Below, piece by piece: positions 1-64,000 of a DNA stretch of 64,000 nt; position 1 is the first letter of the stretch; each line of letters opens with the position of its first letter. The notes under the pieces are model-generated. The model was given only the letters and a program-made list of their open reading frames with translations. It was not told the origin of the DNA and ran no database searches. Made by a program: the position numbers and the translations under genes. Source of the stretch: Oligoflexales bacterium (GTDB lineage: Bacteria; Bdellovibrionota_B; Oligoflexia; Oligoflexales; RGVZ01); the NCBI GenBank assembly GCA_947468665.1, contig CANILH010000005.1, positions 1-64,000 on the forward strand. The letters are read 5' to 3'.

Positions 1-57
1 CCGCGAAGGTTAATATATTTATATACATGACCGCCAACGACATCTACGCATCTACAC

Positions 58-86
58 CGTCATCCTGACCGGAGGGAAGGATCTCG
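58..86 (+). repeat. Copy of a short dispersed repeat (GTCATCCTGACCGGAGGGAAGGATCT)
   Basis: Nearly identical to the tandem pair at 40008-40067. Confidence 0.6.
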
Positions 87-137
87 GGCGCTACGAAGCG
101 GCCGATCAAATTGAACAAGCACGTCACCGTCACTCGC

Positions 138-311
138 TGACTCCAACGCCGGAGCTGTGGGTCTGATAAATCACACTCGATCGGCCATTCCGTCGAGATG
201 CGATTTATTTTTAAAACCGAAACCAATGACAACTAGGTGTTCACTTAATTGCCCTTAATTAACATGAGCGATGGTTAAATAATTCACAAACCAGTCGGGT
301 GTCCCCTTAAT
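138..311. mobile_element. Remnant of a dispersed element; two blocks recur inverted at 43688-43796
   Basis: 277-311 is the exact reverse complement of 43688-43722 (35 bp); 138-159 is the exact reverse complement of 43775-43796 (22 bp). Confidence 0.55.
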
Positions 312-344
312 GTCAATAAACCGAATGATCGAAAACACGTATTT

Positions 345-2099
345 TTACCAATCCTCTTTGACGGATTTTGGTGGCAACTTGTCGCCGCGGTAGATCGGCA
401 TAAAGGCCTTGCGGTCGTCAGGTGCGGCACGAAGAAGCTTCTCGGCCTCCTCGGGTGTCATGGGTTTCTGATCTAGCTTGCCCTTTTGTTCCTCGGCGGA
501 TTTCTTGGATTTGTCTTGTTTTGACTTCTGGTCGTCGCTCTTGTCTTTGCCGTCGTCGGGTTTTTTGTCGTCTTTTTTGTCATCCTTCTGAGCGTTGTCA
601 GATTTATTTTCCTGTTTTTTGTCTTGCTGCTGTTTGTCTTTATCGGATTCTTTGCCGTCTTTTTTCTGGTCTTGCTTCTGGGAATCCGACTTTCGTTTTG
701 CCCACGCGAGATTATCCCGCACCTGCTGATCCTGGCTGTCCATGGCGAGTGCCACTTCATAGTGTTTCACGGCCTCGTCAAGTTTGCCGTCGGCTGCCAG
801 GAGATTACCAAGATTATAGTGTGCCCGTCGGGCGGGCTCCGAATTTCCACCGTCGGCCGTCAGTGCCTCAAATATCTCACGGGCCTTGGCGTTATCACCG
901 GACGCCATGTGTTCCACCCCTTGATTGTAACCGTCAAGCGCGCTCGGCGCGGCCTCGCCGCGTCCTGACGAAAGCGCCAACAACATCAGTAAAACCCCTG
1001 CCCCGCGGGCCACAGTCCGGGTGTCACTGAGGAGCAGCTCCAGCACGAGAAGCACAAATCCCAACGCCGCCGGCCACTGGTACCGTTCAAACCACACCCG
1101 TTCTTTTTTGGCCTGAGTCTCACGCACCGTGCCTTTTGCGCGGATAATATCCTGGTATATTTTTGCTACCGATGCCCCGACGTCGCTGCCTTTGAGGTAG
1201 GTACCTCCGGTTTTTTCGGCAATGGATTTCAGTGGTGCCTCAGCGAGGCGACTCACAACGACATTGCCGTCTTTGTCTTTAATAAATCCTCCATTGGGAT
1301 CCATAATCGGCGACCCAGCCTCAGAGGCCATGCCGACGGTGATGACCTTGGCCTTCGTCTTGACCACCTCACTGATGGCCCCGTCAATGTCTCCTTGATG
1401 ATCCTCGCCGTCAGTGAGAAGTATAATCACCTTGCCAAGACCTTTGTCCTCCTGCTGCTCGCCGCCAGCGTCAAGGGCACGAAGTGATTCCCGCAGAGCT
1501 CCCGCGATGTCGGTACCGCCGACAGGAATCATGTCTGTATTTAGAGAGTCCAGAAACGACCTCACGGCACCGTGATCCACCGTGAGCGGACACTGCACAA
1601 AAGCCGCTCCCGCGAACACCACCAGACCAATCCGGTCACCGGCGGCGACATCAAGTAAATCCACAATCATGCGTCTGGCTTGCTCAAGTCTTGACGGATC
1701 AAGATCCTGAGCCAGCATACTGCGGGACACATCAACGGCCACAACCATATCCATGCCGCTTTGACGACTCTCAGTCCACACCCAACCGATCCTGGGACCA
1801 GCACTGGCAACGATAAGACTTCCTAAGGCCAGACAAAATATAATCCCTTTGGTCCATGCCATCACCCGCCTGAAAGTCCATTTACCCCGATCCCGGCCCA
1901 CCGCGGCTAAAATCACTTTTAACCTGGCGCGGTATCTTGTGTACGCGAGTCCAATCAGCAATGCCGTTATGGGCACAAGCGTCAGCCAATAAAGCCTCGT
2001 GGCGTCAAACCACGCCATCTGCGGCAGCAGGCCAGCTAGACCTAATTTTTCGAGAAGAGTGTTCATGCGGGAACTCTCCTGTATTTCGTGCAACGCCAA
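345..2099 (-). CDS. VWA-domain membrane protein with C-terminal TPR and Lys/Asp/Gln-rich tail (BatB/BatC-like fusion)
   Basis: MIDAS-type DVSRSM motif, TM segments, TPR-like repeats, low-complexity tail. Confidence 0.8.
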   Translation of the reverse strand: MALHEIQESSRMNTLLEKLGLAGLLPQMAWFDATRLYWLTLVPITALLIGLAYTRYRARLKVILAAVGRDRGKWTFRRVMAWTKGIIFCLALGSLIVASAGPRIGWVWTESRQSGMDMVVAVDVSRSMLAQDLDPSRLEQARRMIVDLLDVAAGDRIGLVVFAGAAFVQCPLTVDHGAVRSFLDSLNTDMIPVGGTDIAGALRESLRALDAGGEQQEDKGLGKVIILLTDGEDHQGDIDGAISEVVKTKAKVITVGMASEAGSPIMDPNGGFIKDKDGNVVVSRLAEAPLKSIAEKTGGTYLKGSDVGASVAKIYQDIIRAKGTVRETQAKKERVWFERYQWPAALGFVLLVLELLLSDTRTVARGAGVLLMLLALSSGRGEAAPSALDGYNQGVEHMASGDNAKAREIFEALTADGGNSEPARRAHYNLGNLLAADGKLDEAVKHYEVALAMDSQDQQVRDNLAWAKRKSDSQKQDQKKDGKESDKDKQQQDKKQENKSDNAQKDDKKDDKKPDDGKDKSDDQKSKQDKSKKSAEEQKGKLDQKPMTPEEAEKLLRAAPDDRKAFMPIYRGDKLPPKSVKEDW

Positions 2100-3094
2100 A
2101 TAGCCTCAAGCAATAGCAGTAATGTCGCCATCACTAGCAACGTCGGAAAAACATCGCGGCCGTGGCGCTGGTCTTTTTCCTCACGGCGGGTTTTCTCGAG
2201 TTTGTCGATTTCGCGGTAGACATTGATCAACGCGTCGGTATCCATGGCCCGGCGATAGACTCCGCCCGTCTCATCGGCAATTGCTTTCAAAGTTTTCTCG
2301 TCAATGTCGGCTTTGATGTGGAACACGCGACCATTCTGAACAATGGGAACCACGCCCTCACTGCCCACGCCAATGGTATGGACCCTGATGCCAAGAGCTT
2401 TGGCGGCCTGAGCCGCGGCGATAGGATCAATGCGCCCCGCGTTATTGGCACCGTCCGTTAGTAACACTACAATGTGACTTTTGCCGGGAGTGTCTTTGAG
2501 GCGTTTGACCGCCGTGGCAAGTCCATCGCCGATGGCGGTGCCGTCGCCGGCCATTCCAATCTCGACCTTCTCCAGAAATTTCTGAAGCACGTCATGATCC
2601 AAAGTCAGCGGCGCCTGTGTAAACGCCTCGTTACCGAACACAACCATGCCGATGCGGTCGTCTGGTCGCGATCCAATGAAATCCGCGATCACCGCCTTGA
2701 TCACCTCAAGACGGTCAGGACGCTGTCCCCGCACCTCAAAGTCCCTGGCCCGCATGCTGCCAGAGGTGTCAATGGCAAGCATGATGTCCACGCCCTCGGA
2801 CGTGCGTTTACCCTGACGCTCACCTAGCTGCGGCCTCGCCAACGCGACAATCACGACCAGCATCGTAAGCGATCTGAGCACCCAACCACCGTGACGGAGC
2901 ATCGGCGGACGGCGTCGTAATTCACGCGGCACCATAAAGTCCACACTCGCGATGGGAATCGCCCGCAATCTGGAGCGTTGATCCAAAACATATGGCAGCA
3001 GCACCACGGGCAACGCCCAGAACCAATCTGGTGTCACAAACGAAACTGGAATCGACGGCATCAACCAGCCAAAGAAACTATGCATCAAAGACAC
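2063..3094 (-). CDS. VWA-domain membrane protein (BatA-like)
   Basis: DTSGSM MIDAS motif, TM segments, operon context. Confidence 0.8.
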   Translation of the reverse strand: MSLMHSFFGWLMPSIPVSFVTPDWFWALPVVLLPYVLDQRSRLRAIPIASVDFMVPRELRRRPPMLRHGGWVLRSLTMLVVIVALARPQLGERQGKRTSEGVDIMLAIDTSGSMRARDFEVRGQRPDRLEVIKAVIADFIGSRPDDRIGMVVFGNEAFTQAPLTLDHDVLQKFLEKVEIGMAGDGTAIGDGLATAVKRLKDTPGKSHIVVLLTDGANNAGRIDPIAAAQAAKALGIRVHTIGVGSEGVVPIVQNGRVFHIKADIDEKTLKAIADETGGVYRRAMDTDALINVYREIDKLEKTRREEKDQRHGRDVFPTLLVMATLLLLLEAIWRCTKYRRVPA

Positions 3095-3776
3095 GCAGTT
3101 CTCCTTTCTGATTCACAATAGACGCGGCAGGCTGAGACTCAGTCGTCGCCGTCTCTAGCCGTTCACACCAGTGTCTTAGGGCGTCCAGTATCTCATCGGC
3201 GTTTGTTTTACTGATTCGCGCACCGCCGAACCTGATGGCATCAAGTCTTTGCAGCGTCAAACGCAGCTCAATATCTGACAGCACCGTAAGCTTAAGTCTC
3301 TTGGTGGCGAGTAACGCCAATATTTCTTCTGTGGTACTTTCGGCCAGCGGTAACCCAGAGCGAATCTCGAGCCCGCGCCGAAGACAAAGACTAACCTCAC
3401 TGCTGAACTGGTTCCATTCTTTGGTGAGGATCGGATTACTGACGGACCCCTCCGGAAACTCATCAGGAACCGCGATCTTAGCGATTGAATCTCTGAGCCT
3501 CGCCCAGGCAGTTGGGTCAATGGGTATCAAGCCCACTTGGTCTTTCATCCGCTGACGTTCTTTACGCCAACGCATAAAAAACAAAACTCCGGCGGTCACG
3601 AGTGCCGCTGCCAGCAGAACGACCGCACCCGCTAAAAATGGCCCTGGCGTCATCCCATTGGTCGCAACCAATGGCCCTTTCATGCCGTGGGGTGGCGTTT
3701 TATCGATAACTTCAGTTTGTTCTGTAGGCTTATCTGAAATATTTTTATTTTTAATCGCGGTTGCAGACTGACTCAT
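3078..3776 (-). CDS. Single-TM protein of Bat-like operon (DUF4381-like position)
   Basis: One TM segment, overlaps neighbours in the operon. Confidence 0.55.
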   Translation of the reverse strand: MSQSATAIKNKNISDKPTEQTEVIDKTPPHGMKGPLVATNGMTPGPFLAGAVVLLAAALVTAGVLFFMRWRKERQRMKDQVGLIPIDPTAWARLRDSIAKIAVPDEFPEGSVSNPILTKEWNQFSSEVSLCLRRGLEIRSGLPLAESTTEEILALLATKRLKLTVLSDIELRLTLQRLDAIRFGGARISKTNADEILDALRHWCERLETATTESQPAASIVNQKGELRVFDA

Positions 3777-4675
3777 TTGCGCCGCCTCCCACCCTCATGC
3801 CGGCGCAGATACGCGGCAAGAGGATCAACAACGGACGCGCCGGACTTCACGGCGAACATATCAGCGCCGGACTTACGGACGATATCCTCCAATGCCTTCT
3901 GACGGGCCTGATGAGCCTCGGTAATGAGCTTACGGGCACGGGCATCCGAGGTATCTATCTCAAGCAACTCACCGGTCTCACGATCCACGAACACACTCAC
4001 GCCGCCATTGAATCGACCCCGGCCGGTCTCTAAAATCCCGTCCAAAGGATCTTGAGTCATGTGCACACAGGTCACGTCGTGTTGACGGGACACGCGTCCT
4101 AAAGATTTAGAGACGGGTGTCGTCAAAAAATCCGAGATCAAAAAACAAACGGCACGGCGTTTGACCATTTTTGCGACGTGATCAAGGGCACCGTCAATAT
4201 TAGTTCCTTTGGATTGTCCGCTCCATGTAATCACGTCACGGATAATCCGCCAAACGTGGCCCTGGCCTTTACGCGGGGGGACAAACAACTCAACCGTCTC
4301 GCCAAAAAGCATCAGCCCAACGCAGTCATTACTGCGGATCGCGAGCCATGCGAGGACAGCGGCGAGTTCGGCTGCGGCCTCACGCCGAGAGCGACCGGCA
4401 CCAGACGCGAGAGATGCACTCACATCCACCAAAAGCATCAGCGTGAGCTCACGTTCCTCGCGGAAGACTTTAATAAACGGCTGGTCCATTCTCGCTGTGA
4501 CATTCCAGTCAATCCCGCGGACGTCATCCCCCGGCACGTACTCACGCACCTCATGAAACTCCATACCCCGCCCGTGAAACGCGCTGGCGTAGTTTCCACT
4601 CATCAGGTCAGTCGCTACATGCCGACCCCGGAGATTGAGTGATTTTATTCTGGCTATAACCTCAGCAGACAGCAT
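3773..4675 (-). CDS. DUF58 domain protein
   Basis: GRGMEFHEVREYVPGDDVRGIDWNVTAR signature. Confidence 0.88.
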   Translation of the reverse strand: MLSAEVIARIKSLNLRGRHVATDLMSGNYASAFHGRGMEFHEVREYVPGDDVRGIDWNVTARMDQPFIKVFREERELTLMLLVDVSASLASGAGRSRREAAAELAAVLAWLAIRSNDCVGLMLFGETVELFVPPRKGQGHVWRIIRDVITWSGQSKGTNIDGALDHVAKMVKRRAVCFLISDFLTTPVSKSLGRVSRQHDVTCVHMTQDPLDGILETGRGRFNGGVSVFVDRETGELLEIDTSDARARKLITEAHQARQKALEDIVRKSGADMFAVKSGASVVDPLAAYLRRHEGGRRRK

Positions 4676-4690
4676 CTATGATACCGAACC

Positions 4691-5674
4691 TCAGGGAACT
4701 TCAACCCGGTCAAGAATTTTCTGAACAACACGGTCGCTGGAAATTTGCTCCGCCTCGGCCGCGTAACTGAGCGTGACACGGTGTCTGAGAATATCCACAG
4801 CCACGTCTTTGATGTCCTGGGGTGTCACATAATCCCGTCCCATGAGCATCGCGTTTACACGAGACGCCTTCTCAAGGAATAAGCTTGCTCTGGGACTCGC
4901 GCCGGTCTCAATCCATGGCACAACATCTGTAATTTTGAACCTCGCCGGATCACGGGTCGCGAACACCAGGCTGACAATATACTGATGAATTTTGTCAGAT
5001 ACCCGGACTTTAGCGGCAAGCTGACGGCCCTCGACAATATCTGAGCGTGACAGCACGGATTTTAGCGGATCAGTCAGACCACCGGAACTCGCGCGACGCA
5101 GCATCTCGATCTCGTCACGTTCCGTACCATAGCTAACTTTGACTTTGAACATGAACCGGTCCACCTGGGCCTCAGGCAATGGATAGGTGCCTTCCTGGTC
5201 CACGGGGTTCTGAGTCGCCATCACAAGAAACGGCTGCTCTAGAGTAAACGTCTCACCACCAATCGTGATCTGGCGTTCTTGCATAGCCTCAAGTAACGCT
5301 GACTGGACTTTTGCCGGAGCGCGGTTGATCTCATCGGCCAAAACGAGATTGGCGAAGAGCGGTCCTTTGCGCACATGAAATGTTCCTTGTTTGGGATCAT
5401 ATACTTGAGTTCCCGTCACATCCGCGGGGAGAAGATCCGGTGTAAACTGAATCCGTGAGAATTTCAGTCCTGTGAGTTCACTCATGGTTTTGATCGCAGT
5501 TGTTTTGGCGAGGCCTGGCAGACCCTCAAGCAAAACGTGGCCATCGGCGAGCAACGCCATAAGAAGTCTCTGACCAACGTGAGTCTGACCAACAATGCGC
5601 GAGGAAAATCCCGCGAGAACCATCTCAATTCGTGACGCGTACTGTTTAATTTCGGCAGTTACAGCAGAATCCAC
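4691..5674 (-). CDS. MoxR-family AAA+ ATPase
   Basis: LLEGLPGLAKTT Walker A, DEINRAPAKVQSALLEAMQE. Confidence 0.92.
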   Translation of the reverse strand: MDSAVTAEIKQYASRIEMVLAGFSSRIVGQTHVGQRLLMALLADGHVLLEGLPGLAKTTAIKTMSELTGLKFSRIQFTPDLLPADVTGTQVYDPKQGTFHVRKGPLFANLVLADEINRAPAKVQSALLEAMQERQITIGGETFTLEQPFLVMATQNPVDQEGTYPLPEAQVDRFMFKVKVSYGTERDEIEMLRRASSGGLTDPLKSVLSRSDIVEGRQLAAKVRVSDKIHQYIVSLVFATRDPARFKITDVVPWIETGASPRASLFLEKASRVNAMLMGRDYVTPQDIKDVAVDILRHRVTLSYAAEAEQISSDRVVQKILDRVEVP

Positions 5675-5734
5675 AAAAACCTCCCAGATATATACGTGAT
5701 ATCAGGAGATAGTTTATAAAAGCCGCTGGATTAA

Positions 5735-6994
5735 TCAAGAGGCTATCGGTGGTATCACCCAATAGCAACCCATGCGGTGATTCATCCCGGAAATCCTATC
5801 CCGCAATGCCGCGACGCCATCACTCTCACGCCAGTCAAAATCGGTCAGGTTTAATGTTTCTCTCATGATTTTTATTTTCGGCCAGATCATCCGTGCCCAT
5901 GCCAAATGTGGCTCTTCACTGAGCTGCTGAAGAATGAATCGCATGCCGCGCCTCTCCTGGCGCGCCACAATCAGAATATCAATCCACCAGCTGGCAAACC
6001 GGATATCGATACGGTAGAGCTTATGGGCCTCAAATAGCTTCAGCAGCCGCGGATCCTCAGCCGTTGGGTACGAGTGCCCAAGCAACTCCAGAAAAGACTC
6101 CCACTCCTCGGCGGCTATAAGATCGGTCAGTCTCCGCATGCGCTCATCAGGGGACATGGCTCGTGATTTGACTATACGGCTTAGGGCAGGTTCTCGCAGC
6201 GCCGAACCCTGACGCGACACTGATGTCTGATTGACCGAGAGCATCGCATGCCTTGACTGTTCTTTGGCCGGTATGGCCTCGGGTATGCCCGCTCCGGGAG
6301 CCTCCACAGAGACCCGGGCAACCGACCCCTCAGCCAGTGCGCGCTGAACAGGCGCGGGATCCACCGCGACTGGCATCTCTACAGACTTAGGTTTTTCTAC
6401 CGGTTTTGATTCCGGCGGCAACAATACGGTCGCTGGTGCCAGATCCAACTTGAAATCAGATACGGAGAACACTTTGACGACAATATTCTCATTTGTCGGA
6501 GGGGTCGTCTCGATATCGAAATGAGCCAATGGCAGGAAGTTGCTCCTGGTTGGCTCACCCACTAGATCACTGACGAACGATCCCGATAATTTTGCAGCCG
6601 GCTCCGGCGCCCCGGAAAGCACCATCGTCACATGCTCCTCAATCGTAATGCGGGAGACGCTTTTGTCATCATTAGACAACTTGCCACTCACGAGCCGCTT
6701 CGCCTCAAGACGAATACGCTCAGCCTTTTCTTTTTTGCCAAGCCTATCGAGCGCGTCACTAATCAAAACAAGGCTTTCCATATCACGGAGGCCTGATTTA
6801 TAGACCATCCAGGAGACCTCAATCGCCCTGCGCGGCGCGGTTTGAATTAGTGCCCCCCCAAGGCGCAGCACAGCATCAACCCGCTCATACTCGGGCGTAT
6901 CGGCCGCAAGCACAAGAAAACGGTCTACCAGTACGGTATCCGTGGGATTTGACTTAATGATATCCAGCAGACGTGCCAGCCCGGGCCCGATCAT
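5735..6994 (-). CDS. Hypothetical protein, 419 aa
   Basis: Long ORF with RBS-like AGGGAGG inside a hairpin; no family recognised. Confidence 0.65.
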   Translation of the reverse strand: MIGPGLARLLDIIKSNPTDTVLVDRFLVLAADTPEYERVDAVLRLGGALIQTAPRRAIEVSWMVYKSGLRDMESLVLISDALDRLGKKEKAERIRLEAKRLVSGKLSNDDKSVSRITIEEHVTMVLSGAPEPAAKLSGSFVSDLVGEPTRSNFLPLAHFDIETTPPTNENIVVKVFSVSDFKLDLAPATVLLPPESKPVEKPKSVEMPVAVDPAPVQRALAEGSVARVSVEAPGAGIPEAIPAKEQSRHAMLSVNQTSVSRQGSALREPALSRIVKSRAMSPDERMRRLTDLIAAEEWESFLELLGHSYPTAEDPRLLKLFEAHKLYRIDIRFASWWIDILIVARQERRGMRFILQQLSEEPHLAWARMIWPKIKIMRETLNLTDFDWRESDGVAALRDRISGMNHRMGCYWVIPPIAS

Positions 6995-6997
6995 AGG

Positions 6998-7037
6998 AAA
7001 CCTCCCTTATGCCCTGTCATCGGCATAAGGGAGGTTT
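6998..7037 (-). promoter_or_regulatory. Perfect 16-bp stem / 8-nt loop hairpin enclosing the SD of the downstream gene
   Basis: AAACCTCCCTTATGCC (6998-7013) and GGCATAAGGGAGGTTT (7022-7037) are exact reverse complements. Confidence 0.7.
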
Positions 7038-7098
7038 AGATAACAAGGTAATATTTACCGGGCTCTGATCAAAACCCTAAACAGCCCTAGGCCACGGG

Positions 7099-8433
7099 TT
7101 ATACGCCCCACTCCTGCAGAAACCGGGTTGAAACTTGACCCTCAATGAAGCGTTTATCGTCCAAAACCCGCTGATGAAACGGAATGTTGGTGCGAATTCC
7201 GTCCACTTTCATTTCGCGCAGCGACCGACGCATACGAGCCAGACACTCTTCACGGTCACGGCCCCAGGTGATGAGCTTAGCGACCATGGAGTCATATAGA
7301 GACGGAACCGTATATCCCGCATAAAGCATTCCGTCGACGCGAACTCCCGGTCCACCCGGCTCGTGATATCCAGTGACTTTACCTGGCCACGGCGCAAAGG
7401 TTGTCGGATCCTCAGCGTTAATACGACACTCGAGGGCATGACCTCTTAGCTCGATTTTCGCGGGATCAAACGAAAGCTTATGGCCTCTCGCAATATTGAT
7501 TTGTTCTTTAATCAGGTCGACACTGGTGATCATCTCAGTGACGGGATGTTCCACTTGAGCCCTGGTATTGACTTCCATAAAGTAAAAACGCCCGTCCTCA
7601 TCCATCAGAAACTCAACAGTCCCGAGACTTTGATAGCCGACAGCTTTTGCGAGACGAACAGCGGTGTCGCCTATTTCCTTACGGCTGGCAGGCGTCATGA
7701 TCGGGCATGGCGCTTCCTCAAGAAGTTTTTGGTGACGGCGCTGAATCGAGCAATCACGCTCACCCAAATGGGTGACATTACCGTGCTCATCAGCGACCAG
7801 CTGCACCTCAACGTGACGGGGACGCTCACAATAACGCTCAATGAACACCTCTGGATTGCCGAATCCAACCAAGGCCTCACTACGGGCAAGGTCAAACTGC
7901 TTTCCGAGCTCATCCATCGAACGGACGATTTTCATACCGCGTCCACCACCACCGGCGGAGGCTTTGATAATGAGCGGAAAGCCAATTTCTTTGGCAAGTT
8001 TTTCGGCTTCGGACTGAGTCTGGATAGCACCAGTGCTTCCAGGCAGCATAGGAACGCCTGCCTTCTCAGCGAAAGCCCGGGCCTCGACTTTGTTGCCGAG
8101 TGCATGAATATGACTCGCCTTCGGACCGATAAATTTCACGCCGTATTTTTCGCAGATCTCAGCGAATTTGGCGTTCTCCGACAAGAATCCGTAACCAGGG
8201 TGAATAGCATCCACACCGGCGATCTCTGCCGCGCTCATAATAGCAGGAATAGAAAGATAGCTTTTGGCGCTTGGGCCAGGACCGATACAGATACTCTCAT
8301 CAGCGATACGCGTATGCAGCGCGTCACGGTCCGCCAGACTGTGGACGGCAACTGTCTTAAGACCCAACTCCTGGCAGGCGCGTATTACGCGGACAGCTAT
8401 TTCTCCGCGATTGGCAATCAGAACCTTTTTCAT
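7099..8433 (-). CDS. accC: Acetyl-CoA carboxylase biotin carboxylase subunit
   Basis: MKKVLIANRGEIAVRVIRA, GGGGRGMK, EVNTRAQVEHPVTE. Confidence 0.96.
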   Translation of the reverse strand: MKKVLIANRGEIAVRVIRACQELGLKTVAVHSLADRDALHTRIADESICIGPGPSAKSYLSIPAIMSAAEIAGVDAIHPGYGFLSENAKFAEICEKYGVKFIGPKASHIHALGNKVEARAFAEKAGVPMLPGSTGAIQTQSEAEKLAKEIGFPLIIKASAGGGGRGMKIVRSMDELGKQFDLARSEALVGFGNPEVFIERYCERPRHVEVQLVADEHGNVTHLGERDCSIQRRHQKLLEEAPCPIMTPASRKEIGDTAVRLAKAVGYQSLGTVEFLMDEDGRFYFMEVNTRAQVEHPVTEMITSVDLIKEQINIARGHKLSFDPAKIELRGHALECRINAEDPTTFAPWPGKVTGYHEPGGPGVRVDGMLYAGYTVPSLYDSMVAKLITWGRDREECLARMRRSLREMKVDGIRTNIPFHQRVLDDKRFIEGQVSTRFLQEWGV

Positions 8434-8483
8434 AGGATCACCTTTTCATGGCTCAGATGTTTTCTAGTGATGTCTTAAATGAC

Positions 8484-8933
8484 TTACTCGATAACAAACA
8501 AAGCCTGATCAAACTCGACTGGCTGTCCGTTTTCGACCAGCATTTCACGGACCACACCTTCGCGGTCGGCCTCAATCTCGTTCATGAGTTTCATAGCCTC
8601 AACAATGCAAAGGGTTTGACCCTTGCGCACCCGGGCACCGATCTCAACAAATGGATCAGACCCTGGAGTTGAGGAACGGTAAAATGTCCCGACAAACGGT
8701 GACTTCAGGATGTGGCCGTTGGCAAAGCCTTTGACGGTCCCCGCGGGCGCGTCAGACATCGGGGCCGCTGGTGCCTGCATTGCCATACCGTGAGTCATCA
8801 TCGGCATTGCGCCCATGGAGCTCGCCGCCTGCATGGTGACCTCGATTTTGTGATCTTTTGATTCGATTTTTACGTGATTGAATCCCTGCTTACGCATGAG
8901 ATCCATCAACTGCTCTACGCTTTTCAGATCCAT
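8484..8933 (-). CDS. accB: Biotin carboxyl carrier protein
   Basis: C-terminal [12 protein letters not shown] biotinyl motif; adjacent to accC. Confidence 0.96.
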
Positions 8934-8956
8934 ATTTCACCTGTCCATTAATTAAA

Positions 8957-8978
8957 ATCCACGCCACATGGCGCGGAT
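8957..8978 (-). terminator. GC-rich hairpin followed by T-rich tract between efp and accB
   Basis: Minus strand ATCCGCGCC-ATGT-GGCGTGGAT then TTTAATTAAT; 9-bp stem with one G.U. Confidence 0.45.
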
Positions 8979-8997
8979 GTCAGATAAACGATTTAAA

Positions 8998-9561
8998 TCA
9001 GCTCTGAACTTTGGAAAGATACTCGTTCGTCCTGGTGTCGATCCGGATTAGATCGCCCTCTTTAATATGAAATGGCACCTGCACGGTAAGGCCAGTCTCA
9101 AGCTTGGCTGGCTTACCGCCGCCGCCGGATGTATCGCCTTTGATATTTGGCTGAGTCTCGGCGACTTTAAGATCCACGTGGTTATCGACCTCAACGGCCA
9201 CTGCGCGTCCACGGAAAAAAGTCACACGGGCATTAGTATTCTCAACGATATAGTTGCGGGCTTCGCTCACCTCATCCTTGGACAAGGTGAACTGCTCGTA
9301 GTTGGAAACATCCATAAACGACCAACGATCACCGTCATTATATAGATATTGCATTTCGCGCATCTCAACATCCGGCACGTTGACCTTATCACCGGACTTA
9401 AATGTGACCTCGACAACCTGGCCTGACTCGAGATTTTTAAGTCTGGTACGGCAAAACGCGTTGCCTTTACCTGGGCTGACGTGCTGAAAATCGACAATGA
9501 CCCAAGCCTTATTGTTATATTCAATTTTCAAACCTTTGCGGAAATCCTGAGTCGAGTACAT
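8998..9561 (-). CDS. efp: Elongation factor P
   Basis: EF-P sequence (TQDFRKGLKIEYNNKAWVIVDFQHVSPGKGNAFCRTRLKNL). Confidence 0.96.
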   Translation of the reverse strand: MYSTQDFRKGLKIEYNNKAWVIVDFQHVSPGKGNAFCRTRLKNLESGQVVEVTFKSGDKVNVPDVEMREMQYLYNDGDRWSFMDVSNYEQFTLSKDEVSEARNYIVENTNARVTFFRGRAVAVEVDNHVDLKVAETQPNIKGDTSGGGGKPAKLETGLTVQVPFHIKEGDLIRIDTRTNEYLSKVQS

Positions 9562-9706
9562 GCTGATTCCTCATACGAAAATAAGCGCCAGGCATCACGG
9601 TGCCCTGCAAATGTTGGGATAATGTACCTTAATTACTGGCATCTACGCAATACATTGCATGTTTACAGAAAGTCGAAAGGTAATCCTGTCAGCGGTCAAA
9701 AGATAG

Positions 9707-10441
9707 TCATGCTGGTTTTTTGTGCGCTGGTACCGCCAAAAAGCCTCCGCGGATCGTAAAAGATCGTAATTTAGTCACTTTTTCTTCGCCGAGACCCACG
9801 AATTCAAGCTCAGCCTGGTACTTGCCCCAGCTCTGCTTCCTACATTTATTGACGCGGAAAATAATATGATCCTCTTTGTGATCCAGCACCTGTTGAAGCT
9901 CATTAATAACAAGAGAGACCACAGCCCCTTCCAGGAAAAGGACGGAGGAAGTCACGACCACGCCAGTCTCGGAGACGTCGGTTGCCAATAGATCTGGCTG
10001 AATCGCCTCGATCTTATGCAGCTGCGCTTTAAAGCTGCAGTTTGCGCTGGAGTAGCGTTCTCCGCCAGAGTTGTTGCCCATGAGCTTGGTTATTTTTTCC
10101 AGAAGAGTGCCGGACAACACTGGCTTTACGATATAATCGCCCGCACCCATGGACACCGCGCGTTTCACGGTATCTGAGTCGCGCCGTGATGATACAAAGC
10201 AAATCTTTGGGTTAAATACCGGGTTCTGGGCTTTAACTTTGTCAAGAAACTCAAATGCCGTGACGTCACCAAGCTGGACATCAAGTAGCAGAAGATCAAA
10301 TGCGAAATCATGCTCGATGGCCGCCTCGACGCCTTTTTGCGAGCTGCTTACGCCGATTACTTTATGGCCGGCGCTCCGCAGCACCATGCATAAATAGTGC
10401 AGCAGCTCGTTGTTGTCCTCTATGACCATAATTGAAGTCAT
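9707..10441 (-). CDS. Response regulator with C-terminal PilZ-like domain
   Basis: REC motifs VIEDNNEL, LLLLDVQ, YIVKPV; C-terminal TDVSETGVVV. Confidence 0.75.
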   Translation of the reverse strand: MTSIMVIEDNNELLHYLCMVLRSAGHKVIGVSSSQKGVEAAIEHDFAFDLLLLDVQLGDVTAFEFLDKVKAQNPVFNPKICFVSSRRDSDTVKRAVSMGAGDYIVKPVLSGTLLEKITKLMGNNSGGERYSSANCSFKAQLHKIEAIQPDLLATDVSETGVVVTSSVLFLEGAVVSLVINELQQVLDHKEDHIIFRVNKCRKQSWGKYQAELEFVGLGEEKVTKLRSFTIRGGFLAVPAHKKPA

Positions 10442-10696
10442 GATCCATGCTCCATAATCTGTTCATCTGACGAATCAACTCAACCCATCCAGCCGGGGCG
10501 ATAAACTCAAGTGAATGATCGACACTTCATGGAAAATCTTGAGGAAAAAGAGCTTCGACTTCAAAGAAATAAGGATTCAGGAGCCAGAACGACCGGCTCT
10601 TAAAATAGCAATAAATACATATATTTACTTTGTCTCGCCGTTTATTTTCATCCCGACTTTAGTTTAGTCGCAGCCTGCCGATAGAGTGCTCTAACC

Positions 10697-11074
10697 ATGA
10701 AAACAGCGCATTTAAATTTTCATATCGTTGAGTCCGTCTGCCTTCAATTGCCGGACGAGGCGGCGCGCCTGTCGTTTTGGCGCGAGTCGCTTGGACTTTC
10801 ACTTGAGTCCCTTGAGAAAAGTATCGTTCGCATTGAAAAGGCCCTGGCCACCAGAGACGCGCCGAAGCTCGCGCAGGTCGCGCACAAAATAAACGGCACA
10901 ATTAGTTTTCTTGGCGGAAAAGAGATCAGTGAGCGGATGCTGGAGATTCAGGAAAACTGTTGGCAGGAAACCATCCTCTGGCCATTAAAAGATGAGTCTG
11001 CGATCCGCTCTGTACTGGCTGCGGTAGTCAACGAGATCAAAGAGGCCCGCGAGAAAGATCCCCTTGCCTCCTGA
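10697..11074 (+). CDS. Hpt (histidine phosphotransfer)-like protein
   Basis: AHKINGTISFLGGKEISERMLEIQ resembles the Hpt histidine motif. Confidence 0.6.
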   Translation: MKTAHLNFHIVESVCLQLPDEAARLSFWRESLGLSLESLEKSIVRIEKALATRDAPKLAQVAHKINGTISFLGGKEISERMLEIQENCWQETILWPLKDESAIRSVLAAVVNEIKEAREKDPLAS

Positions 11075-11091
11075 CCTTTGACCTCAATTCA

Positions 11092-11835
11092 TTATTCAAC
11101 CAGTTTTTTCTCAACAGGGCGCAATTTAAAAGGCGCATTAACGCCGCGCGCGCTCCCTTTGTTGGGGTCAGACTCAGTCACGAATAAATTATCCAATCGA
11201 GCGTGGCGAATCACCTTTTGCAACTCACCCCGAAACGACGACATTCTGACAAAACGCTCCCTCTGGATTCCCTGTCCCGGCTCTTTGATGTCCTTACCGC
11301 CTGTGGCGTGGATAATATCGGCTGAGTCTCGGTCATGAACCGCCTCAACAATCACGACATGGCCGCGGTAAACGAGCATGTCACCCGGGATGATATGACC
11401 CACAGTCGTCCCGACCTGTCGCAGGTGATATTTTTTTGCAAGGGCGTCAGGCGCAAGATCAAGCATCTGAGATGTCGTTATGTACGGGAAAGCAAGGCCA
11501 GCTTTAGTAAAAACCATCTGCGTAAAATGAGAGCAATCGAGGCTGCAGGAACCGCACGTGGGGCACTCCAAAAAGCGCTGTTTTGGGGCCGGGCGACGAT
11601 CCTCAAGACAGCTATTGCACTGATCGCAGGTTTTCGTGTCGCCAACCTTTGCTCCGCCGTAAACGTAAGAAACCTCCAAAGTCTCCAGCATGTCATCACC
11701 AGCGGTACGGATTTTGGCCTGAAGTGAAGACAATTCCCCGCCAAAGGCCAAACCTGGTGATAAATAAATCAATAAAAACATGATGTTAAAATATCCGCGT
11801 AGCATTTTCCGTCCCCGACTCAAATATATCTTCAA
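11092..11835 (-). CDS. NlpC/P60-like secreted cysteine peptidase with Cys cluster
   Basis: LDCSHFTQMVF catalytic-Cys region, downstream His (YRGHVVIVEAV), N-terminal signal sequence. Confidence 0.7.
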   Translation of the reverse strand: MKIYLSRGRKMLRGYFNIMFLLIYLSPGLAFGGELSSLQAKIRTAGDDMLETLEVSYVYGGAKVGDTKTCDQCNSCLEDRRPAPKQRFLECPTCGSCSLDCSHFTQMVFTKAGLAFPYITTSQMLDLAPDALAKKYHLRQVGTTVGHIIPGDMLVYRGHVVIVEAVHDRDSADIIHATGGKDIKEPGQGIQRERFVRMSSFRGELQKVIRHARLDNLFVTESDPNKGSARGVNAPFKLRPVEKKLVE

Positions 11836-11851
11836 GCTTCCGATATATTAG

Positions 11852-13513
11852 ATGAAAAATAGCCAATGGACTAGACTATGCAAGAGTGGGTTCTTTGTAC
11901 CTGCGGGTGCCGGCACAACCAAGGAGCACGGCTTGTCTGAGCACGATGATAAATCTCAAGCCCCGCCAAATGAGAGTGCCCAGCCCTCAGGGGACAGCTT
12001 TGTGCCAGGTACGTCTTCGGATAGGCCTGAACCAGTACGTAGTGATTATGAGTCCAATACGGCGTTTCACAAAGCCAATTTCAAGTTTAATTACTTTCGC
12101 GCGGCCCTTGCTGTTGAGATCTCACTAATTATCGCGGCGATCGTTTTCGCATGGACCTTTTGGCATATATGGTGTCCCGATGGCCTTGAGCAGTGTATGG
12201 GCAGTTCGAAACTCGCTCCTGCTCACTTCCTGCTGCTGTCGTTTGTCAGACCATTCCTGCTGACACCTCACGTCTTCGGCGCTTATCTGGCGGCACGAAG
12301 TTTCAGTGAGGGTGGCGCCATTTTGCTCTCGGCTCTTGCCAGCACACTCTCGACAATTCCAGTTTATGGAATCTTCTACCTGCTAGGAAAGAGTATCGTA
12401 ATACCTTGGATGAGTCGCAATCTACCCTCAACTCTCCGCCTGATCAGAACTCAGGACTACAAGTTGATTTTCGCAGCGCGACTCATTCCTCTGTTCCCGT
12501 TTGATCTGATAAGCTTCCTGGCCGGTGCGTTTAACCTGCGGCCATGGCGGGTTCTGGCGTTTACGTTTCTGGGGATTCTGCCTGAGTCGATCTTCCTGGT
12601 TTATATGTCGTCTCCCAAAGTGACTCTGCTTGGCTGGACGGTAAATGCCATCGGGTTGACCGCCTGTCTCATTTTGGGACCCTTACTCGTTTTCGAGTGG
12701 CAGAGCAGGCAACGGGGGCGAAGCCTCTGGAACACTATGATCGCGGCTTACAAAGAAATCATGGCCGAGGCCACCATGAATAATCAAATCGTGCGCCGCA
12801 ATAAAACCATCGACCCGAACAAAACCCCTGTGCTGCTTCTTTATGGTTTCTTCTCCTCTCAAAGATCCCTGAATGTCATTGAGCGTCAGCTGGTCGCCGC
12901 TGGTTTTGATGTCCTGAGCTTCAACCTGGGGGGTCTTTTTGGGACTTTTTTCACTCAAGGGGTAATGGAGTCTGCCGCTTTCATTGACTACAAGTTAAAG
13001 CGGCAGATGGATCGTCATGGATTCAAGAAAGTTCACGTGGTCGCCCACTCAAAAGGCACCCTTGTATCGTTCTGGTGGCTCCTCAAACTGGGCGGCAGCA
13101 AATACTGCGACAAAGTAATCGCCATGGCGCCGCCTTGCAGCGGGAGCTACTTCACCTATCTGGCTCTGGTGACACCACTGGCGTTTTTCTGGCGGGATGT
13201 ATGGCAGATGCGTCCGGGCAGCAGCTTCCTGAAATATCTGAAAGACAGCGTCGTTCCACCAAATCTAAAAATTTACTGTATGTACAGCGACGCCGACATG
13301 GTAGCCCGCGGCAAACTAGGCGTATTTACTCCACGCGGGGGCAGTGAGAATGTCACGAAGATCGCCATGAATGATCTAAGTCACTTTGACTTCCTGCTAA
13401 GACGGGAACCCATCAAAGAGGTCATAAAAATCCTGAAAGACGACGAGGAGACTAGCCGTCTTCTCGACGCTGAGGATGTAACTCCACTAAACCGCATTGG
13501 CGGAGACTATTGA
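11852..13513 (+). CDS. VTT/DedA-like membrane domain fused to alpha/beta hydrolase
   Basis: RLIPLFPFDLISFLAGAFNL VTT motif; AHSKG nucleophile elbow. Confidence 0.75.
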   Translation: MKNSQWTRLCKSGFFVPAGAGTTKEHGLSEHDDKSQAPPNESAQPSGDSFVPGTSSDRPEPVRSDYESNTAFHKANFKFNYFRAALAVEISLIIAAIVFAWTFWHIWCPDGLEQCMGSSKLAPAHFLLLSFVRPFLLTPHVFGAYLAARSFSEGGAILLSALASTLSTIPVYGIFYLLGKSIVIPWMSRNLPSTLRLIRTQDYKLIFAARLIPLFPFDLISFLAGAFNLRPWRVLAFTFLGILPESIFLVYMSSPKVTLLGWTVNAIGLTACLILGPLLVFEWQSRQRGRSLWNTMIAAYKEIMAEATMNNQIVRRNKTIDPNKTPVLLLYGFFSSQRSLNVIERQLVAAGFDVLSFNLGGLFGTFFTQGVMESAAFIDYKLKRQMDRHGFKKVHVVAHSKGTLVSFWWLLKLGGSKYCDKVIAMAPPCSGSYFTYLALVTPLAFFWRDVWQMRPGSSFLKYLKDSVVPPNLKIYCMYSDADMVARGKLGVFTPRGGSENVTKIAMNDLSHFDFLLRREPIKEVIKILKDDEETSRLLDAEDVTPLNRIGGDY

Positions 13514-13516
13514 GAA

Positions 13517-14542
13517 TCAGCGCTTCGGGCGGTTGTCCGGACGATTGCCTTGCGGGCGGTTACCCTGCGGTCCTTTATCCCTGGACCTGGCGTCTCTTTG
13601 GCGCTGGTCTTTTTGCTTTTGTTCACCTTCGCCCATCAAAAGCCCCAGATCGATATCCTCGGCCCATACCTCAGCCTCGCTCTCCATACCGTCCCTCTGA
13701 GGAGCGTGGGATCTTTCGACAACCTCTATTTCGGTCACTTTCGCCGTAAGCAGACGGCCATCCGCGGTCTCAAAAACCACCATCTGATTGAGGATATCAG
13801 TTTTAATCACGTTTCCGGAGTCACCGTCAGGCAGCATCCTGACCCGGGACTTCATTGCCGGCAACCTGCTACGCAGATCGACGTAGGCGTCATTCTCATA
13901 GGTCAGACAGCACAGCAGACGTCCGCAACCGCCAGAGACTTTATTTGGGTTAAGGGCGAGGTTCTGATTTTTCGCCATCTTGATGGAAACAGGAACAAAG
14001 TCCCTCAAAAAACTCGAACAGCAGTATTCACGTCCGCAGATACCAACCCCGCCGACCAGTTTGGCCTCGTCACGGGCACCTACCTGCTTCAATTCAACAC
14101 GGGCGCGAAGCGCTCCGGCCATGTCTTTGACAAGATCCCTGAAATCAACGCGACCGGGGGATGAGAAATAGACAGTAATTTTGTTGCCGCCCATCTGCGA
14201 CTCTATTTTCATAATACGCATATCAAGCTTCATGCTTTCAACCCGCGAGCGGGCGATACTCATGGCTTGCTCCTCAGAAAATTGGCCGGTTTCGTCAAGA
14301 TCCCGATCATTGGCCATTCTGATAACCGGCTTAAGCTCGGCAGATTCTTTCGCGCCTTCCTGCTGCATATCCATGCGCACTACGCGAGCCAGCGTCGCAC
14401 CACGCTCGGTATCAACGACGACATTATCCCCGACGCGGAGCGAGATATCGCCAGGTAAGAAGTCATAGATTTTTCCAGCGCGTCGAAACTGAACACCAAC
14501 CACATTTGTAAACGTCATAATACACCCTCTTCCCATTGACAA
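13517..14542 (-). CDS. PSP1-domain protein (RicT/YaaT family)
   Basis: GVGICGREYCCSSFL and GCGRLLCCLTYE cysteine motifs; next to holB-tmk. Confidence 0.9.
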   Translation of the reverse strand: MSMGRGCIMTFTNVVGVQFRRAGKIYDFLPGDISLRVGDNVVVDTERGATLARVVRMDMQQEGAKESAELKPVIRMANDRDLDETGQFSEEQAMSIARSRVESMKLDMRIMKIESQMGGNKITVYFSSPGRVDFRDLVKDMAGALRARVELKQVGARDEAKLVGGVGICGREYCCSSFLRDFVPVSIKMAKNQNLALNPNKVSGGCGRLLCCLTYENDAYVDLRSRLPAMKSRVRMLPDGDSGNVIKTDILNQMVVFETADGRLLTAKVTEIEVVERSHAPQRDGMESEAEVWAEDIDLGLLMGEGEQKQKDQRQRDARSRDKGPQGNRPQGNRPDNRPKR

Positions 14543-15546
14543 AGTCCAATGGACTCCGCCACCAATTGCGCGTTTAAAGTTATTTTACCAAAAACAGCGC
14601 GCCTGCGAATTTCTCTTAAAAGACGCCGCCTGTGCCGCGTCGCACGCTCACCATCTGACGATGACAAGCGATCCTCTGATTTAGATAACCGGTCCCGGTT
14701 AAGCTTTGACAACTCCCACTCAACCGCCCCCAGAAGCTCTGGCACCCTCACCTTCTGAACCCGGGCGAGATCAGAGGCGGCCTGCAGAGCCCGCGAAGGA
14801 CTGGTCGCGGTCACAAGACTATGGACACTGTCACGAAGTAAGTGACTATTTTCAGACGAGTCGGTTATTTCACGCCAGATCATTCCAGGACTAAATCCAA
14901 GCCGAGTCGCCCACATCCTGAGGTCATCGTCAGTTCCGGTTTCTTGTCCAGAGGACTCAAGAATCACGCGCATCCATTTGATCACCGTGTCGCGGGGGGG
15001 AAGCTTGACCTTCCAACGTAGGCAACGCCCCCTGACCGTCGCCGGCAGCCCAAGTGGCCTGCTCGTTGTCATAATAATTCTGGCTTGTTCAGGAGGCTCT
15101 TCAAGGGTTTTAAGCATTCTGTTAGACGCCTCAAGCGTCATCTTGTCCGCGTTCATAATAACTCCGACACGAAATCCTCCTGGACTAAGCATATCGAAAA
15201 ATCCCCGCATCGTCTCTACGTCCGCGGTTTTTATTGACTCTGTACCCATATCAAGAATCATTACGTCAGGATGAGTACCTGACAGAACCTCAATACAGCT
15301 CCCGCATTGCCCGCATGCTTTTTTGATGGCAGACGCCTCGTTACAAAGCAAGCGCGCCACCATCCACGAGGCTAGATGCCGTTTTCCAAGTCCCTCGCGA
15401 CCTTCCAGCATGACAACAGGATGCATCCGGCCACTATCCATGACCTGAATAAGTTCAGATTTGGTCTGCTCAACACCCATCAATTCGCGCCAGTCGAGTC
15501 GACCGGCATCAGCGCTTTTTTTAGTTTTGGGAGTTACAGCTTCCAA
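14515..15546 (-). CDS. holB: DNA polymerase III delta' subunit
   Basis: LEGREGLGKRHLA, CGQCGSC zinc module, SNRMLKTLEEPPEQARIIMTT. Confidence 0.88.
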   Translation of the reverse strand: MEAVTPKTKKSADAGRLDWRELMGVEQTKSELIQVMDSGRMHPVVMLEGREGLGKRHLASWMVARLLCNEASAIKKACGQCGSCIEVLSGTHPDVMILDMGTESIKTADVETMRGFFDMLSPGGFRVGVIMNADKMTLEASNRMLKTLEEPPEQARIIMTTSRPLGLPATVRGRCLRWKVKLPPRDTVIKWMRVILESSGQETGTDDDLRMWATRLGFSPGMIWREITDSSENSHLLRDSVHSLVTATSPSRALQAASDLARVQKVRVPELLGAVEWELSKLNRDRLSKSEDRLSSSDGERATRHRRRLLREIRRRAVFGKITLNAQLVAESIGLCQWEEGVL

Positions 15547-16181
15547 CGTCGCTCCAATTCCGCGCAGGCGTCCTGAAGGACTTTTTCCGGCGGCAGCGAC
15601 GCGTCCAGAATATAAAACCTGGCGGGGTAAAATCCAGCCAGTTTACGAAACGCCTGACGAAGTCTATCCAATACCTGATGTCCGGCCTGATCATATCTGG
15701 CGACATCGTCACCTTTAGGATCCGCACCGCGGGCTCCAATACGCCCAGCGGTAATAGTTACGTCGCAATCAAGTAAAAATGTCAGGTCCGGCTCTAAGCC
15801 CCCCGTCGAAAACTTTATTAATCGCTCGACCTCATTGATCCCCACACCGCCAAAAAGGCCCTGATAGACCCGGGTAGAGTCCGCGAAACGGTCACACAAA
15901 ACCCACTGTCCTGAGGTCAATGCCGGTTTTATCACTTTTGCGACGTGCTGCGCACGGGCAGCGCAAACCAGCAATGCCTCGGTTTCAGGAGTAATGTCTT
16001 CCCCGGCGGGCGGTGATTTAAAAACGCGCCGGATCTCATCTGCAATTGGAGTCCCACCCGGTTCCCTGGTCTGGAGAATCTGAACTCCACGGGTATCGAG
16101 CCATCGGACAAGCCCACTTGCGAGAGTTGATTTGCCAACCCCCTCGCCGCCTTCAAGTGTTATAAATCGTGCCTGTGTCAT
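15534..16181 (-). CDS. tmk: Thymidylate kinase
   Basis: FITLEGGEGVGKSTLA, TREPGGT, CDRFADST. Confidence 0.95.
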   Translation of the reverse strand: MTQARFITLEGGEGVGKSTLASGLVRWLDTRGVQILQTREPGGTPIADEIRRVFKSPPAGEDITPETEALLVCAARAQHVAKVIKPALTSGQWVLCDRFADSTRVYQGLFGGVGINEVERLIKFSTGGLEPDLTFLLDCDVTITAGRIGARGADPKGDDVARYDQAGHQVLDRLRQAFRKLAGFYPARFYILDASLPPEKVLQDACAELERRWKL

Positions 16182-16438
16182 ATCTTTGCCTGTCCCATCA
16201 GGGACTTTTCATATTGTGTAGTGTCTTATAACAACACGAAAACACCCTTGTTACAACATGAAAAACACCCCCCTTTTCTCTTTTATTTCAGGTGATTGCG
16301 CTATGTTTTAGCATTCCATTTTAGGGTGGCAGCCGCATCACTACCTTGATATTTGCCCTATAGCTCCGATAGACGAAGGCGGTGTCATCGAATCCAAGCG
16401 TCGAAAAACACCGCCCTAATTGGAGAAACACCAGAGGC

Positions 16439-18295
16439 ATGTCAGTCAAGTCATACATACTCGGTCAAGTCGTCGCCCGTGGCGGCATGGCGGAAGTCTA
16501 CCGCGGACTACAAGTGGGTCAGGATGGCTTTCGACGCCTCGTTGCCATCAAACGCATTCTGCCACACCATGCCCAAAACGCTGAATACACCGAAATGTTC
16601 AAAGATGAGGCACACATTGGTCAAAGGCTTCAACATGCAAATATCGTAAAGGTTGAAGGCTTTGACATCATCGATGGATCAGCGTCAATCGTCATGGAGT
16701 TTGTCGATGGATCAGACCTGAGAGCTCTACTGGCCGCTACTGAAAATAAAAAAGCACCAAGTGGTATTAAAAACTTCGTCCCCGCGGGGCTCTGCGCCTA
16801 TATCACCGCCGAGGCGGCACGCGGCCTTCACTATGCGCACACAAGACGTGATGATGTCTCGGGTAAACCACTCAATATAGTCCATCGTGACATGTCGCCC
16901 CAGAATCTATTGATTTCCTGGGAGGGTGAGGTCAAGGTAACTGATTTCGGTATAGCCGCCGCCGACCGCGATTTCAAGCAAACCGAAACCAAGGCCGGTA
17001 TCGTCAAGGGTAAATACTCGTATATGAGCCCCGAGCAGATCAGCGGCAAAAAATGCGACTCACGCACTGATGTGTTTGCCCTCTGCGTTGTACTTTGGGA
17101 AATGCTCGCGATGCGCCGCCTGTTTATCTCAGACAACGAGATAGACGTGATTGAGATGGTACGCCATTGCAAGATTCCATCACGCCTTCGCGAACTGAAT
17201 CCGTCTGTCACAGAGGAGCTTGAGATGATTGTTTTGCGCGGCCTGGCCAAGGATCCGCGCAAACGTTACGAGTCCATGGATGCTCTCGAGAAAGTTCTGC
17301 GCGCTTATCTCACCAAATCCAAAAGTACAGCCTCCGCCAGTGATCTTGCGGCGTTTGCAAAGGATATTCTCAAGGAACGACGAGAGGCCAGCCAGGAGGA
17401 GATGCGAAAAATTCTCACGTCCGCCAACCAGCCGGCGGCCAGCCAAAAACAAACACCCCATCAATCCCTGGAACTTGCCCTCGACACGACACCAGCCAAT
17501 GGGCGGTCACACCTTGTTGTTGGTCGAAGCCGCCTCGGCGCGCCAGGGCAGCAAACACCTGATGGCACAGTTAGTCAGACTCCTCATGTGTCACAAAGAT
17601 TTTCGCGTGGTCCGGCGCACAATCAAACTAGTGGACCCCGCAGGGCATCGGGATTTTCACAGCTTCACAGGCAGCCAAACCAGGCAACCAATACGCTAAC
17701 CTGGTTCGCGGCTCTGCTGACACTCACTGTGATCGGCGGCGCGCTCTTCAAAAAACACAGCAATGCCGCAAAACAGGCTCTCGCGCTCACAATTCGGTCA
17801 ACACCCCAACCAGTTCGGATCAAAATCAATGACCGCGACGCGGCTGGGGGGCGATTCCTGGCATCACCGGCCAAAATCCATCTCGATCCCGGACTGAACA
17901 GCGTGGAAGTGTCAAGGCCTGGCTACAAAACAGAAAAGCAATTAATTAATACAGAAGAAGGAATGCCCAAAACCCCTCCGTCATTCAGGCTCAAACCTAG
18001 CGCGCAGTTCGCGCCGGTGAGAGTTGAGTATCGCGGACAGGAGCCGGCCACTATTTCTATTAATGAAGGGTTCATCAGGCAGGCAGTCACGCCCCAACAG
18101 CCGATTTTCCAGATTCCAGATATGACGAGCGGCGTACCCGCCGACCTCATAGTCATCAACTCTGAACGTACAATACTGTTTCGCTGCGGCTTTACTCCGG
18201 CTAACTCCACTGAAAAACGCCCCGTAATCGTTATCGTCGACGCGAAATCCGGAAAATGCGTTGTCTCAGGAACATCCGCGAAAGGAGACCGATGA
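16439..18295 (+). CDS. Serine/threonine protein kinase with C-terminal TM and PEGA-like domain
   Basis: HRDMSPQNLL, VTDFGIA, SPEQ; start chosen at MSVKSYILGQVVARGGMAEVY. Confidence 0.9.
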   Translation: MSVKSYILGQVVARGGMAEVYRGLQVGQDGFRRLVAIKRILPHHAQNAEYTEMFKDEAHIGQRLQHANIVKVEGFDIIDGSASIVMEFVDGSDLRALLAATENKKAPSGIKNFVPAGLCAYITAEAARGLHYAHTRRDDVSGKPLNIVHRDMSPQNLLISWEGEVKVTDFGIAAADRDFKQTETKAGIVKGKYSYMSPEQISGKKCDSRTDVFALCVVLWEMLAMRRLFISDNEIDVIEMVRHCKIPSRLRELNPSVTEELEMIVLRGLAKDPRKRYESMDALEKVLRAYLTKSKSTASASDLAAFAKDILKERREASQEEMRKILTSANQPAASQKQTPHQSLELALDTTPANGRSHLVVGRSRLGAPGQQTPDGTVSQTPHVSQRFSRGPAHNQTSGPRRASGFSQLHRQPNQATNTLTWFAALLTLTVIGGALFKKHSNAAKQALALTIRSTPQPVRIKINDRDAAGGRFLASPAKIHLDPGLNSVEVSRPGYKTEKQLINTEEGMPKTPPSFRLKPSAQFAPVRVEYRGQEPATISINEGFIRQAVTPQQPIFQIPDMTSGVPADLIVINSERTILFRCGFTPANSTEKRPVIVIVDAKSGKCVVSGTSAKGDR

Positions 18296-18933
18296 TGTCT
18301 CCTGCTAACAGAAACCTGCTGCTGCTGATTTTGAACGCGACCGTATGGAGCCTCAACGCGCTGACCTATAAAGGCAACATCCGACTCAACGCGAGGTCTG
18401 GCGTTCCGGTGACCATTGATATGGAGCCCGGGCGCGCGCGCCTGACTGTCGATGGAAAGGTGTGGGAGAACTTCGGCATCACCGATGGCTGGATACAGTC
18501 TCCGGCTATCGTCAGGCTTCCTGCGGGTCAACACAAAATGCTGCTTGAGCGCACTGGTTATGCGCCCCATTCATTCAAGGTCCTCGTTTCAGAGGGAGAT
18601 CATTTGCAACTCAAAATGGCCATGGAGGCCCTGGAAGGTTCTAACCACGGCGCGGAGATTATCGGCGAAGGTCCAGACAGCGATTCCATCATCGCCAAAC
18701 TTGACGATGGCATGGAGGAGGGTCTACTTCCCATCAGAGCCGATGATCTCACCGCGGGTCATCACTCGCTTGCGCTAAAAATCAGAGGCCTTGAGGGACT
18801 CCGGGCAAAGCCTTACACATGCGTCTTTGACATAACCCAGACCGACATCAGCGTGATCACTAAAATAACGGTCAACAAAACCGGCAAAAAACTAAAAGTC
18901 ACAGGCTGTAAACGCCTCAAAGAAGTCCATTAG
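18294..18933 (+). CDS. PEGA-like exported protein, kinase neighbour
   Basis: N-terminal signal; VDGK...LPAGQHKMLLERTGY PEGA-like; overlaps kinase stop. Confidence 0.6.
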
Positions 18934-18942
18934 ATTCCCGTG

Positions 18943-19635
18943 CTACTCACCGTGAACGTCACCAGAAACGCCTGCCCTGAGAGCCCGCGCCCCAGCTGGA
19001 ACACCAAGAAATCGAGTCGTCGCCAGCCACGCCCCACGAACCTGATCCCAAACCGCGGATAAGCTTGACGACTCCCCTTCAAGAATGCTCGCGTCGGATT
19101 TAAGCGCCATCCGATCCCAGTCGAGAAACGCAAGCCCCTGACGCACATCACCCCGACCACCGTAGGATCGCAGAATCGGGCTGTGCTTATGGAGATTCTC
19201 AACAAATGAAAGCCAGTCCCGGCGTTTCTCCAGAACATCCGTCTCCGAGAGGTTATCGGCCGTTACAACTGTGATCATATCCCGGGCTTTCCCCCGCCAC
19301 ACGTCTCGTTCGATTGCCTGCAACGAGCGTTCATCCATATCAAAGCTCAAAAAGTCATCTATTGAGACTCTCCGCACTAGAATACCGGACCTCGACAAGA
19401 CCTTAGCGAGGAAGCTGAAAATTGTGTCGTCATCAGACACAAGTAATAATATTGTGCCAAACTTTTGGACTTCAAAGTCCACGGTCTCATCACCCATGAA
19501 ATCCCACATGATCGTCGGAACTTCGGCGTTTTTCAAAGAGTCAAAAATATCGTTAACCTTCATAGCGGCATTATCGATCACTTCGCGACCACTTCGCTGC
19601 CATGTCTGCTGACCAGAATTAGCCTGCTCATTCAT
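18943..19635 (-). CDS. Hypothetical protein overlapping SulP gene
   Basis: ORF overlaps upstream sulP stop by 4 nt. Confidence 0.65.
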   Translation of the reverse strand: MNEQANSGQQTWQRSGREVIDNAAMKVNDIFDSLKNAEVPTIMWDFMGDETVDFEVQKFGTILLLVSDDDTIFSFLAKVLSRSGILVRRVSIDDFLSFDMDERSLQAIERDVWRGKARDMITVVTADNLSETDVLEKRRDWLSFVENLHKHSPILRSYGGRGDVRQGLAFLDWDRMALKSDASILEGESSSLSAVWDQVRGAWLATTRFLGVPAGARALRAGVSGDVHGE

Positions 19636-21419
19636 AAGATTACCTTCCCTACATCTGACGCGTCTTCCGCGAGGGGGCCAGCCAATGGTCCACTCGCGAC
19701 CGTCTGCTCAAGCGGGTTTGCGGTACTGGCGTTGGACTGGAAGCGTCCGGGTCTCGTGATCACGCGACCGAACGTCGACTTTTTATCGATGAGCGCACTA
19801 TGAGGATGGCTGGACCATGCGTGCATATCGTCTAGTCCGGTAATATCCATTGATCTACCAACCAAAGAATCCTTGAACTCAGAGATCGCGCTCATAGACG
19901 TATGATCGACGAATTTTGAATTCGTAAGATCAAGAACAATATGGTTTGCCTTCACTCTCTTCAGGTGATTCATCGTTGACATCAGATTAGTGAACGTCAG
20001 CTGCGAGTTCACTCCGATGACGGTAACTTCATTTTTTTCTGGATGCGCGTGGGTGGCCTCCGTAGTCTCAATGCGAGGATGGAATGCGTGTTTCAGAGTG
20101 CCTGACGCCAGCAGGTTAAACACGGTTTCACAGGTAAGTCCAACGCCGATACCAACCAGCAGATCCGTCGCGAGAGTCGTGACCAGTGTAATCGCGAAAA
20201 CAGCAAATTGTTCTTTGCCAGCAAAAAAAACAGCCTTGCAGCGACTTAACGCCGCCAGACGGGAGCCGGTAAACACCAGGAGACCAGCTAGAGCCGCTAA
20301 AGGAATCATATTAATGACCCACGGGAACGCCGCCACAAAAACAACCATGAACAAACCGTGAAAGAAGTTAGCCCATCTGGATTTAGCGCCCGCGTTCAAA
20401 TTAGCCGAGCTACGAACAATCTCCGCGATTATTGGCAAAGCTCCGACCAAACCGCAAAGTGTATTGGCGAACCCAACGACCATGAGGTCTTTGCTGCAAT
20501 CCGAATGGCGTTTTTCTGGATCAATAGCATCAACGGCTTTAACTGACAGTACAGACTCAAGACTGCCAACAGCACCGATCATAAAGGCCCACTTCCACCA
20601 AAGACCACTCCCTAAGAGGGAGAAATCCGGCGAAATGTAAGCCTCTGTAATTTTACTCGGAACATTAACCAGAAACTTTGGGCCAATCATATGTGTGGCA
20701 CCAAGCAGCGTATACTCATGAGCGTGAGCGAAATCGAACCCCAGCGAGCAGGCCACGGCGACAAAAACCACAACCAGCGGAACCGGGATTTTCGAGAGGA
20801 AAGACATACCCTTAGCGCGGGTAATCATCGGCCACAAAACCATCAGGAGAAGCGACGCGACACCAACCATAGCGACTTGCGGATTACACTCCATGATTGC
20901 ACGGGGCACTTCCGCGAGAAGCTTAAGGGGTTCTTTGGAAGAAGGCACATGACCAAGCATGACGTGACTTTGCTTGGAGATAATAATGACACCGATTGCG
21001 GCCAGCATGCCGTTTACAGTTGCCTCCGGGAAAGCTTTTCCGGCTTCAGCAAGACGAAATTTACCAAGAAGAATCTGAATAAGTCCGACAACCACAACGG
21101 CCGCCAGCGCGTAACGGACACCGGCAGCGTTATTCCCGGCGCCAAGCTCCTCAACAGCGCCAAGCATAATGACGATCATACCGGCCGCGGGTCCTTTAAT
21201 GCTCATTGGAGAGCCAGCAAATGGAGCGACGATCAAACCACCGATAGCGGCCGCGGCAAGCCCCGACAGCGGAGGAAAACCGCTGGCCATGGCGATGCCT
21301 ATTGAGAGCGGCAAAGCCAGCAAAAACACGATAAAACCAGCTAATATATCTTTGGAAACATTGGGCGACGAGAGCCAAGTCTCAGGAACGGGCTTTTCGT
21401 TACTTTTTACCATAATCAT
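19632..21419 (-). CDS. SulP family anion transporter with STAS domain
   Basis: DILAGFIVFLLALPLSIGIAMASG; C-terminal STAS LDLTNSKFVDHTSMSAI. Confidence 0.93.
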   Translation of the reverse strand: MIMVKSNEKPVPETWLSSPNVSKDILAGFIVFLLALPLSIGIAMASGFPPLSGLAAAAIGGLIVAPFAGSPMSIKGPAAGMIVIMLGAVEELGAGNNAAGVRYALAAVVVVGLIQILLGKFRLAEAGKAFPEATVNGMLAAIGVIIISKQSHVMLGHVPSSKEPLKLLAEVPRAIMECNPQVAMVGVASLLLMVLWPMITRAKGMSFLSKIPVPLVVVFVAVACSLGFDFAHAHEYTLLGATHMIGPKFLVNVPSKITEAYISPDFSLLGSGLWWKWAFMIGAVGSLESVLSVKAVDAIDPEKRHSDCSKDLMVVGFANTLCGLVGALPIIAEIVRSSANLNAGAKSRWANFFHGLFMVVFVAAFPWVINMIPLAALAGLLVFTGSRLAALSRCKAVFFAGKEQFAVFAITLVTTLATDLLVGIGVGLTCETVFNLLASGTLKHAFHPRIETTEATHAHPEKNEVTVIGVNSQLTFTNLMSTMNHLKRVKANHIVLDLTNSKFVDHTSMSAISEFKDSLVGRSMDITGLDDMHAWSSHPHSALIDKKSTFGRVITRPGRFQSNASTANPLEQTVASGPLAGPLAEDASDVGKVIL

Positions 21420-21426
21420 GAACTCC

Positions 21427-21555
21427 TGACGATTTTTCTGAAGAATTTCGCGACCAATGAGCTACAATGGTAGCATTCGGGTCGTGACGATTGTGTGTCG
21501 TCACAGTGAAGCTTTTGTGACGGCCGAATGGTGGAATCCTGACGATTGTCTGTCG
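21427..21555. promoter_or_regulatory. Three TGACGATT direct repeats in divergent intergenic region
   Basis: TGACGATT at 21427, 21485 and 21540; the last two extend to TGACGATTGTnTGTCG. Confidence 0.5.
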
Positions 21556-21607
21556 GAATCGTAATGTCAAAAAACGGGCGAAAACCACTAAGAATGCGGA
21601 TTTTAAA

Positions 21608-22309
21608 ATGAAAGCACTTGTTGTTGAGGATGACGTAAAAGCCGCTGGCTACATTCAGCGTGGCCTAACAGAAAACGGCTTCAGCGTGGACGTCTGTCAT
21701 GATGGAGCCGCCGCTTACGACATGGCGATGGAACGAGACTATGATTTCTACGTCCTTGACGTCATGCTCCCCTACCTTTCCGGATTTGACCTCCTCAAGA
21801 AAATACGAACCGCGGGTAAAACCGGTCACGCGATTTTCCTCACGGCGAAAGACCAGGTACATGACCGCGTCGCGGGCCTGGAGAGCGGAGCTGACGCGTA
21901 CCTCGTCAAGCCATTCTCTTTCTCGGAATTGATGGCCGTCATTCACTCGCTGCAGCGCCGCGCCGAGATGAGCCAGCCCTCATCGGCGGTCCATTCTAAT
22001 ACCATTCAGATAAATGATCTCAAAATCGACCGGGTCAAACACATCGCTACACGCAACAACCAGACTCTTGAACTGACTCCCATAGAGTTTCGCCTGCTGC
22101 TGCTTCTGGCGAGACACCCAAATCAGGCGCTTTCGCGGACCGTAATCCTGGAGCAAGTTTGGGATATTAATTTCGAGTGCAACACAAACGTTTTAGATGT
22201 TCATATCCGCCGTTTGCGGGCGAAACTGGACGAGCCATTCGGTTCCAATTTAATCCGCACCGTCCGTGGCGTGGGGTACAGCCTGGTCTATGACGAACCA
22301 AAAACCTAA
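21608..22309 (+). CDS. OmpR-family response regulator
   Basis: REC (VVEDDVKA, YVLDVMLP, VKPF) and winged-helix C-terminus. Confidence 0.95.
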   Translation: MKALVVEDDVKAAGYIQRGLTENGFSVDVCHDGAAAYDMAMERDYDFYVLDVMLPYLSGFDLLKKIRTAGKTGHAIFLTAKDQVHDRVAGLESGADAYLVKPFSFSELMAVIHSLQRRAEMSQPSSAVHSNTIQINDLKIDRVKHIATRNNQTLELTPIEFRLLLLLARHPNQALSRTVILEQVWDINFECNTNVLDVHIRRLRAKLDEPFGSNLIRTVRGVGYSLVYDEPKT

Positions 22310-23804
22310 AACCACCTCACGCTCACTGTCCCGCCAGATTGCCGCCTACATCGCCGCGATCAGCGGCGCGATGCTGATCATAGCTAGTCTTGTTATTTAT
22401 CTCGTCATTCTCAAGTTCATTGCGACCCAGGACCAGAATCTGATCGAAACGAAAGCGTCGTTTGTCACGCCTCACATCGAACGTGGTGACATAGAAGACA
22501 TCAAGACACTTCTCTCGACGCGCTATCCGCAGGATCTACCCAAACGTCTTTATGTTGTTGTCTATGACGAAACCACGCAGAGCGTCGCCAGAACATTCAA
22601 TACCGGCGCGATATCCCTTGCGGACATATTCCCTCCTTCCATAGGAGGCATTCCCCCTCTGGACCCTGGGGAAAGCAGACAGGAACCACAGACAAGTGTT
22701 GACGGCCGGACCTTCAGTGTCTCCACCCGCGCGTACCTGGATCAATATGGCAAACGATGGGTCGTTCGAATCGCGGTGGATCACGACGCTGACGCATACC
22801 TGAATACGGCTATTGAGATTTCCTTCGCCGCGATTTTATTTGTGGCCTTCATTCTGGTGCCTCTCTCAAGTGCCCTGGTTTCAAGACTAATTACCAAGCC
22901 ACTTGGCGATGTCACGCGCCACCTAAGCAAAATGGTCCCCGGGAAGACATACCCGCACATGGATGAGGACACGTTTCCGCGTGAGCTGCGCAGCCTTGTT
23001 CAGGCATTCAACAATTTAAGTAAAGACGCTGAAATCGCCTTTGAGAGACTCCAAAGCTTCTCGTCGGATATCTCTCACGAACTCAGAAACCCCTTGAGCA
23101 GCATGCGTGTAAATTTAGAGCTTCTTTTGTCACGGGAGCGAACAGTGCCCGAGTACACGGAGTCCATTGGTTCACTTCTTGACGATACCGTACGTCTCAC
23201 CGGACTTGTCGAGAGCCTGCTTTTCCTCCTGCGGGGCGAGCGTCAACTGATTATGGCTGAATTGAAGAAAATAGACATCCTCACCCTGCTGACCTCGATC
23301 GCCGACATGTACCGGCCGGTTATTGAGGATGACGGAGGAACATTTGATGTGGAATGCCCGACTGGGCTGACTATTGTAGGTGAACCACGCCTGCTGCAAC
23401 GTGCTGTCGTTAATTTGGTTGAGAACGCGATCAAATATGGCAAGCCGCAGGACGGCACTCCAGCCAAAATCACCCTTTCCGCAGCCGTTTCAATAGATAA
23501 TCCGGACATCAAAGAAATACGCGTCCAGGACAATGGACCAGGCGTTCCCGACTCGGAACTCCCATTTGTGTTCGATCGGCTTTTCCGCTCAGATCGCTCA
23601 CGCAACAGCGGTGGCTACGGTCTTGGTCTCGCGATTGTACGAATGATTATTGGACTGCACGGTGGGGTTATCAGCGCTCGGAAAACGCCGGGAGACGGCT
23701 GCTGTTTTATCATCGCTATCCCGAAAAATATTCGTCCGGACAGATTTGTCACGACACGGATACTACCCGATCAACCGCCCGCGGCAGAACCCACCGCACC
23801 TTGA
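22266..23804 (+). CDS. Sensor histidine kinase, HAMP-HisKA-HATPase
   Basis: SSDISHELRNPLSSMR, N/G boxes; overlaps regulator. Confidence 0.93.
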   Translation: MAWGTAWSMTNQKPKTTSRSLSRQIAAYIAAISGAMLIIASLVIYLVILKFIATQDQNLIETKASFVTPHIERGDIEDIKTLLSTRYPQDLPKRLYVVVYDETTQSVARTFNTGAISLADIFPPSIGGIPPLDPGESRQEPQTSVDGRTFSVSTRAYLDQYGKRWVVRIAVDHDADAYLNTAIEISFAAILFVAFILVPLSSALVSRLITKPLGDVTRHLSKMVPGKTYPHMDEDTFPRELRSLVQAFNNLSKDAEIAFERLQSFSSDISHELRNPLSSMRVNLELLLSRERTVPEYTESIGSLLDDTVRLTGLVESLLFLLRGERQLIMAELKKIDILTLLTSIADMYRPVIEDDGGTFDVECPTGLTIVGEPRLLQRAVVNLVENAIKYGKPQDGTPAKITLSAAVSIDNPDIKEIRVQDNGPGVPDSELPFVFDRLFRSDRSRNSGGYGLGLAIVRMIIGLHGGVISARKTPGDGCCFIIAIPKNIRPDRFVTTRILPDQPPAAEPTAP

Positions 23805-24958
23805 AGCGCGTCAATAACAAACTCTGTCTCTCGCTCCGTCATTTGTCCGAACAGAGGTAGGCGTAAGATCGATTTCACGACGCGCTCAGTGACCGGAAGA
23901 CCCTGATGAGAGACGCGAGCAAATCTCGCCGCGATGGGCGCTTTATGGAGACACTCATAGTGACTGGTGGCTTGAATACCTTTTTGACTAAGAGCACGGC
24001 GCACAGCCTCACGGCTCTCCCCGTCTTTCAGCACAATCCAGTAAATATGACCGTTATGAACCACGCCCTCAGGAATAAACGGGCGTTGAATCTGACCTCT
24101 GGCCTCAAGGGGTGCGAGAGCCGCGTGATAGCGGTTCCAGATCACGACGCGGGCGGCATTGATCTCCTCAATATTCTCAAGCTGGCTTGCCAGCAGCGCT
24201 GCCTGCAATTCTCCGGGTAAAAACGAGCTGCCGATGTCCACCCATGTGTAGCGATCCACTTCGCCACGCAGGAATTGTTTACGGTTTGTACCCTTATCGC
24301 GCACGACCTCACAGCGCTCAAATGCGCGGGCATCATTAACAAGAAGTGCTCCGCCTTCGCCAGCGACAATATTCTTGGTCTCGTGAAAACTCAACGCTCC
24401 GAAATCACCGATAGCTCCCAGATGCTGGCCGTTCCATGTCGCTCCCATGCCGTGAGCGGCATCCTCGATGATTTTAAGCTGGTGCTCCCGCGCGATCTCC
24501 ATGATCGCGCCCATATCACAGGCGACACCCGCATAGTGCACAGGCATGATCGCCTTAGTGCGGGAGCTGATGGCAGCCTTGATCGCTTTTGGGTTAACGT
24601 TCAATGTTCTGGGATCAATATCCACAAACACAGGCACACCGCCACGGAGCACGATGGCGTTGGCGGAACTCACAAATGTGAACGACGGCATGATAACTTC
24701 ATCACCGGGACTGATCCCAGCAAGAATCGCCGCCATCTCAAGAGCGTCCGTACCGCTCGATGTGAGAACGACACGCGGGCTCTTGGTGATTTCAGTCAGC
24801 AATTCCTCGGATTTTTTGGAGAATGGGCCATCGCCCTGCACACGCCCTGATTCCAAAGCCTGGCTGACATAAGTTGCGGCGTTGCCCGTTGGTCTGAACC
24901 TCGAGTATGGAATCGTAATCGCTGACGCGGGTGTTTTGATGGTCTGGGAAACGGTCAT
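23771..24958 (-). CDS. DegT/DnrJ/EryC1 sugar aminotransferase (WecE/RffA-like)
   Basis: LTSSGTDALEMAAIL, EDAAHGMGATW, SFHETKNI. Confidence 0.9.
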   Translation of the reverse strand: MTVSQTIKTPASAITIPYSRFRPTGNAATYVSQALESGRVQGDGPFSKKSEELLTEITKSPRVVLTSSGTDALEMAAILAGISPGDEVIMPSFTFVSSANAIVLRGGVPVFVDIDPRTLNVNPKAIKAAISSRTKAIMPVHYAGVACDMGAIMEIAREHQLKIIEDAAHGMGATWNGQHLGAIGDFGALSFHETKNIVAGEGGALLVNDARAFERCEVVRDKGTNRKQFLRGEVDRYTWVDIGSSFLPGELQAALLASQLENIEEINAARVVIWNRYHAALAPLEARGQIQRPFIPEGVVHNGHIYWIVLKDGESREAVRRALSQKGIQATSHYECLHKAPIAARFARVSHQGLPVTERVVKSILRLPLFGQMTERETEFVIDALQGAVGSAAGG

Positions 24959-25020
24959 AAGCTAAAGTCTGATCCTATGGTCAATTTAGGAAAGTACCTG
25001 ACATTGCCAAGCGAAAGATG

Positions 25021-26535
25021 TCAGTTCGCACTATTAAACCTCAAAGGTTTTGAACAGTAAACAATTGGATTCACTCTCCTTCGGGCCGGCGAGCGCGGCA
25101 TCAAGGCCAGGGCATCAATATACCAGTCCGGAAAGCGATGATAGCCCTCTGTGCCGCATTTTTTCTCAATTATACGGAAATCCTCTGGATCGAGGGCATA
25201 AAAAGCGAGCCATCCGGACGGCGTCTCCCTACCCTGTTCCACGTCATTCCAGGAAATTTGCTTATAGGCGGGGACAGTCGGAACCTTAGCATAAAACTGC
25301 GAGAATCCGGTCATTGTATTGCCGATGTATGTGAAATTGACAATGGTACCAGCCCTGACATGGCGACCAATTTCCTCATACATCCATGGCGACGAATTCA
25401 GGGGAAGAAGTCCGGCCACCAGGGTCAGGCAGGCGACAAATTTAAGCGTCCGGCGCCAGAATTTTGCGGCGGACGTAACACGCGCGACCAATGGAGACCG
25501 CATTTCCCAAATCTCAATCCCTTTGAACATACAAAGCTGCAAAAAAGGAATCATAGGCGAGAAATAGCGAGTTTCTTTGTGACCAAGTACAAAATGAGCG
25601 ATTGTAAATGGTACGACAACGGTGGCCAATGACGGGACAGCCATGAGACCTGCGGCCAGCGGAATCAGCAAAAGAGGCGAAAGCGGAGGATACCACGCCT
25701 CAAAATATTGCTGGATATAATACCACCACGGAGACGTGCCCCATACGCGCCCGCCATTCTCGTCACCAAGAGCATAATGATAATAATTGATCGCCGGGCG
25801 AAATGGCATGCCTGTCGCCTGATAGTCGACGATAGCAAGAGGAAGAAGTCCAATTAACAATGCCAAAACCGCGGGCAAAATAATTTTTGGCCCCTGCCTC
25901 CAAAGCATCCAGAAACCAAGACAGGCTGCCGCGATACCAACCTGCGGGCGGGCAGACGCGACGAACGCGAGCAACACGGCAAAACCAAACGCGCGGGCAT
26001 TTGTGAATCCGTCGTATTCAATGCGCAGGGCCCAATAAAATGCCCAGATCAAAGCTGTTCCCGCGAACGTCTCCTGTGACGTCCGGACCAGGAATAACGG
26101 TCCATAAACACCAACCATCATCACCATCAGATAAAAAAACCTTCGGGACGACTTCAGACTGAGGCGTCGCATAATATCCCAAAGGGCGATAAACCTGCTG
26201 GAGGCAATCATTCCCACAATAAAACGCGCTAACGCTGCCTCGCTTAACCCGTCCATGTGAAAATATTTGGTTACCATAAGCAACGGAGAGACCATGACCC
26301 CCAGCAGCCATGAAACCATAGGGGCCTCAACGGTTAACTCCCAGGGCAAAGACGCATAACCATAAGCGATAAAATGTGCGGGTTCGAGAACGCGGGCATG
26401 CTCATCAGGCTGAAGCCATCCTTCACTATTCCATGCCGTGATTGCGATAATCAGAACCCAAAGCAAAAGGTACGCGGCCTTATGATATTCCTCTGAAAGT
26501 GGATAACTATCGCTAAGAGAAACACCAGAATTCAT
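25021..26535 (-). CDS. GT22-like (ALG9/PIG-B-type) mannosyltransferase-like membrane protein
   Basis: QPDEHARVLEPAHFIAYGY near N-terminus and GHKETRYFSPMIPFL; multiple TMs. Confidence 0.65.
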   Translation of the reverse strand: MNSGVSLSDSYPLSEEYHKAAYLLLWVLIIAITAWNSEGWLQPDEHARVLEPAHFIAYGYASLPWELTVEAPMVSWLLGVMVSPLLMVTKYFHMDGLSEAALARFIVGMIASSRFIALWDIMRRLSLKSSRRFFYLMVMMVGVYGPLFLVRTSQETFAGTALIWAFYWALRIEYDGFTNARAFGFAVLLAFVASARPQVGIAAACLGFWMLWRQGPKIILPAVLALLIGLLPLAIVDYQATGMPFRPAINYYHYALGDENGGRVWGTSPWWYYIQQYFEAWYPPLSPLLLIPLAAGLMAVPSLATVVVPFTIAHFVLGHKETRYFSPMIPFLQLCMFKGIEIWEMRSPLVARVTSAAKFWRRTLKFVACLTLVAGLLPLNSSPWMYEEIGRHVRAGTIVNFTYIGNTMTGFSQFYAKVPTVPAYKQISWNDVEQGRETPSGWLAFYALDPEDFRIIEKKCGTEGYHRFPDWYIDALALMPRSPARRRVNPIVYCSKPLRFNSAN

Positions 26536-27290
26536 AGGTGATCGCCCAATCGCCGGCGATAGTCCCTGATGGCCTTCAGATAAGCTAAGGTGTCATGCCA
26601 CAGTCTGACCGTACTCGCCTTTTTCCGATCCTCAACGAAAACAATCCAGCGCTCGGAGACCTTTAACCCCATGCGCCATGCTCTATGCACGATCTCCGTA
26701 TCCCAGAACCAATGGGCATCCTGGGCAACCTCAAGCACCGGCAGAATTTTCTCGCGGTGAAAAACCTTCAGACCGCACTCAGTATCAGCCACGGGAAGTG
26801 GAATAAACGCGTGCACGATCCAGCGGTAAACATAACTTGAGATAACGCGGATAGGTTTTTCCATGGGATTACCCAAAGCTCTCCGGCCAACCACAACATC
26901 CGCCTCCCCCCGCTGAATCTCGCGAATCATCGGAATGAGTCCATCCATCAGATGCTCAAGATCAATATCGATGTAGCCAACAATATCGCCTGTGGCGACG
27001 CGGATTCCGTCGGTGACGGCACGTCCGCGGCCGGTATTGCGCTCGTGGTAGATAGCCGTGACACTGACTCTCTCGGACTGGAGCCAGCCGACGCATTTTC
27101 TGACCTCGTCGGCCGTATTGTCCGGTGACGCGTCCTCGACAAACACGAATTCATAGCGGATTTTTGTGGTGCTTAGGTAGTCATTCAGGATTTTGACATT
27201 TCGTAACAGATGCGGAGCATCTTTGTAACAAGCGACAATAAGACTAAAATCCATACCAACCCACATCAAAAGTACGCAAACATCAACCAC
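26532..27290 (-). CDS. GT2 family glycosyltransferase (DPM-like)
   Basis: FVEDASPDNTADEV, ERNTGRGRAVTDGI, GDIVGYIDIDLEH. Confidence 0.9.
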   Translation of the reverse strand: MVDVCVLLMWVGMDFSLIVACYKDAPHLLRNVKILNDYLSTTKIRYEFVFVEDASPDNTADEVRKCVGWLQSERVSVTAIYHERNTGRGRAVTDGIRVATGDIVGYIDIDLEHLMDGLIPMIREIQRGEADVVVGRRALGNPMEKPIRVISSYVYRWIVHAFIPLPVADTECGLKVFHREKILPVLEVAQDAHWFWDTEIVHRAWRMGLKVSERWIVFVEDRKKASTVRLWHDTLAYLKAIRDYRRRLGDHL

Positions 27291-27475
27291 AGCGGTGTGT
27301 TAAGGCACGCAATTTACCTCGGACTCGATGTTTGTACCACAGAAGTTATTGCCTAATTTAGAATCGGCAGTTTCTTTTATTAAGGCACTTTGACCAAAAA
27401 TCGGGCCGACCTTGACAGACCGCTGACCAGAGTGACACGCTGTTCTTAAATACCGTAAAACCCAGGTATCACGAA

Positions 27476-28285
27476 ATGTTAAGAGGAGAATTGACTATGA
27501 CTTACACAGTACGGAACCTTTTTCTAATCAGCTCCATGGCCATATCAAGCATCACTTTCGCTGGCACCTTACCGGGCACGTCAACCGATCTGACTGATGG
27601 CCCCATCGTAACCCCACCGGGCCATGGTCGACTGACCGTCACCGGCGAAGACGGGGCCGGCCAGACATCAGCACTTGGGATCTGGCGCTGCGAGGCTGAT
27701 CCAGTCTTCATCCTGAAGCAGCAATCCTGCTACGAACTCCAGGGCAACTTTGAGATTAATAAGCAGATAAATTTGCCCGAGGGAATCTATTCCCTTATTT
27801 ACAATCATACGATTGCGCACGCGGTGATCGTTAAGAACGCCCAGGAAACCGCCGTTAATTTGATCCAGATTTCAGTTCCAGCCGATAATCTCACCAGCGG
27901 CACAACTGAGTTTCGGGTTTTCAGGGATTTGACCAGTGATGAACAGATGCGCTCGGAGCTGCTTGCGCAGTGGGCTTCGTATACTGGCGCATGGGAGTCC
28001 TGGGCCTGTGGAAACGTCACCTACCAGGATATCTGCCACGCCATTCACACATCACCAGATGCCATGAAAAATGTAACTCTGAAAAGCGACAGCCAGGGTG
28101 ACTATGTAGAAGTCTATATTTACGCCAACGGTCGCCCCCGGTACTGGAAAAACTCGGGACGCAAATGGGTCAATGACAAATCTCTCACCGGAGATTTTAT
28201 CAGCGTGTTTTCAGGGATTTACGGAGTGGAGTTCACCGGCGCGAGCGGCGTAAAAACAACCCGCTACGGGATCGTCGCGAACTAA
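27476..28285 (+). CDS. Secreted hypothetical protein
   Basis: Signal peptide MTYTVRNLFLISSMAISSITFAG; likely start 27497. Confidence 0.6.
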   Translation: MLRGELTMTYTVRNLFLISSMAISSITFAGTLPGTSTDLTDGPIVTPPGHGRLTVTGEDGAGQTSALGIWRCEADPVFILKQQSCYELQGNFEINKQINLPEGIYSLIYNHTIAHAVIVKNAQETAVNLIQISVPADNLTSGTTEFRVFRDLTSDEQMRSELLAQWASYTGAWESWACGNVTYQDICHAIHTSPDAMKNVTLKSDSQGDYVEVYIYANGRPRYWKNSGRKWVNDKSLTGDFISVFSGIYGVEFTGASGVKTTRYGIVAN

Positions 28286-28330
28286 GGAGAGGGAAGCGAA
28301 TAAGTCAAGACTCACTTAATCACCTATTTC

Positions 28331-28783
28331 CGTCCCCCTTCCGTGTTCTCCGTCCTTCCGTGCTTCCGTGTAAGTATTTAAACCAGAATTTGAACACGAA
28401 TTTTTACACGGAAACACGGAGGGGCGGAGGGCACGGAAAAATTAATTGGATAACACTCCCAATTCCACCTCTCCCCGTCCCCCTTCCGTGTCCTCCGTCC
28501 TTCCGTGCTTCCGTGTAAGTATTTAAACCTGACTTTACACCAGAATTTGAACATGAATTTTTACACGGAAACACGGAGGGGCGGAGGACACGGAAAAATT
28601 CAATTAACTAAATGCCCCAATCCCACCTCTCCCCGTCCCCCTTCCGTGTCCTCCGTCCTTCCGTGCTTCCGTGTAAGTATTTAAACCCGAATTTACACCA
28701 GAATTTGAACACGAATTTTTACACGGAAACACGGAGGGGCGGAGGACACGGAAAAATTAATTGGATAACACTCCCAATTCCAC
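28331..28783. repeat. Three copies of a long imperfect inverted repeat (35-bp arms)
   Basis: Arms 28339-28373/28404-28438, 28484-28518/28561-28595, 28642-28676/28719-28753. Confidence 0.92.
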
Positions 28784-28847
28784 GCCTCCTCTCCCCTGTC
28801 CCCTTCCCTGTCCCATTTCGTGTTTTCCTTGATGGATTCCAAAAATA

Positions 28848-29762
28848 CTAAACCCTTAATACCACGCATTTCCAGCCGTTTTCACTGGTTACAGACTCCA
28901 CCTGGAGTCCGTGTTTTTGTGCTTTCGCCACGAGTGGGCCTTCTTCCTTGTCGACAAACCCGGCTACAATCAGCCTGCCACCGGACGCAAGCAGCGCCAC
29001 GATCGCAGGCATTAAATCATGCAGAACCGGCACGAGAATATTGGCTATGATCAGATCAAATGATTCCGTAAATTCAGGTGTGTCGGCGAGTCGAATGTCA
29101 GCTGTTACGCCCGCGGCGTCGCAGTTGGCCTGTGCCAGTTCCACCAAATCCTCAGAGATCTCAGTACCCGCGAGACGACTGACACCGAGATGATGACAAA
29201 GAATCAGGTAAATTCCTGTTCCGGTCCCCACATCAAGCACTGACTTTGGAGACCATGATGGAAGTTTTGTTTCCAACATCTCAATGATCGCCCTTGTCGT
29301 CGCATGCTGACCGGTGCCGAATGCCCCGCCGGCGGCGTCAATCTCCACACGAATTAAGCCGTCCGGTGTTGTCAACGCATCACCAAGTGGTGCGATAAAG
29401 AATTTACCGGTGCGAAACTCGGTGAAAGACTCCCGCCAGCACCGCTGCCACGAGTCATCCGTAATTTCATGAATATTAGCCCGAACCTCAGCGCCAAACT
29501 CATTATGAAGCTCACGCCAAAGCTCTCGGGAGACACCCTCCGACTCATCAAATAACGCCACCGGCGAGGCGGCCAGACGCTCGTCAGTCGTTAGTCCGGT
29601 ATCGGACTCAACGTCTGTTAATTCCGTCTCAACACCGTCTATTACGCCCTCAACAATGTCGGTCCGCCCGATGGACTCAAGCCAGGCCATGACACGCTCT
29701 TTGGATCTGACGCGGTCGGCCATGTCTGGCGAGACAAATGTAATCAGCAGCTCAAACGCCAT
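28848..29762 (-). CDS. prmA: Ribosomal protein L11 methyltransferase
   Basis: AFGTGQHATTRAIIEML, LDVGTGTGI, ANILVPVL. Confidence 0.88.
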   Translation of the reverse strand: MAFELLITFVSPDMADRVRSKERVMAWLESIGRTDIVEGVIDGVETELTDVESDTGLTTDERLAASPVALFDESEGVSRELWRELHNEFGAEVRANIHEITDDSWQRCWRESFTEFRTGKFFIAPLGDALTTPDGLIRVEIDAAGGAFGTGQHATTRAIIEMLETKLPSWSPKSVLDVGTGTGIYLILCHHLGVSRLAGTEISEDLVELAQANCDAAGVTADIRLADTPEFTESFDLIIANILVPVLHDLMPAIVALLASGGRLIVAGFVDKEEGPLVAKAQKHGLQVESVTSENGWKCVVLRV

Positions 29763-29763
29763 G

Positions 29764-31281
29764 TCACGAAAGCCAAACCCGGTATTGCCGTTTACCGTGG
29801 GATGCCGTGAAAAGATCCTGGGGCTCACCACCAGCCGCGATGGCTTTTTGCTTTATGGCGATCAGATCAATGCCGTCAGCCGCGCATTTCTGGGCGACAT
29901 TCTCAGGAAGTAGATCCTCAAGATCCTCAATCGCCCGGGCAGGGAGACTGAGATCAACAATTTCCTCACCGCCTTCGGTAACCAATACCCTGAGATGAGT
30001 TGCCGTGAGTTCAATGCCATCGGCGGTTGTTTGGGAGACCGCTACCGGCGCGGGCGATGACCTGCGCATAAACATAGCCATGTTTTTAATCTGCTGTTCC
30101 CAAGGCCACCAGATTTTGGCGAGATTGACGCTCGCGCCAAGAGTCATCATCGCGTGATGCCATCCTTGAATGGTACGCATGTAATACATAAACCAAGGCG
30201 GTCCAGCGGTGCGAAACCACCACTTATCGGCGCCAAGAATACTGTCCATTCCCTCGGCTAGCTTCCAGTCGTCCGCGGACCAATAACTTTCGGTCAAAAG
30301 AGGCTTTAACAGCAACTGGCTGAGCGCTGGAAGCTTAGCTGCGATTGGCGCAAGACGCCGTCCCGAGAATCCGATTGCTTCCAGAGAAGACAAAATCGCC
30401 GCCGGGTCACCACCGCGGGTCGCCTCAAGCCAGTAATAAAGCAATATGCCCTGGTTTGGCCCGAGAGTGTATGCCGATCCGAAATCGTATAGCACCACCT
30501 GAACATTATCACCATCGACCCGAAACCCGTAATTACCGGGATTCAGATCAGTATGCACAAGCCCGAGACCAAAAGTACTGTCGACGACAAACGCCGAAAA
30601 AATAGCGGCGGCCTTACAGCACTCTCCGTAGCCAAGACTCCCTTTTACGTCCGCTAGAGGCACGCTGTCTTCCCACGACTGGGTAAGAATCTTTGACGTG
30701 GAATACTCGCCGTAGACTTTCGGGATGACGATCGCTGCGCCTTTATAGCGGCTATAGAAGCGGTTTTGCGTCAACGCCTCTACCCGGTAATCGGTTTCCT
30801 CAAGAAGCTTCTGTCCGATGAATTTCTTGGTGGCACCGACATCAAACTCGTAGTTTCGGGCGGGACTTAAACCGGCTACTCCAAAAATGGCGTCAATCTG
30901 AGCCGCGAGTGACGCGGCCACATCTGGATATTGAACCTTGATCGCGACCCGCTCGCCCGATCTCAGCACGGCCTGGTGCGTCTGCCCGAGCGAGGCTGTC
31001 TTTGACCACTCACTGAGACTCTCAATTGCCTCAGCCAGCAGCGGGCTCTCACGGGCGATAATCGCTTTAATATCCTCAATGGGCATGGGCTCCGGTGACG
31101 GAATATCAGATGCATCCCTCATACCGAGAAGCTGGCCGATTTTTGCTGGTGCTCCTGGCATGCCACTCAGCGTGTTCTGAAGAAATCTCTCGCCGTCATC
31201 CCGTCCGAACGCTTTGCGCATAGCCATCTGAGCCCCGATGGAGGCGAACCTGAGTAACTCTTTGCCAACCCTTAAATTCAA
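29764..31281 (-). CDS. ABC1/UbiB-family atypical kinase
   Basis: PAKIGQLLGM, VAIKVQYP, HTDLNPGNYGF, LYDFG. Confidence 0.9.
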   Translation of the reverse strand: MNLRVGKELLRFASIGAQMAMRKAFGRDDGERFLQNTLSGMPGAPAKIGQLLGMRDASDIPSPEPMPIEDIKAIIARESPLLAEAIESLSEWSKTASLGQTHQAVLRSGERVAIKVQYPDVAASLAAQIDAIFGVAGLSPARNYEFDVGATKKFIGQKLLEETDYRVEALTQNRFYSRYKGAAIVIPKVYGEYSTSKILTQSWEDSVPLADVKGSLGYGECCKAAAIFSAFVVDSTFGLGLVHTDLNPGNYGFRVDGDNVQVVLYDFGSAYTLGPNQGILLYYWLEATRGGDPAAILSSLEAIGFSGRRLAPIAAKLPALSQLLLKPLLTESYWSADDWKLAEGMDSILGADKWWFRTAGPPWFMYYMRTIQGWHHAMMTLGASVNLAKIWWPWEQQIKNMAMFMRRSSPAPVAVSQTTADGIELTATHLRVLVTEGGEEIVDLSLPARAIEDLEDLLPENVAQKCAADGIDLIAIKQKAIAAGGEPQDLFTASHGKRQYRVWLS

Positions 31282-31292
31282 ACTTTATGACC

Positions 31293-31955
31293 TCAATTAT
31301 GAATGATTATCAGATCAGCAGTCGTAACATAGCGTGCCCCGCCACTTACTATCCGGAATTCGACAGATGACACGTTTCCCATAACAGCATCCGCTGCCAT
31401 TCTCTTGCCACCCTGAAAACATTTAGAGAGTTTATAGCCGGAACCAGACACGCTTACATAGTCGCATATCACCGCTCCGTGGTTGATTACGAGACTCGCG
31501 CCCTGGCCCTCACCAGAGTCACCACCGGGGGCTTCGTCCAGGGCTTCCGGCATCGCGGAAATGGGAATATTGACGACGCCCGGCAGATCCAGACGCGCCG
31601 TAAAACGAATCGGGTCGCGGGATCCCGTTTTTGGCATGACAATGGTCGAGCGAAGCCTGATTGATTTTGCGGTGGCGTCATACTCCGCCCTGATTAGGTC
31701 AGGAACATTGCCACCGTCTTTCGCCACTAGGTAGCCACTGTCAGCATCGCAGCGCACAGCCGTAAACGGGACATTCACCGCCGGCACAGCACCCCCCGAA
31801 CCCTGGATATCGACCGTGATATTAAAGCTATCGCAGGGCGGAAGCCCCGGCACCGAATACAGGGCGCTGGACTTGGCAGGTTCCTTCTTACAGCCTGAAA
31901 CGGCCGCGAAACAGCACGCTAAAACAGCCCCAAAAAGGTAAGGCTTCATACTCAT
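31293..31955 (-). CDS. Lipoprotein, hypothetical
   Basis: Lipobox AAVSGC. Confidence 0.65.
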   Translation of the reverse strand: MSMKPYLFGAVLACCFAAVSGCKKEPAKSSALYSVPGLPPCDSFNITVDIQGSGGAVPAVNVPFTAVRCDADSGYLVAKDGGNVPDLIRAEYDATAKSIRLRSTIVMPKTGSRDPIRFTARLDLPGVVNIPISAMPEALDEAPGGDSGEGQGASLVINHGAVICDYVSVSGSGYKLSKCFQGGKRMAADAVMGNVSSVEFRIVSGGARYVTTADLIIIHN

Positions 31956-32144
31956 AAAATCTCCAAATCCTCGAATGATTCTGTGCGGATAATACCATGA
32001 AACTACCGGAGAAATCCTGCATCCTCTGGGGCGCTCTTAAAAGTCTTTAAACTTTAATAGAATTAGTGTACAAACTCGGTACTATTTTATTAAACCGTGC
32101 CCCCTGCATCCAGAACTCATAAGCCACACTGATAGAAGGTTGCC

Positions 32145-33044
32145 ATGACGCTTGAGAAACTCTTACCCTTCGCCGTCGCCTCCCTGGCGCTGCTAAGTAA
32201 TTGCGGAAACAAAATCGACACTGGGCGAAACTCTGATCCATCCCAATGGCCTAGCCCCACCGCGACTGGGTCCAATACCGGGGAGGCAAATCCTGAAGGA
32301 ACAAATGGGAACACTACCGGCGAACGCGGTACATTGACGAGTAGATGTTTTGAGCTAAAAAAAACTAAAATCCCGACTGAGATCGCCAAAATCTGCGCCG
32401 ACAACATCAAACCTGTCGCCGAACTCAAAGAACTTTACCCGCTTATTTGTGAGCAGGGATATCTGATCAGCCTCCTGCAAAAACCTGAATGCGGCTGGGA
32501 TGGCACACCTGCCACCATGAAACGGCACACTCACCACTACAGCGTTCAAACTGATCCCGCTAAAGATTATGAGGACGTTCACGCGACTATCACCCACGCG
32601 CCTGTCTCTGTCAGCAAATATCTTGTGGCTCCCCGCCTCGCCTACGAGAACTTCGACGAGTTCAAACGTCTGGGGTTTCAGTGGATGGCAGGTACCAAAG
32701 AACAGAAAAACCTCTCGGGCACAACCTGGGAAAATGGAGTTGTCTATAGCTTCCGCGCTGACAAAGGCGAATATGAGCTCGGCTACAAAGGCACCTCAAA
32801 ACTCTACCAGCTCTCCTCAACTCTTTACGCAGTGCTTAATTACGCGAACGGTGACTTCGCCAGGATCGCCGCGTACTCCCAGATTATTTTCTATCAAGAG
32901 CAGCCGGACCACACGACCATCTCAGTTAGTCTGGCACACCGCCGCATTTCCAGTCCGGGTCTCTATGATATCGCTAAAAAAAGCTGCGCTGAGCAGTTAA
33001 AGGACATGTTTGAAAAAGGATATAAAAATGCGATCAAACCGTAA
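32145..33044 (+). CDS. Lipoprotein, hypothetical
   Basis: Lipobox LLSNC; RBS-like GAAGG upstream. Confidence 0.65.
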   Translation: MTLEKLLPFAVASLALLSNCGNKIDTGRNSDPSQWPSPTATGSNTGEANPEGTNGNTTGERGTLTSRCFELKKTKIPTEIAKICADNIKPVAELKELYPLICEQGYLISLLQKPECGWDGTPATMKRHTHHYSVQTDPAKDYEDVHATITHAPVSVSKYLVAPRLAYENFDEFKRLGFQWMAGTKEQKNLSGTTWENGVVYSFRADKGEYELGYKGTSKLYQLSSTLYAVLNYANGDFARIAAYSQIIFYQEQPDHTTISVSLAHRRISSPGLYDIAKKSCAEQLKDMFEKGYKNAIKP

Positions 33045-34311
33045 GGAAATGTCTCTGACAAACACTCTCCTCTGGCTCGCGGTATTGTTGGCTACGGCAT
33101 CTTGCGGTCTCAACAAAAAACCTCACTACCACGACAAAAACTTCGGACGTAGCAGTGACGACATCTCCGGTACAGACGGCGCCGGACCGACCGGGACGTC
33201 ACCCGAAACCCCGTCTACCCCTGATTCCGACACACCAGATGACGCAGAGCCTGAAACACCAAAAGACAAGCTACTCAGCCACTACGGGTTCATGGGCTAC
33301 TTCAATATGGACTCCATTCACCGGATGTTCCGCGGTGGCGATACCATCAATGGACAGATTTCCACTGGCGGCACCCTTGACGACACGATGTCTCAGCTCC
33401 TTGGAATCGTCATTGGCCAGCACACCCGCGAGTCACTCGTTATGACCATTCGCCAAAATGGCGAGAGACAAAACCTCGTCACCCAGAACGCTAACTCCGT
33501 CGGTGGCGACAATATTTCCGCCATGAAAGGCGAGGAGTCACAAAGCGGCGCACAGACTATCGACTGGGCGCTTCCTGGAAGCGCGATTTCCGAATCATGT
33601 CCGGGACCGTTTGTCTGCGCTGAGCGAATCGTCTGGATCCCAAAGTCTGGCAACACCATGACATACTGCTACCGCGATCACGCCACAAAAAAGCATATTG
33701 TCATACCATACGCCCCGAACCCGCACTTTTCGGCAGGCGCCTACAAGGATGCCATCGGCGATGGACTCAGCTCAGCACCTATTGAGGTTGTCACTCATCC
33801 AGGCAACGTTGCATGTGATAATGTCGAGCTTGAGACTCGTGACGTCACTCTCGTCGCCTGGCACATCAGCATGGGCGACACATCCGCGCAGAATAAACCG
33901 GGGTTTTTACGCCGCGCCATTTTTAAGCCTCTCAAAGCTGACGCGGAGGTTCTGGTCGACTACAGCCTTTTCAACGAGGCTCTCAACATGGCGTATCTTC
34001 CCAAAACGGGGCCTTACATTGACCAGCTCGCGCGTCTTAACTCAAGAATGCGCTACTTCGTTAATAGCGCTGAGCACGCGTTCATAAAAATTGACCGCAC
34101 GGTTCAGTCGCCTATGAAACTGGAAGGATCTGTCATTACTGATTTCATCCGCGAGACCTATGGGACCATGGCCGCTGATCTCGCGAGCCTTGTTTTCCCT
34201 CGGCAAAACGACGTCGAGGGCGTACAGCTCGTATATTCCTTTGAGTTCTGCGCCCATCTCGGTGTCGTCACCAACGCGTTTAATCACTGCACGGGACGTC
34301 CAGTACCATGA
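33029..34311 (+). CDS. Lipoprotein, hypothetical
   Basis: MRSNRKEMSLTNTLLWLAVLLATASC lipobox; overlaps previous gene. Confidence 0.65.
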
Positions 34312-35543
34312 TGAGACATCGTAATTTTATCGCCATGTCGGCGATCTGCACCCTTGTTTTCGGTCTTTCGTCCCGCATCCATGCCAACGTCCTCGGTCTT
34401 TTTCCAGGTGGCGCAGGCTGTAAATCAGCGGCAATGGAGTCCGCCGGTGACTGTACCGACGCGCAAACATTGCTTTATAATCCAGCCGTCATGTCAAATA
34501 TCGACGCGGGCCTTTCTGCTGAAGCGGGCCTTGGACGGCTTCAGTATAGCTACGAGCATCCAAACTTTGACCCAGTGAGGGCAGACATCAAAACTCCCGT
34601 CGTCTCCGGCGGATGGATCGGGCGCTTTGCCGAGTCCCGCGGATCATGGGGCATCGCGTTCCTGCCCTCAAGCATGGCTGACCTCAAAATAAAAGGCATG
34701 CCACGTCGCGTTGATGGTAGCCTGGAGTCACTAAACGTCCGCGCGACACGCAAGCAATTTCACCTCGCCGCGGGAGCGAGTTATGCGTTTCCTGAAACAG
34801 GAATGAGTCTCGGCCTGTCGCTTATCGATACTTACGATAACCGCACGCTGAAAGGAGCTCAGGTAACCAATTCCGGCACACCATTGGTTGAGATGAAAGC
34901 CAGCGGCAATTTCATCAGACCAGTTATCGGCACGGCATGGACATCAGACTCCGCGTCCGCTGGTGTGGGTTATATGTTTCCCGTGACCAAACGTTTCAAA
35001 GGCAAAACAAAACTCGCCTTTAAACCCAAGTCTTTTAATACCGAGCAGGTGGACTACGATCCGGCGATGTTGTTAACGTCCGCGCGGGTCAAAATCCAGG
35101 ACGCGACGCTGTCGGCAAACGTCAACCGCGTCTTCGGATCAAAAGGCCGCGGCATCCAGCGCGATGGTCTGAGCCGCCAAACCAAAACCGCGGATCTTAA
35201 AGACGCCAACCACGTTGGTGTTCGCGGAAGCTATAAAATAAGTGGTTATGGTGAGTTATCATTGGCGGCAGCCTACCTTGATTCTTATTGGGGTGACGGA
35301 TCCTACTACACCGACCAAGATGGCATTCCGCATCAAGAAATCGGTCACATCTTCGGCCAGTTCAACGCGATTCCAGTTCGCAATCAGGCTGTCTCATGGA
35401 AGCAGACCGTCAACGACTGGCAGACCGTCACAACTCTTTACCGCACAGCCGGTGCGACAACAGTAGGCCCCGGAGGGGATAATCCGGGCTACTATCAGAT
35501 AGAGTTTCTGAGCCTGACTTGCGGCGTTCAGCGCGTGATGTAA
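34308..35543 (+). CDS. Outer-membrane beta-barrel protein, FadL/OmpP1-like
   Basis: Signal peptide; LYNPAVMSNID and alternating beta pattern; overlaps previous stop. Confidence 0.5.
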   Translation: MMRHRNFIAMSAICTLVFGLSSRIHANVLGLFPGGAGCKSAAMESAGDCTDAQTLLYNPAVMSNIDAGLSAEAGLGRLQYSYEHPNFDPVRADIKTPVVSGGWIGRFAESRGSWGIAFLPSSMADLKIKGMPRRVDGSLESLNVRATRKQFHLAAGASYAFPETGMSLGLSLIDTYDNRTLKGAQVTNSGTPLVEMKASGNFIRPVIGTAWTSDSASAGVGYMFPVTKRFKGKTKLAFKPKSFNTEQVDYDPAMLLTSARVKIQDATLSANVNRVFGSKGRGIQRDGLSRQTKTADLKDANHVGVRGSYKISGYGELSLAAAYLDSYWGDGSYYTDQDGIPHQEIGHIFGQFNAIPVRNQAVSWKQTVNDWQTVTTLYRTAGATTVGPGGDNPGYYQIEFLSLTCGVQRVM

Positions 35544-35640
35544 CAGTTTGAATTTATAGTCTAATTAACAAAACCTCATAAATTCCTCAATTTTCCCTGG
35601 GTAGTGCCGATGAATCACGCAGCAAAATTGGGGGGTCTTT

Positions 35641-37407
35641 ATGAGCTATCTGATCAAAATATCAGGCCTACTGAAGCCAGATTATCATGTCACGGTCATC
35701 ATGGCGTTAACCGCTATATTAACGACCGCATGTGGAAAAACTCATAAATCCGCGTCAAATAACTCAAGCAGTGGCACGACTGTGGCGAACTCACAATCCC
35801 TCGCGGTAAGTTACCCCGAAGGTATGAGTGTTTCGTCATCCTCGACAACGGCACCTACATCAAGCTCAAATGACCCGACAACTGTCGTCTATGCGTCCGG
35901 CGCGTTGTCAATACCAGCCACCACTCTCACATCATCACTGACAGCCGCTGATACATACGATCAACAGGCCGTCCCACCCAAGGACCGGATTCTTGACGCG
36001 GCCAAACGCCTGAAAGGCGAGGCCGATGATTGTTTGCCGACTAAAGTCTTCAATCCCCTTCCTCCGAATCCTCCTGGGTGCTATAGCCCCGATGGCGACC
36101 TGGTGAGCGTAAACACAACTTTCACGCCACCTACCCCGTCAGTCCCGAGATTTCCCACCGCCAGTGGCGTCACTCTAAATGGAGAGGCATGTCTCGCGGC
36201 GTACTCGCGCGATCAGATCGCCCAGGTAGGCGCAATTGTAGATCAGGCGCAAACACTTGTTGAGGGTATGATTTGCGCGGCCTACAAAGCCAACAAATCT
36301 CAAAAACTCCCCAAAACCGGAGAGACTCTGGATCTCGCGGCACATCTGTCCGACATCACCGGGGCGCAAATCGTCCCATCCACTACTGATATGGCATCAG
36401 CAACCGGAGCTCCAACACCCGTAGCTGGCACGGCGCCGCCAAAGGCCAACTTCCGGTTTATGAAAGCCACGATTGAGCGCAAAGACGACACAACCGACCG
36501 CGCACAGTTTCTCTCCCAGATTGTTATGGAAGTGAACGGGATAGTGCGTGAGATCAGACTCATGCACATGCCGTCTCTGACCAGCGGTAACAATGACTAT
36601 CTAGGACGTCTCTCAATCCGCACCATACCTGTCCAGAGGCCGGGCATTACTGACAACAATCAAAATTACCTCGACCTGAACTACATGCTGAGTGTTGATA
36701 CAACAGACGGTAGCAAACCAAAAACACGCTACCGTCTTCTGCGCGCCATGTTTAACTATGATGCCCTGAAAGCCATGAATCAGGACCCGTTCGCCGGAGT
36801 CGGACAGCTGAATTTGAACGTAGGCGCTGACTTCTCCGGCACAGAGACGACACCTGGCTATGGACACTTCCCTGGCGACACCGTCAATAGTCTGAACGCG
36901 ACGATGAGTCGGGTAAACCAGATAGACTATGAGGGCAACCCGATCACGAGCGAAGGCAAACTCGCGTTCTGGGTGAACCCAGGTGGAAACTACCGCGAAC
37001 CTGCGCGTGGTATGGTTGCCGATAGAAAACGTGAAAGCGCGGACTCCACTAGACTCATCGGCTGCGCGGTGAGCGGCGCGGCACTTGGCGGTGATCTGGG
37101 TGGCGCCTACTCCATCCGCAAGGCCCAAAAGACGTCAACGCTGATGAAGCCAACAGGTTATTATCACCCGGATGGTCAGGACGATAATACAGCTCTCCGT
37201 GTCAACCCCCGTTGCGCGGCCGGTGACTGTAAAATAGCGCCCTACGTCTATAAGCAATGCTACCGCCAAAATGATGCTGGTCTTTATGTGCCAGATAGCA
37301 ATATCGACACGGCCAAAAACTATGATGTTATCAACGTGCGCTCGACACCAGGAGTTATTGATGACCGCATGCCTGCGGTCGACGGCAAAATCGGAGCGCC
37401 CAAATAA
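35641..37407 (+). CDS. Large lipoprotein with Ser/Thr-rich linker
   Basis: Lipobox LTTAC, then S/T-rich stretch. Confidence 0.65.
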   Translation: MSYLIKISGLLKPDYHVTVIMALTAILTTACGKTHKSASNNSSSGTTVANSQSLAVSYPEGMSVSSSSTTAPTSSSNDPTTVVYASGALSIPATTLTSSLTAADTYDQQAVPPKDRILDAAKRLKGEADDCLPTKVFNPLPPNPPGCYSPDGDLVSVNTTFTPPTPSVPRFPTASGVTLNGEACLAAYSRDQIAQVGAIVDQAQTLVEGMICAAYKANKSQKLPKTGETLDLAAHLSDITGAQIVPSTTDMASATGAPTPVAGTAPPKANFRFMKATIERKDDTTDRAQFLSQIVMEVNGIVREIRLMHMPSLTSGNNDYLGRLSIRTIPVQRPGITDNNQNYLDLNYMLSVDTTDGSKPKTRYRLLRAMFNYDALKAMNQDPFAGVGQLNLNVGADFSGTETTPGYGHFPGDTVNSLNATMSRVNQIDYEGNPITSEGKLAFWVNPGGNYREPARGMVADRKRESADSTRLIGCAVSGAALGGDLGGAYSIRKAQKTSTLMKPTGYYHPDGQDDNTALRVNPRCAAGDCKIAPYVYKQCYRQNDAGLYVPDSNIDTAKNYDVINVRSTPGVIDDRMPAVDGKIGAPK

Positions 37408-37421
37408 TTACGACGTGACTT

Positions 37422-37659
37422 ATGTCCGACGCGAAGCCAACTCTAGCAAAACACATTCGGTCCCTGCGCCCCGAGTGGACATGGAACGATTGTCGGGCGA
37501 CGGTTAATGGTGACCATTGCCGACACGTCCAAAGCCCCTCGCATCGCGCGACATGCTCATGAATTGGGCTTTGTTCACCCGGTCACCCGGGCGGCACTTC
37601 ACTGGATCTCGCCGCTGGCGGCTGATTTAGCCGCGTGGTGGGACAAATTAAAGGTCTGA
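37422..37659 (+). pseudogene. Remnant of RluA/RluD-like pseudouridine synthase
   Basis: Frame 1 37422: MSDAKPTLAKHIRSLRPEWTWNDCRATVNGDH (S4-like); other frame 37507-37659: ...RIARHAHELGFVHPVTRAALHWISPLAADLAAWWDKLKV* (RluD-like C-terminus). Confidence 0.6.
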
Positions 37660-37749
37660 ACCGAAAATTTATCTGACAAGTCGCCGCCATTTGGGTAGAT
37701 TTTGGTCTTCTCCAAGATATCGAAATCTCTCTTAGTTAACGGGACTTAC

Positions 37750-39705
37750 ATGAACGATTCACAAACCATCGGCATTCTCAAAGGTCTGGTCATCGACGGC
37801 GTCAACAAAGCCAAGTCTGGCCACCCAGGTGGGGCGATGAGCTCCATGGATTTCGCTTATATTCTCTTCACGGAGTTTTTGAAATTTGATCCAGATGACA
37901 GCCTCTGGCTCGGACGGGACCGTTTCATCCTGAGCGCCGGCCATGAGTCCATGCTGCAATACTCAATGCTGCACATGATGGGCTGGCTTCCGATCGACGA
38001 GCTCAAAAAATTCCGCCAGCTCCACAGCAAAACTCCCGGCCACCCGGAGAACTTCCACACCAAAGGTGTCGAGTGCACCACGGGCCCACTCGGCCAGGGT
38101 GTCGCCATGGCAGCGGGCTTTGCCATCGCGGCAAAGCATCTTGCGGCGAGTATTGACTCTAAACTATTCGGCCATAAGATCTATTCCCTTATGGGTGACG
38201 GCTGTATGCAAGAAGACGTCACACTCGGTGCGGCGTCTCTCGCTGGTCATTTGAAACTAAGTAACCTCATTTGGTTTTATGACCGCAACCGCCAACAAAT
38301 CTCAGGCAATATCAATCGCGCCACAAGTGACAACGAGGAATTGGTATTTAAAGGCTTCGGCTGGCACGTCGTAACCATCGACGGCCACGATCACACACAA
38401 ATCCGCAAAGCCCTCACTGACGCCCAGACTGCCGAGCGTCCCGTGCTCATCATCGGCAACACCATCATGGCCAAAGGCTGCGCCACCCAGGAAGGTAATC
38501 ACGAGACTCACGGCGCGCCGTTGTCAGCTGATGAGCGCACTAAAACAAAACAAAAACTCGGCATCCCGGACGGCGAGGATTTCTATTGTCCAGAAACCGC
38601 CGTCAAACATTTCCAGCGCCGTTTCGGTGATCTCAGAGCTAAAGCCAAAGAATGGAAGTCTACGGTCACAGACCGCCAAAAAGACAACGACTTCAAAACC
38701 ACCTGGAACAAATACTTCGGCAAAGAAGACTGGTCTAAGCTCACGCCAGTGAACTGGCCATCGGGCGGAAGCGTCGCCACCCGCAACGCCTTCGGTGATG
38801 TCCTGAAGCAATGGGCAACCGACATCCCAAATCTCATGGGCGGGAGTGCTGACCTTGAACCATCAAACATGACCGGCCCGTTTGCCAAGGCCGTTGGAGA
38901 CTTCCAGGCGGCGAGCCCCAAGGGCCGCAATCTGGCCTTCGGTGTCCGCGAGTTCCCGATGTCAGCGATTGCCAACGGCATGGCTCTGCACGGCGGCGTG
39001 ATTCCTTTTGACGCGACGTTCTTAAGCTTCGCTGATTATTCGCGCCCGGCACTTCGCCTCGGCGCGATCCAAAAAATCCGCGTGATTCACGAATTCACCC
39101 ACGATAGTTTTTATCTAGGTGAGGATGGCCCGACACACCAACCTGTCGAGCATGTGATGAGTCTCAGGCTCATTCCAGATTTTTATCTGATGCGGCCAGC
39201 CGATGCCCGCGAGACAAGATTCATGATGGAGGAGGCCCTCAAAATCTCACAGCCATCGGCCCTCTGTCTTTCACGCCAAAAACTCCCGACCCTGGAATTC
39301 ACGCCCGCGCAGGAGGCCGACTGCCGCAAAGGGGCCTGGATTGTGCAGGATCAGGCAAGTCCTGACCTCATCATATTCGCCACCGGCTCAGAGGTTTCGC
39401 TCGCGATGGCGGCGGCAAAAGACCTGCCGAAATTCAAAACCAAAATTGTCAGCATCCCTTGCTGGGAACTAATGCTTAAGCAGGACAAGTCCTTCCAGGA
39501 CCGGATGATCTCACCTGACTGCAAGCGCCGGGTCAGCATCGAGGCCGGCAGCACCCTGGGCTGGCAGAAGTTCACGGGCATGAATGGCCTCAATATCGGC
39601 CTGGACACTTTTGGCGCGAGTGCTCCCATGGAGCAGCTGGTGGAAGAGTATGGCTTCACACCGGCGAAAGTGGTAAGCCGTATCTCGTCGCACTTTAAAG
39701 ATTGA
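37750..39705 (+). CDS. tkt: Transketolase
   Basis: [40 protein letters not shown]. Confidence 0.96.
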   Translation: MNDSQTIGILKGLVIDGVNKAKSGHPGGAMSSMDFAYILFTEFLKFDPDDSLWLGRDRFILSAGHESMLQYSMLHMMGWLPIDELKKFRQLHSKTPGHPENFHTKGVECTTGPLGQGVAMAAGFAIAAKHLAASIDSKLFGHKIYSLMGDGCMQEDVTLGAASLAGHLKLSNLIWFYDRNRQQISGNINRATSDNEELVFKGFGWHVVTIDGHDHTQIRKALTDAQTAERPVLIIGNTIMAKGCATQEGNHETHGAPLSADERTKTKQKLGIPDGEDFYCPETAVKHFQRRFGDLRAKAKEWKSTVTDRQKDNDFKTTWNKYFGKEDWSKLTPVNWPSGGSVATRNAFGDVLKQWATDIPNLMGGSADLEPSNMTGPFAKAVGDFQAASPKGRNLAFGVREFPMSAIANGMALHGGVIPFDATFLSFADYSRPALRLGAIQKIRVIHEFTHDSFYLGEDGPTHQPVEHVMSLRLIPDFYLMRPADARETRFMMEEALKISQPSALCLSRQKLPTLEFTPAQEADCRKGAWIVQDQASPDLIIFATGSEVSLAMAAAKDLPKFKTKIVSIPCWELMLKQDKSFQDRMISPDCKRRVSIEAGSTLGWQKFTGMNGLNIGLDTFGASAPMEQLVEEYGFTPAKVVSRISSHFKD

Positions 39706-39747
39706 TACCAAAGATTGATAGCAAGGACTGAGATCAGAGACCAACCC

Positions 39748-40002
39748 ATGACCGAGCCGGGCAAACATCAAGACCGGGAAGCCCTTGCGGCAGCCATCAA
39801 AGGCCTACCGCTCGATGAGCACCTGCGCCAGAAATCCACGTCCAACACACGTGACCCGGCCGACGAGTTCGCCGCCTGGCACGAAAGGTTTCGCCATGAG
39901 CTCGCCAGCGAGTTTGGCGAGGTACCCGATGATGACGATGAGGCCTCCATCGACGAATACATCACGGCTATGCGTAAGCAGTTTCGTCTCAGACTACGCT
40001 GA
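39748..40002 (+). CDS. Small hypothetical protein, 84 aa
   Basis: ORF downstream of tkt; acidic; no family recognised. Confidence 0.4.
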   Translation: MTEPGKHQDREALAAAIKGLPLDEHLRQKSTSNTRDPADEFAAWHERFRHELASEFGEVPDDDDEASIDEYITAMRKQFRLRLR

Positions 40003-40007
40003 AGTCT

Positions 40008-40067
40008 CCGTCATCCTGACCGAAGGGAAGGACCTGTCCGTCATCCTGACCGAAGGGAAGGACCTCG
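40008..40067 (+). repeat. Two tandem 30-bp units CCGTCATCCTGACCGAAGGGAAGGACCTGT
   Basis: Direct tandem repeat; third copy at window start. Confidence 0.85.
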
Positions 40068-40205
40068 AAGCCCCCCGAAGAACCCCAAATAAAATATTCC
40101 GACCAAAATCTGCATAACTATCTTAAATTACTATATTATTGACTTTTTATATAAATTATATTACTCTAATAAAAAGCATTCGATGTCGATTTTTGGAGTG
40201 ATTTA

Positions 40206-41387
40206 ATGCCACATTCCCGCCACAGGTACCTTAAGAGCATCCTGCTGGAGAAGCTGAAATTCTCACCTGTCGTGGCTATCCAAGGCGCTCGCCAGACAGG
40301 AAAAAGCTTCACCGCCCGCGAGCTTCTCAAAACAGACTGCCCCAAATCCGCTTATGTGACTTTGGATCGACCAAGTGATCGCGAGCTCGCTAAAAACGCG
40401 CCGGAGTCTTTTCTCGAAAATTACGCGGACCATGTTCCCATCATTATCGACGAGGCTCAAAAAGTACCGGAGCTATTTGACGCTGTTAAATTCATCGTCG
40501 ACAAGGACAAGAGGCCCGGTCAGTTTTTACTTCTCGGCTCGACCGAATTCTCAAAAAAGACACTCATTCGTGAATCTCTGACTGGCCGCATTTCGACCGC
40601 TAAAATGATGCCCTTTACCTGCGCCGAGGCGCTTCAGCTTCCCCTCAAAAAATCAGACTCCTGCTTCAGCGTACTGCCTTTGCCAAGATGCGAGCGCAAA
40701 GACCTAATGCGTCATCTTCAGCGGGGTGGAATGCCTGGAATTTTCAGTATTCACTCCGAGCGGGAGCGGATCGGCAAGCTCAAGGAATGGCTAGAGTTAA
40801 CTGTTTACCGTGACCTGACCCTGATCCCGAAGGTGAAAATTGACACCGATCTCGCCATGGCGATTCTTAGGGAAATCGCGCGTTTGGACGAACCAACCGC
40901 TGGAAATATCGCGAAAAAATTAAAACGCGACCTGCGCCGGATTCAGACTCATTTGAATTGCCTAGAACTTCTTTTTGTCATTCACAAGCTATCACCCATT
41001 GACGAGAGCAGCGGCAAGCCGATTTACTTCTTACTCGATGTCGCTTTCGCGCATTATTTCGAGGCGGACTTCGCGCGATGTCTCCATACATGGCTCGTAC
41101 AGGAGACTTTAGCCAACAAAGAATGGTCCGAAAACATTCGAGAGACCATCGGATATTATCGCAGCGCGAAGGGCGCCATGACGCACCTCATCATAAAACA
41201 CTCCCGCACGCGATGGGACGCGGTAAAAATAATCGCCAACGAGAAATTCAGCGCCAAGGATCTCTGGAGCCTGACCAGGCTACGGGAAAAACTCCCAGCT
41301 GAAGTCACGCTGAGCCTCCTCGCGCTGACCTCAACCTCGGCAGACCTCGAAGGTGTCAAATGCAAACCTTGGGAATCTATTGTCTAG
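40206..41387 (+). CDS. AAA ATPase with DUF4143-type C-terminus
   Basis: GARQTGKS Walker A, IIIDEAQKVPELF, GSTEFSKKTLIRESLTGR. Confidence 0.88.
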   Translation: MPHSRHRYLKSILLEKLKFSPVVAIQGARQTGKSFTARELLKTDCPKSAYVTLDRPSDRELAKNAPESFLENYADHVPIIIDEAQKVPELFDAVKFIVDKDKRPGQFLLLGSTEFSKKTLIRESLTGRISTAKMMPFTCAEALQLPLKKSDSCFSVLPLPRCERKDLMRHLQRGGMPGIFSIHSERERIGKLKEWLELTVYRDLTLIPKVKIDTDLAMAILREIARLDEPTAGNIAKKLKRDLRRIQTHLNCLELLFVIHKLSPIDESSGKPIYFLLDVAFAHYFEADFARCLHTWLVQETLANKEWSENIRETIGYYRSAKGAMTHLIIKHSRTRWDAVKIIANEKFSAKDLWSLTRLREKLPAEVTLSLLALTSTSADLEGVKCKPWESIV

Positions 41388-42515
41388 CCATTCACTAACA
41401 GCTCGCTCCGTGACGCCGCTCGCCAACGGAAACTACGTCGTGGCGAGTCCGAACTGGAGTAACGGCGGCACTGCCGCAAACGCAATGGGAGCCGTCACCT
41501 TCAGAAAAGGCGACGGAACTAGCGCCAACGGCGTCGTGTCGGCCGCCAACAGCCTCGTCGGCTCCAACGCGGGAGACAAGGTGGGCTTCTACGGCATCAA
41601 GGCTCTTTCGAAGGGAACTCCCGGCACGAACGGAAACTACGTGGTGCCGAGTCCGAACTGGAAAAACGGGTCCTTCGCGACGGCCGGAGCCGTCACCTGC
41701 GGCTCAGGAACGTCCGGCGTGTCGGGAACCATGTCGTCCTCAAACAGCCTCGTCGGCTCCTCGGCGGGAGACCTGGTCGGAAGCCTCAACGTCTACGATC
41801 CTAACTATACGGTATCCTCGCTTGTATTCGACCCAAGGTTCAACTCCATCACGGAGCTCGCCAACGAAAACTACGTCGTGTACGCCAGCTCCTTCTTAGA
41901 CCCAGCCTTAGGAGTCGGCCCAGGATCCGGCGCCGTGACGTTCAGAAAAGGAGACTGCTCGAACGTCGACGGAGTCGTCTCGTCCGCCAACAGCCTCATG
42001 GGCCACCTGGACTCAACTACGACCCCGGGCGTGACGGCCCTCACGGGCGGCAACTACGTCGTTCTAGAGCCGGGCTACAGCGACGGGGTCCATTACGTCG
42101 GCGCGGCAATTTTCATGGACGGAACCAGCGGGCGTACGTCCACCTGGTCCTCCGACGGAAACTCGAACGTAATATCGTCCTCAAACAGCCTCGTCGGTAA
42201 TAGCGACAACGACTTCGGCGCCGCGTCGGTCACCGCCCTCTCGAACGGCAACTACGTCGTGGCGTCTCCTAGCTATAACGAAGGGGGTCAGACCCTGGGA
42301 ATGGCCACATGGGGATCTGGCACCTCCGGCGTCTCTGGAAACGTGCAACGTCCAACAGTCTGACCGGGACAGCGTCGATGCCTATCGTCGGAATCGACGT
42401 CAACGGGAACGGATTCATCAGGGCGTTGTCCAACGGCAATTACTCCACCTCCGCCAAAGACCCGTTCGCGTTCATCGGCGACGGCTCGCTCATGAGCGCT
42501 GGGACGCTGCCTTAA
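41388..42515 (+). pseudogene. Frameshifted, 5'-truncated fragment of a repeat-rich surface-protein gene
   Basis: Repeats of the type LxNGNYVVxSPxW...GAVTFRKG...VSSANSLVG; frame changes near 42345 (ORF 42309-42515 continues NSLTGTAS...LSNGNYS). Confidence 0.7.
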
Positions 42516-42520
42516 TTAAG

Positions 42521-42640
42521 CGTGATTCACGAGTTCACCCACGATAGTTTTTATCTAGGTGAGGATGGCCCGACACACCAGCCTGTTGAGCACGTAATGA
42601 GTCTATGGCTCATTACGGATTTTTATCTGATGCGGCCGGC
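42521..42640 (+). pseudogene. 120-bp fragment of a transketolase gene
   Basis: Gapless alignment to 39081-39200 with 10 mismatches (about 92% identity). Confidence 0.93.
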
Positions 42641-42740
42641 AATGACCTATAGCGGTTTTAAACATGCGGTGTTAACATTTTGAAGAGATCTCGTAACACG
42701 ATAGTATCTTATTGAAAACCCGCACAAACATTGGGTCGAA

Positions 42741-43170
42741 AATGGCAGCTGGCAGCAATAGCTTATCAAAAAAGGACCTTTTAGACATCGTAGCTACCGT
42801 TCAAGCATGTCTGCCGTTAGCTCAGGGTGTATATATCTATGGCTCCATGGCTCGCGGCGAAGGCCGGTCCGACAGCGATGTAGATATCGCGGTCGTGCAA
42901 ATCAATCCGCTTGAACCGGAGCAGGCTTTGCAACTACGCAGTCAACTCGGTGTGCGCCTTGGTCGAGACATTGACGTTTTAGATCTTCGACGAGCATCAA
43001 CGGAGATCGCGTTTCAAGTTGTAGGAGAAGGGCAATGTATTTGGGGAGCGGAGGATGAAAGCGTCGCACTTTATGAAAATAGCATTATGTCGATGTATGC
43101 CAATCTTCAAAACGAGCGCAGGGAAATTATAGAAGACATTGTTAAACGCGGGAGTGTCTATGGCAAGTGA
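42741..43170 (+). CDS. mntA: MNT-domain nucleotidyltransferase (MntA-type antitoxin)
   Basis: GSMARGEGRSDSDVDIAV = GSX10DXD motif. Confidence 0.82.
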
Positions 43171-43573
43171 CCCGATCCTGTTAAGGAAGTCACAAATAAT
43201 TGAACGATGCGTTCAAAGAATTACCGAAGAGATGGGTGATGCTTCTGGCATCGAATCCCTCAGTCAGACCAAGCAGGATTCCGTCCTTCTGAACCTTGAG
43301 CGAGCTTGCCAAGCTAGTATCGATGCGGCAATGCGGATAGTACGGCTCAAAAAACTAGGACTACCGGCGGAGTCCCGAGAAGCTTTCAAACTCCTTCTTC
43401 AGGGGCATTTCATCGATGAGCAGCTTTATAAGCGCATGATCAGCATGGTCGGGTTTCGAAATACCGCAGTCCACGACTATCAGGGTCTTAATCTAAAAAT
43501 AATCGACGGTATCGTTCGAAGTCATTTGACGGATCTGATTTCGTTTGCGCGTGCGGCCATTTTGCTGGCATAG
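43161..43573 (+). CDS. hepT: HepT-type (DUF86) toxin
   Basis: RNTAVHDY motif; overlaps mntA; helical. Confidence 0.82.
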
Positions 43574-43611
43574 ATTATGGGTGCCCCACCTGATCCAAAA
43601 CCACCCCCTAG

Positions 43612-43800
43612 AATTAAGGGGACACCTATATGGACCAGCTCTTTTGAGTCAACCACAATTTGAAACCTTTGAAATATTTCGCGACTAATTAAGGGGACAC
43701 CCGACTGGTTTGTGAATTATTTGGCCAGCATCTCGCCTTAACAGACTGCCCAAAGACTTATGAATAGCCGGTCTCACAGCTCCGGCGTTGGAGTCACTGA
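43612..43800. mobile_element. Degenerate element remnant, inverted relative to window start
   Basis: AATTAAGGGGACACC at 43612 and 43687; 35-bp and 22-bp exact inverted matches to 277-311 and 138-159. Confidence 0.55.
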
Positions 43801-43893
43801 GTGACGCTGAACAGACACTTTGAGCGGCGATTCCCGGGTAAAAAAGCATCGTAGCGTATTAAAGAATTCTTTCCGGAATTCACCAATGGCAAG

Positions 43894-45090
43894 TCATCCA
43901 TTTACAAGGGCCAAAGCGGGGATAATGCTGGAACGTGGGGACAGATGCGCGAAATTTTCGCCCAAGGTCGCGTATATAATTTTCGCTTTGGGATAGGATT
44001 TCAAAAAACTCTGAGCGGCACCGACAGCCTGCGGACCTGGATAATCCTCCAAAATGGGAAGAATACCCAGTTCTCCCGCAGCGAATTTAAAGCAAATAGG
44101 AACATTCACGCCAGCGCGGGTCCGATACTGAAACAGCTCCGCGTTTAACTCTGGGCGATAGTGTGTCTGACACCTCAAGTTAGCGTAAAGAAAACGGGTC
44201 AGGTCAAACAGAGGATCCGTCCGATTACCAATAAGAAATGTCGCCTCCCCTTGATCTTCCATGACATACGCGGGTTTTTTGGCTGAACCCTCACATGGAA
44301 TCATGCGTATTAAAAATAGCGCCTCAAAGGCCCGCATAATTTTCACAATTGTTGGTCGCGAAATTCTCGTCGCCCTTGACGCGTCATTCCATTCAAATGG
44401 CTCATGCTGATGCATCGCGACGTACGTCAAAAGACCCCTTAGAGACTGAAATGAAAGTGAGGTATTCATCAACAGACGCAAGTCTCTTTCGAGAATAGTC
44501 TCCAACTGCGTCGCGATTTTTTGATTAAATAGTGATTTCTCACGCAGCGCGAATAACCCGGGCAGACCACCGCCGCGAAGATACCTCTCGACTACTTTAT
44601 CGCTGATGGCGGCTTTTTTGCGCGGTGACCATTTTTGCCATGATTTTGACAATTGAATCAAAGAATCCGGAAGAGCCTCCTGCATAGATTCCGATAGATC
44701 CATTGGTAAAAGCTCAAAATAAATGACACGACCAGTTAATGACTCCTGTATCGCCTTGCGACTGGAAAAACGAACTGATCCCGTTAGAATAAACTGCCCC
44801 GGCCGGGGATTTCGGCGCACTTGCTCTTTAAGGGCTGGAAACAATTCCGGCAAGAGCTGGCTTTCGTCCAGCACCGTTGGGTACTTGTCGATTGACTCCA
44901 AAAACCCAGTGGGGTCATTTAGAACTAAATCCCGTGTAACCCGCAAATCAAGACTATAGTAAGACTTCGATATATATGAGCTCAGGGTGGTTTTGCCCAC
45001 CTGACGATGACCCAACAAGGCCACTAAAGGGCTGAACTTCAACCCTTTTTGCAATTGCGCCAATAAATGTCTCTGTCGGAAATGGGGCAT
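43894..45090 (-). CDS. AAA ATPase with DUF4143-type C-terminus
   Basis: GHRQVGKT Walker A, VLDESQLLPELF, GSVRFSSRKAIQESLTGR. Confidence 0.88.
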   Translation of the reverse strand: MPHFRQRHLLAQLQKGLKFSPLVALLGHRQVGKTTLSSYISKSYYSLDLRVTRDLVLNDPTGFLESIDKYPTVLDESQLLPELFPALKEQVRRNPRPGQFILTGSVRFSSRKAIQESLTGRVIYFELLPMDLSESMQEALPDSLIQLSKSWQKWSPRKKAAISDKVVERYLRGGGLPGLFALREKSLFNQKIATQLETILERDLRLLMNTSLSFQSLRGLLTYVAMHQHEPFEWNDASRATRISRPTIVKIMRAFEALFLIRMIPCEGSAKKPAYVMEDQGEATFLIGNRTDPLFDLTRFLYANLRCQTHYRPELNAELFQYRTRAGVNVPICFKFAAGELGILPILEDYPGPQAVGAAQSFLKSYPKAKIIYATLGENFAHLSPRSSIIPALALVNG

Positions 45091-45132
45091 AGATGGAGCT
45101 TACATCTGGTCGGTAAAAATGTAAAGGCCCAA

Positions 45133-46416
45133 TTACATTTTTACATAGGTCGCGGGAGTTCGTGAAGACGGCGAAGTAAAAGCCACTAGCCTTGTGTCGC
45201 GACCACCGTGAGAAAAATGGCATGTGTGGCATGTAAATGATTTTAATTTTGTGAGCAAGGCCCGCCACGAGTCCTCGTCGGGACAAATGACATAGCCTGA
45301 AATATTATTGGATTTAGATAACCGCGCGAGCGCAAGACCCAGGCGCTCATAGATGGAGACGCTGCCGGTTTGTTTCGCGAGGCGAAGGCCATAGGGCGGA
45401 TTGAGTGGCAGAAATAATTCGAACCCGGTAGCGGCAAGAGTGTCGGGACTCGCCAGAAAATCATTTAATGTCATACGGACATCAATATCCACGCCGATAC
45501 TTTCTTTAAACGACGTTACCTGCGAGCTCAGCGCGTCAAATATTTCTGGCGTGTTATCACCAAACACTATTTTGGGCTTGCCCGCGCCCCTTGCTGCCAG
45601 AAGGCGCTTGCGAATGGAGGACATGGTTGCCTCGGGATGAAAGGAGAAGTCTTCGCAAGCGTAATGATCTCTGGTGAGAGCCGGAGTAATGTTGAGCACC
45701 CGGCAGACTGCTTCAAAACCAGTGGTTCCTGTTCCGGCAAATGGCGCCGCAACAGTTACCTCACCGCACGCGATTTTGTTCTTTAGGTCGCCGCCAATCT
45801 GTTTGGCACTCCAGAGGAAGCAAGCCGACGCGTGATGCTCGGGCAGCGGCGCGGTGGCACCACCCACGCGGGCTTTGTAGCCACGTTTATACAGAGGCTC
45901 ACCCGCGAGGCTGACCAAGATTCTTGTCCGGTTTTTGCCGCTGTCGATTCTAACACGGTGACTTTTTGACTCCGCTGCCTCTTCGTTTTCATTCTCACCA
46001 GCACCAAAACCCCAAGTCGCGACCGCGATCTCTCGGATGTCTTTAGCGGTGCCGACCACGGGATGACTGACCATTGCCGAGACCTTTGTGTCCGCCGCCA
46101 CGCCACCCTTAAATAATTCCCCTACTCCTGACGCCTCAAAAAATCCCTTCCAGTCACCCCGTGATGAGACGCGGCCACTGTGAATCACCCACTCCACATC
46201 GTGAGCGGTGGTGAGTCTTGCCACCAGCTCAAGGGCCTGGCGGTAGTCGCAGTCAGAGACCACCACGATGCCGTCTTCGATGACAGCAGCGGGCTTAAAT
46301 TTATATTTTTGGGTTGGGGCGTCCAGCACGGCAGACACGTCTTGTAACGTCAGATCGACCCAACCCGGGGCGGGGCGGACAAGAAAACGCTGGGGCTTGG
46401 CGAGATAAGAGGACAT
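45133..46416 (-). CDS. THUMP/UPF0020-type RNA methyltransferase
   Basis: FLPLNPPYGLRL motif, VAAPFAGTGTTGFEA. Confidence 0.72.
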   Translation of the reverse strand: MSSYLAKPQRFLVRPAPGWVDLTLQDVSAVLDAPTQKYKFKPAAVIEDGIVVVSDCDYRQALELVARLTTAHDVEWVIHSGRVSSRGDWKGFFEASGVGELFKGGVAADTKVSAMVSHPVVGTAKDIREIAVATWGFGAGENENEEAAESKSHRVRIDSGKNRTRILVSLAGEPLYKRGYKARVGGATAPLPEHHASACFLWSAKQIGGDLKNKIACGEVTVAAPFAGTGTTGFEAVCRVLNITPALTRDHYACEDFSFHPEATMSSIRKRLLAARGAGKPKIVFGDNTPEIFDALSSQVTSFKESIGVDIDVRMTLNDFLASPDTLAATGFELFLPLNPPYGLRLAKQTGSVSIYERLGLALARLSKSNNISGYVICPDEDSWRALLTKLKSFTCHTCHFSHGGRDTRLVAFTSPSSRTPATYVKM

Positions 46417-46661
46417 TGGGATCCCGATCTATTGATAGGCATTGACGGGCACCGGATGCTCCGGCCTGCTTAGGAATTGTGCGTTTGCCGGTATTGCTGG
46501 GAATAAGCAAGCAAAAAGCTCCATGCTGACCCCCGCGGGCGGCATCATTTTTAGACCTCAACCCCCCGTCCTTGTTGCATTTAACGAACAATTTAGTAGT
46601 CTCTCTGTTCGCCGGAATGTGTTCCGGCGGTTATATTGAAATACCTTTGGAGTTTAAGAAC

Positions 46662-47090
46662 ATGACACAACAAACATTCTCGATCATCAAACCAGACGCC
46701 GTTGAGCGTAACCTCGTCGGCAAAATCATCGGCCGCTTCGAGGAAGAAGGCCTTAACGTGGTCGCTCTCGAGATGCGCCACCTCGCCCGCCACGAAGCTG
46801 AGGGATTCTACGCGGAGCACAAAGCCCGTCCATTCTTCGGCGAACTTTGCGACTTTATGACACGCAGTCCAGTATGTCTGATGGCTCTTGAGGGACCAGA
46901 CGCCGTCGCTAAAAACCGCAAAATCATGGGCGCCACAAACCCAGCTAACGCTGACGCTGGCACCATCCGCAAGCTTTTCGCCAAATCAGTCGGCGAAAAC
47001 AGCGTTCACGGTTCTGACAGCCCAGAAGCGGCTGCCCGTGAGATCAGCTATTTCTTCCGCGGCATCAGCGTTTATCCTAAGAAGAAATAA
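46662..47090 (+). CDS. ndk: Nucleoside diphosphate kinase
   Basis: [35 protein letters not shown]. Confidence 0.97.
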
Positions 47091-47126
47091 TTACCTGAAT
47101 TGAATCAGTTTTTTCAGACCCCCACC

Positions 47127-47149
47127 GGGCAGACCACGACGGTCTGCCC
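47127..47149 (+). terminator. Perfect 9-bp hairpin between ndk and tex
   Basis: GGGCAGACC-ACGAC-GGTCTGCCC, followed by a short T tract. Confidence 0.45.
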
Positions 47150-47199
47150 CGGGTTTCTGCTGAATAAAGATGACAATAGATAGAAAGGACACTCTCAAA

Positions 47200-49635
47200 A
47201 TGCAAAACATGATCGACATTCTGAAACAACTCGCCTCCGAGCTTAAACTCCAGGCCCACCAGGTCAACAACACCGTCAAATTACTGGTTGAGGAAGAATG
47301 TACGATCCCGTTCGTTGCCCGTTACCGCAAAGAAATGACCGGATCCATGGACGAAGTCCAGATCCGCGATCTCCGCGACCGCTATAATTACCTAGTCGAG
47401 CTTGAAACCAACAAAGAAAAATACCTGAAAGTCGTGGAAGAATTCTGTCAGAAGAACGCCGCCTATGCCGGAAAATTCCCCGAACTCCAAAAAAAGTTCC
47501 AGGCCTGCAAAACCAAACAGGAGCTTGAGGATCTTTACCTTCCATTCAAACCAAAACGCCGCACCAAGGCTCAAATCGCCCGCGAAAAAGGCCTTGAGCC
47601 TTTGCTCGAGGCGATCCTGACCCAGCGCGCCACACTCACTGATCTTATCGCTCTCGCGACGACCTATATCACCGCTCCTGACGCGAATATCGACGTGTCA
47701 CTCAAAATCCCGACCGCTGAAGCGGCTCTCCAGGGCGCCGGCGACATTCTCGCTGAGCGCGTGAGTGAGACCGCCGAGCTTCGCGCCATGGTTCGTGTCA
47801 CATCCGCTGACACCGGCGTCCTTGTCGCCAAAAAATCCGAAAGTTCCGACGCCGCCAAATCTGAGGAGGACATACTCGATAGCAAACTCGCCGGCAGAGG
47901 CAAAAAAGGCGAAGCCCACAAATACGAAAATTACTTCGACTTCCGCGAATCCATCAAAACCTGCCCAAGCCACCGCGTTATGGCGGTTCGCCGCGGCGAG
48001 GCTGAGAAGATCCTTCGGATCGCCATTGAGGTGGATACCGCGAAAATCGTGGAAGACCTCACCAAGGCCGTGGTCGGCACAACACCCATCACACCGGCCG
48101 CCCGCGCCTGGATGGCTCAGGTCGCAGATGATTGTTACCGCAGACTCCTCGCACCGTCCATTGAGACCGAAATACGTCTTGAGCTCAAAAACCGCGCCGA
48201 GGCCGACTCCATCAGAGTCTTCACCAAGAATCTTGAGAATCTTCTGCTACTGCCACCGATTCCGCAAAAAGTCGTTATGGGCGTTGACCCTGGTATTCGC
48301 ACTGGGTCAAAACTCTCCGTCATCAGCGAGACGGGTGCCGTGCTGTTTCATACCACCGTTTACCCAGACTTCAGACAAGACGGCACCATCGACTCACCCA
48401 AAACCCGCCAGACCAAAGACATCATAGCGAACACACTGCGGACCCACAAAGTCCAGTACATCGCAATCGGCAACGGCACTGGCTCCCGCGAGATCGACCG
48501 CATCATCCGTGATGTCCTGAAAGAGGGCAGTTTTAACGACGTAAAACGCTTGATCGTCAACGAGTCCGGTGCATCTGTTTATTCCGCCGACGAGATCGCC
48601 CGCGAGGAGTTCCCTGATCTTGACGCGACCATCCGCTCGGCGATCTCCATCGCCCGGAGACTCCAGGATCCTCTCGCTGAACTTGTAAAGATCGACCCCC
48701 GCTCCATCGGAGTTGGTCAGTATCAGCACGACGTCAACGTCACAAAACTGAAACTCTCTCTTGAGGATGTTGTCGAGTCCTGCGTTAACAAGGTCGGAGT
48801 CAACATCAACACCGCCTCCTATAAACTCCTTGGCTACGTCTCCGGCATCGGCGCTTCGCTCGCTAAAGCGATCGTCACTCACAGGGATAAGAACGGACAA
48901 TTCACATCCCGCGCCGAGGTCAACAAAGTCCCGGGCTTCGGACCAAAGGCCTTTGAGCAGGCCGCAGGATTCCTCCGGGTTCCTGAGTCCAAAAACCCAC
49001 TGGACAACTCATCGGTTCACCCTGAGCGTTACTCCATCGTAGAGCAGATCGCCAAGGATCTTGGATCAAGCGTCTCTGATCTCGTGGGTAAACGCACCGC
49101 GGTTGACGCGATCCCTCTTGAGAAGTACGTCAACGAAGCCGTCGGTCTTCCGACACTGCGTGACATCGCGGCTGAGCTGATCAAACCCGGCCGTGACCCA
49201 CGCGAAGACGGCATCCGCCTCACATACTCTGACGATGTCTCCGAGATCGATGATCTTCGTCCGGGGATGGTTCTCCAGGGAACAGTCACCAACGTCACTA
49301 ACTTCGGAGCGTTCGTGGACATCGGCGTTCACCAGGACGGCCTAATTCACATCTCAGAGCTCTCAGACCAGTTTGTGACCGACCCCTCGTCTGTCGTGGC
49401 CGTGGGAGACGTCTTGTCTGTGCGGATTCTGGATGCTGACAAAATCAAAAAACGCATCAGTCTCTCGGCCAAGTCACAGTCTCGCGCTGGAGCGGCTGGA
49501 GGCTCAGCGACGACTCGTCCGGCTCAGCCAGCTATGGCTGCCGCTACCAGAGGGGCACCAGCTAAAGCCGCTCCAAAGGTACCGGAGAAGTCCCACAACA
49601 TGACTGATCTGCTGTCGAAGTTTGGGCGTAAATAA
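47200..49635 (+). CDS. tex: Tex-family RNA-binding transcription accessory protein (S1 domain)
   Basis: TIPFVARYRKEMTGSMDEVQIRDL; C-terminal S1 VTNFGAFVDIGVHQDGLIHISEL. Confidence 0.95.
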   Translation: MQNMIDILKQLASELKLQAHQVNNTVKLLVEEECTIPFVARYRKEMTGSMDEVQIRDLRDRYNYLVELETNKEKYLKVVEEFCQKNAAYAGKFPELQKKFQACKTKQELEDLYLPFKPKRRTKAQIAREKGLEPLLEAILTQRATLTDLIALATTYITAPDANIDVSLKIPTAEAALQGAGDILAERVSETAELRAMVRVTSADTGVLVAKKSESSDAAKSEEDILDSKLAGRGKKGEAHKYENYFDFRESIKTCPSHRVMAVRRGEAEKILRIAIEVDTAKIVEDLTKAVVGTTPITPAARAWMAQVADDCYRRLLAPSIETEIRLELKNRAEADSIRVFTKNLENLLLLPPIPQKVVMGVDPGIRTGSKLSVISETGAVLFHTTVYPDFRQDGTIDSPKTRQTKDIIANTLRTHKVQYIAIGNGTGSREIDRIIRDVLKEGSFNDVKRLIVNESGASVYSADEIAREEFPDLDATIRSAISIARRLQDPLAELVKIDPRSIGVGQYQHDVNVTKLKLSLEDVVESCVNKVGVNINTASYKLLGYVSGIGASLAKAIVTHRDKNGQFTSRAEVNKVPGFGPKAFEQAAGFLRVPESKNPLDNSSVHPERYSIVEQIAKDLGSSVSDLVGKRTAVDAIPLEKYVNEAVGLPTLRDIAAELIKPGRDPREDGIRLTYSDDVSEIDDLRPGMVLQGTVTNVTNFGAFVDIGVHQDGLIHISELSDQFVTDPSSVVAVGDVLSVRILDADKIKKRISLSAKSQSRAGAAGGSATTRPAQPAMAAATRGAPAKAAPKVPEKSHNMTDLLSKFGRK

Positions 49636-49700
49636 AATTAGTGCAAAAAAAAGAGACACATGGTATCTAGCTTCCTCCAATAATTCGGAGGAGTTAGACC

Positions 49701-50597
49701 ATGCAGAACGCGTCAGCCCAGAACCCATCCAAAAAAACCGTTTTAGGCGTCATCGGCGGCAGCGGCGTCTACAAAATGGACGGCGTGGATTTTGTCCATG
49801 AGCACAAACTGTCGACTCCTTTCGGTGAGCCATCAGACGCGATTTTTGAGGCGAAAATATCCGGACGCACGGTCTATTTTCTCCCGCGACACGGCCGCGG
49901 TCACCGCTTCACGCCAACTGAGGTCAACTACCGCGCCAACATTCACGCCCTGAAACAACTTGGCGTCACCCACGTCATGGCCGTCAGCGCCGTGGGCATC
50001 ATGAAAGAATCCATCAAGCCTGGCGACATGGTTGTTCCTGACCAAATTTTTGACCGCACCCGCGGCAGCAGACAAAATACGTTCTTTGGAGAGGGTGTTG
50101 TCGGACATGTGATGTTCGGCGATCCGTTCTGCGCGGAGACACGCTCTGTGATCCTCGCTGCTGCGAAGACCGAAAAAGCCACCGTCCACGACGGCGGCAC
50201 TTATGTTTGTATGGAAGGCCCCGCGTTTTCCACCCGGGCTGAGAGCCACTTCTACAAAAAAACGCTCGCGCCAGCCGTGATCGGCATGACGGCCGTTCCT
50301 GAGGCCAAACTCGCACGCGAGGCGGAGATGGGTTACGGCATGCTGGCTCTCGCCACTGATTACGACTGCTGGCATGAAACCGAGGACGATGTCTCGGTTG
50401 AGGCTGTATTGGCGGTCGTCAAAGCCAACGCGACTCTTGCCAACAACATCATCAAGCGTGTCGCCACTATGATGCCTGAATCGTCGTCGTCGGACGTCCT
50501 ATACGCTGCGAAATACGCGATCATGACTGACCGCTCTACGATCCCGGCCAAATCCCGTGAAAAGTTTCAGACACTTTGGGGACCTTATCTTGGTTAA
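49701..50597 (+). CDS. mtnP: S-methyl-5'-thioadenosine phosphorylase
   Basis: GVIGGSGVY, RHGRGHRFTPTEVNYRANI, EGPAFSTRAES, MTAVPEAKLAREAEM. Confidence 0.94.
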   Translation: MQNASAQNPSKKTVLGVIGGSGVYKMDGVDFVHEHKLSTPFGEPSDAIFEAKISGRTVYFLPRHGRGHRFTPTEVNYRANIHALKQLGVTHVMAVSAVGIMKESIKPGDMVVPDQIFDRTRGSRQNTFFGEGVVGHVMFGDPFCAETRSVILAAAKTEKATVHDGGTYVCMEGPAFSTRAESHFYKKTLAPAVIGMTAVPEAKLAREAEMGYGMLALATDYDCWHETEDDVSVEAVLAVVKANATLANNIIKRVATMMPESSSSDVLYAAKYAIMTDRSTIPAKSREKFQTLWGPYLG

Positions 50598-51426
50598 GTC
50601 CACCAAAAAACAAATTGTGACTTTAGTGTGTTTGACCCTTGCGGGATGGGCGTGGCATGAACACGTCCTCACAACCCAAAACGAACCGGCGCTGTCGAAA
50701 TCAAACGCCACCAGAGCGACCAGCCAACTAAAATCAGCGGACGTCCCAAAAACCAGCGCGTCCGACATGAATAACACTGCAACGTCAGCTGGTTGGACGC
50801 AATCAGCATCCGGCACGATCGCTGATGCTCAAACACTTATTGACCGCGGCAGCATTCAAGAAGGCGCCCATATCTTGGAGGAAATTGCGCGTCAAGACCC
50901 AGCAAACACCCAGGCACTGATGGAACTTGCCATGGTCTGCACTTTGGACTTCAAGGATTCTGCCAAGGCGCGGTCTCTTCTTGAACGCGTGATTGATATC
51001 AACCCGAATCATAGAGCTGCCCTGAATGAACTTGAACTCGTCTATAAAGAATTGGGCGTGGTTGAGGACGGCCTCGCCTTGTTACAGCTTAAAACGCAGC
51101 AACATCCCGACTCCCTTGAGCTCAGCTTCGCCTATGGACGCATGCTCGCCGAAAAAGATCCCGCAGCGGCCATCGCGTCTCTTGAGCAGGGAACAAAAAT
51201 TCCCGATCTCCGTGAAGAGGCTTATGATCAACTGGCCGTAGCGGCCCTGAAGGCTGGTCAAATTGAACTGGCGATAAAATCATGGACCGAGGCTTTGGCC
51301 CTCGCGGAAAACGAGCTTGATCAGGCGAAGCTAAAGAATGAGCCTGGTGTGGACTTTTTGGAAGAACGAGTTGCCTCCACCAAAACGGAGCTGGCCAGAG
51401 CTCGCGCCCAAACCGCTAAGCAGTAA
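50557..51426 (+). CDS. TPR-repeat protein with N-terminal membrane anchor
   Basis: TPR periodicity; hydrophobic QIVTLVCLTLAGWAW; exact start uncertain. Confidence 0.7.
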   Translation: MKSFRHFGDLILVKSTKKQIVTLVCLTLAGWAWHEHVLTTQNEPALSKSNATRATSQLKSADVPKTSASDMNNTATSAGWTQSASGTIADAQTLIDRGSIQEGAHILEEIARQDPANTQALMELAMVCTLDFKDSAKARSLLERVIDINPNHRAALNELELVYKELGVVEDGLALLQLKTQQHPDSLELSFAYGRMLAEKDPAAAIASLEQGTKIPDLREEAYDQLAVAALKAGQIELAIKSWTEALALAENELDQAKLKNEPGVDFLEERVASTKTELARARAQTAKQ

Positions 51427-51840
51427 TCAACCGAGATGCTGCTCCAGCATCACCTGAAGCTGATCAACGTCAAATGGCTTGGTCAAAACGTCCTTAAATC
51501 CGTGTTGAAGGCATCTCTTACGGTCCTCGCTGAACGCGTTGGCGGTCACGGCAAGGATCTTGGTGGTTTTGTTCAAAGCCGAGTTGTTCCAGATCGCGGT
51601 GGCAGTATCAAATCCATTCATCTCCGGCATCTGCCAATCCATAAGAATAAGATCAAATTTGGTCTTTGAGGCGAAATCCACAGCCTCAGCCCCACTTTTG
51701 GCGACAAATGTTTTATAGCCAAGAATCTTAAGCATGCTGTCCGCGACCAGGCAGTTGACGTCATTATCATCCACCACCAAAATCAGCTCACCTGCCATAT
51801 TCGCTCCATATTCCCGGTTTTTTACGAAGACCATCCGCAA
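51427..51840 (-). CDS. Single-domain response regulator (CheY-like)
   Basis: LVVDDNDVN, ILMDWQMPEMNG, LTKPF. Confidence 0.9.
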   Translation of the reverse strand: MRMVFVKNREYGANMAGELILVVDDNDVNCLVADSMLKILGYKTFVAKSGAEAVDFASKTKFDLILMDWQMPEMNGFDTATAIWNNSALNKTTKILAVTANAFSEDRKRCLQHGFKDVLTKPFDVDQLQVMLEQHLG

Positions 51841-51944
51841 AGACCTTTAATTTCAACATACTAAACACCTAAAGTAAGTCGCTTTTGTACCGATAGGTGC
51901 TCCGGAGAATTGTATCCACATTTTAGCGACTTTTAGAGATCAGA

Positions 51945-54251
51945 ATGGCCGAAGACACCCAAAATAACCGAATTCCCCGCTCAATCGAGACATCGTTTCG
52001 ACGCGTTAGTGCCATCGCAGGTACGGTTTTGGCTATTTTCTTCACTATTTTGCAGACTGCATATGAGTATCGCACAGATTTAACCCGGCCTGAAGATCGG
52101 ATTCGCGAGATCGAGCGTTCCTTAAAAGTCCCTCTCTCAATTGCCATAGCTCCTGTCGACCAGGATCGCCTCAAACTTATCGCCGACCAGGCTCTTCTGG
52201 CGGATGATATACAGACCATCGCCATCCTGAACTCCAAAAATCAGCTGCTCTACGAGAATATGAAGGTCAACGCCAAGCTGCTGGATGACACCTTCCTGCT
52301 AAAGCGGATTATCACTTTAACAGACCGCGAAGATGATAAAACAGAACTCGGCGTCGCCATGATCAAAATCACTCCGGGTCAGGCCATAGCGAGTCTTGGA
52401 CACGCGGCTCTGAATGCTTTGGTGCTGAATGCGGTAAAAATAACGGCGATTATTCTTATAATTTCCTGGTTCCTGAGGCGCAAAGTTATAAGCCCCCTTA
52501 ATAGGCTCGCCAAACAAATCAAAAAATCCATTCCGGGTGAGGTTATTGTCGTCCAGGTAGACACCGGCATAACGGATAAACAGGGAGAGAATAACGAAAT
52601 CGAGCGGGTCGCCAGGTTTATCTCTGAGCGCGAAGGTAAACTTCAGCAACTAATTGACGACCTTAAAACCCGCGAGGAAACACTTCGCAACAGCGAAGCC
52701 CATCAAAGGGATTTGGCTCAGCGCCTTGATTTTATCATGCGCGCCAACAAACTAGGGTCATGGGAAATTAATCTTCACTCGGGTGAAGCAAAATATAATG
52801 ACCGCTTCAGCGAGATGATTGGCGTATCCCCAAAACTAACTCATTTCTGGACGGCGCGGGTCCATCATGACGATCGACAAAGCTTTGAGAATGACTTCGA
52901 CTTGCACACCCGTGGCTGGTCTGAATCCATCAACAATATTCACAGGATACGCCACGAGAATGGCCCATGGGTTTGGGTCCTTTGCACAGGCTCGGCGGTC
53001 CAGCGGGACATGGAACAACGCGCGACCAGAATCGTAGGAACCAACCTTGATATCACTGATTTGGTCGATGCCCGCGAGTCCGCGCTCGCGGCCAACGTCT
53101 CCAAATCTGCGTTTCTCGCCAACATGAGCCATGAGATCCGCACCCCTCTCAACGGCGTCCTCGGCATGACCTCACTGCTAAAGCGAACCAGCCTGGACCC
53201 CATGCAGACGGAGTTTATCAAGACCATTGAGATCTCTGGTAAGCAGCTCCTAGGCGTCATATCTGACATTCTTGACCTATCAAAAGTCGAAGCGGGTAAA
53301 TTTGACCTGTCACCCGTCAAAATGAGCGTCCGCACCATAGTGGACAACGTCATCAGGATTATCGGTCCGAGCGCGGACATCAAAGGCCTTTCGCTCGTCA
53401 AAAACATCACTCCAGAGGTTCCTGAATCTGTATATTGCGATGACACAAGGCTTCAGCAGGTCTTGGTAAACCTTGCCAGCAATGCGGTAAAGTTCACTGC
53501 GCACGGACAAGTTTTTATCCACGTTGACTGCCGCCAGTCCGCTAAATACAAGGACAGGGTTGAGATCGAATTTCATATTGTTGACGAGGGAATCGGCATC
53601 CCGCCTGATCAGCTGAAAAACCTGTTCCAGGCGTTCAGCCAGGCAGACGCGACCATCACCCGCAGATATGGAGGCACAGGACTGGGACTGGCCATTTCTA
53701 AACAAATCGTGGGTCTGATGAGCGGTAAAATCGGAGTAACCAGCGAGGTAAACCGCGGCTCTGACTTTACCTTCACGATCAACGTACCGACGGTCGCCGC
53801 GATTGAAATCACCGCTCCGACCGCCGAGGTCGTCAACCCTCAGAACATTAGCTCTCTGCTGGTAAAGGCCAATATCGTAACCCAGAAAGTCATCTTCAAA
53901 ATGCTCAAAACGCTTGGCATATCACCCGCGGTGGCGACCAATGGCGTCGAGGCCACACACCTTGCGACCAGTAACCAATATGACATCATATTCATGGATC
54001 TCGTCATGCCGGAAATGGATGGTCACGAGGCCACACGACGGATCATCGCCCATGCGAAATCGAAGAATCTGCCCGTACCCGCAATCATAGCTATTACATC
54101 AACGGTCAACGAAGGCCTAAAGGAAAGACTCCTGGAAACTGGTTTCGCGGACGTCCTTGAAAAACCAATAACAATGATTCAACTCAGCACGGCCCTGCAT
54201 CATGTACAACGCCAAAGCGCTCCCGTCAAAAAAGACAAGAGCGCCTCGTAA
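51945..54251 (+). CDS. Hybrid sensor histidine kinase (TM-PAS-HisKA-HATPase-REC)
   Basis: LANMSHEIRTPLNGVLGMTSLL; N/G boxes; C-terminal IIFMDLVMPEMDG. Confidence 0.92.
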   Translation: MAEDTQNNRIPRSIETSFRRVSAIAGTVLAIFFTILQTAYEYRTDLTRPEDRIREIERSLKVPLSIAIAPVDQDRLKLIADQALLADDIQTIAILNSKNQLLYENMKVNAKLLDDTFLLKRIITLTDREDDKTELGVAMIKITPGQAIASLGHAALNALVLNAVKITAIILIISWFLRRKVISPLNRLAKQIKKSIPGEVIVVQVDTGITDKQGENNEIERVARFISEREGKLQQLIDDLKTREETLRNSEAHQRDLAQRLDFIMRANKLGSWEINLHSGEAKYNDRFSEMIGVSPKLTHFWTARVHHDDRQSFENDFDLHTRGWSESINNIHRIRHENGPWVWVLCTGSAVQRDMEQRATRIVGTNLDITDLVDARESALAANVSKSAFLANMSHEIRTPLNGVLGMTSLLKRTSLDPMQTEFIKTIEISGKQLLGVISDILDLSKVEAGKFDLSPVKMSVRTIVDNVIRIIGPSADIKGLSLVKNITPEVPESVYCDDTRLQQVLVNLASNAVKFTAHGQVFIHVDCRQSAKYKDRVEIEFHIVDEGIGIPPDQLKNLFQAFSQADATITRRYGGTGLGLAISKQIVGLMSGKIGVTSEVNRGSDFTFTINVPTVAAIEITAPTAEVVNPQNISSLLVKANIVTQKVIFKMLKTLGISPAVATNGVEATHLATSNQYDIIFMDLVMPEMDGHEATRRIIAHAKSKNLPVPAIIAITSTVNEGLKERLLETGFADVLEKPITMIQLSTALHHVQRQSAPVKKDKSAS

Positions 54252-54270
54252 GACTCGATTATCAGAATTC

Positions 54271-56373
54271 TCAGGACTTAGGTTTCGCCGATTTTTTCTC
54301 TTGTGCCTGACGGTTCTTCTCGGTTTTGACAACCTCAGGAATAGTCAGTTTGGCCAAGTTTTTGCTGCCCTTAAGCGCTACATAGTCCGCGGTGATTCGG
54401 ATAGCCTCCTGCATCTGAAAGTCGTCGGCGAGTGCCAGCTCAGTATCGTCATCACCGGCGTCATCACCAGCCTTGGATTTTTTCTTGCTGCTTCGTTTCT
54501 CGATTTTTTCTTTTTCGGCCGCCTTCTCTTTCGCGGATTTTTCTTTGAGGGAGATTCTTGACCGCTCCAGCTCGCCTGTTTTGTAAGTTTTAATATCCTC
54601 AGCCACAATCTTGAACCCGGGGTCGGTTAGCAGACGTGAGGCACTCGCCTCCTTAAGGCGTTTCACATAAGGCGCAGCCAACCCAAGAGCCTTGTAATCA
54701 GACTCTTTGATTTTCTCCCAGGGAAGAGCGTAATCGTAGAACTTTTCCCCCATCTCGAGCTCATCCATGATATCCGGAAGCACCACGTCAGACTCAACAC
54801 CGCGAAGCTGGGTACTGGAGCCGGATGGGCGATAAAACTTTGAGATTGTCACTTTAACAGCGCCTAGTTTATCGCTGACGTCGTTAAGGTTCTGAACGGT
54901 ACCCTTACCAAACGTATGGGTATCACCCACGATAAGCCCACGTTGGTAATCCTGGATCGCGCCTGCGAAAATCTCACTGGCGGAGGCAGACTGCCTGTTG
55001 ATTACAACCGTAAGAGGCCCATCCCAGGCCACGCTTGGATCCTTGTCCTCTTGCACGTAACTATTGCCGTCACTATTCCTGATCTGAACGATGGGACCTG
55101 ACTTGATGAAAAGTCCTGAGATAGTGATCGCCTCGTCAAGAGAACCGCCTCCGTTATTACGCAGGTCGACTACGATCGCCTCGGCCCCTTGTTTTTTGAG
55201 GGACTCCAACTCACGAAGCATGTCCACAGATGAGCTCTTGAAGTCTTTTTGCTTATTCTGACGGCCCTCAAAATCCATATAAAAAGACGGCAAAGTCACG
55301 ACACCGACTTTTACGTCTTTTGCCTCAGCTCCCTCGCCCATCTGAACGATTTTAAGCGAAGACTTCGCCGCGCGGTCTGTCAGCTGCACTTTCTGACGCT
55401 TCAATACCACCTGCAACTGGACGTTTTTGCCCTTCTCCTCGCGTACGAGAGTCAGCTTCACATCTGTCCCCTGCTTACCGCGGATCAGCTTCACTACGTC
55501 CCGAAGATCCATGTCAATCACGTCGACAGGAGAATCTTTTGTCTGAGCAACCGCGACGATCTTATCCTCAACCTTGACCTTGCCGCTTTGCGCAGCCGCG
55601 CCACCGGGAACCATTGACTGAATTGTCGTGAAGCCATCCTCGCTGCGAAGCACCGCACCGATTCCCTCCAGCGAGAGTCGCGTGTTAATTCGGAAATCCT
55701 CGAGTTCGTCAGGCCCCATGTAATCACTGTGAGGGTCGAGCGCGCTGGCGAACGCGTTCAAAAATATTCCCATAACCTGGTCGCTGTTGGTTTCTTTGTG
55801 GCGTCTGCGGGTCAACTCCATGCGTTTGGTCATTTTCTCCCGGATTTTAGCCGCGTCAGTAATCGTCTCGCGCAACTGAATAATCTGAAACTTCACCCGC
55901 TTACGCCATCGGTCCGCAAGCTCGTCGCCGGTCTTGGCCCATGGAAGTTTTTTGCGGTCAACCTCCATATACTCATCAGCGGTAAAATCGTGAGTGGCAG
56001 CGATCGCCTCGTCAATAGGCTTCTGACGTTCCCCGAATCGCTTGCCATACGTTTCCACGATGTCATCAATAAAAGAGCAGTCTGCTTTGTTGATCGCCTC
56101 GTCGACTTGGGTCGAGTATTGCTTCTCAAAGCGATCAACATCACTCTGGAGAAAATAAAGCTTGCCGGGATCCCAAGCACGCACAAATAGATCCAGCGAG
56201 CGTTTGCTCAACTCATCCGTAAACTCAGTATAGGTAAAGTGCATCTTGAAATAATACTGAGTCAGGAGTCGAACCTGCTTGCAGTCCAACGCCGCAGCTG
56301 CGGTGGAGTATAAAGTCACACACGCCAAAACCGCGAAGACACGACAGGTACGATAGAAAATGCGAATAGTCAT
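54271..56373 (-). CDS. prc: Tail-specific carboxy-terminal protease (S41, PDZ)
   Basis: DLRNNGGGSLDEAI, SASASEIFAGAIQDYQRGLIVG, FGKGTVQ. Confidence 0.93.
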   Translation of the reverse strand: MTIRIFYRTCRVFAVLACVTLYSTAAAALDCKQVRLLTQYYFKMHFTYTEFTDELSKRSLDLFVRAWDPGKLYFLQSDVDRFEKQYSTQVDEAINKADCSFIDDIVETYGKRFGERQKPIDEAIAATHDFTADEYMEVDRKKLPWAKTGDELADRWRKRVKFQIIQLRETITDAAKIREKMTKRMELTRRRHKETNSDQVMGIFLNAFASALDPHSDYMGPDELEDFRINTRLSLEGIGAVLRSEDGFTTIQSMVPGGAAAQSGKVKVEDKIVAVAQTKDSPVDVIDMDLRDVVKLIRGKQGTDVKLTLVREEKGKNVQLQVVLKRQKVQLTDRAAKSSLKIVQMGEGAEAKDVKVGVVTLPSFYMDFEGRQNKQKDFKSSSVDMLRELESLKKQGAEAIVVDLRNNGGGSLDEAITISGLFIKSGPIVQIRNSDGNSYVQEDKDPSVAWDGPLTVVINRQSASASEIFAGAIQDYQRGLIVGDTHTFGKGTVQNLNDVSDKLGAVKVTISKFYRPSGSSTQLRGVESDVVLPDIMDELEMGEKFYDYALPWEKIKESDYKALGLAAPYVKRLKEASASRLLTDPGFKIVAEDIKTYKTGELERSRISLKEKSAKEKAAEKEKIEKRSSKKKSKAGDDAGDDDTELALADDFQMQEAIRITADYVALKGSKNLAKLTIPEVVKTEKNRQAQEKKSAKPKS

Positions 56374-56586
56374 AATGGGTTCCCCTTAACTCATTGATCT
56401 ATATATATTATCACAGCCCAGCCAAAAACCCATGCCTTCCCCCATGCCGAAAATAAGAAAAAACAATGAATTTACACCCGAATCATCATGATTTTAGCAT
56501 TTTGACAACACCCTACAGCTCAAGGCCGCGACTGAAAGTCCGAAACCCACACAGACTTTTTAATTGATTTACCCGGAGTCATCACT

Positions 56587-58560
56587 ATGGCCTCTAAAGG
56601 GAAACGAACCTTCTGGGTATCAGGAGCGCTGACACCACTCCATCTTGAGCGATGTCAGCTGCTTGCTCAGAATGGCTTCGATATTCAGATGATGAGCAGC
56701 ACAAACGAGGTTATCAAGGCGTTGGCTGCCTCCAGACCTGTGGCGATCGTTATTGACACCCCAATCATGGATAACGTGTCTGGGGATCAGACGATTCAGA
56801 CACTCTCAACAATGCCGGAAATGAACGGCGTCCGCTTCATCTTGTCCGTTACCGCACCCTCTCCCGAGGCCTCGCGCGTCGCCATGTCCGAGAACTTCCG
56901 TGATATTATTCCCATGAATATACACTCATCGGACTGGCTGCAGAGAATTCAATTTGCAACCGGAGCCAAACCAACTGGATTCCCCTCCCCTCTATGTGAA
57001 ATCAGCATGAATCAGATGGCCGTGGCACTCGCGCCTGGCCGGATCATTTGGATCAATGATACCCACATACGTATCGAGTGTCGGGGGGGACAGCGGGTTG
57101 GAAGCTCGATGCAGATTACGGGCGCCCTCGCAAAAACATTTGGTGTGCCGCATATCAGTCTGACCGTTGAGAGCATCCACAAAACTCAATTGCTGTTCCG
57201 CTTCAGCCAGGCATTAGTATGCCGATGGCGGATCGCGCAAGCCCAGGCCGAAAACGCTGCATCAATTATCCGGCTTATGGGGCAGCAAAATAACGACGCG
57301 AGGATTCGCGCGTTTGTCGCGGTATCTCGCGCTGATATCCGCAAGGCTATTGTAGGAGCCATTAACCCGGAGCGCTTTGCCGTCAAAGTCGCCTTGCAGA
57401 AGAGCACCCTTGCCCAGGAGTTATCCTATTACTCTCCTGACCTCGTGTTCATCGACGCTCGCATGATCGCTGGTCCTGACGCTGCCAGCATGCAAACAAT
57501 ATTCGCGACACTGCCGGGCGACGTTCCGGTTATTATTTACGGATCATCTATAGACCAGAGCTTGCTAAAGAAAACTTTTGGTAGCCGGCCGGTATTCGTT
57601 GAGACGTCCGTGAATCTCCCTGACATCAATAACGCGGCACACCGCTACAGAGTTGTTCATCACGCAGCCGGCATAGACGATACGGCTCGCGTTAATCCGG
57701 TCTCTCCAGATAATCCCTGGAGCAAAACGGACATCATGGTTCCGGCACGCCTGACATCGCTCAATCCATCATCTGGTGAGATTTCGCTTCCATATTCTCT
57801 GGGAGCGTTCGCCATGGCAAGGCTCGAGGCGCCGATTCTTCGAAGGGCGCTTGGCCGTGATCCCTACATTAAAATCACAGACATGGTAGAGCGAACATCT
57901 TCGCTTCAGGCGAGCCAGTTTACTCACCATGCGCACTTTTACCTCGCCGATGTTGAGAGTCGCGAGCAGGTCACCCTGTGCAATGTTCTTGTCACGATGC
58001 TCAGTGACTATTACCAAAAGCAATTTGTCGCTGCCAAAAAAGCGATTGCCATCGCCAACGTGTCGCTGGTTCAAGCTTCTGCAGCGACGGTCATCCGTCT
58101 GAACGCTGTCGGGTCGACGGCCGTCAGCACGTCAGCTCCGCTCACAGCCGGCAATCTCGCATTGAAAGAGCCTCAAAATCCGCCACCTCCGCCGGCACCT
58201 CGCCCCGAGGTCGTCAAGCAGGGACAAATCAAGGATCAAGAGGTGTCGCTCACGCCTGAGACTCTCAACACAAAACTGCGGCGGGGTGTTTTCCAGCACG
58301 AGATTGAGTTTGATTTCTCGTTTAACTGGCGAAAACATGTCGACATGACGGTCCTGAAGGCAGTCGGTGCCTTTTTCATTGCGGCGGGTATCATGGCATT
58401 TATCATCAGTCTTGCGATGAATATTGACGAGTCCTATTACAAAGAGCATGGCCGCGAATACTCGGATTTCTTCATCCGCATGACTGATCCTGAGTTCCGC
58501 AAAAAACATCCAGCTCCGGGAATGCCACAACTCGACAGGAACAATAAGAACGGCAACTAG
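56587..58560 (+). CDS. Multi-domain protein: receiver-like / PilZ-like / receiver-like / C-terminal TM
   Basis: Two receiver-like segments around a beta-rich region; hydrophobic segment AVGAFFIAAGIMAFIISLAM. Confidence 0.5.
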   Translation: MASKGKRTFWVSGALTPLHLERCQLLAQNGFDIQMMSSTNEVIKALAASRPVAIVIDTPIMDNVSGDQTIQTLSTMPEMNGVRFILSVTAPSPEASRVAMSENFRDIIPMNIHSSDWLQRIQFATGAKPTGFPSPLCEISMNQMAVALAPGRIIWINDTHIRIECRGGQRVGSSMQITGALAKTFGVPHISLTVESIHKTQLLFRFSQALVCRWRIAQAQAENAASIIRLMGQQNNDARIRAFVAVSRADIRKAIVGAINPERFAVKVALQKSTLAQELSYYSPDLVFIDARMIAGPDAASMQTIFATLPGDVPVIIYGSSIDQSLLKKTFGSRPVFVETSVNLPDINNAAHRYRVVHHAAGIDDTARVNPVSPDNPWSKTDIMVPARLTSLNPSSGEISLPYSLGAFAMARLEAPILRRALGRDPYIKITDMVERTSSLQASQFTHHAHFYLADVESREQVTLCNVLVTMLSDYYQKQFVAAKKAIAIANVSLVQASAATVIRLNAVGSTAVSTSAPLTAGNLALKEPQNPPPPPAPRPEVVKQGQIKDQEVSLTPETLNTKLRRGVFQHEIEFDFSFNWRKHVDMTVLKAVGAFFIAAGIMAFIISLAMNIDESYYKEHGREYSDFFIRMTDPEFRKKHPAPGMPQLDRNNKNGN

Positions 58561-58577
58561 CAGGAAAAAGTAATCCG

Positions 58578-60230
58578 ATGAAAAAAGCGCCCATCCCAGC
58601 CAACGAAGCGGCAAGACTAGCGGATCTCGAGGGTTATAGCATCTTGGATTCCCTGCCTGAGCTGGCGTTCGATGACATCACTGAACTGGCAAGCTTTATC
58701 AGTGGCAAACCCATCGCTCTCGTCAGCCTCATTGACTCCAACCGCCAGTGGTTTAAGTCAAAGGTCGGACTCGGAGCAAGCGAGACGCCCAGGGATGTGT
58801 CGTTTTGCGGCCACGCGATTCACGGCGACAAGATATTCGTTGTAAACGATGCAACGAAAGACGAACGCTTCTTTGACAATCCTTTAGTGACCGGAGCGCC
58901 AAACGTGACATTTTACGCGGGTGTACCCCTCGAATCACCCCAGGGCTATAAACTCGGGACTCTGTGTGTTATCGACAGTAAGGCTGGCGCGCTCACGAAT
59001 GAACAGACTGAGATGCTCACCCGCCTCAGCCGGCAGGTTGTGGCCCAGATGGAGCTTCGCAAGCACCTCGCGGAATTTAAGGCCATCAACAAATCTCTGG
59101 CTCTCGAGACTATCGCCAAGACAGGATTCATCGCCAACATGAGTCACGAGATCAGGACACCGCTTAATGCGATCTTCGGAACACTCCAGATTTTGAAGGA
59201 GCAAAAGCTCACGCCCGCCGACCAGGAACTTCTGGCGATGGCAAAAACAGCGTCTGAGACCGTGTTGCAGCTTGTGAACGATGTCCTCGACATGTCAAAA
59301 ATCGAGGCCGGCCGCATGCTTATCAATCTCGAGCCTACGGATGTCGCGAATATTACGGACGACATCACAAAAATGTTTGCGGGCAGAGCGTCGCTTTCTC
59401 ATGTCACTGTCAGGTCGACTATTCACGACAGCGTTAAGTCACCGCTCTTGACTGACGAACTGCGTCTCAAACAAATCCTTATTAACCTGATTGGCAACGC
59501 GCTCAAATTCACCGCCGAGCGCGGCAGTGTCACGGTTGATTTGAGTGTCACGCCGAACGGTAAGGATGCCATCGCGAAATGGGTGATCAAAGACACTGGC
59601 ATCGGCATGGCAAAGGCTACGCTTGACAAACTTGGCCAGCCATTTGAGCAGGGCGATACCAACATCACAAAAAAATTCGGAGGCACCGGCCTTGGCCTGG
59701 CCCTCGTCAAACGCCTGATGACCCTTATGCAGGGAAGCTTGGAGATTGAGTCCACGCTAGGCAAGGGAAGTACCTTCACGATATCAATTCCCATGCAAAA
59801 ACACGCGGCCTACGCCGCTATAGCCAGTGACACCAGCGATGACGCCGCGCCCCTGCCATGTTCCACACTCATTGTCGACGACACCAAAACTAACCGAATC
59901 GTGCTAAACCGCATGCTTGAACCCTGGGGATTTGACAGAAAAGAGACGGACTCTGGTCTTGAGGCCCTCAAAATATTCCGAAGCGATCATCCGGCCCTGA
60001 TATTGCTGGATCTTCAGATGCCCGACATGGACGGATTTGAGGTAATACGAAACATCCGTGACTTTGAGGCATCGTCTCCAGACATAAAACGCTCCTATGT
60101 AGTTGCCGTAACAGGCCAGGTTTTTGATGACGACGTAAAACGCTGTTTTGACAGCGGGTTTGACGCGCACATTGCCAAACCCGTATCAAAAGAGGCACTG
60201 CGGAAAGTTCTCAATAAACGCCCTAAGTGA
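58578..60230 (+). CDS. GAF-HisKA-HATPase-REC hybrid histidine kinase
   Basis: GAF N-terminus; IANMSHEIRTPLNAIFG; LIVDDTKTN, LLDLQMPDMDG. Confidence 0.93.
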   Translation: MKKAPIPANEAARLADLEGYSILDSLPELAFDDITELASFISGKPIALVSLIDSNRQWFKSKVGLGASETPRDVSFCGHAIHGDKIFVVNDATKDERFFDNPLVTGAPNVTFYAGVPLESPQGYKLGTLCVIDSKAGALTNEQTEMLTRLSRQVVAQMELRKHLAEFKAINKSLALETIAKTGFIANMSHEIRTPLNAIFGTLQILKEQKLTPADQELLAMAKTASETVLQLVNDVLDMSKIEAGRMLINLEPTDVANITDDITKMFAGRASLSHVTVRSTIHDSVKSPLLTDELRLKQILINLIGNALKFTAERGSVTVDLSVTPNGKDAIAKWVIKDTGIGMAKATLDKLGQPFEQGDTNITKKFGGTGLGLALVKRLMTLMQGSLEIESTLGKGSTFTISIPMQKHAAYAAIASDTSDDAAPLPCSTLIVDDTKTNRIVLNRMLEPWGFDRKETDSGLEALKIFRSDHPALILLDLQMPDMDGFEVIRNIRDFEASSPDIKRSYVVAVTGQVFDDDVKRCFDSGFDAHIAKPVSKEALRKVLNKRPK

Positions 60231-60717
60231 GAATTTTTTTGCGGCCGTCACAAGCTTCTTTGTCGAGACAACGCCCAAAAAGATCCAATCGGTGAGTTTT
60301 GAGCTCCATACCGTATTTTTCGGCGATCGCTTCCTGAAGCGCCTCAATCTCATGGTCCTCAAATTCCACAACATTCCGGCACTCAACACAGATCAAGTGG
60401 TCGTGGTGGCTATCGGGATGAGCAACCTCAAAGACAGAGCGCCCGTCCTGAAAAGACTTCTGCTCTATCAGACCAGCTTCCGTCAAAAGATTCAGCGTCC
60501 GGTAAATGGTGGCGAGACCCACGTCATGACCTTCGGCATTGACCTGTCGATGCAGCTCGTCAGCATCCACATGAGAGTCGATTGAGAGAAAATGGTGGAC
60601 AATCACCCGTCGTTGCTGGGTTTGCTTAAGCCCCATGCGTTCAAGGTACTGGTCGAGACCTTCCCAAAACCACGCGAACCCTGGTGTTTCATTTTTAGGC
60701 ATAACATCTCTGTTCAA
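60223..60717 (-). CDS. fur: Fur-family regulator
   Basis: GLATIYRTLNLL, HPDSHHDHLICVEC. Confidence 0.9.
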   Translation of the reverse strand: MNRDVMPKNETPGFAWFWEGLDQYLERMGLKQTQQRRVIVHHFLSIDSHVDADELHRQVNAEGHDVGLATIYRTLNLLTEAGLIEQKSFQDGRSVFEVAHPDSHHDHLICVECRNVVEFEDHEIEALQEAIAEKYGMELKTHRLDLFGRCLDKEACDGRKKILT

Positions 60718-60855
60718 AACTTTGGATAATTACCGGAAATTTAAGGCCAATTCAGAGTATAGACAACTCCGACAAGGCTCAGCAAGGCTAAATCCCCAAA
60801 ACAGACCTCCGAACCGCAAAAGACATTTGGAAGAACGTGGGATTTCCATTACATT

Positions 60856-60887
60856 TCTGAGACTTAAATTTAAAGTCTGAGACTTAA
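60856..60887 (+). promoter_or_regulatory. Paired 12-bp direct repeat TCTGAGACTTAA upstream of lpd
   Basis: Exact copies at 60856-60867 and 60876-60887, 20-bp spacing. Confidence 0.4.
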
Positions 60888-60929
60888 GCTCTCGACCGTT
60901 GTTGAATTTTTATAGGAGCCATCCGCACT

Positions 60930-62324
60930 ATGTCTACCCAATCCTTTGATCTTGTCGTTATCGGCTCCGGACCCGGCGGTTATGTTGGTGCGATTCGCGC
61001 TGCTCAACTCGGACTTAAAGTCGCTCTTATCGAGAAGTTTCCTCATCTTGGCGGGACCTGCCTCAACGTCGGCTGTATCCCCACCAAGGCACTGCTTGAG
61101 AGCGCTAAGACGTGGGACAAACTACAACACCTGAAAGAACTCGGATTTGACGCCGGAAGCCCCAAATTCCAGTGGGACAAGATCATGGGTCGCAAAGACA
61201 AGATCGTCGACGACCAGCGCAAGGGTCTTCGTTTCCTCATGAAGAAAAACAAAATCGAGACCTTCGAGGGCCATGGTCGCATCGCGGGTAAAGGCAAAGT
61301 CAACGTGACCTTAAACGACGGCAAGGCCGCTACCCTTGAGACCCGCAACATCATGGTCGCCACCGGAAGCCGCGTGCGCCAGCTGCCATTCGCCAAAACC
61401 AACGGCAAGGGCATCATGAACTCTGACGACGTGTTGTTCATCACTGAAGTCCCTAAGTCCATGGCCATTATCGGCGGTGGCGTCGTCGGCATCGAGTTCG
61501 CTAGTCTTTTTTCTCGCTTCGGCACCCAAGTCACCGTATTGGAAGCTGCCCCACAGATCCTGCCATTTGAGGACGAAGAAACTGTTAAGGAACTTGTACG
61601 CTGCGTCAAAAAACAAGGCGTCGCCATCGAGACCGGCGCGAAAATCACGGCCATTGAGGACAAAGGCAAAGCAGGCGTTGTTCTGACCACCGCGGAAGGC
61701 AGCCGGACATTTGAGAAGGTCCTGGTATCGATCGGCCGCGAGCCCGTCACCGATGACATTGGACTTAATACCGTCGGCATAACCACAGACCGTGGCGTTA
61801 TTAAAGTCGATCTCGCGACCTATAAGACGTCAGCCGACGGCATTTATGCCATCGGTGATGTCATCCCGACTCCGATGCTTGCTCACACGGCGAGTGCCGA
61901 GGCGTGCCACTGCGCTGAGGTCATCGGCGGCAAGAACCCGCACAAAGTACACTACGAGTCCAACCCAAGCGCCGTCTACACTTACCCTGAGATCGCCTCT
62001 ATCGGCATGACTGAGAAGACTCTCAAAGAAAAAAACATCGAGTACAAAGTCGGAAAATTCCCGTTCAGCCCCATGGCCCGCGCCAAAATCGAGGATTCCA
62101 CCGATGGCTTCGTGAAGATATTGTTCGAGCCAAAATACCGCGAGCTCCTGGGCGTTCATATTGTCCACGCCCGCGCCACCGAGATGATCGCTGAATTCTC
62201 CCTTGGGAAACTTCTTGAAACCACAGTTGATGAAATTGCCCACACCATTCACCCTCACCCCACACTGAGTGAGACGATCATGGAAGCCGCTCATGCTGCT
62301 CTGGGCTCCGCCATTCACATGTAA
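60930..62324 (+). CDS. lpd: Dihydrolipoyl dehydrogenase
   Basis: GSGPGGYVGAIRAAQLG, GGTCLNVGCIPTKALL, HPHPTLSE. Confidence 0.97.
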   Translation: MSTQSFDLVVIGSGPGGYVGAIRAAQLGLKVALIEKFPHLGGTCLNVGCIPTKALLESAKTWDKLQHLKELGFDAGSPKFQWDKIMGRKDKIVDDQRKGLRFLMKKNKIETFEGHGRIAGKGKVNVTLNDGKAATLETRNIMVATGSRVRQLPFAKTNGKGIMNSDDVLFITEVPKSMAIIGGGVVGIEFASLFSRFGTQVTVLEAAPQILPFEDEETVKELVRCVKKQGVAIETGAKITAIEDKGKAGVVLTTAEGSRTFEKVLVSIGREPVTDDIGLNTVGITTDRGVIKVDLATYKTSADGIYAIGDVIPTPMLAHTASAEACHCAEVIGGKNPHKVHYESNPSAVYTYPEIASIGMTEKTLKEKNIEYKVGKFPFSPMARAKIEDSTDGFVKILFEPKYRELLGVHIVHARATEMIAEFSLGKLLETTVDEIAHTIHPHPTLSETIMEAAHAALGSAIHM

Positions 62325-62382
62325 CGCTGGCGATAGAGTGAATTCGAGTGATATTCGTGAATCGAACCGAAGCGGGAAAGAT

Positions 62383-63726
62383 ATGACGACACAAGCCACA
62401 AGCAACGTAACTGAGGTTATTTTACCATCCATGGGTGAGGGCATCGCCGAGGCTACGGTCGTTAAATGGCTCAAAAAACCGGGCGATTCCGTCGCCAAAG
62501 ACGAGCCTCTTCTTGAAGTCTCCACAGACAAAGTCGACACTGAGATACCCGCGCCAGCGTCTGGCACTCTTCTCATGACAACGGCCCTTGCGGGCGCCAC
62601 CATTGAGGTCAACTCCACCATCGGCTGGATTGGCCCCAAGGGTGCTGAGATCCCGGCTGGATCATCAACAAAAAAAACGGGAGCGTCGGCAAAGCCTGCC
62701 GCCAGACCACAAGCCGGCGCCGCCAGCCATCAGGCTCAACCAGCGGCTCACGGCGCGTCGGTCGCTCAGGGATATTTCCACGACGGCTCCGTCACCATGC
62801 GTTCGTCACCTCTTGTCCGCAAGATGGCCAAAGACCAGAATATTGATCTCAGGCGAGTCCCCGGCACAGGCCTGAGTGGCCGTATCACAAAAGATGATCT
62901 TGTCACGTGGCTCGCCAGCCCCGCAGCGTTCGCTCCCCTTGGTGTTTCGGCGACTGCTGAAAAGCCGCTTCTGGCGAAGGTGAAAACCGCCAACAACAAT
63001 GGCGTTGAGACCCTTGAGGGAGTCGCCGTACGCCGCGAAAAAATGTCCAAGATGCGCCGCCTGATTGCGGAGCATATGGTTGAAAGTGTCCGCACGTCTC
63101 CACACGTCACCACCACCTTTGAGATCGACCTCCACAAGGTCGTCGCCATGCGCGAGACGCACAAAAAATCATTCGCCGCCAAAGAAGGCTTTAACCTTAC
63201 ATTTACGCCTATTTTGATCCGCGCGGCTGTTGAGGCCATCAAAAAATTCCCGGTCGTCAACGTCTCCGTCGATGGCGATGAGGTGCTTTGGAAAGACAGC
63301 ATCAATATCGGCTGCGCGGTCGCTCTCGGATCTGCGGGCGGGGGCGGACTGATTGTCCCAGTCATCAAAAACGCCGAGAAGAAAAATCTCTCCGACATCT
63401 GCCGCAGTCTCAATGATCTCGCGACCCGCGCCCGCTCCAAGAAACTCCAAGCTGACGAGGTAATCGGCGGCACGTTCTCAGTCACCAACCCCGGCGGCTG
63501 GGGATCCATCACCTCCAATCCGATCATCAATCAGCCACAGGTCGCGATGCTTGGCATCGGGGCGATCGTTAAGCGTCCGGTTGTGATCGAGAATGACCAG
63601 ATCGTCATCCGTCCCATGATGATGGCGTCACTGACATTTGATCACCGGGTGATTGATGGTGAGGGAGGAGCCATGTGGCTCGCCGAGTACAAGAAAATAC
63701 TAGAAAATTGGTCTGAAGAGCCCTGA
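62383..63726 (+). CDS. Dihydrolipoamide acyltransferase E2, single lipoyl domain
   Basis: LPSMGEGIAEATVVKWL, EVSTDKVDTEI, C-terminal DHRVIDG. Confidence 0.94.
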   Translation: MTTQATSNVTEVILPSMGEGIAEATVVKWLKKPGDSVAKDEPLLEVSTDKVDTEIPAPASGTLLMTTALAGATIEVNSTIGWIGPKGAEIPAGSSTKKTGASAKPAARPQAGAASHQAQPAAHGASVAQGYFHDGSVTMRSSPLVRKMAKDQNIDLRRVPGTGLSGRITKDDLVTWLASPAAFAPLGVSATAEKPLLAKVKTANNNGVETLEGVAVRREKMSKMRRLIAEHMVESVRTSPHVTTTFEIDLHKVVAMRETHKKSFAAKEGFNLTFTPILIRAAVEAIKKFPVVNVSVDGDEVLWKDSINIGCAVALGSAGGGGLIVPVIKNAEKKNLSDICRSLNDLATRARSKKLQADEVIGGTFSVTNPGGWGSITSNPIINQPQVAMLGIGAIVKRPVVIENDQIVIRPMMMASLTFDHRVIDGEGGAMWLAEYKKILENWSEEP

Positions 63727-63794
63727 CAGCCCACTCCGCCGTCGAAGGTAACGCTCAAAAAAATGGCGTTACATGCGACGAGATGGTTCGCTTC

Positions 63795-63857
63795 GCTCAC
63801 CATGACGGATGCTCACCATGACGGATGCTCACCATGACGGATGCTCACCATGACGGG
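63795..63857. repeat. 16-bp tandem repeat GCTCACCATGACGGAT, about 4 copies
   Basis: Units at 63795, 63811, 63827 and partial at 63843. Confidence 0.9.
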
Positions 63858-63860
63858 CAC

Positions 63861-64000
63861 TCACGCCGCCCGCTTCGCGAAGCGGTGGCCATATTTTGCC
63901 ATGAAGGCGTCGTATTCACGCTGTGCCTTATCATGCTTATCCTCGTCGTAGACGCTATACTCAACACCTAGTTCCAGATGTCGCCTTTTGAGCTCATAAG
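63861..64000 (-). CDS. 3' end of a CDS truncated by window edge
   Basis: Open frame ...YELKRRHLELGVEYSVYDEDKHDKAQREYDAFMAKYGHRFAKRAA*. Confidence 0.55.
   Translation of the reverse strand, partial: YELKRRHLELGVEYSVYDEDKHDKAQREYDAFMAKYGHRFAKRAA

Follow-up and report, generated by a model that had tools for sequence, protein, structure and literature searches.

We report here a perfect 16-bp hairpin in the genome of an Oligoflexales bacterium that encloses the Shine-Dalgarno (SD) sequence of a 419-aa orphan gene behind accC and that, with a probability of roughly 60%, silences read-through RNA and is built around a sigma-28 (FliA)-type promoter. RNA reading through from accC would carry both arms and lock the SD in the 16-bp stem, so that the 419-aa protein would not be made; some termination at the hairpin may add to this block. 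RNA from the sigma-28-type promoter would start near 7010 in the 3′ arm, without the 5′ arm, and would be translated from a 16-nt leader. The orphan would be translated only when FliA is active, regardless of accBC transcription. Positions refer to the window, the whole 64,000-nt stretch of DNA that was analysed, in which the relevant features are as follows.

4691..5674, minus strand: moxR-type AAA ATPase gene, the next gene downstream of the orphan, possibly co-transcribed with it
5735..6994, minus strand: 419-aa orphan gene, encoding helical N- and C-terminal domains with a disordered stretch at 130-276; follows accC across the genus
6998..7013, minus strand: hairpin 3′ arm, GGCATAAGGGAGGTTT
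7001..7007, minus strand: SD AGGGAGG
7010, minus strand: predicted transcription start (A), placed by E. coli sigma-28 spacing; its 16-nt leader lacks the 5′ arm and keeps the SD complete
7014..7021, minus strand: apical loop, GATGACAG; with the last 5′-arm bases it forms TGCCGATGA
7017..7024, minus strand: -10 box GCCGATGA, 11 nt after the -35, overlapping the end of the 5′ arm and the loop; matches CCGATA of the Bdellovibrio FliA consensus
7022..7037, minus strand: hairpin 5′ arm, AAACCTCCCTTATGCC, with the anti-SD CCTCCC within it
7036..7043, minus strand: -35-like box TTATCTAA, weak, from a PWM built on flagellin promoters and refined on the genome
7047..7059, minus strand: small GGTAAATATTACC stem, probably a remnant of the accC terminator, to judge from its position
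7099..8433, minus strand: accC (biotin carboxylase), the source of read-through RNA; its stop lies 104 nt before the orphan start

Read from the minus strand, the RNA is AAACCTCCCTTATGCC-GATGACAG-GGCATAAGGGAGGTTT-CCT-ATG. The geometry given in the initial annotation is exact: the arms are reverse complements over all 16 bp around an 8-nt spacer, and AGGGAGG (7007-7001) lies wholly inside the 3′ arm, six bases from the ATG at 6994-6992. The 141-nt hairpin context had a folding z of -4.7, with 0 shuffles equally stable.

The minus-strand gene order is efp (named from sequence), accB, accC, the orphan, moxR and a DUF58-like gene. No Pfam family matched the 419-aa protein, and its fold had no significant PDB match, with weak TPR-like hits only. 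A single-sequence search of the genome contigs with the orphan returned no relatives; five relatives were found for the orphan alignment, all in metagenome assemblies filed as Oligoflexales, Pseudobacteriovorax, Bdellovibrio or Proteobacteria, some of these labels probably being loose. The earlier label of orphan holds as to Pfam, yet relatives sit after or next to accC in the genus, the family and several other families of the order: they follow accC in 6/6 genus members (the order being kept in all five other same-genus genomes) and in the sister genus, and adjoin it in several further families. The ATG at 6994 is the only usable start, because the 3′ arm carries an in-frame TAA just upstream of it and the N-terminus can be aligned with those of five orthologues. 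The accC stop of the sister genus is followed almost directly by the orphan start, so the spacer of about 100 nt with its elements is a trait of the present genus.

The E. coli sigma-28 -10 box is GCCGATAA, which GCCGATGA resembles. The PWM was seeded with 14 sites picked by eye upstream of flagellin genes of the genus, each a TAAA-type box followed after 11 nt by an NNCGA box, and was refined on the genome with the orphan and fliD left out. Over 1.26 Mb, 63 of 1042 genes scored at least 12, against 5.5 in shuffles, and the predicted sigma-28-type regulon is accordingly wide. In each of the six orphan leaders of the genus (G000, the present genome, and G001 to G005) the best match fell at the homologous position, with the -35-like box 10-12 nt before the -10: TTATCTAA-N11-GCCGATGA in G000 (p against its own shuffles, 0.013), TTAAGGAT-N12-TCCGAGAC in G001 (<0.0025), TTATGTAA-N11-GCCGATGA in G002 (<0.0025), TTAAGGAC-N12-ACCGATAT in G003 (0.005), TATATAAT-N10-GCCGATGA in G004 (0.04) and TTTATAAC-N11-TCCGATGA in G005 (0.043). 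The combined p over the six leaders, whose species are related and not independent, is about 1e-7. A consensus scan found no sigma-70 promoter, and a FliA gene was present above the TIGR02479 cut-off in 6/6 genomes. Mapped attack-phase promoters of Bdellovibrio have the form TTAAG-N16-CCGATA and are taken as FliA sites (PMC3627812); with this consensus, the G003 leader agrees exactly and that of G001 in 10/11 letters. Judged by a -35 of TAAAG or TTAAG and a -10 of CCGATA about 15-16 nt apart, G000 has a good -10, but its weak -35 counts against the promoter.

Sigma-28-type promoters were seen before about 60 genes of G000 (1042 upstream regions, 1.26 Mb), many of them non-flagellar, including a kinase gene (L156:16334), several lipoprotein genes and a 768-aa gene at window position 51944. 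This set is reminiscent of Bdellovibrio, whose FliA attack-phase regulon is wide as well.

The 5′ arm lies between the -35 and the -10, or overlaps the -10, and is therefore upstream of any RNA made from the promoter. Because a promoter inside the hairpin would start RNA past the blocking half, masking is expected only on accC read-through RNA. In the folding model, the probability that the SD is unpaired in the long RNA was 0.000 in G000, 0.019-0.03 in G002, 0.003-0.01 in G004 and 0.018-0.04 in G005; it was 0.14 in G003 and 0.34 in G001, where the weak masking speaks against the model. SD pairing in the long transcript of the kind known from T4 gene e was found in those first four genomes and was weaker in G003 and G001. 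Accessibility fell under the shuffled-leader mean in 6/6 genomes, most not significantly when taken singly. When folding began at the predicted start, the SD was unpaired with a probability of 0.45 in G000, 0.13 in G002, 0.23 in G004 and 0.66 in G005, each above its own long RNA. Two results count against the model here: the gain in G002 is small, its short-RNA SD being still largely paired, and G001 and G003 show no gain from the short RNA over the long.

Among the five other genomes, the hairpin is kept with changed arms in G002 (TCTCCTCCT-TGCCGATGAACCA-GCATAACGGGAGGG) and G004 (TCTTCTCCCG-TGCCGATGATCT-GGCATCAGGGAGA). The nine letters TGCCGATGA are identical in these two and G000, while most of the flanking sequence has diverged. 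In G005, CATCCTCCGATGA can pair with a distant GGAGG, CTCTC pairs with GAGAG in G003, and pairing in G001 is weak. The initial annotation proposed to look for compensatory changes in the leader; the arm-swap test on the orphan was not significant (0.29), which counts against the reading. So does the accC tree, in which the branching of G000, G001 and G003 is not settled and the ancestry of the hairpin is hence not fixed. Just after the accC stop, G001 and G003 carry GGGGTAGGCAAAAATTGCCTGCCCTTTT-type terminators (L023 and L025); in the remaining four genomes, which have the stronger SD hairpin or anti-SD, the accC terminators are degraded.

A second gene, fliD, repeats this layout in 5/6 genomes (G000, G001, G002, G003 and G004), with a TCCGA- or GCCGAT-type -10, an anti-SD overlapping or preceding it, the SD in the opposite arm, and the end of a co-directional gene 85-97 nt upstream. 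Its SD-masking hairpin lies at L150:1301-1332 in G000, with orthologues at L170, L171, L172 and L174 and the sigma-28-type -10 in the 5′ half. The fliD promoter matches were significant in 4/5 genomes (G000, 0.145), and when fliD arms were swapped among species, the true partners paired better than 98% of permutations. The hairpin screen of the genome returned a handful of similar SD hairpins. At two further sigma-28-type genes, L146:1415-1453 and L156:16334, masking of the SD is confined to RNA starting upstream of the predicted start (unpaired probability 0.018 vs 0.98 and 0.004 vs 0.63, respectively). There was no general excess of anti-SD sequences upstream of SDs (33 observed, 28 expected). 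Sigma-28-type genes overall showed no strong excess either (4/33 vs 6/150 at p≤0.05), which counts against a general rule, and any excess in all such genes or in those after a co-directional gene is suggestive only. Tentatively, and with the odds somewhat against it, we propose that a FliA-driven subset (the orphan, fliD and perhaps a few others) carries its anti-SD within the promoter, either between the -35 and -10 or overlapping them, such that only FliA-started RNA would be translatable. This would be a chromosomal code that insulates genes of the motile phase against read-through of the growth phase, and it would have arisen by re-pairing around a fixed promoter and SD.

An unlikely explanation, though the best placed of the alternatives, is that the hairpin terminates the accBC transcript, with the 3′ arm doubling as SD for the gene that follows, the T-tract as spacer, and masking as a by-product. 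The initial annotation had noted that no U-tract follows the stem; this is correct for G000 (TTTCCT) and also for G002 (TTGG), and incorrect for the G004 orthologue, which ends in T7, as fliD does in G002 (T6 in G004). A terminator share is thus likely in G004, with its seven T after the stem. G000 has apparently lost the separate accC terminator present in G001 and G003, a further point in favour of this reading. The present genome also has AAAA-CTCC...GGAG-TTTT stems directly before the ATG of fabH (L129:462-501) and of an S37 peptidase gene (L155:5551-5580), in which the 3′ arm is the SD and the T-tract the spacer; neither has a sigma-28 match, and for this reason both fit the terminator/SD reading better. 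At the orphan, a terminator scan was empty at the G000 hairpin, and termination alone leaves the conserved loop and the -35 to -10 spacing unexplained.

The initial annotation proposed a translational switch, a processing site or a protein-binding leader. Folding agrees with a switch insofar as the SD is masked in RNA coming from accC; promoter choice with silenced read-through is nevertheless more likely than a leader switch operated by ligand or temperature, because the -10 of the predicted sigma-28-type promoter is the apical loop. A true switch, with the stem opened for translation of the accC-orphan RNA when a protein, small RNA or metabolite attaches to the loop, would suit a loop conserved in three species and an SD in the stem; we regard it as improbable. 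The -10 box already explains the loop, a 16-bp stem of about -29 kcal/mol (from folding) is hard to open, no alternative pairing was found by eye, and no credible Rfam match was obtained, the one sub-threshold chance match lying outside the hairpin. The initial annotation itself had named, as evidence against its reading, a start of transcription within the hairpin that leaves out the 5′ arm; such a start is what the sequence predicts, with the promoter match at the homologous position in 6/6 genomes.

Still more improbable is that the palindrome is an operator bound by a regulatory protein, or that the inverted repeat arose by chance. Either would fit the perfect symmetry and the uniqueness of the site. 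An operator is hard to reconcile with G002 and G004, which break the symmetry yet keep SD pairing, and with the lack of another copy: no further 16-bp match to the arm was found in the window with up to 3 mismatches allowed, and no second hairpin in the 2.6-Mb genome or, within 3 mismatches, in 37 relatives. Chance is opposed by rarity, since 464 kb held three perfect inverted repeats of at least 16 bp, the hairpin included, the other two being of A-tract/T-tract terminator type and a C-rich stem. In genome-wide screens, which were run on 1.26 Mb of stretches from the 2.6-Mb genome, the hairpin ranked strongest of those with the SD in the 3′ arm (1206 ORFs). An RNA thermosensor can be dismissed almost outright, for although the SD lies within the stem, folding at 10-75°C, a check proposed in the initial annotation, kept it shut throughout the model and more than 99% paired even at 75°C, with no melt in the biological range.

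A repeat family or mobile hairpin was considered and dropped, as no other copy was found. Window positions 28339-28753 hold tandem 40-nt inverted repeats (TTCCGTGTCCTCCGTCCTTCCGTGCTTCCGTG...), each pair of which could form a long cruciform or hairpin. At L109:9515-9550, a perfect 14-bp hairpin (CATAATGCCCTCCAGTTTTGGTTGGAGGGCATTATG) holds an SD-like GGAGG and an ATG in its stem whichever strand is read, and the reading frames that follow it are all short.

The proposed silencer around a sigma-28-type promoter has a counterpart in phage T4, where long early RNAs of gene e (lysozyme), soc, 49 and I-TevI lock the SD in a helix, and where a promoter within the DNA for the 5′ strand yields short RNAs that lack this strand and are well translated (PMC3014915). 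The likeness would lie in an SD locked in the long RNA and a predicted promoter in the 5′-strand stretch; the difference is that T4 uses a phage late promoter (TATAAATA), whereas the present site has a putative bacterial sigma-28-type promoter and a cellular gene behind accC. The observation of the initial annotation is thus confirmed, and its interpretation is partly supported and recast as a proposed chromosomal, sigma-28-linked form of the T4 mechanism. In the fold-back inhibition of IS10 and IS50, the sequence that covers the transposase SD is present only in RNA started outside the element. The orphan would share with them the masking of the SD in outside-started RNA only; there a transposon is protected, whereas here ordinary chromosomal genes are concerned, with no mobile element at the site. 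In riboswitch expression platforms a single stem may end transcription and hide an SD, but no aptamer or antiterminator was found here, and a T-tract occurs in some orthologues only. The FliA attack-phase regulon of Bdellovibrio bacteriovorus resembles the present case in the exact consensus of G003 and in the many non-flagellar genes with similar promoters; the parts of that study drawn on here (PMC3627812) report no read-through or SD masking, and the present genus is a different lineage.

In dense bacterial genomes, transcripts leak across the borders between neighbouring genes. If the proposal is true, a promoter inside an SD-hiding hairpin would be a compact chromosomal solution that keeps read-through RNA silent, a solution known mainly from phage T4, and RNA-seq coverage over such genes would overstate their expression. 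It would also connect the helical orphan protein, possibly together with its moxR neighbours, with the FliA programme of bacteria related to predators.
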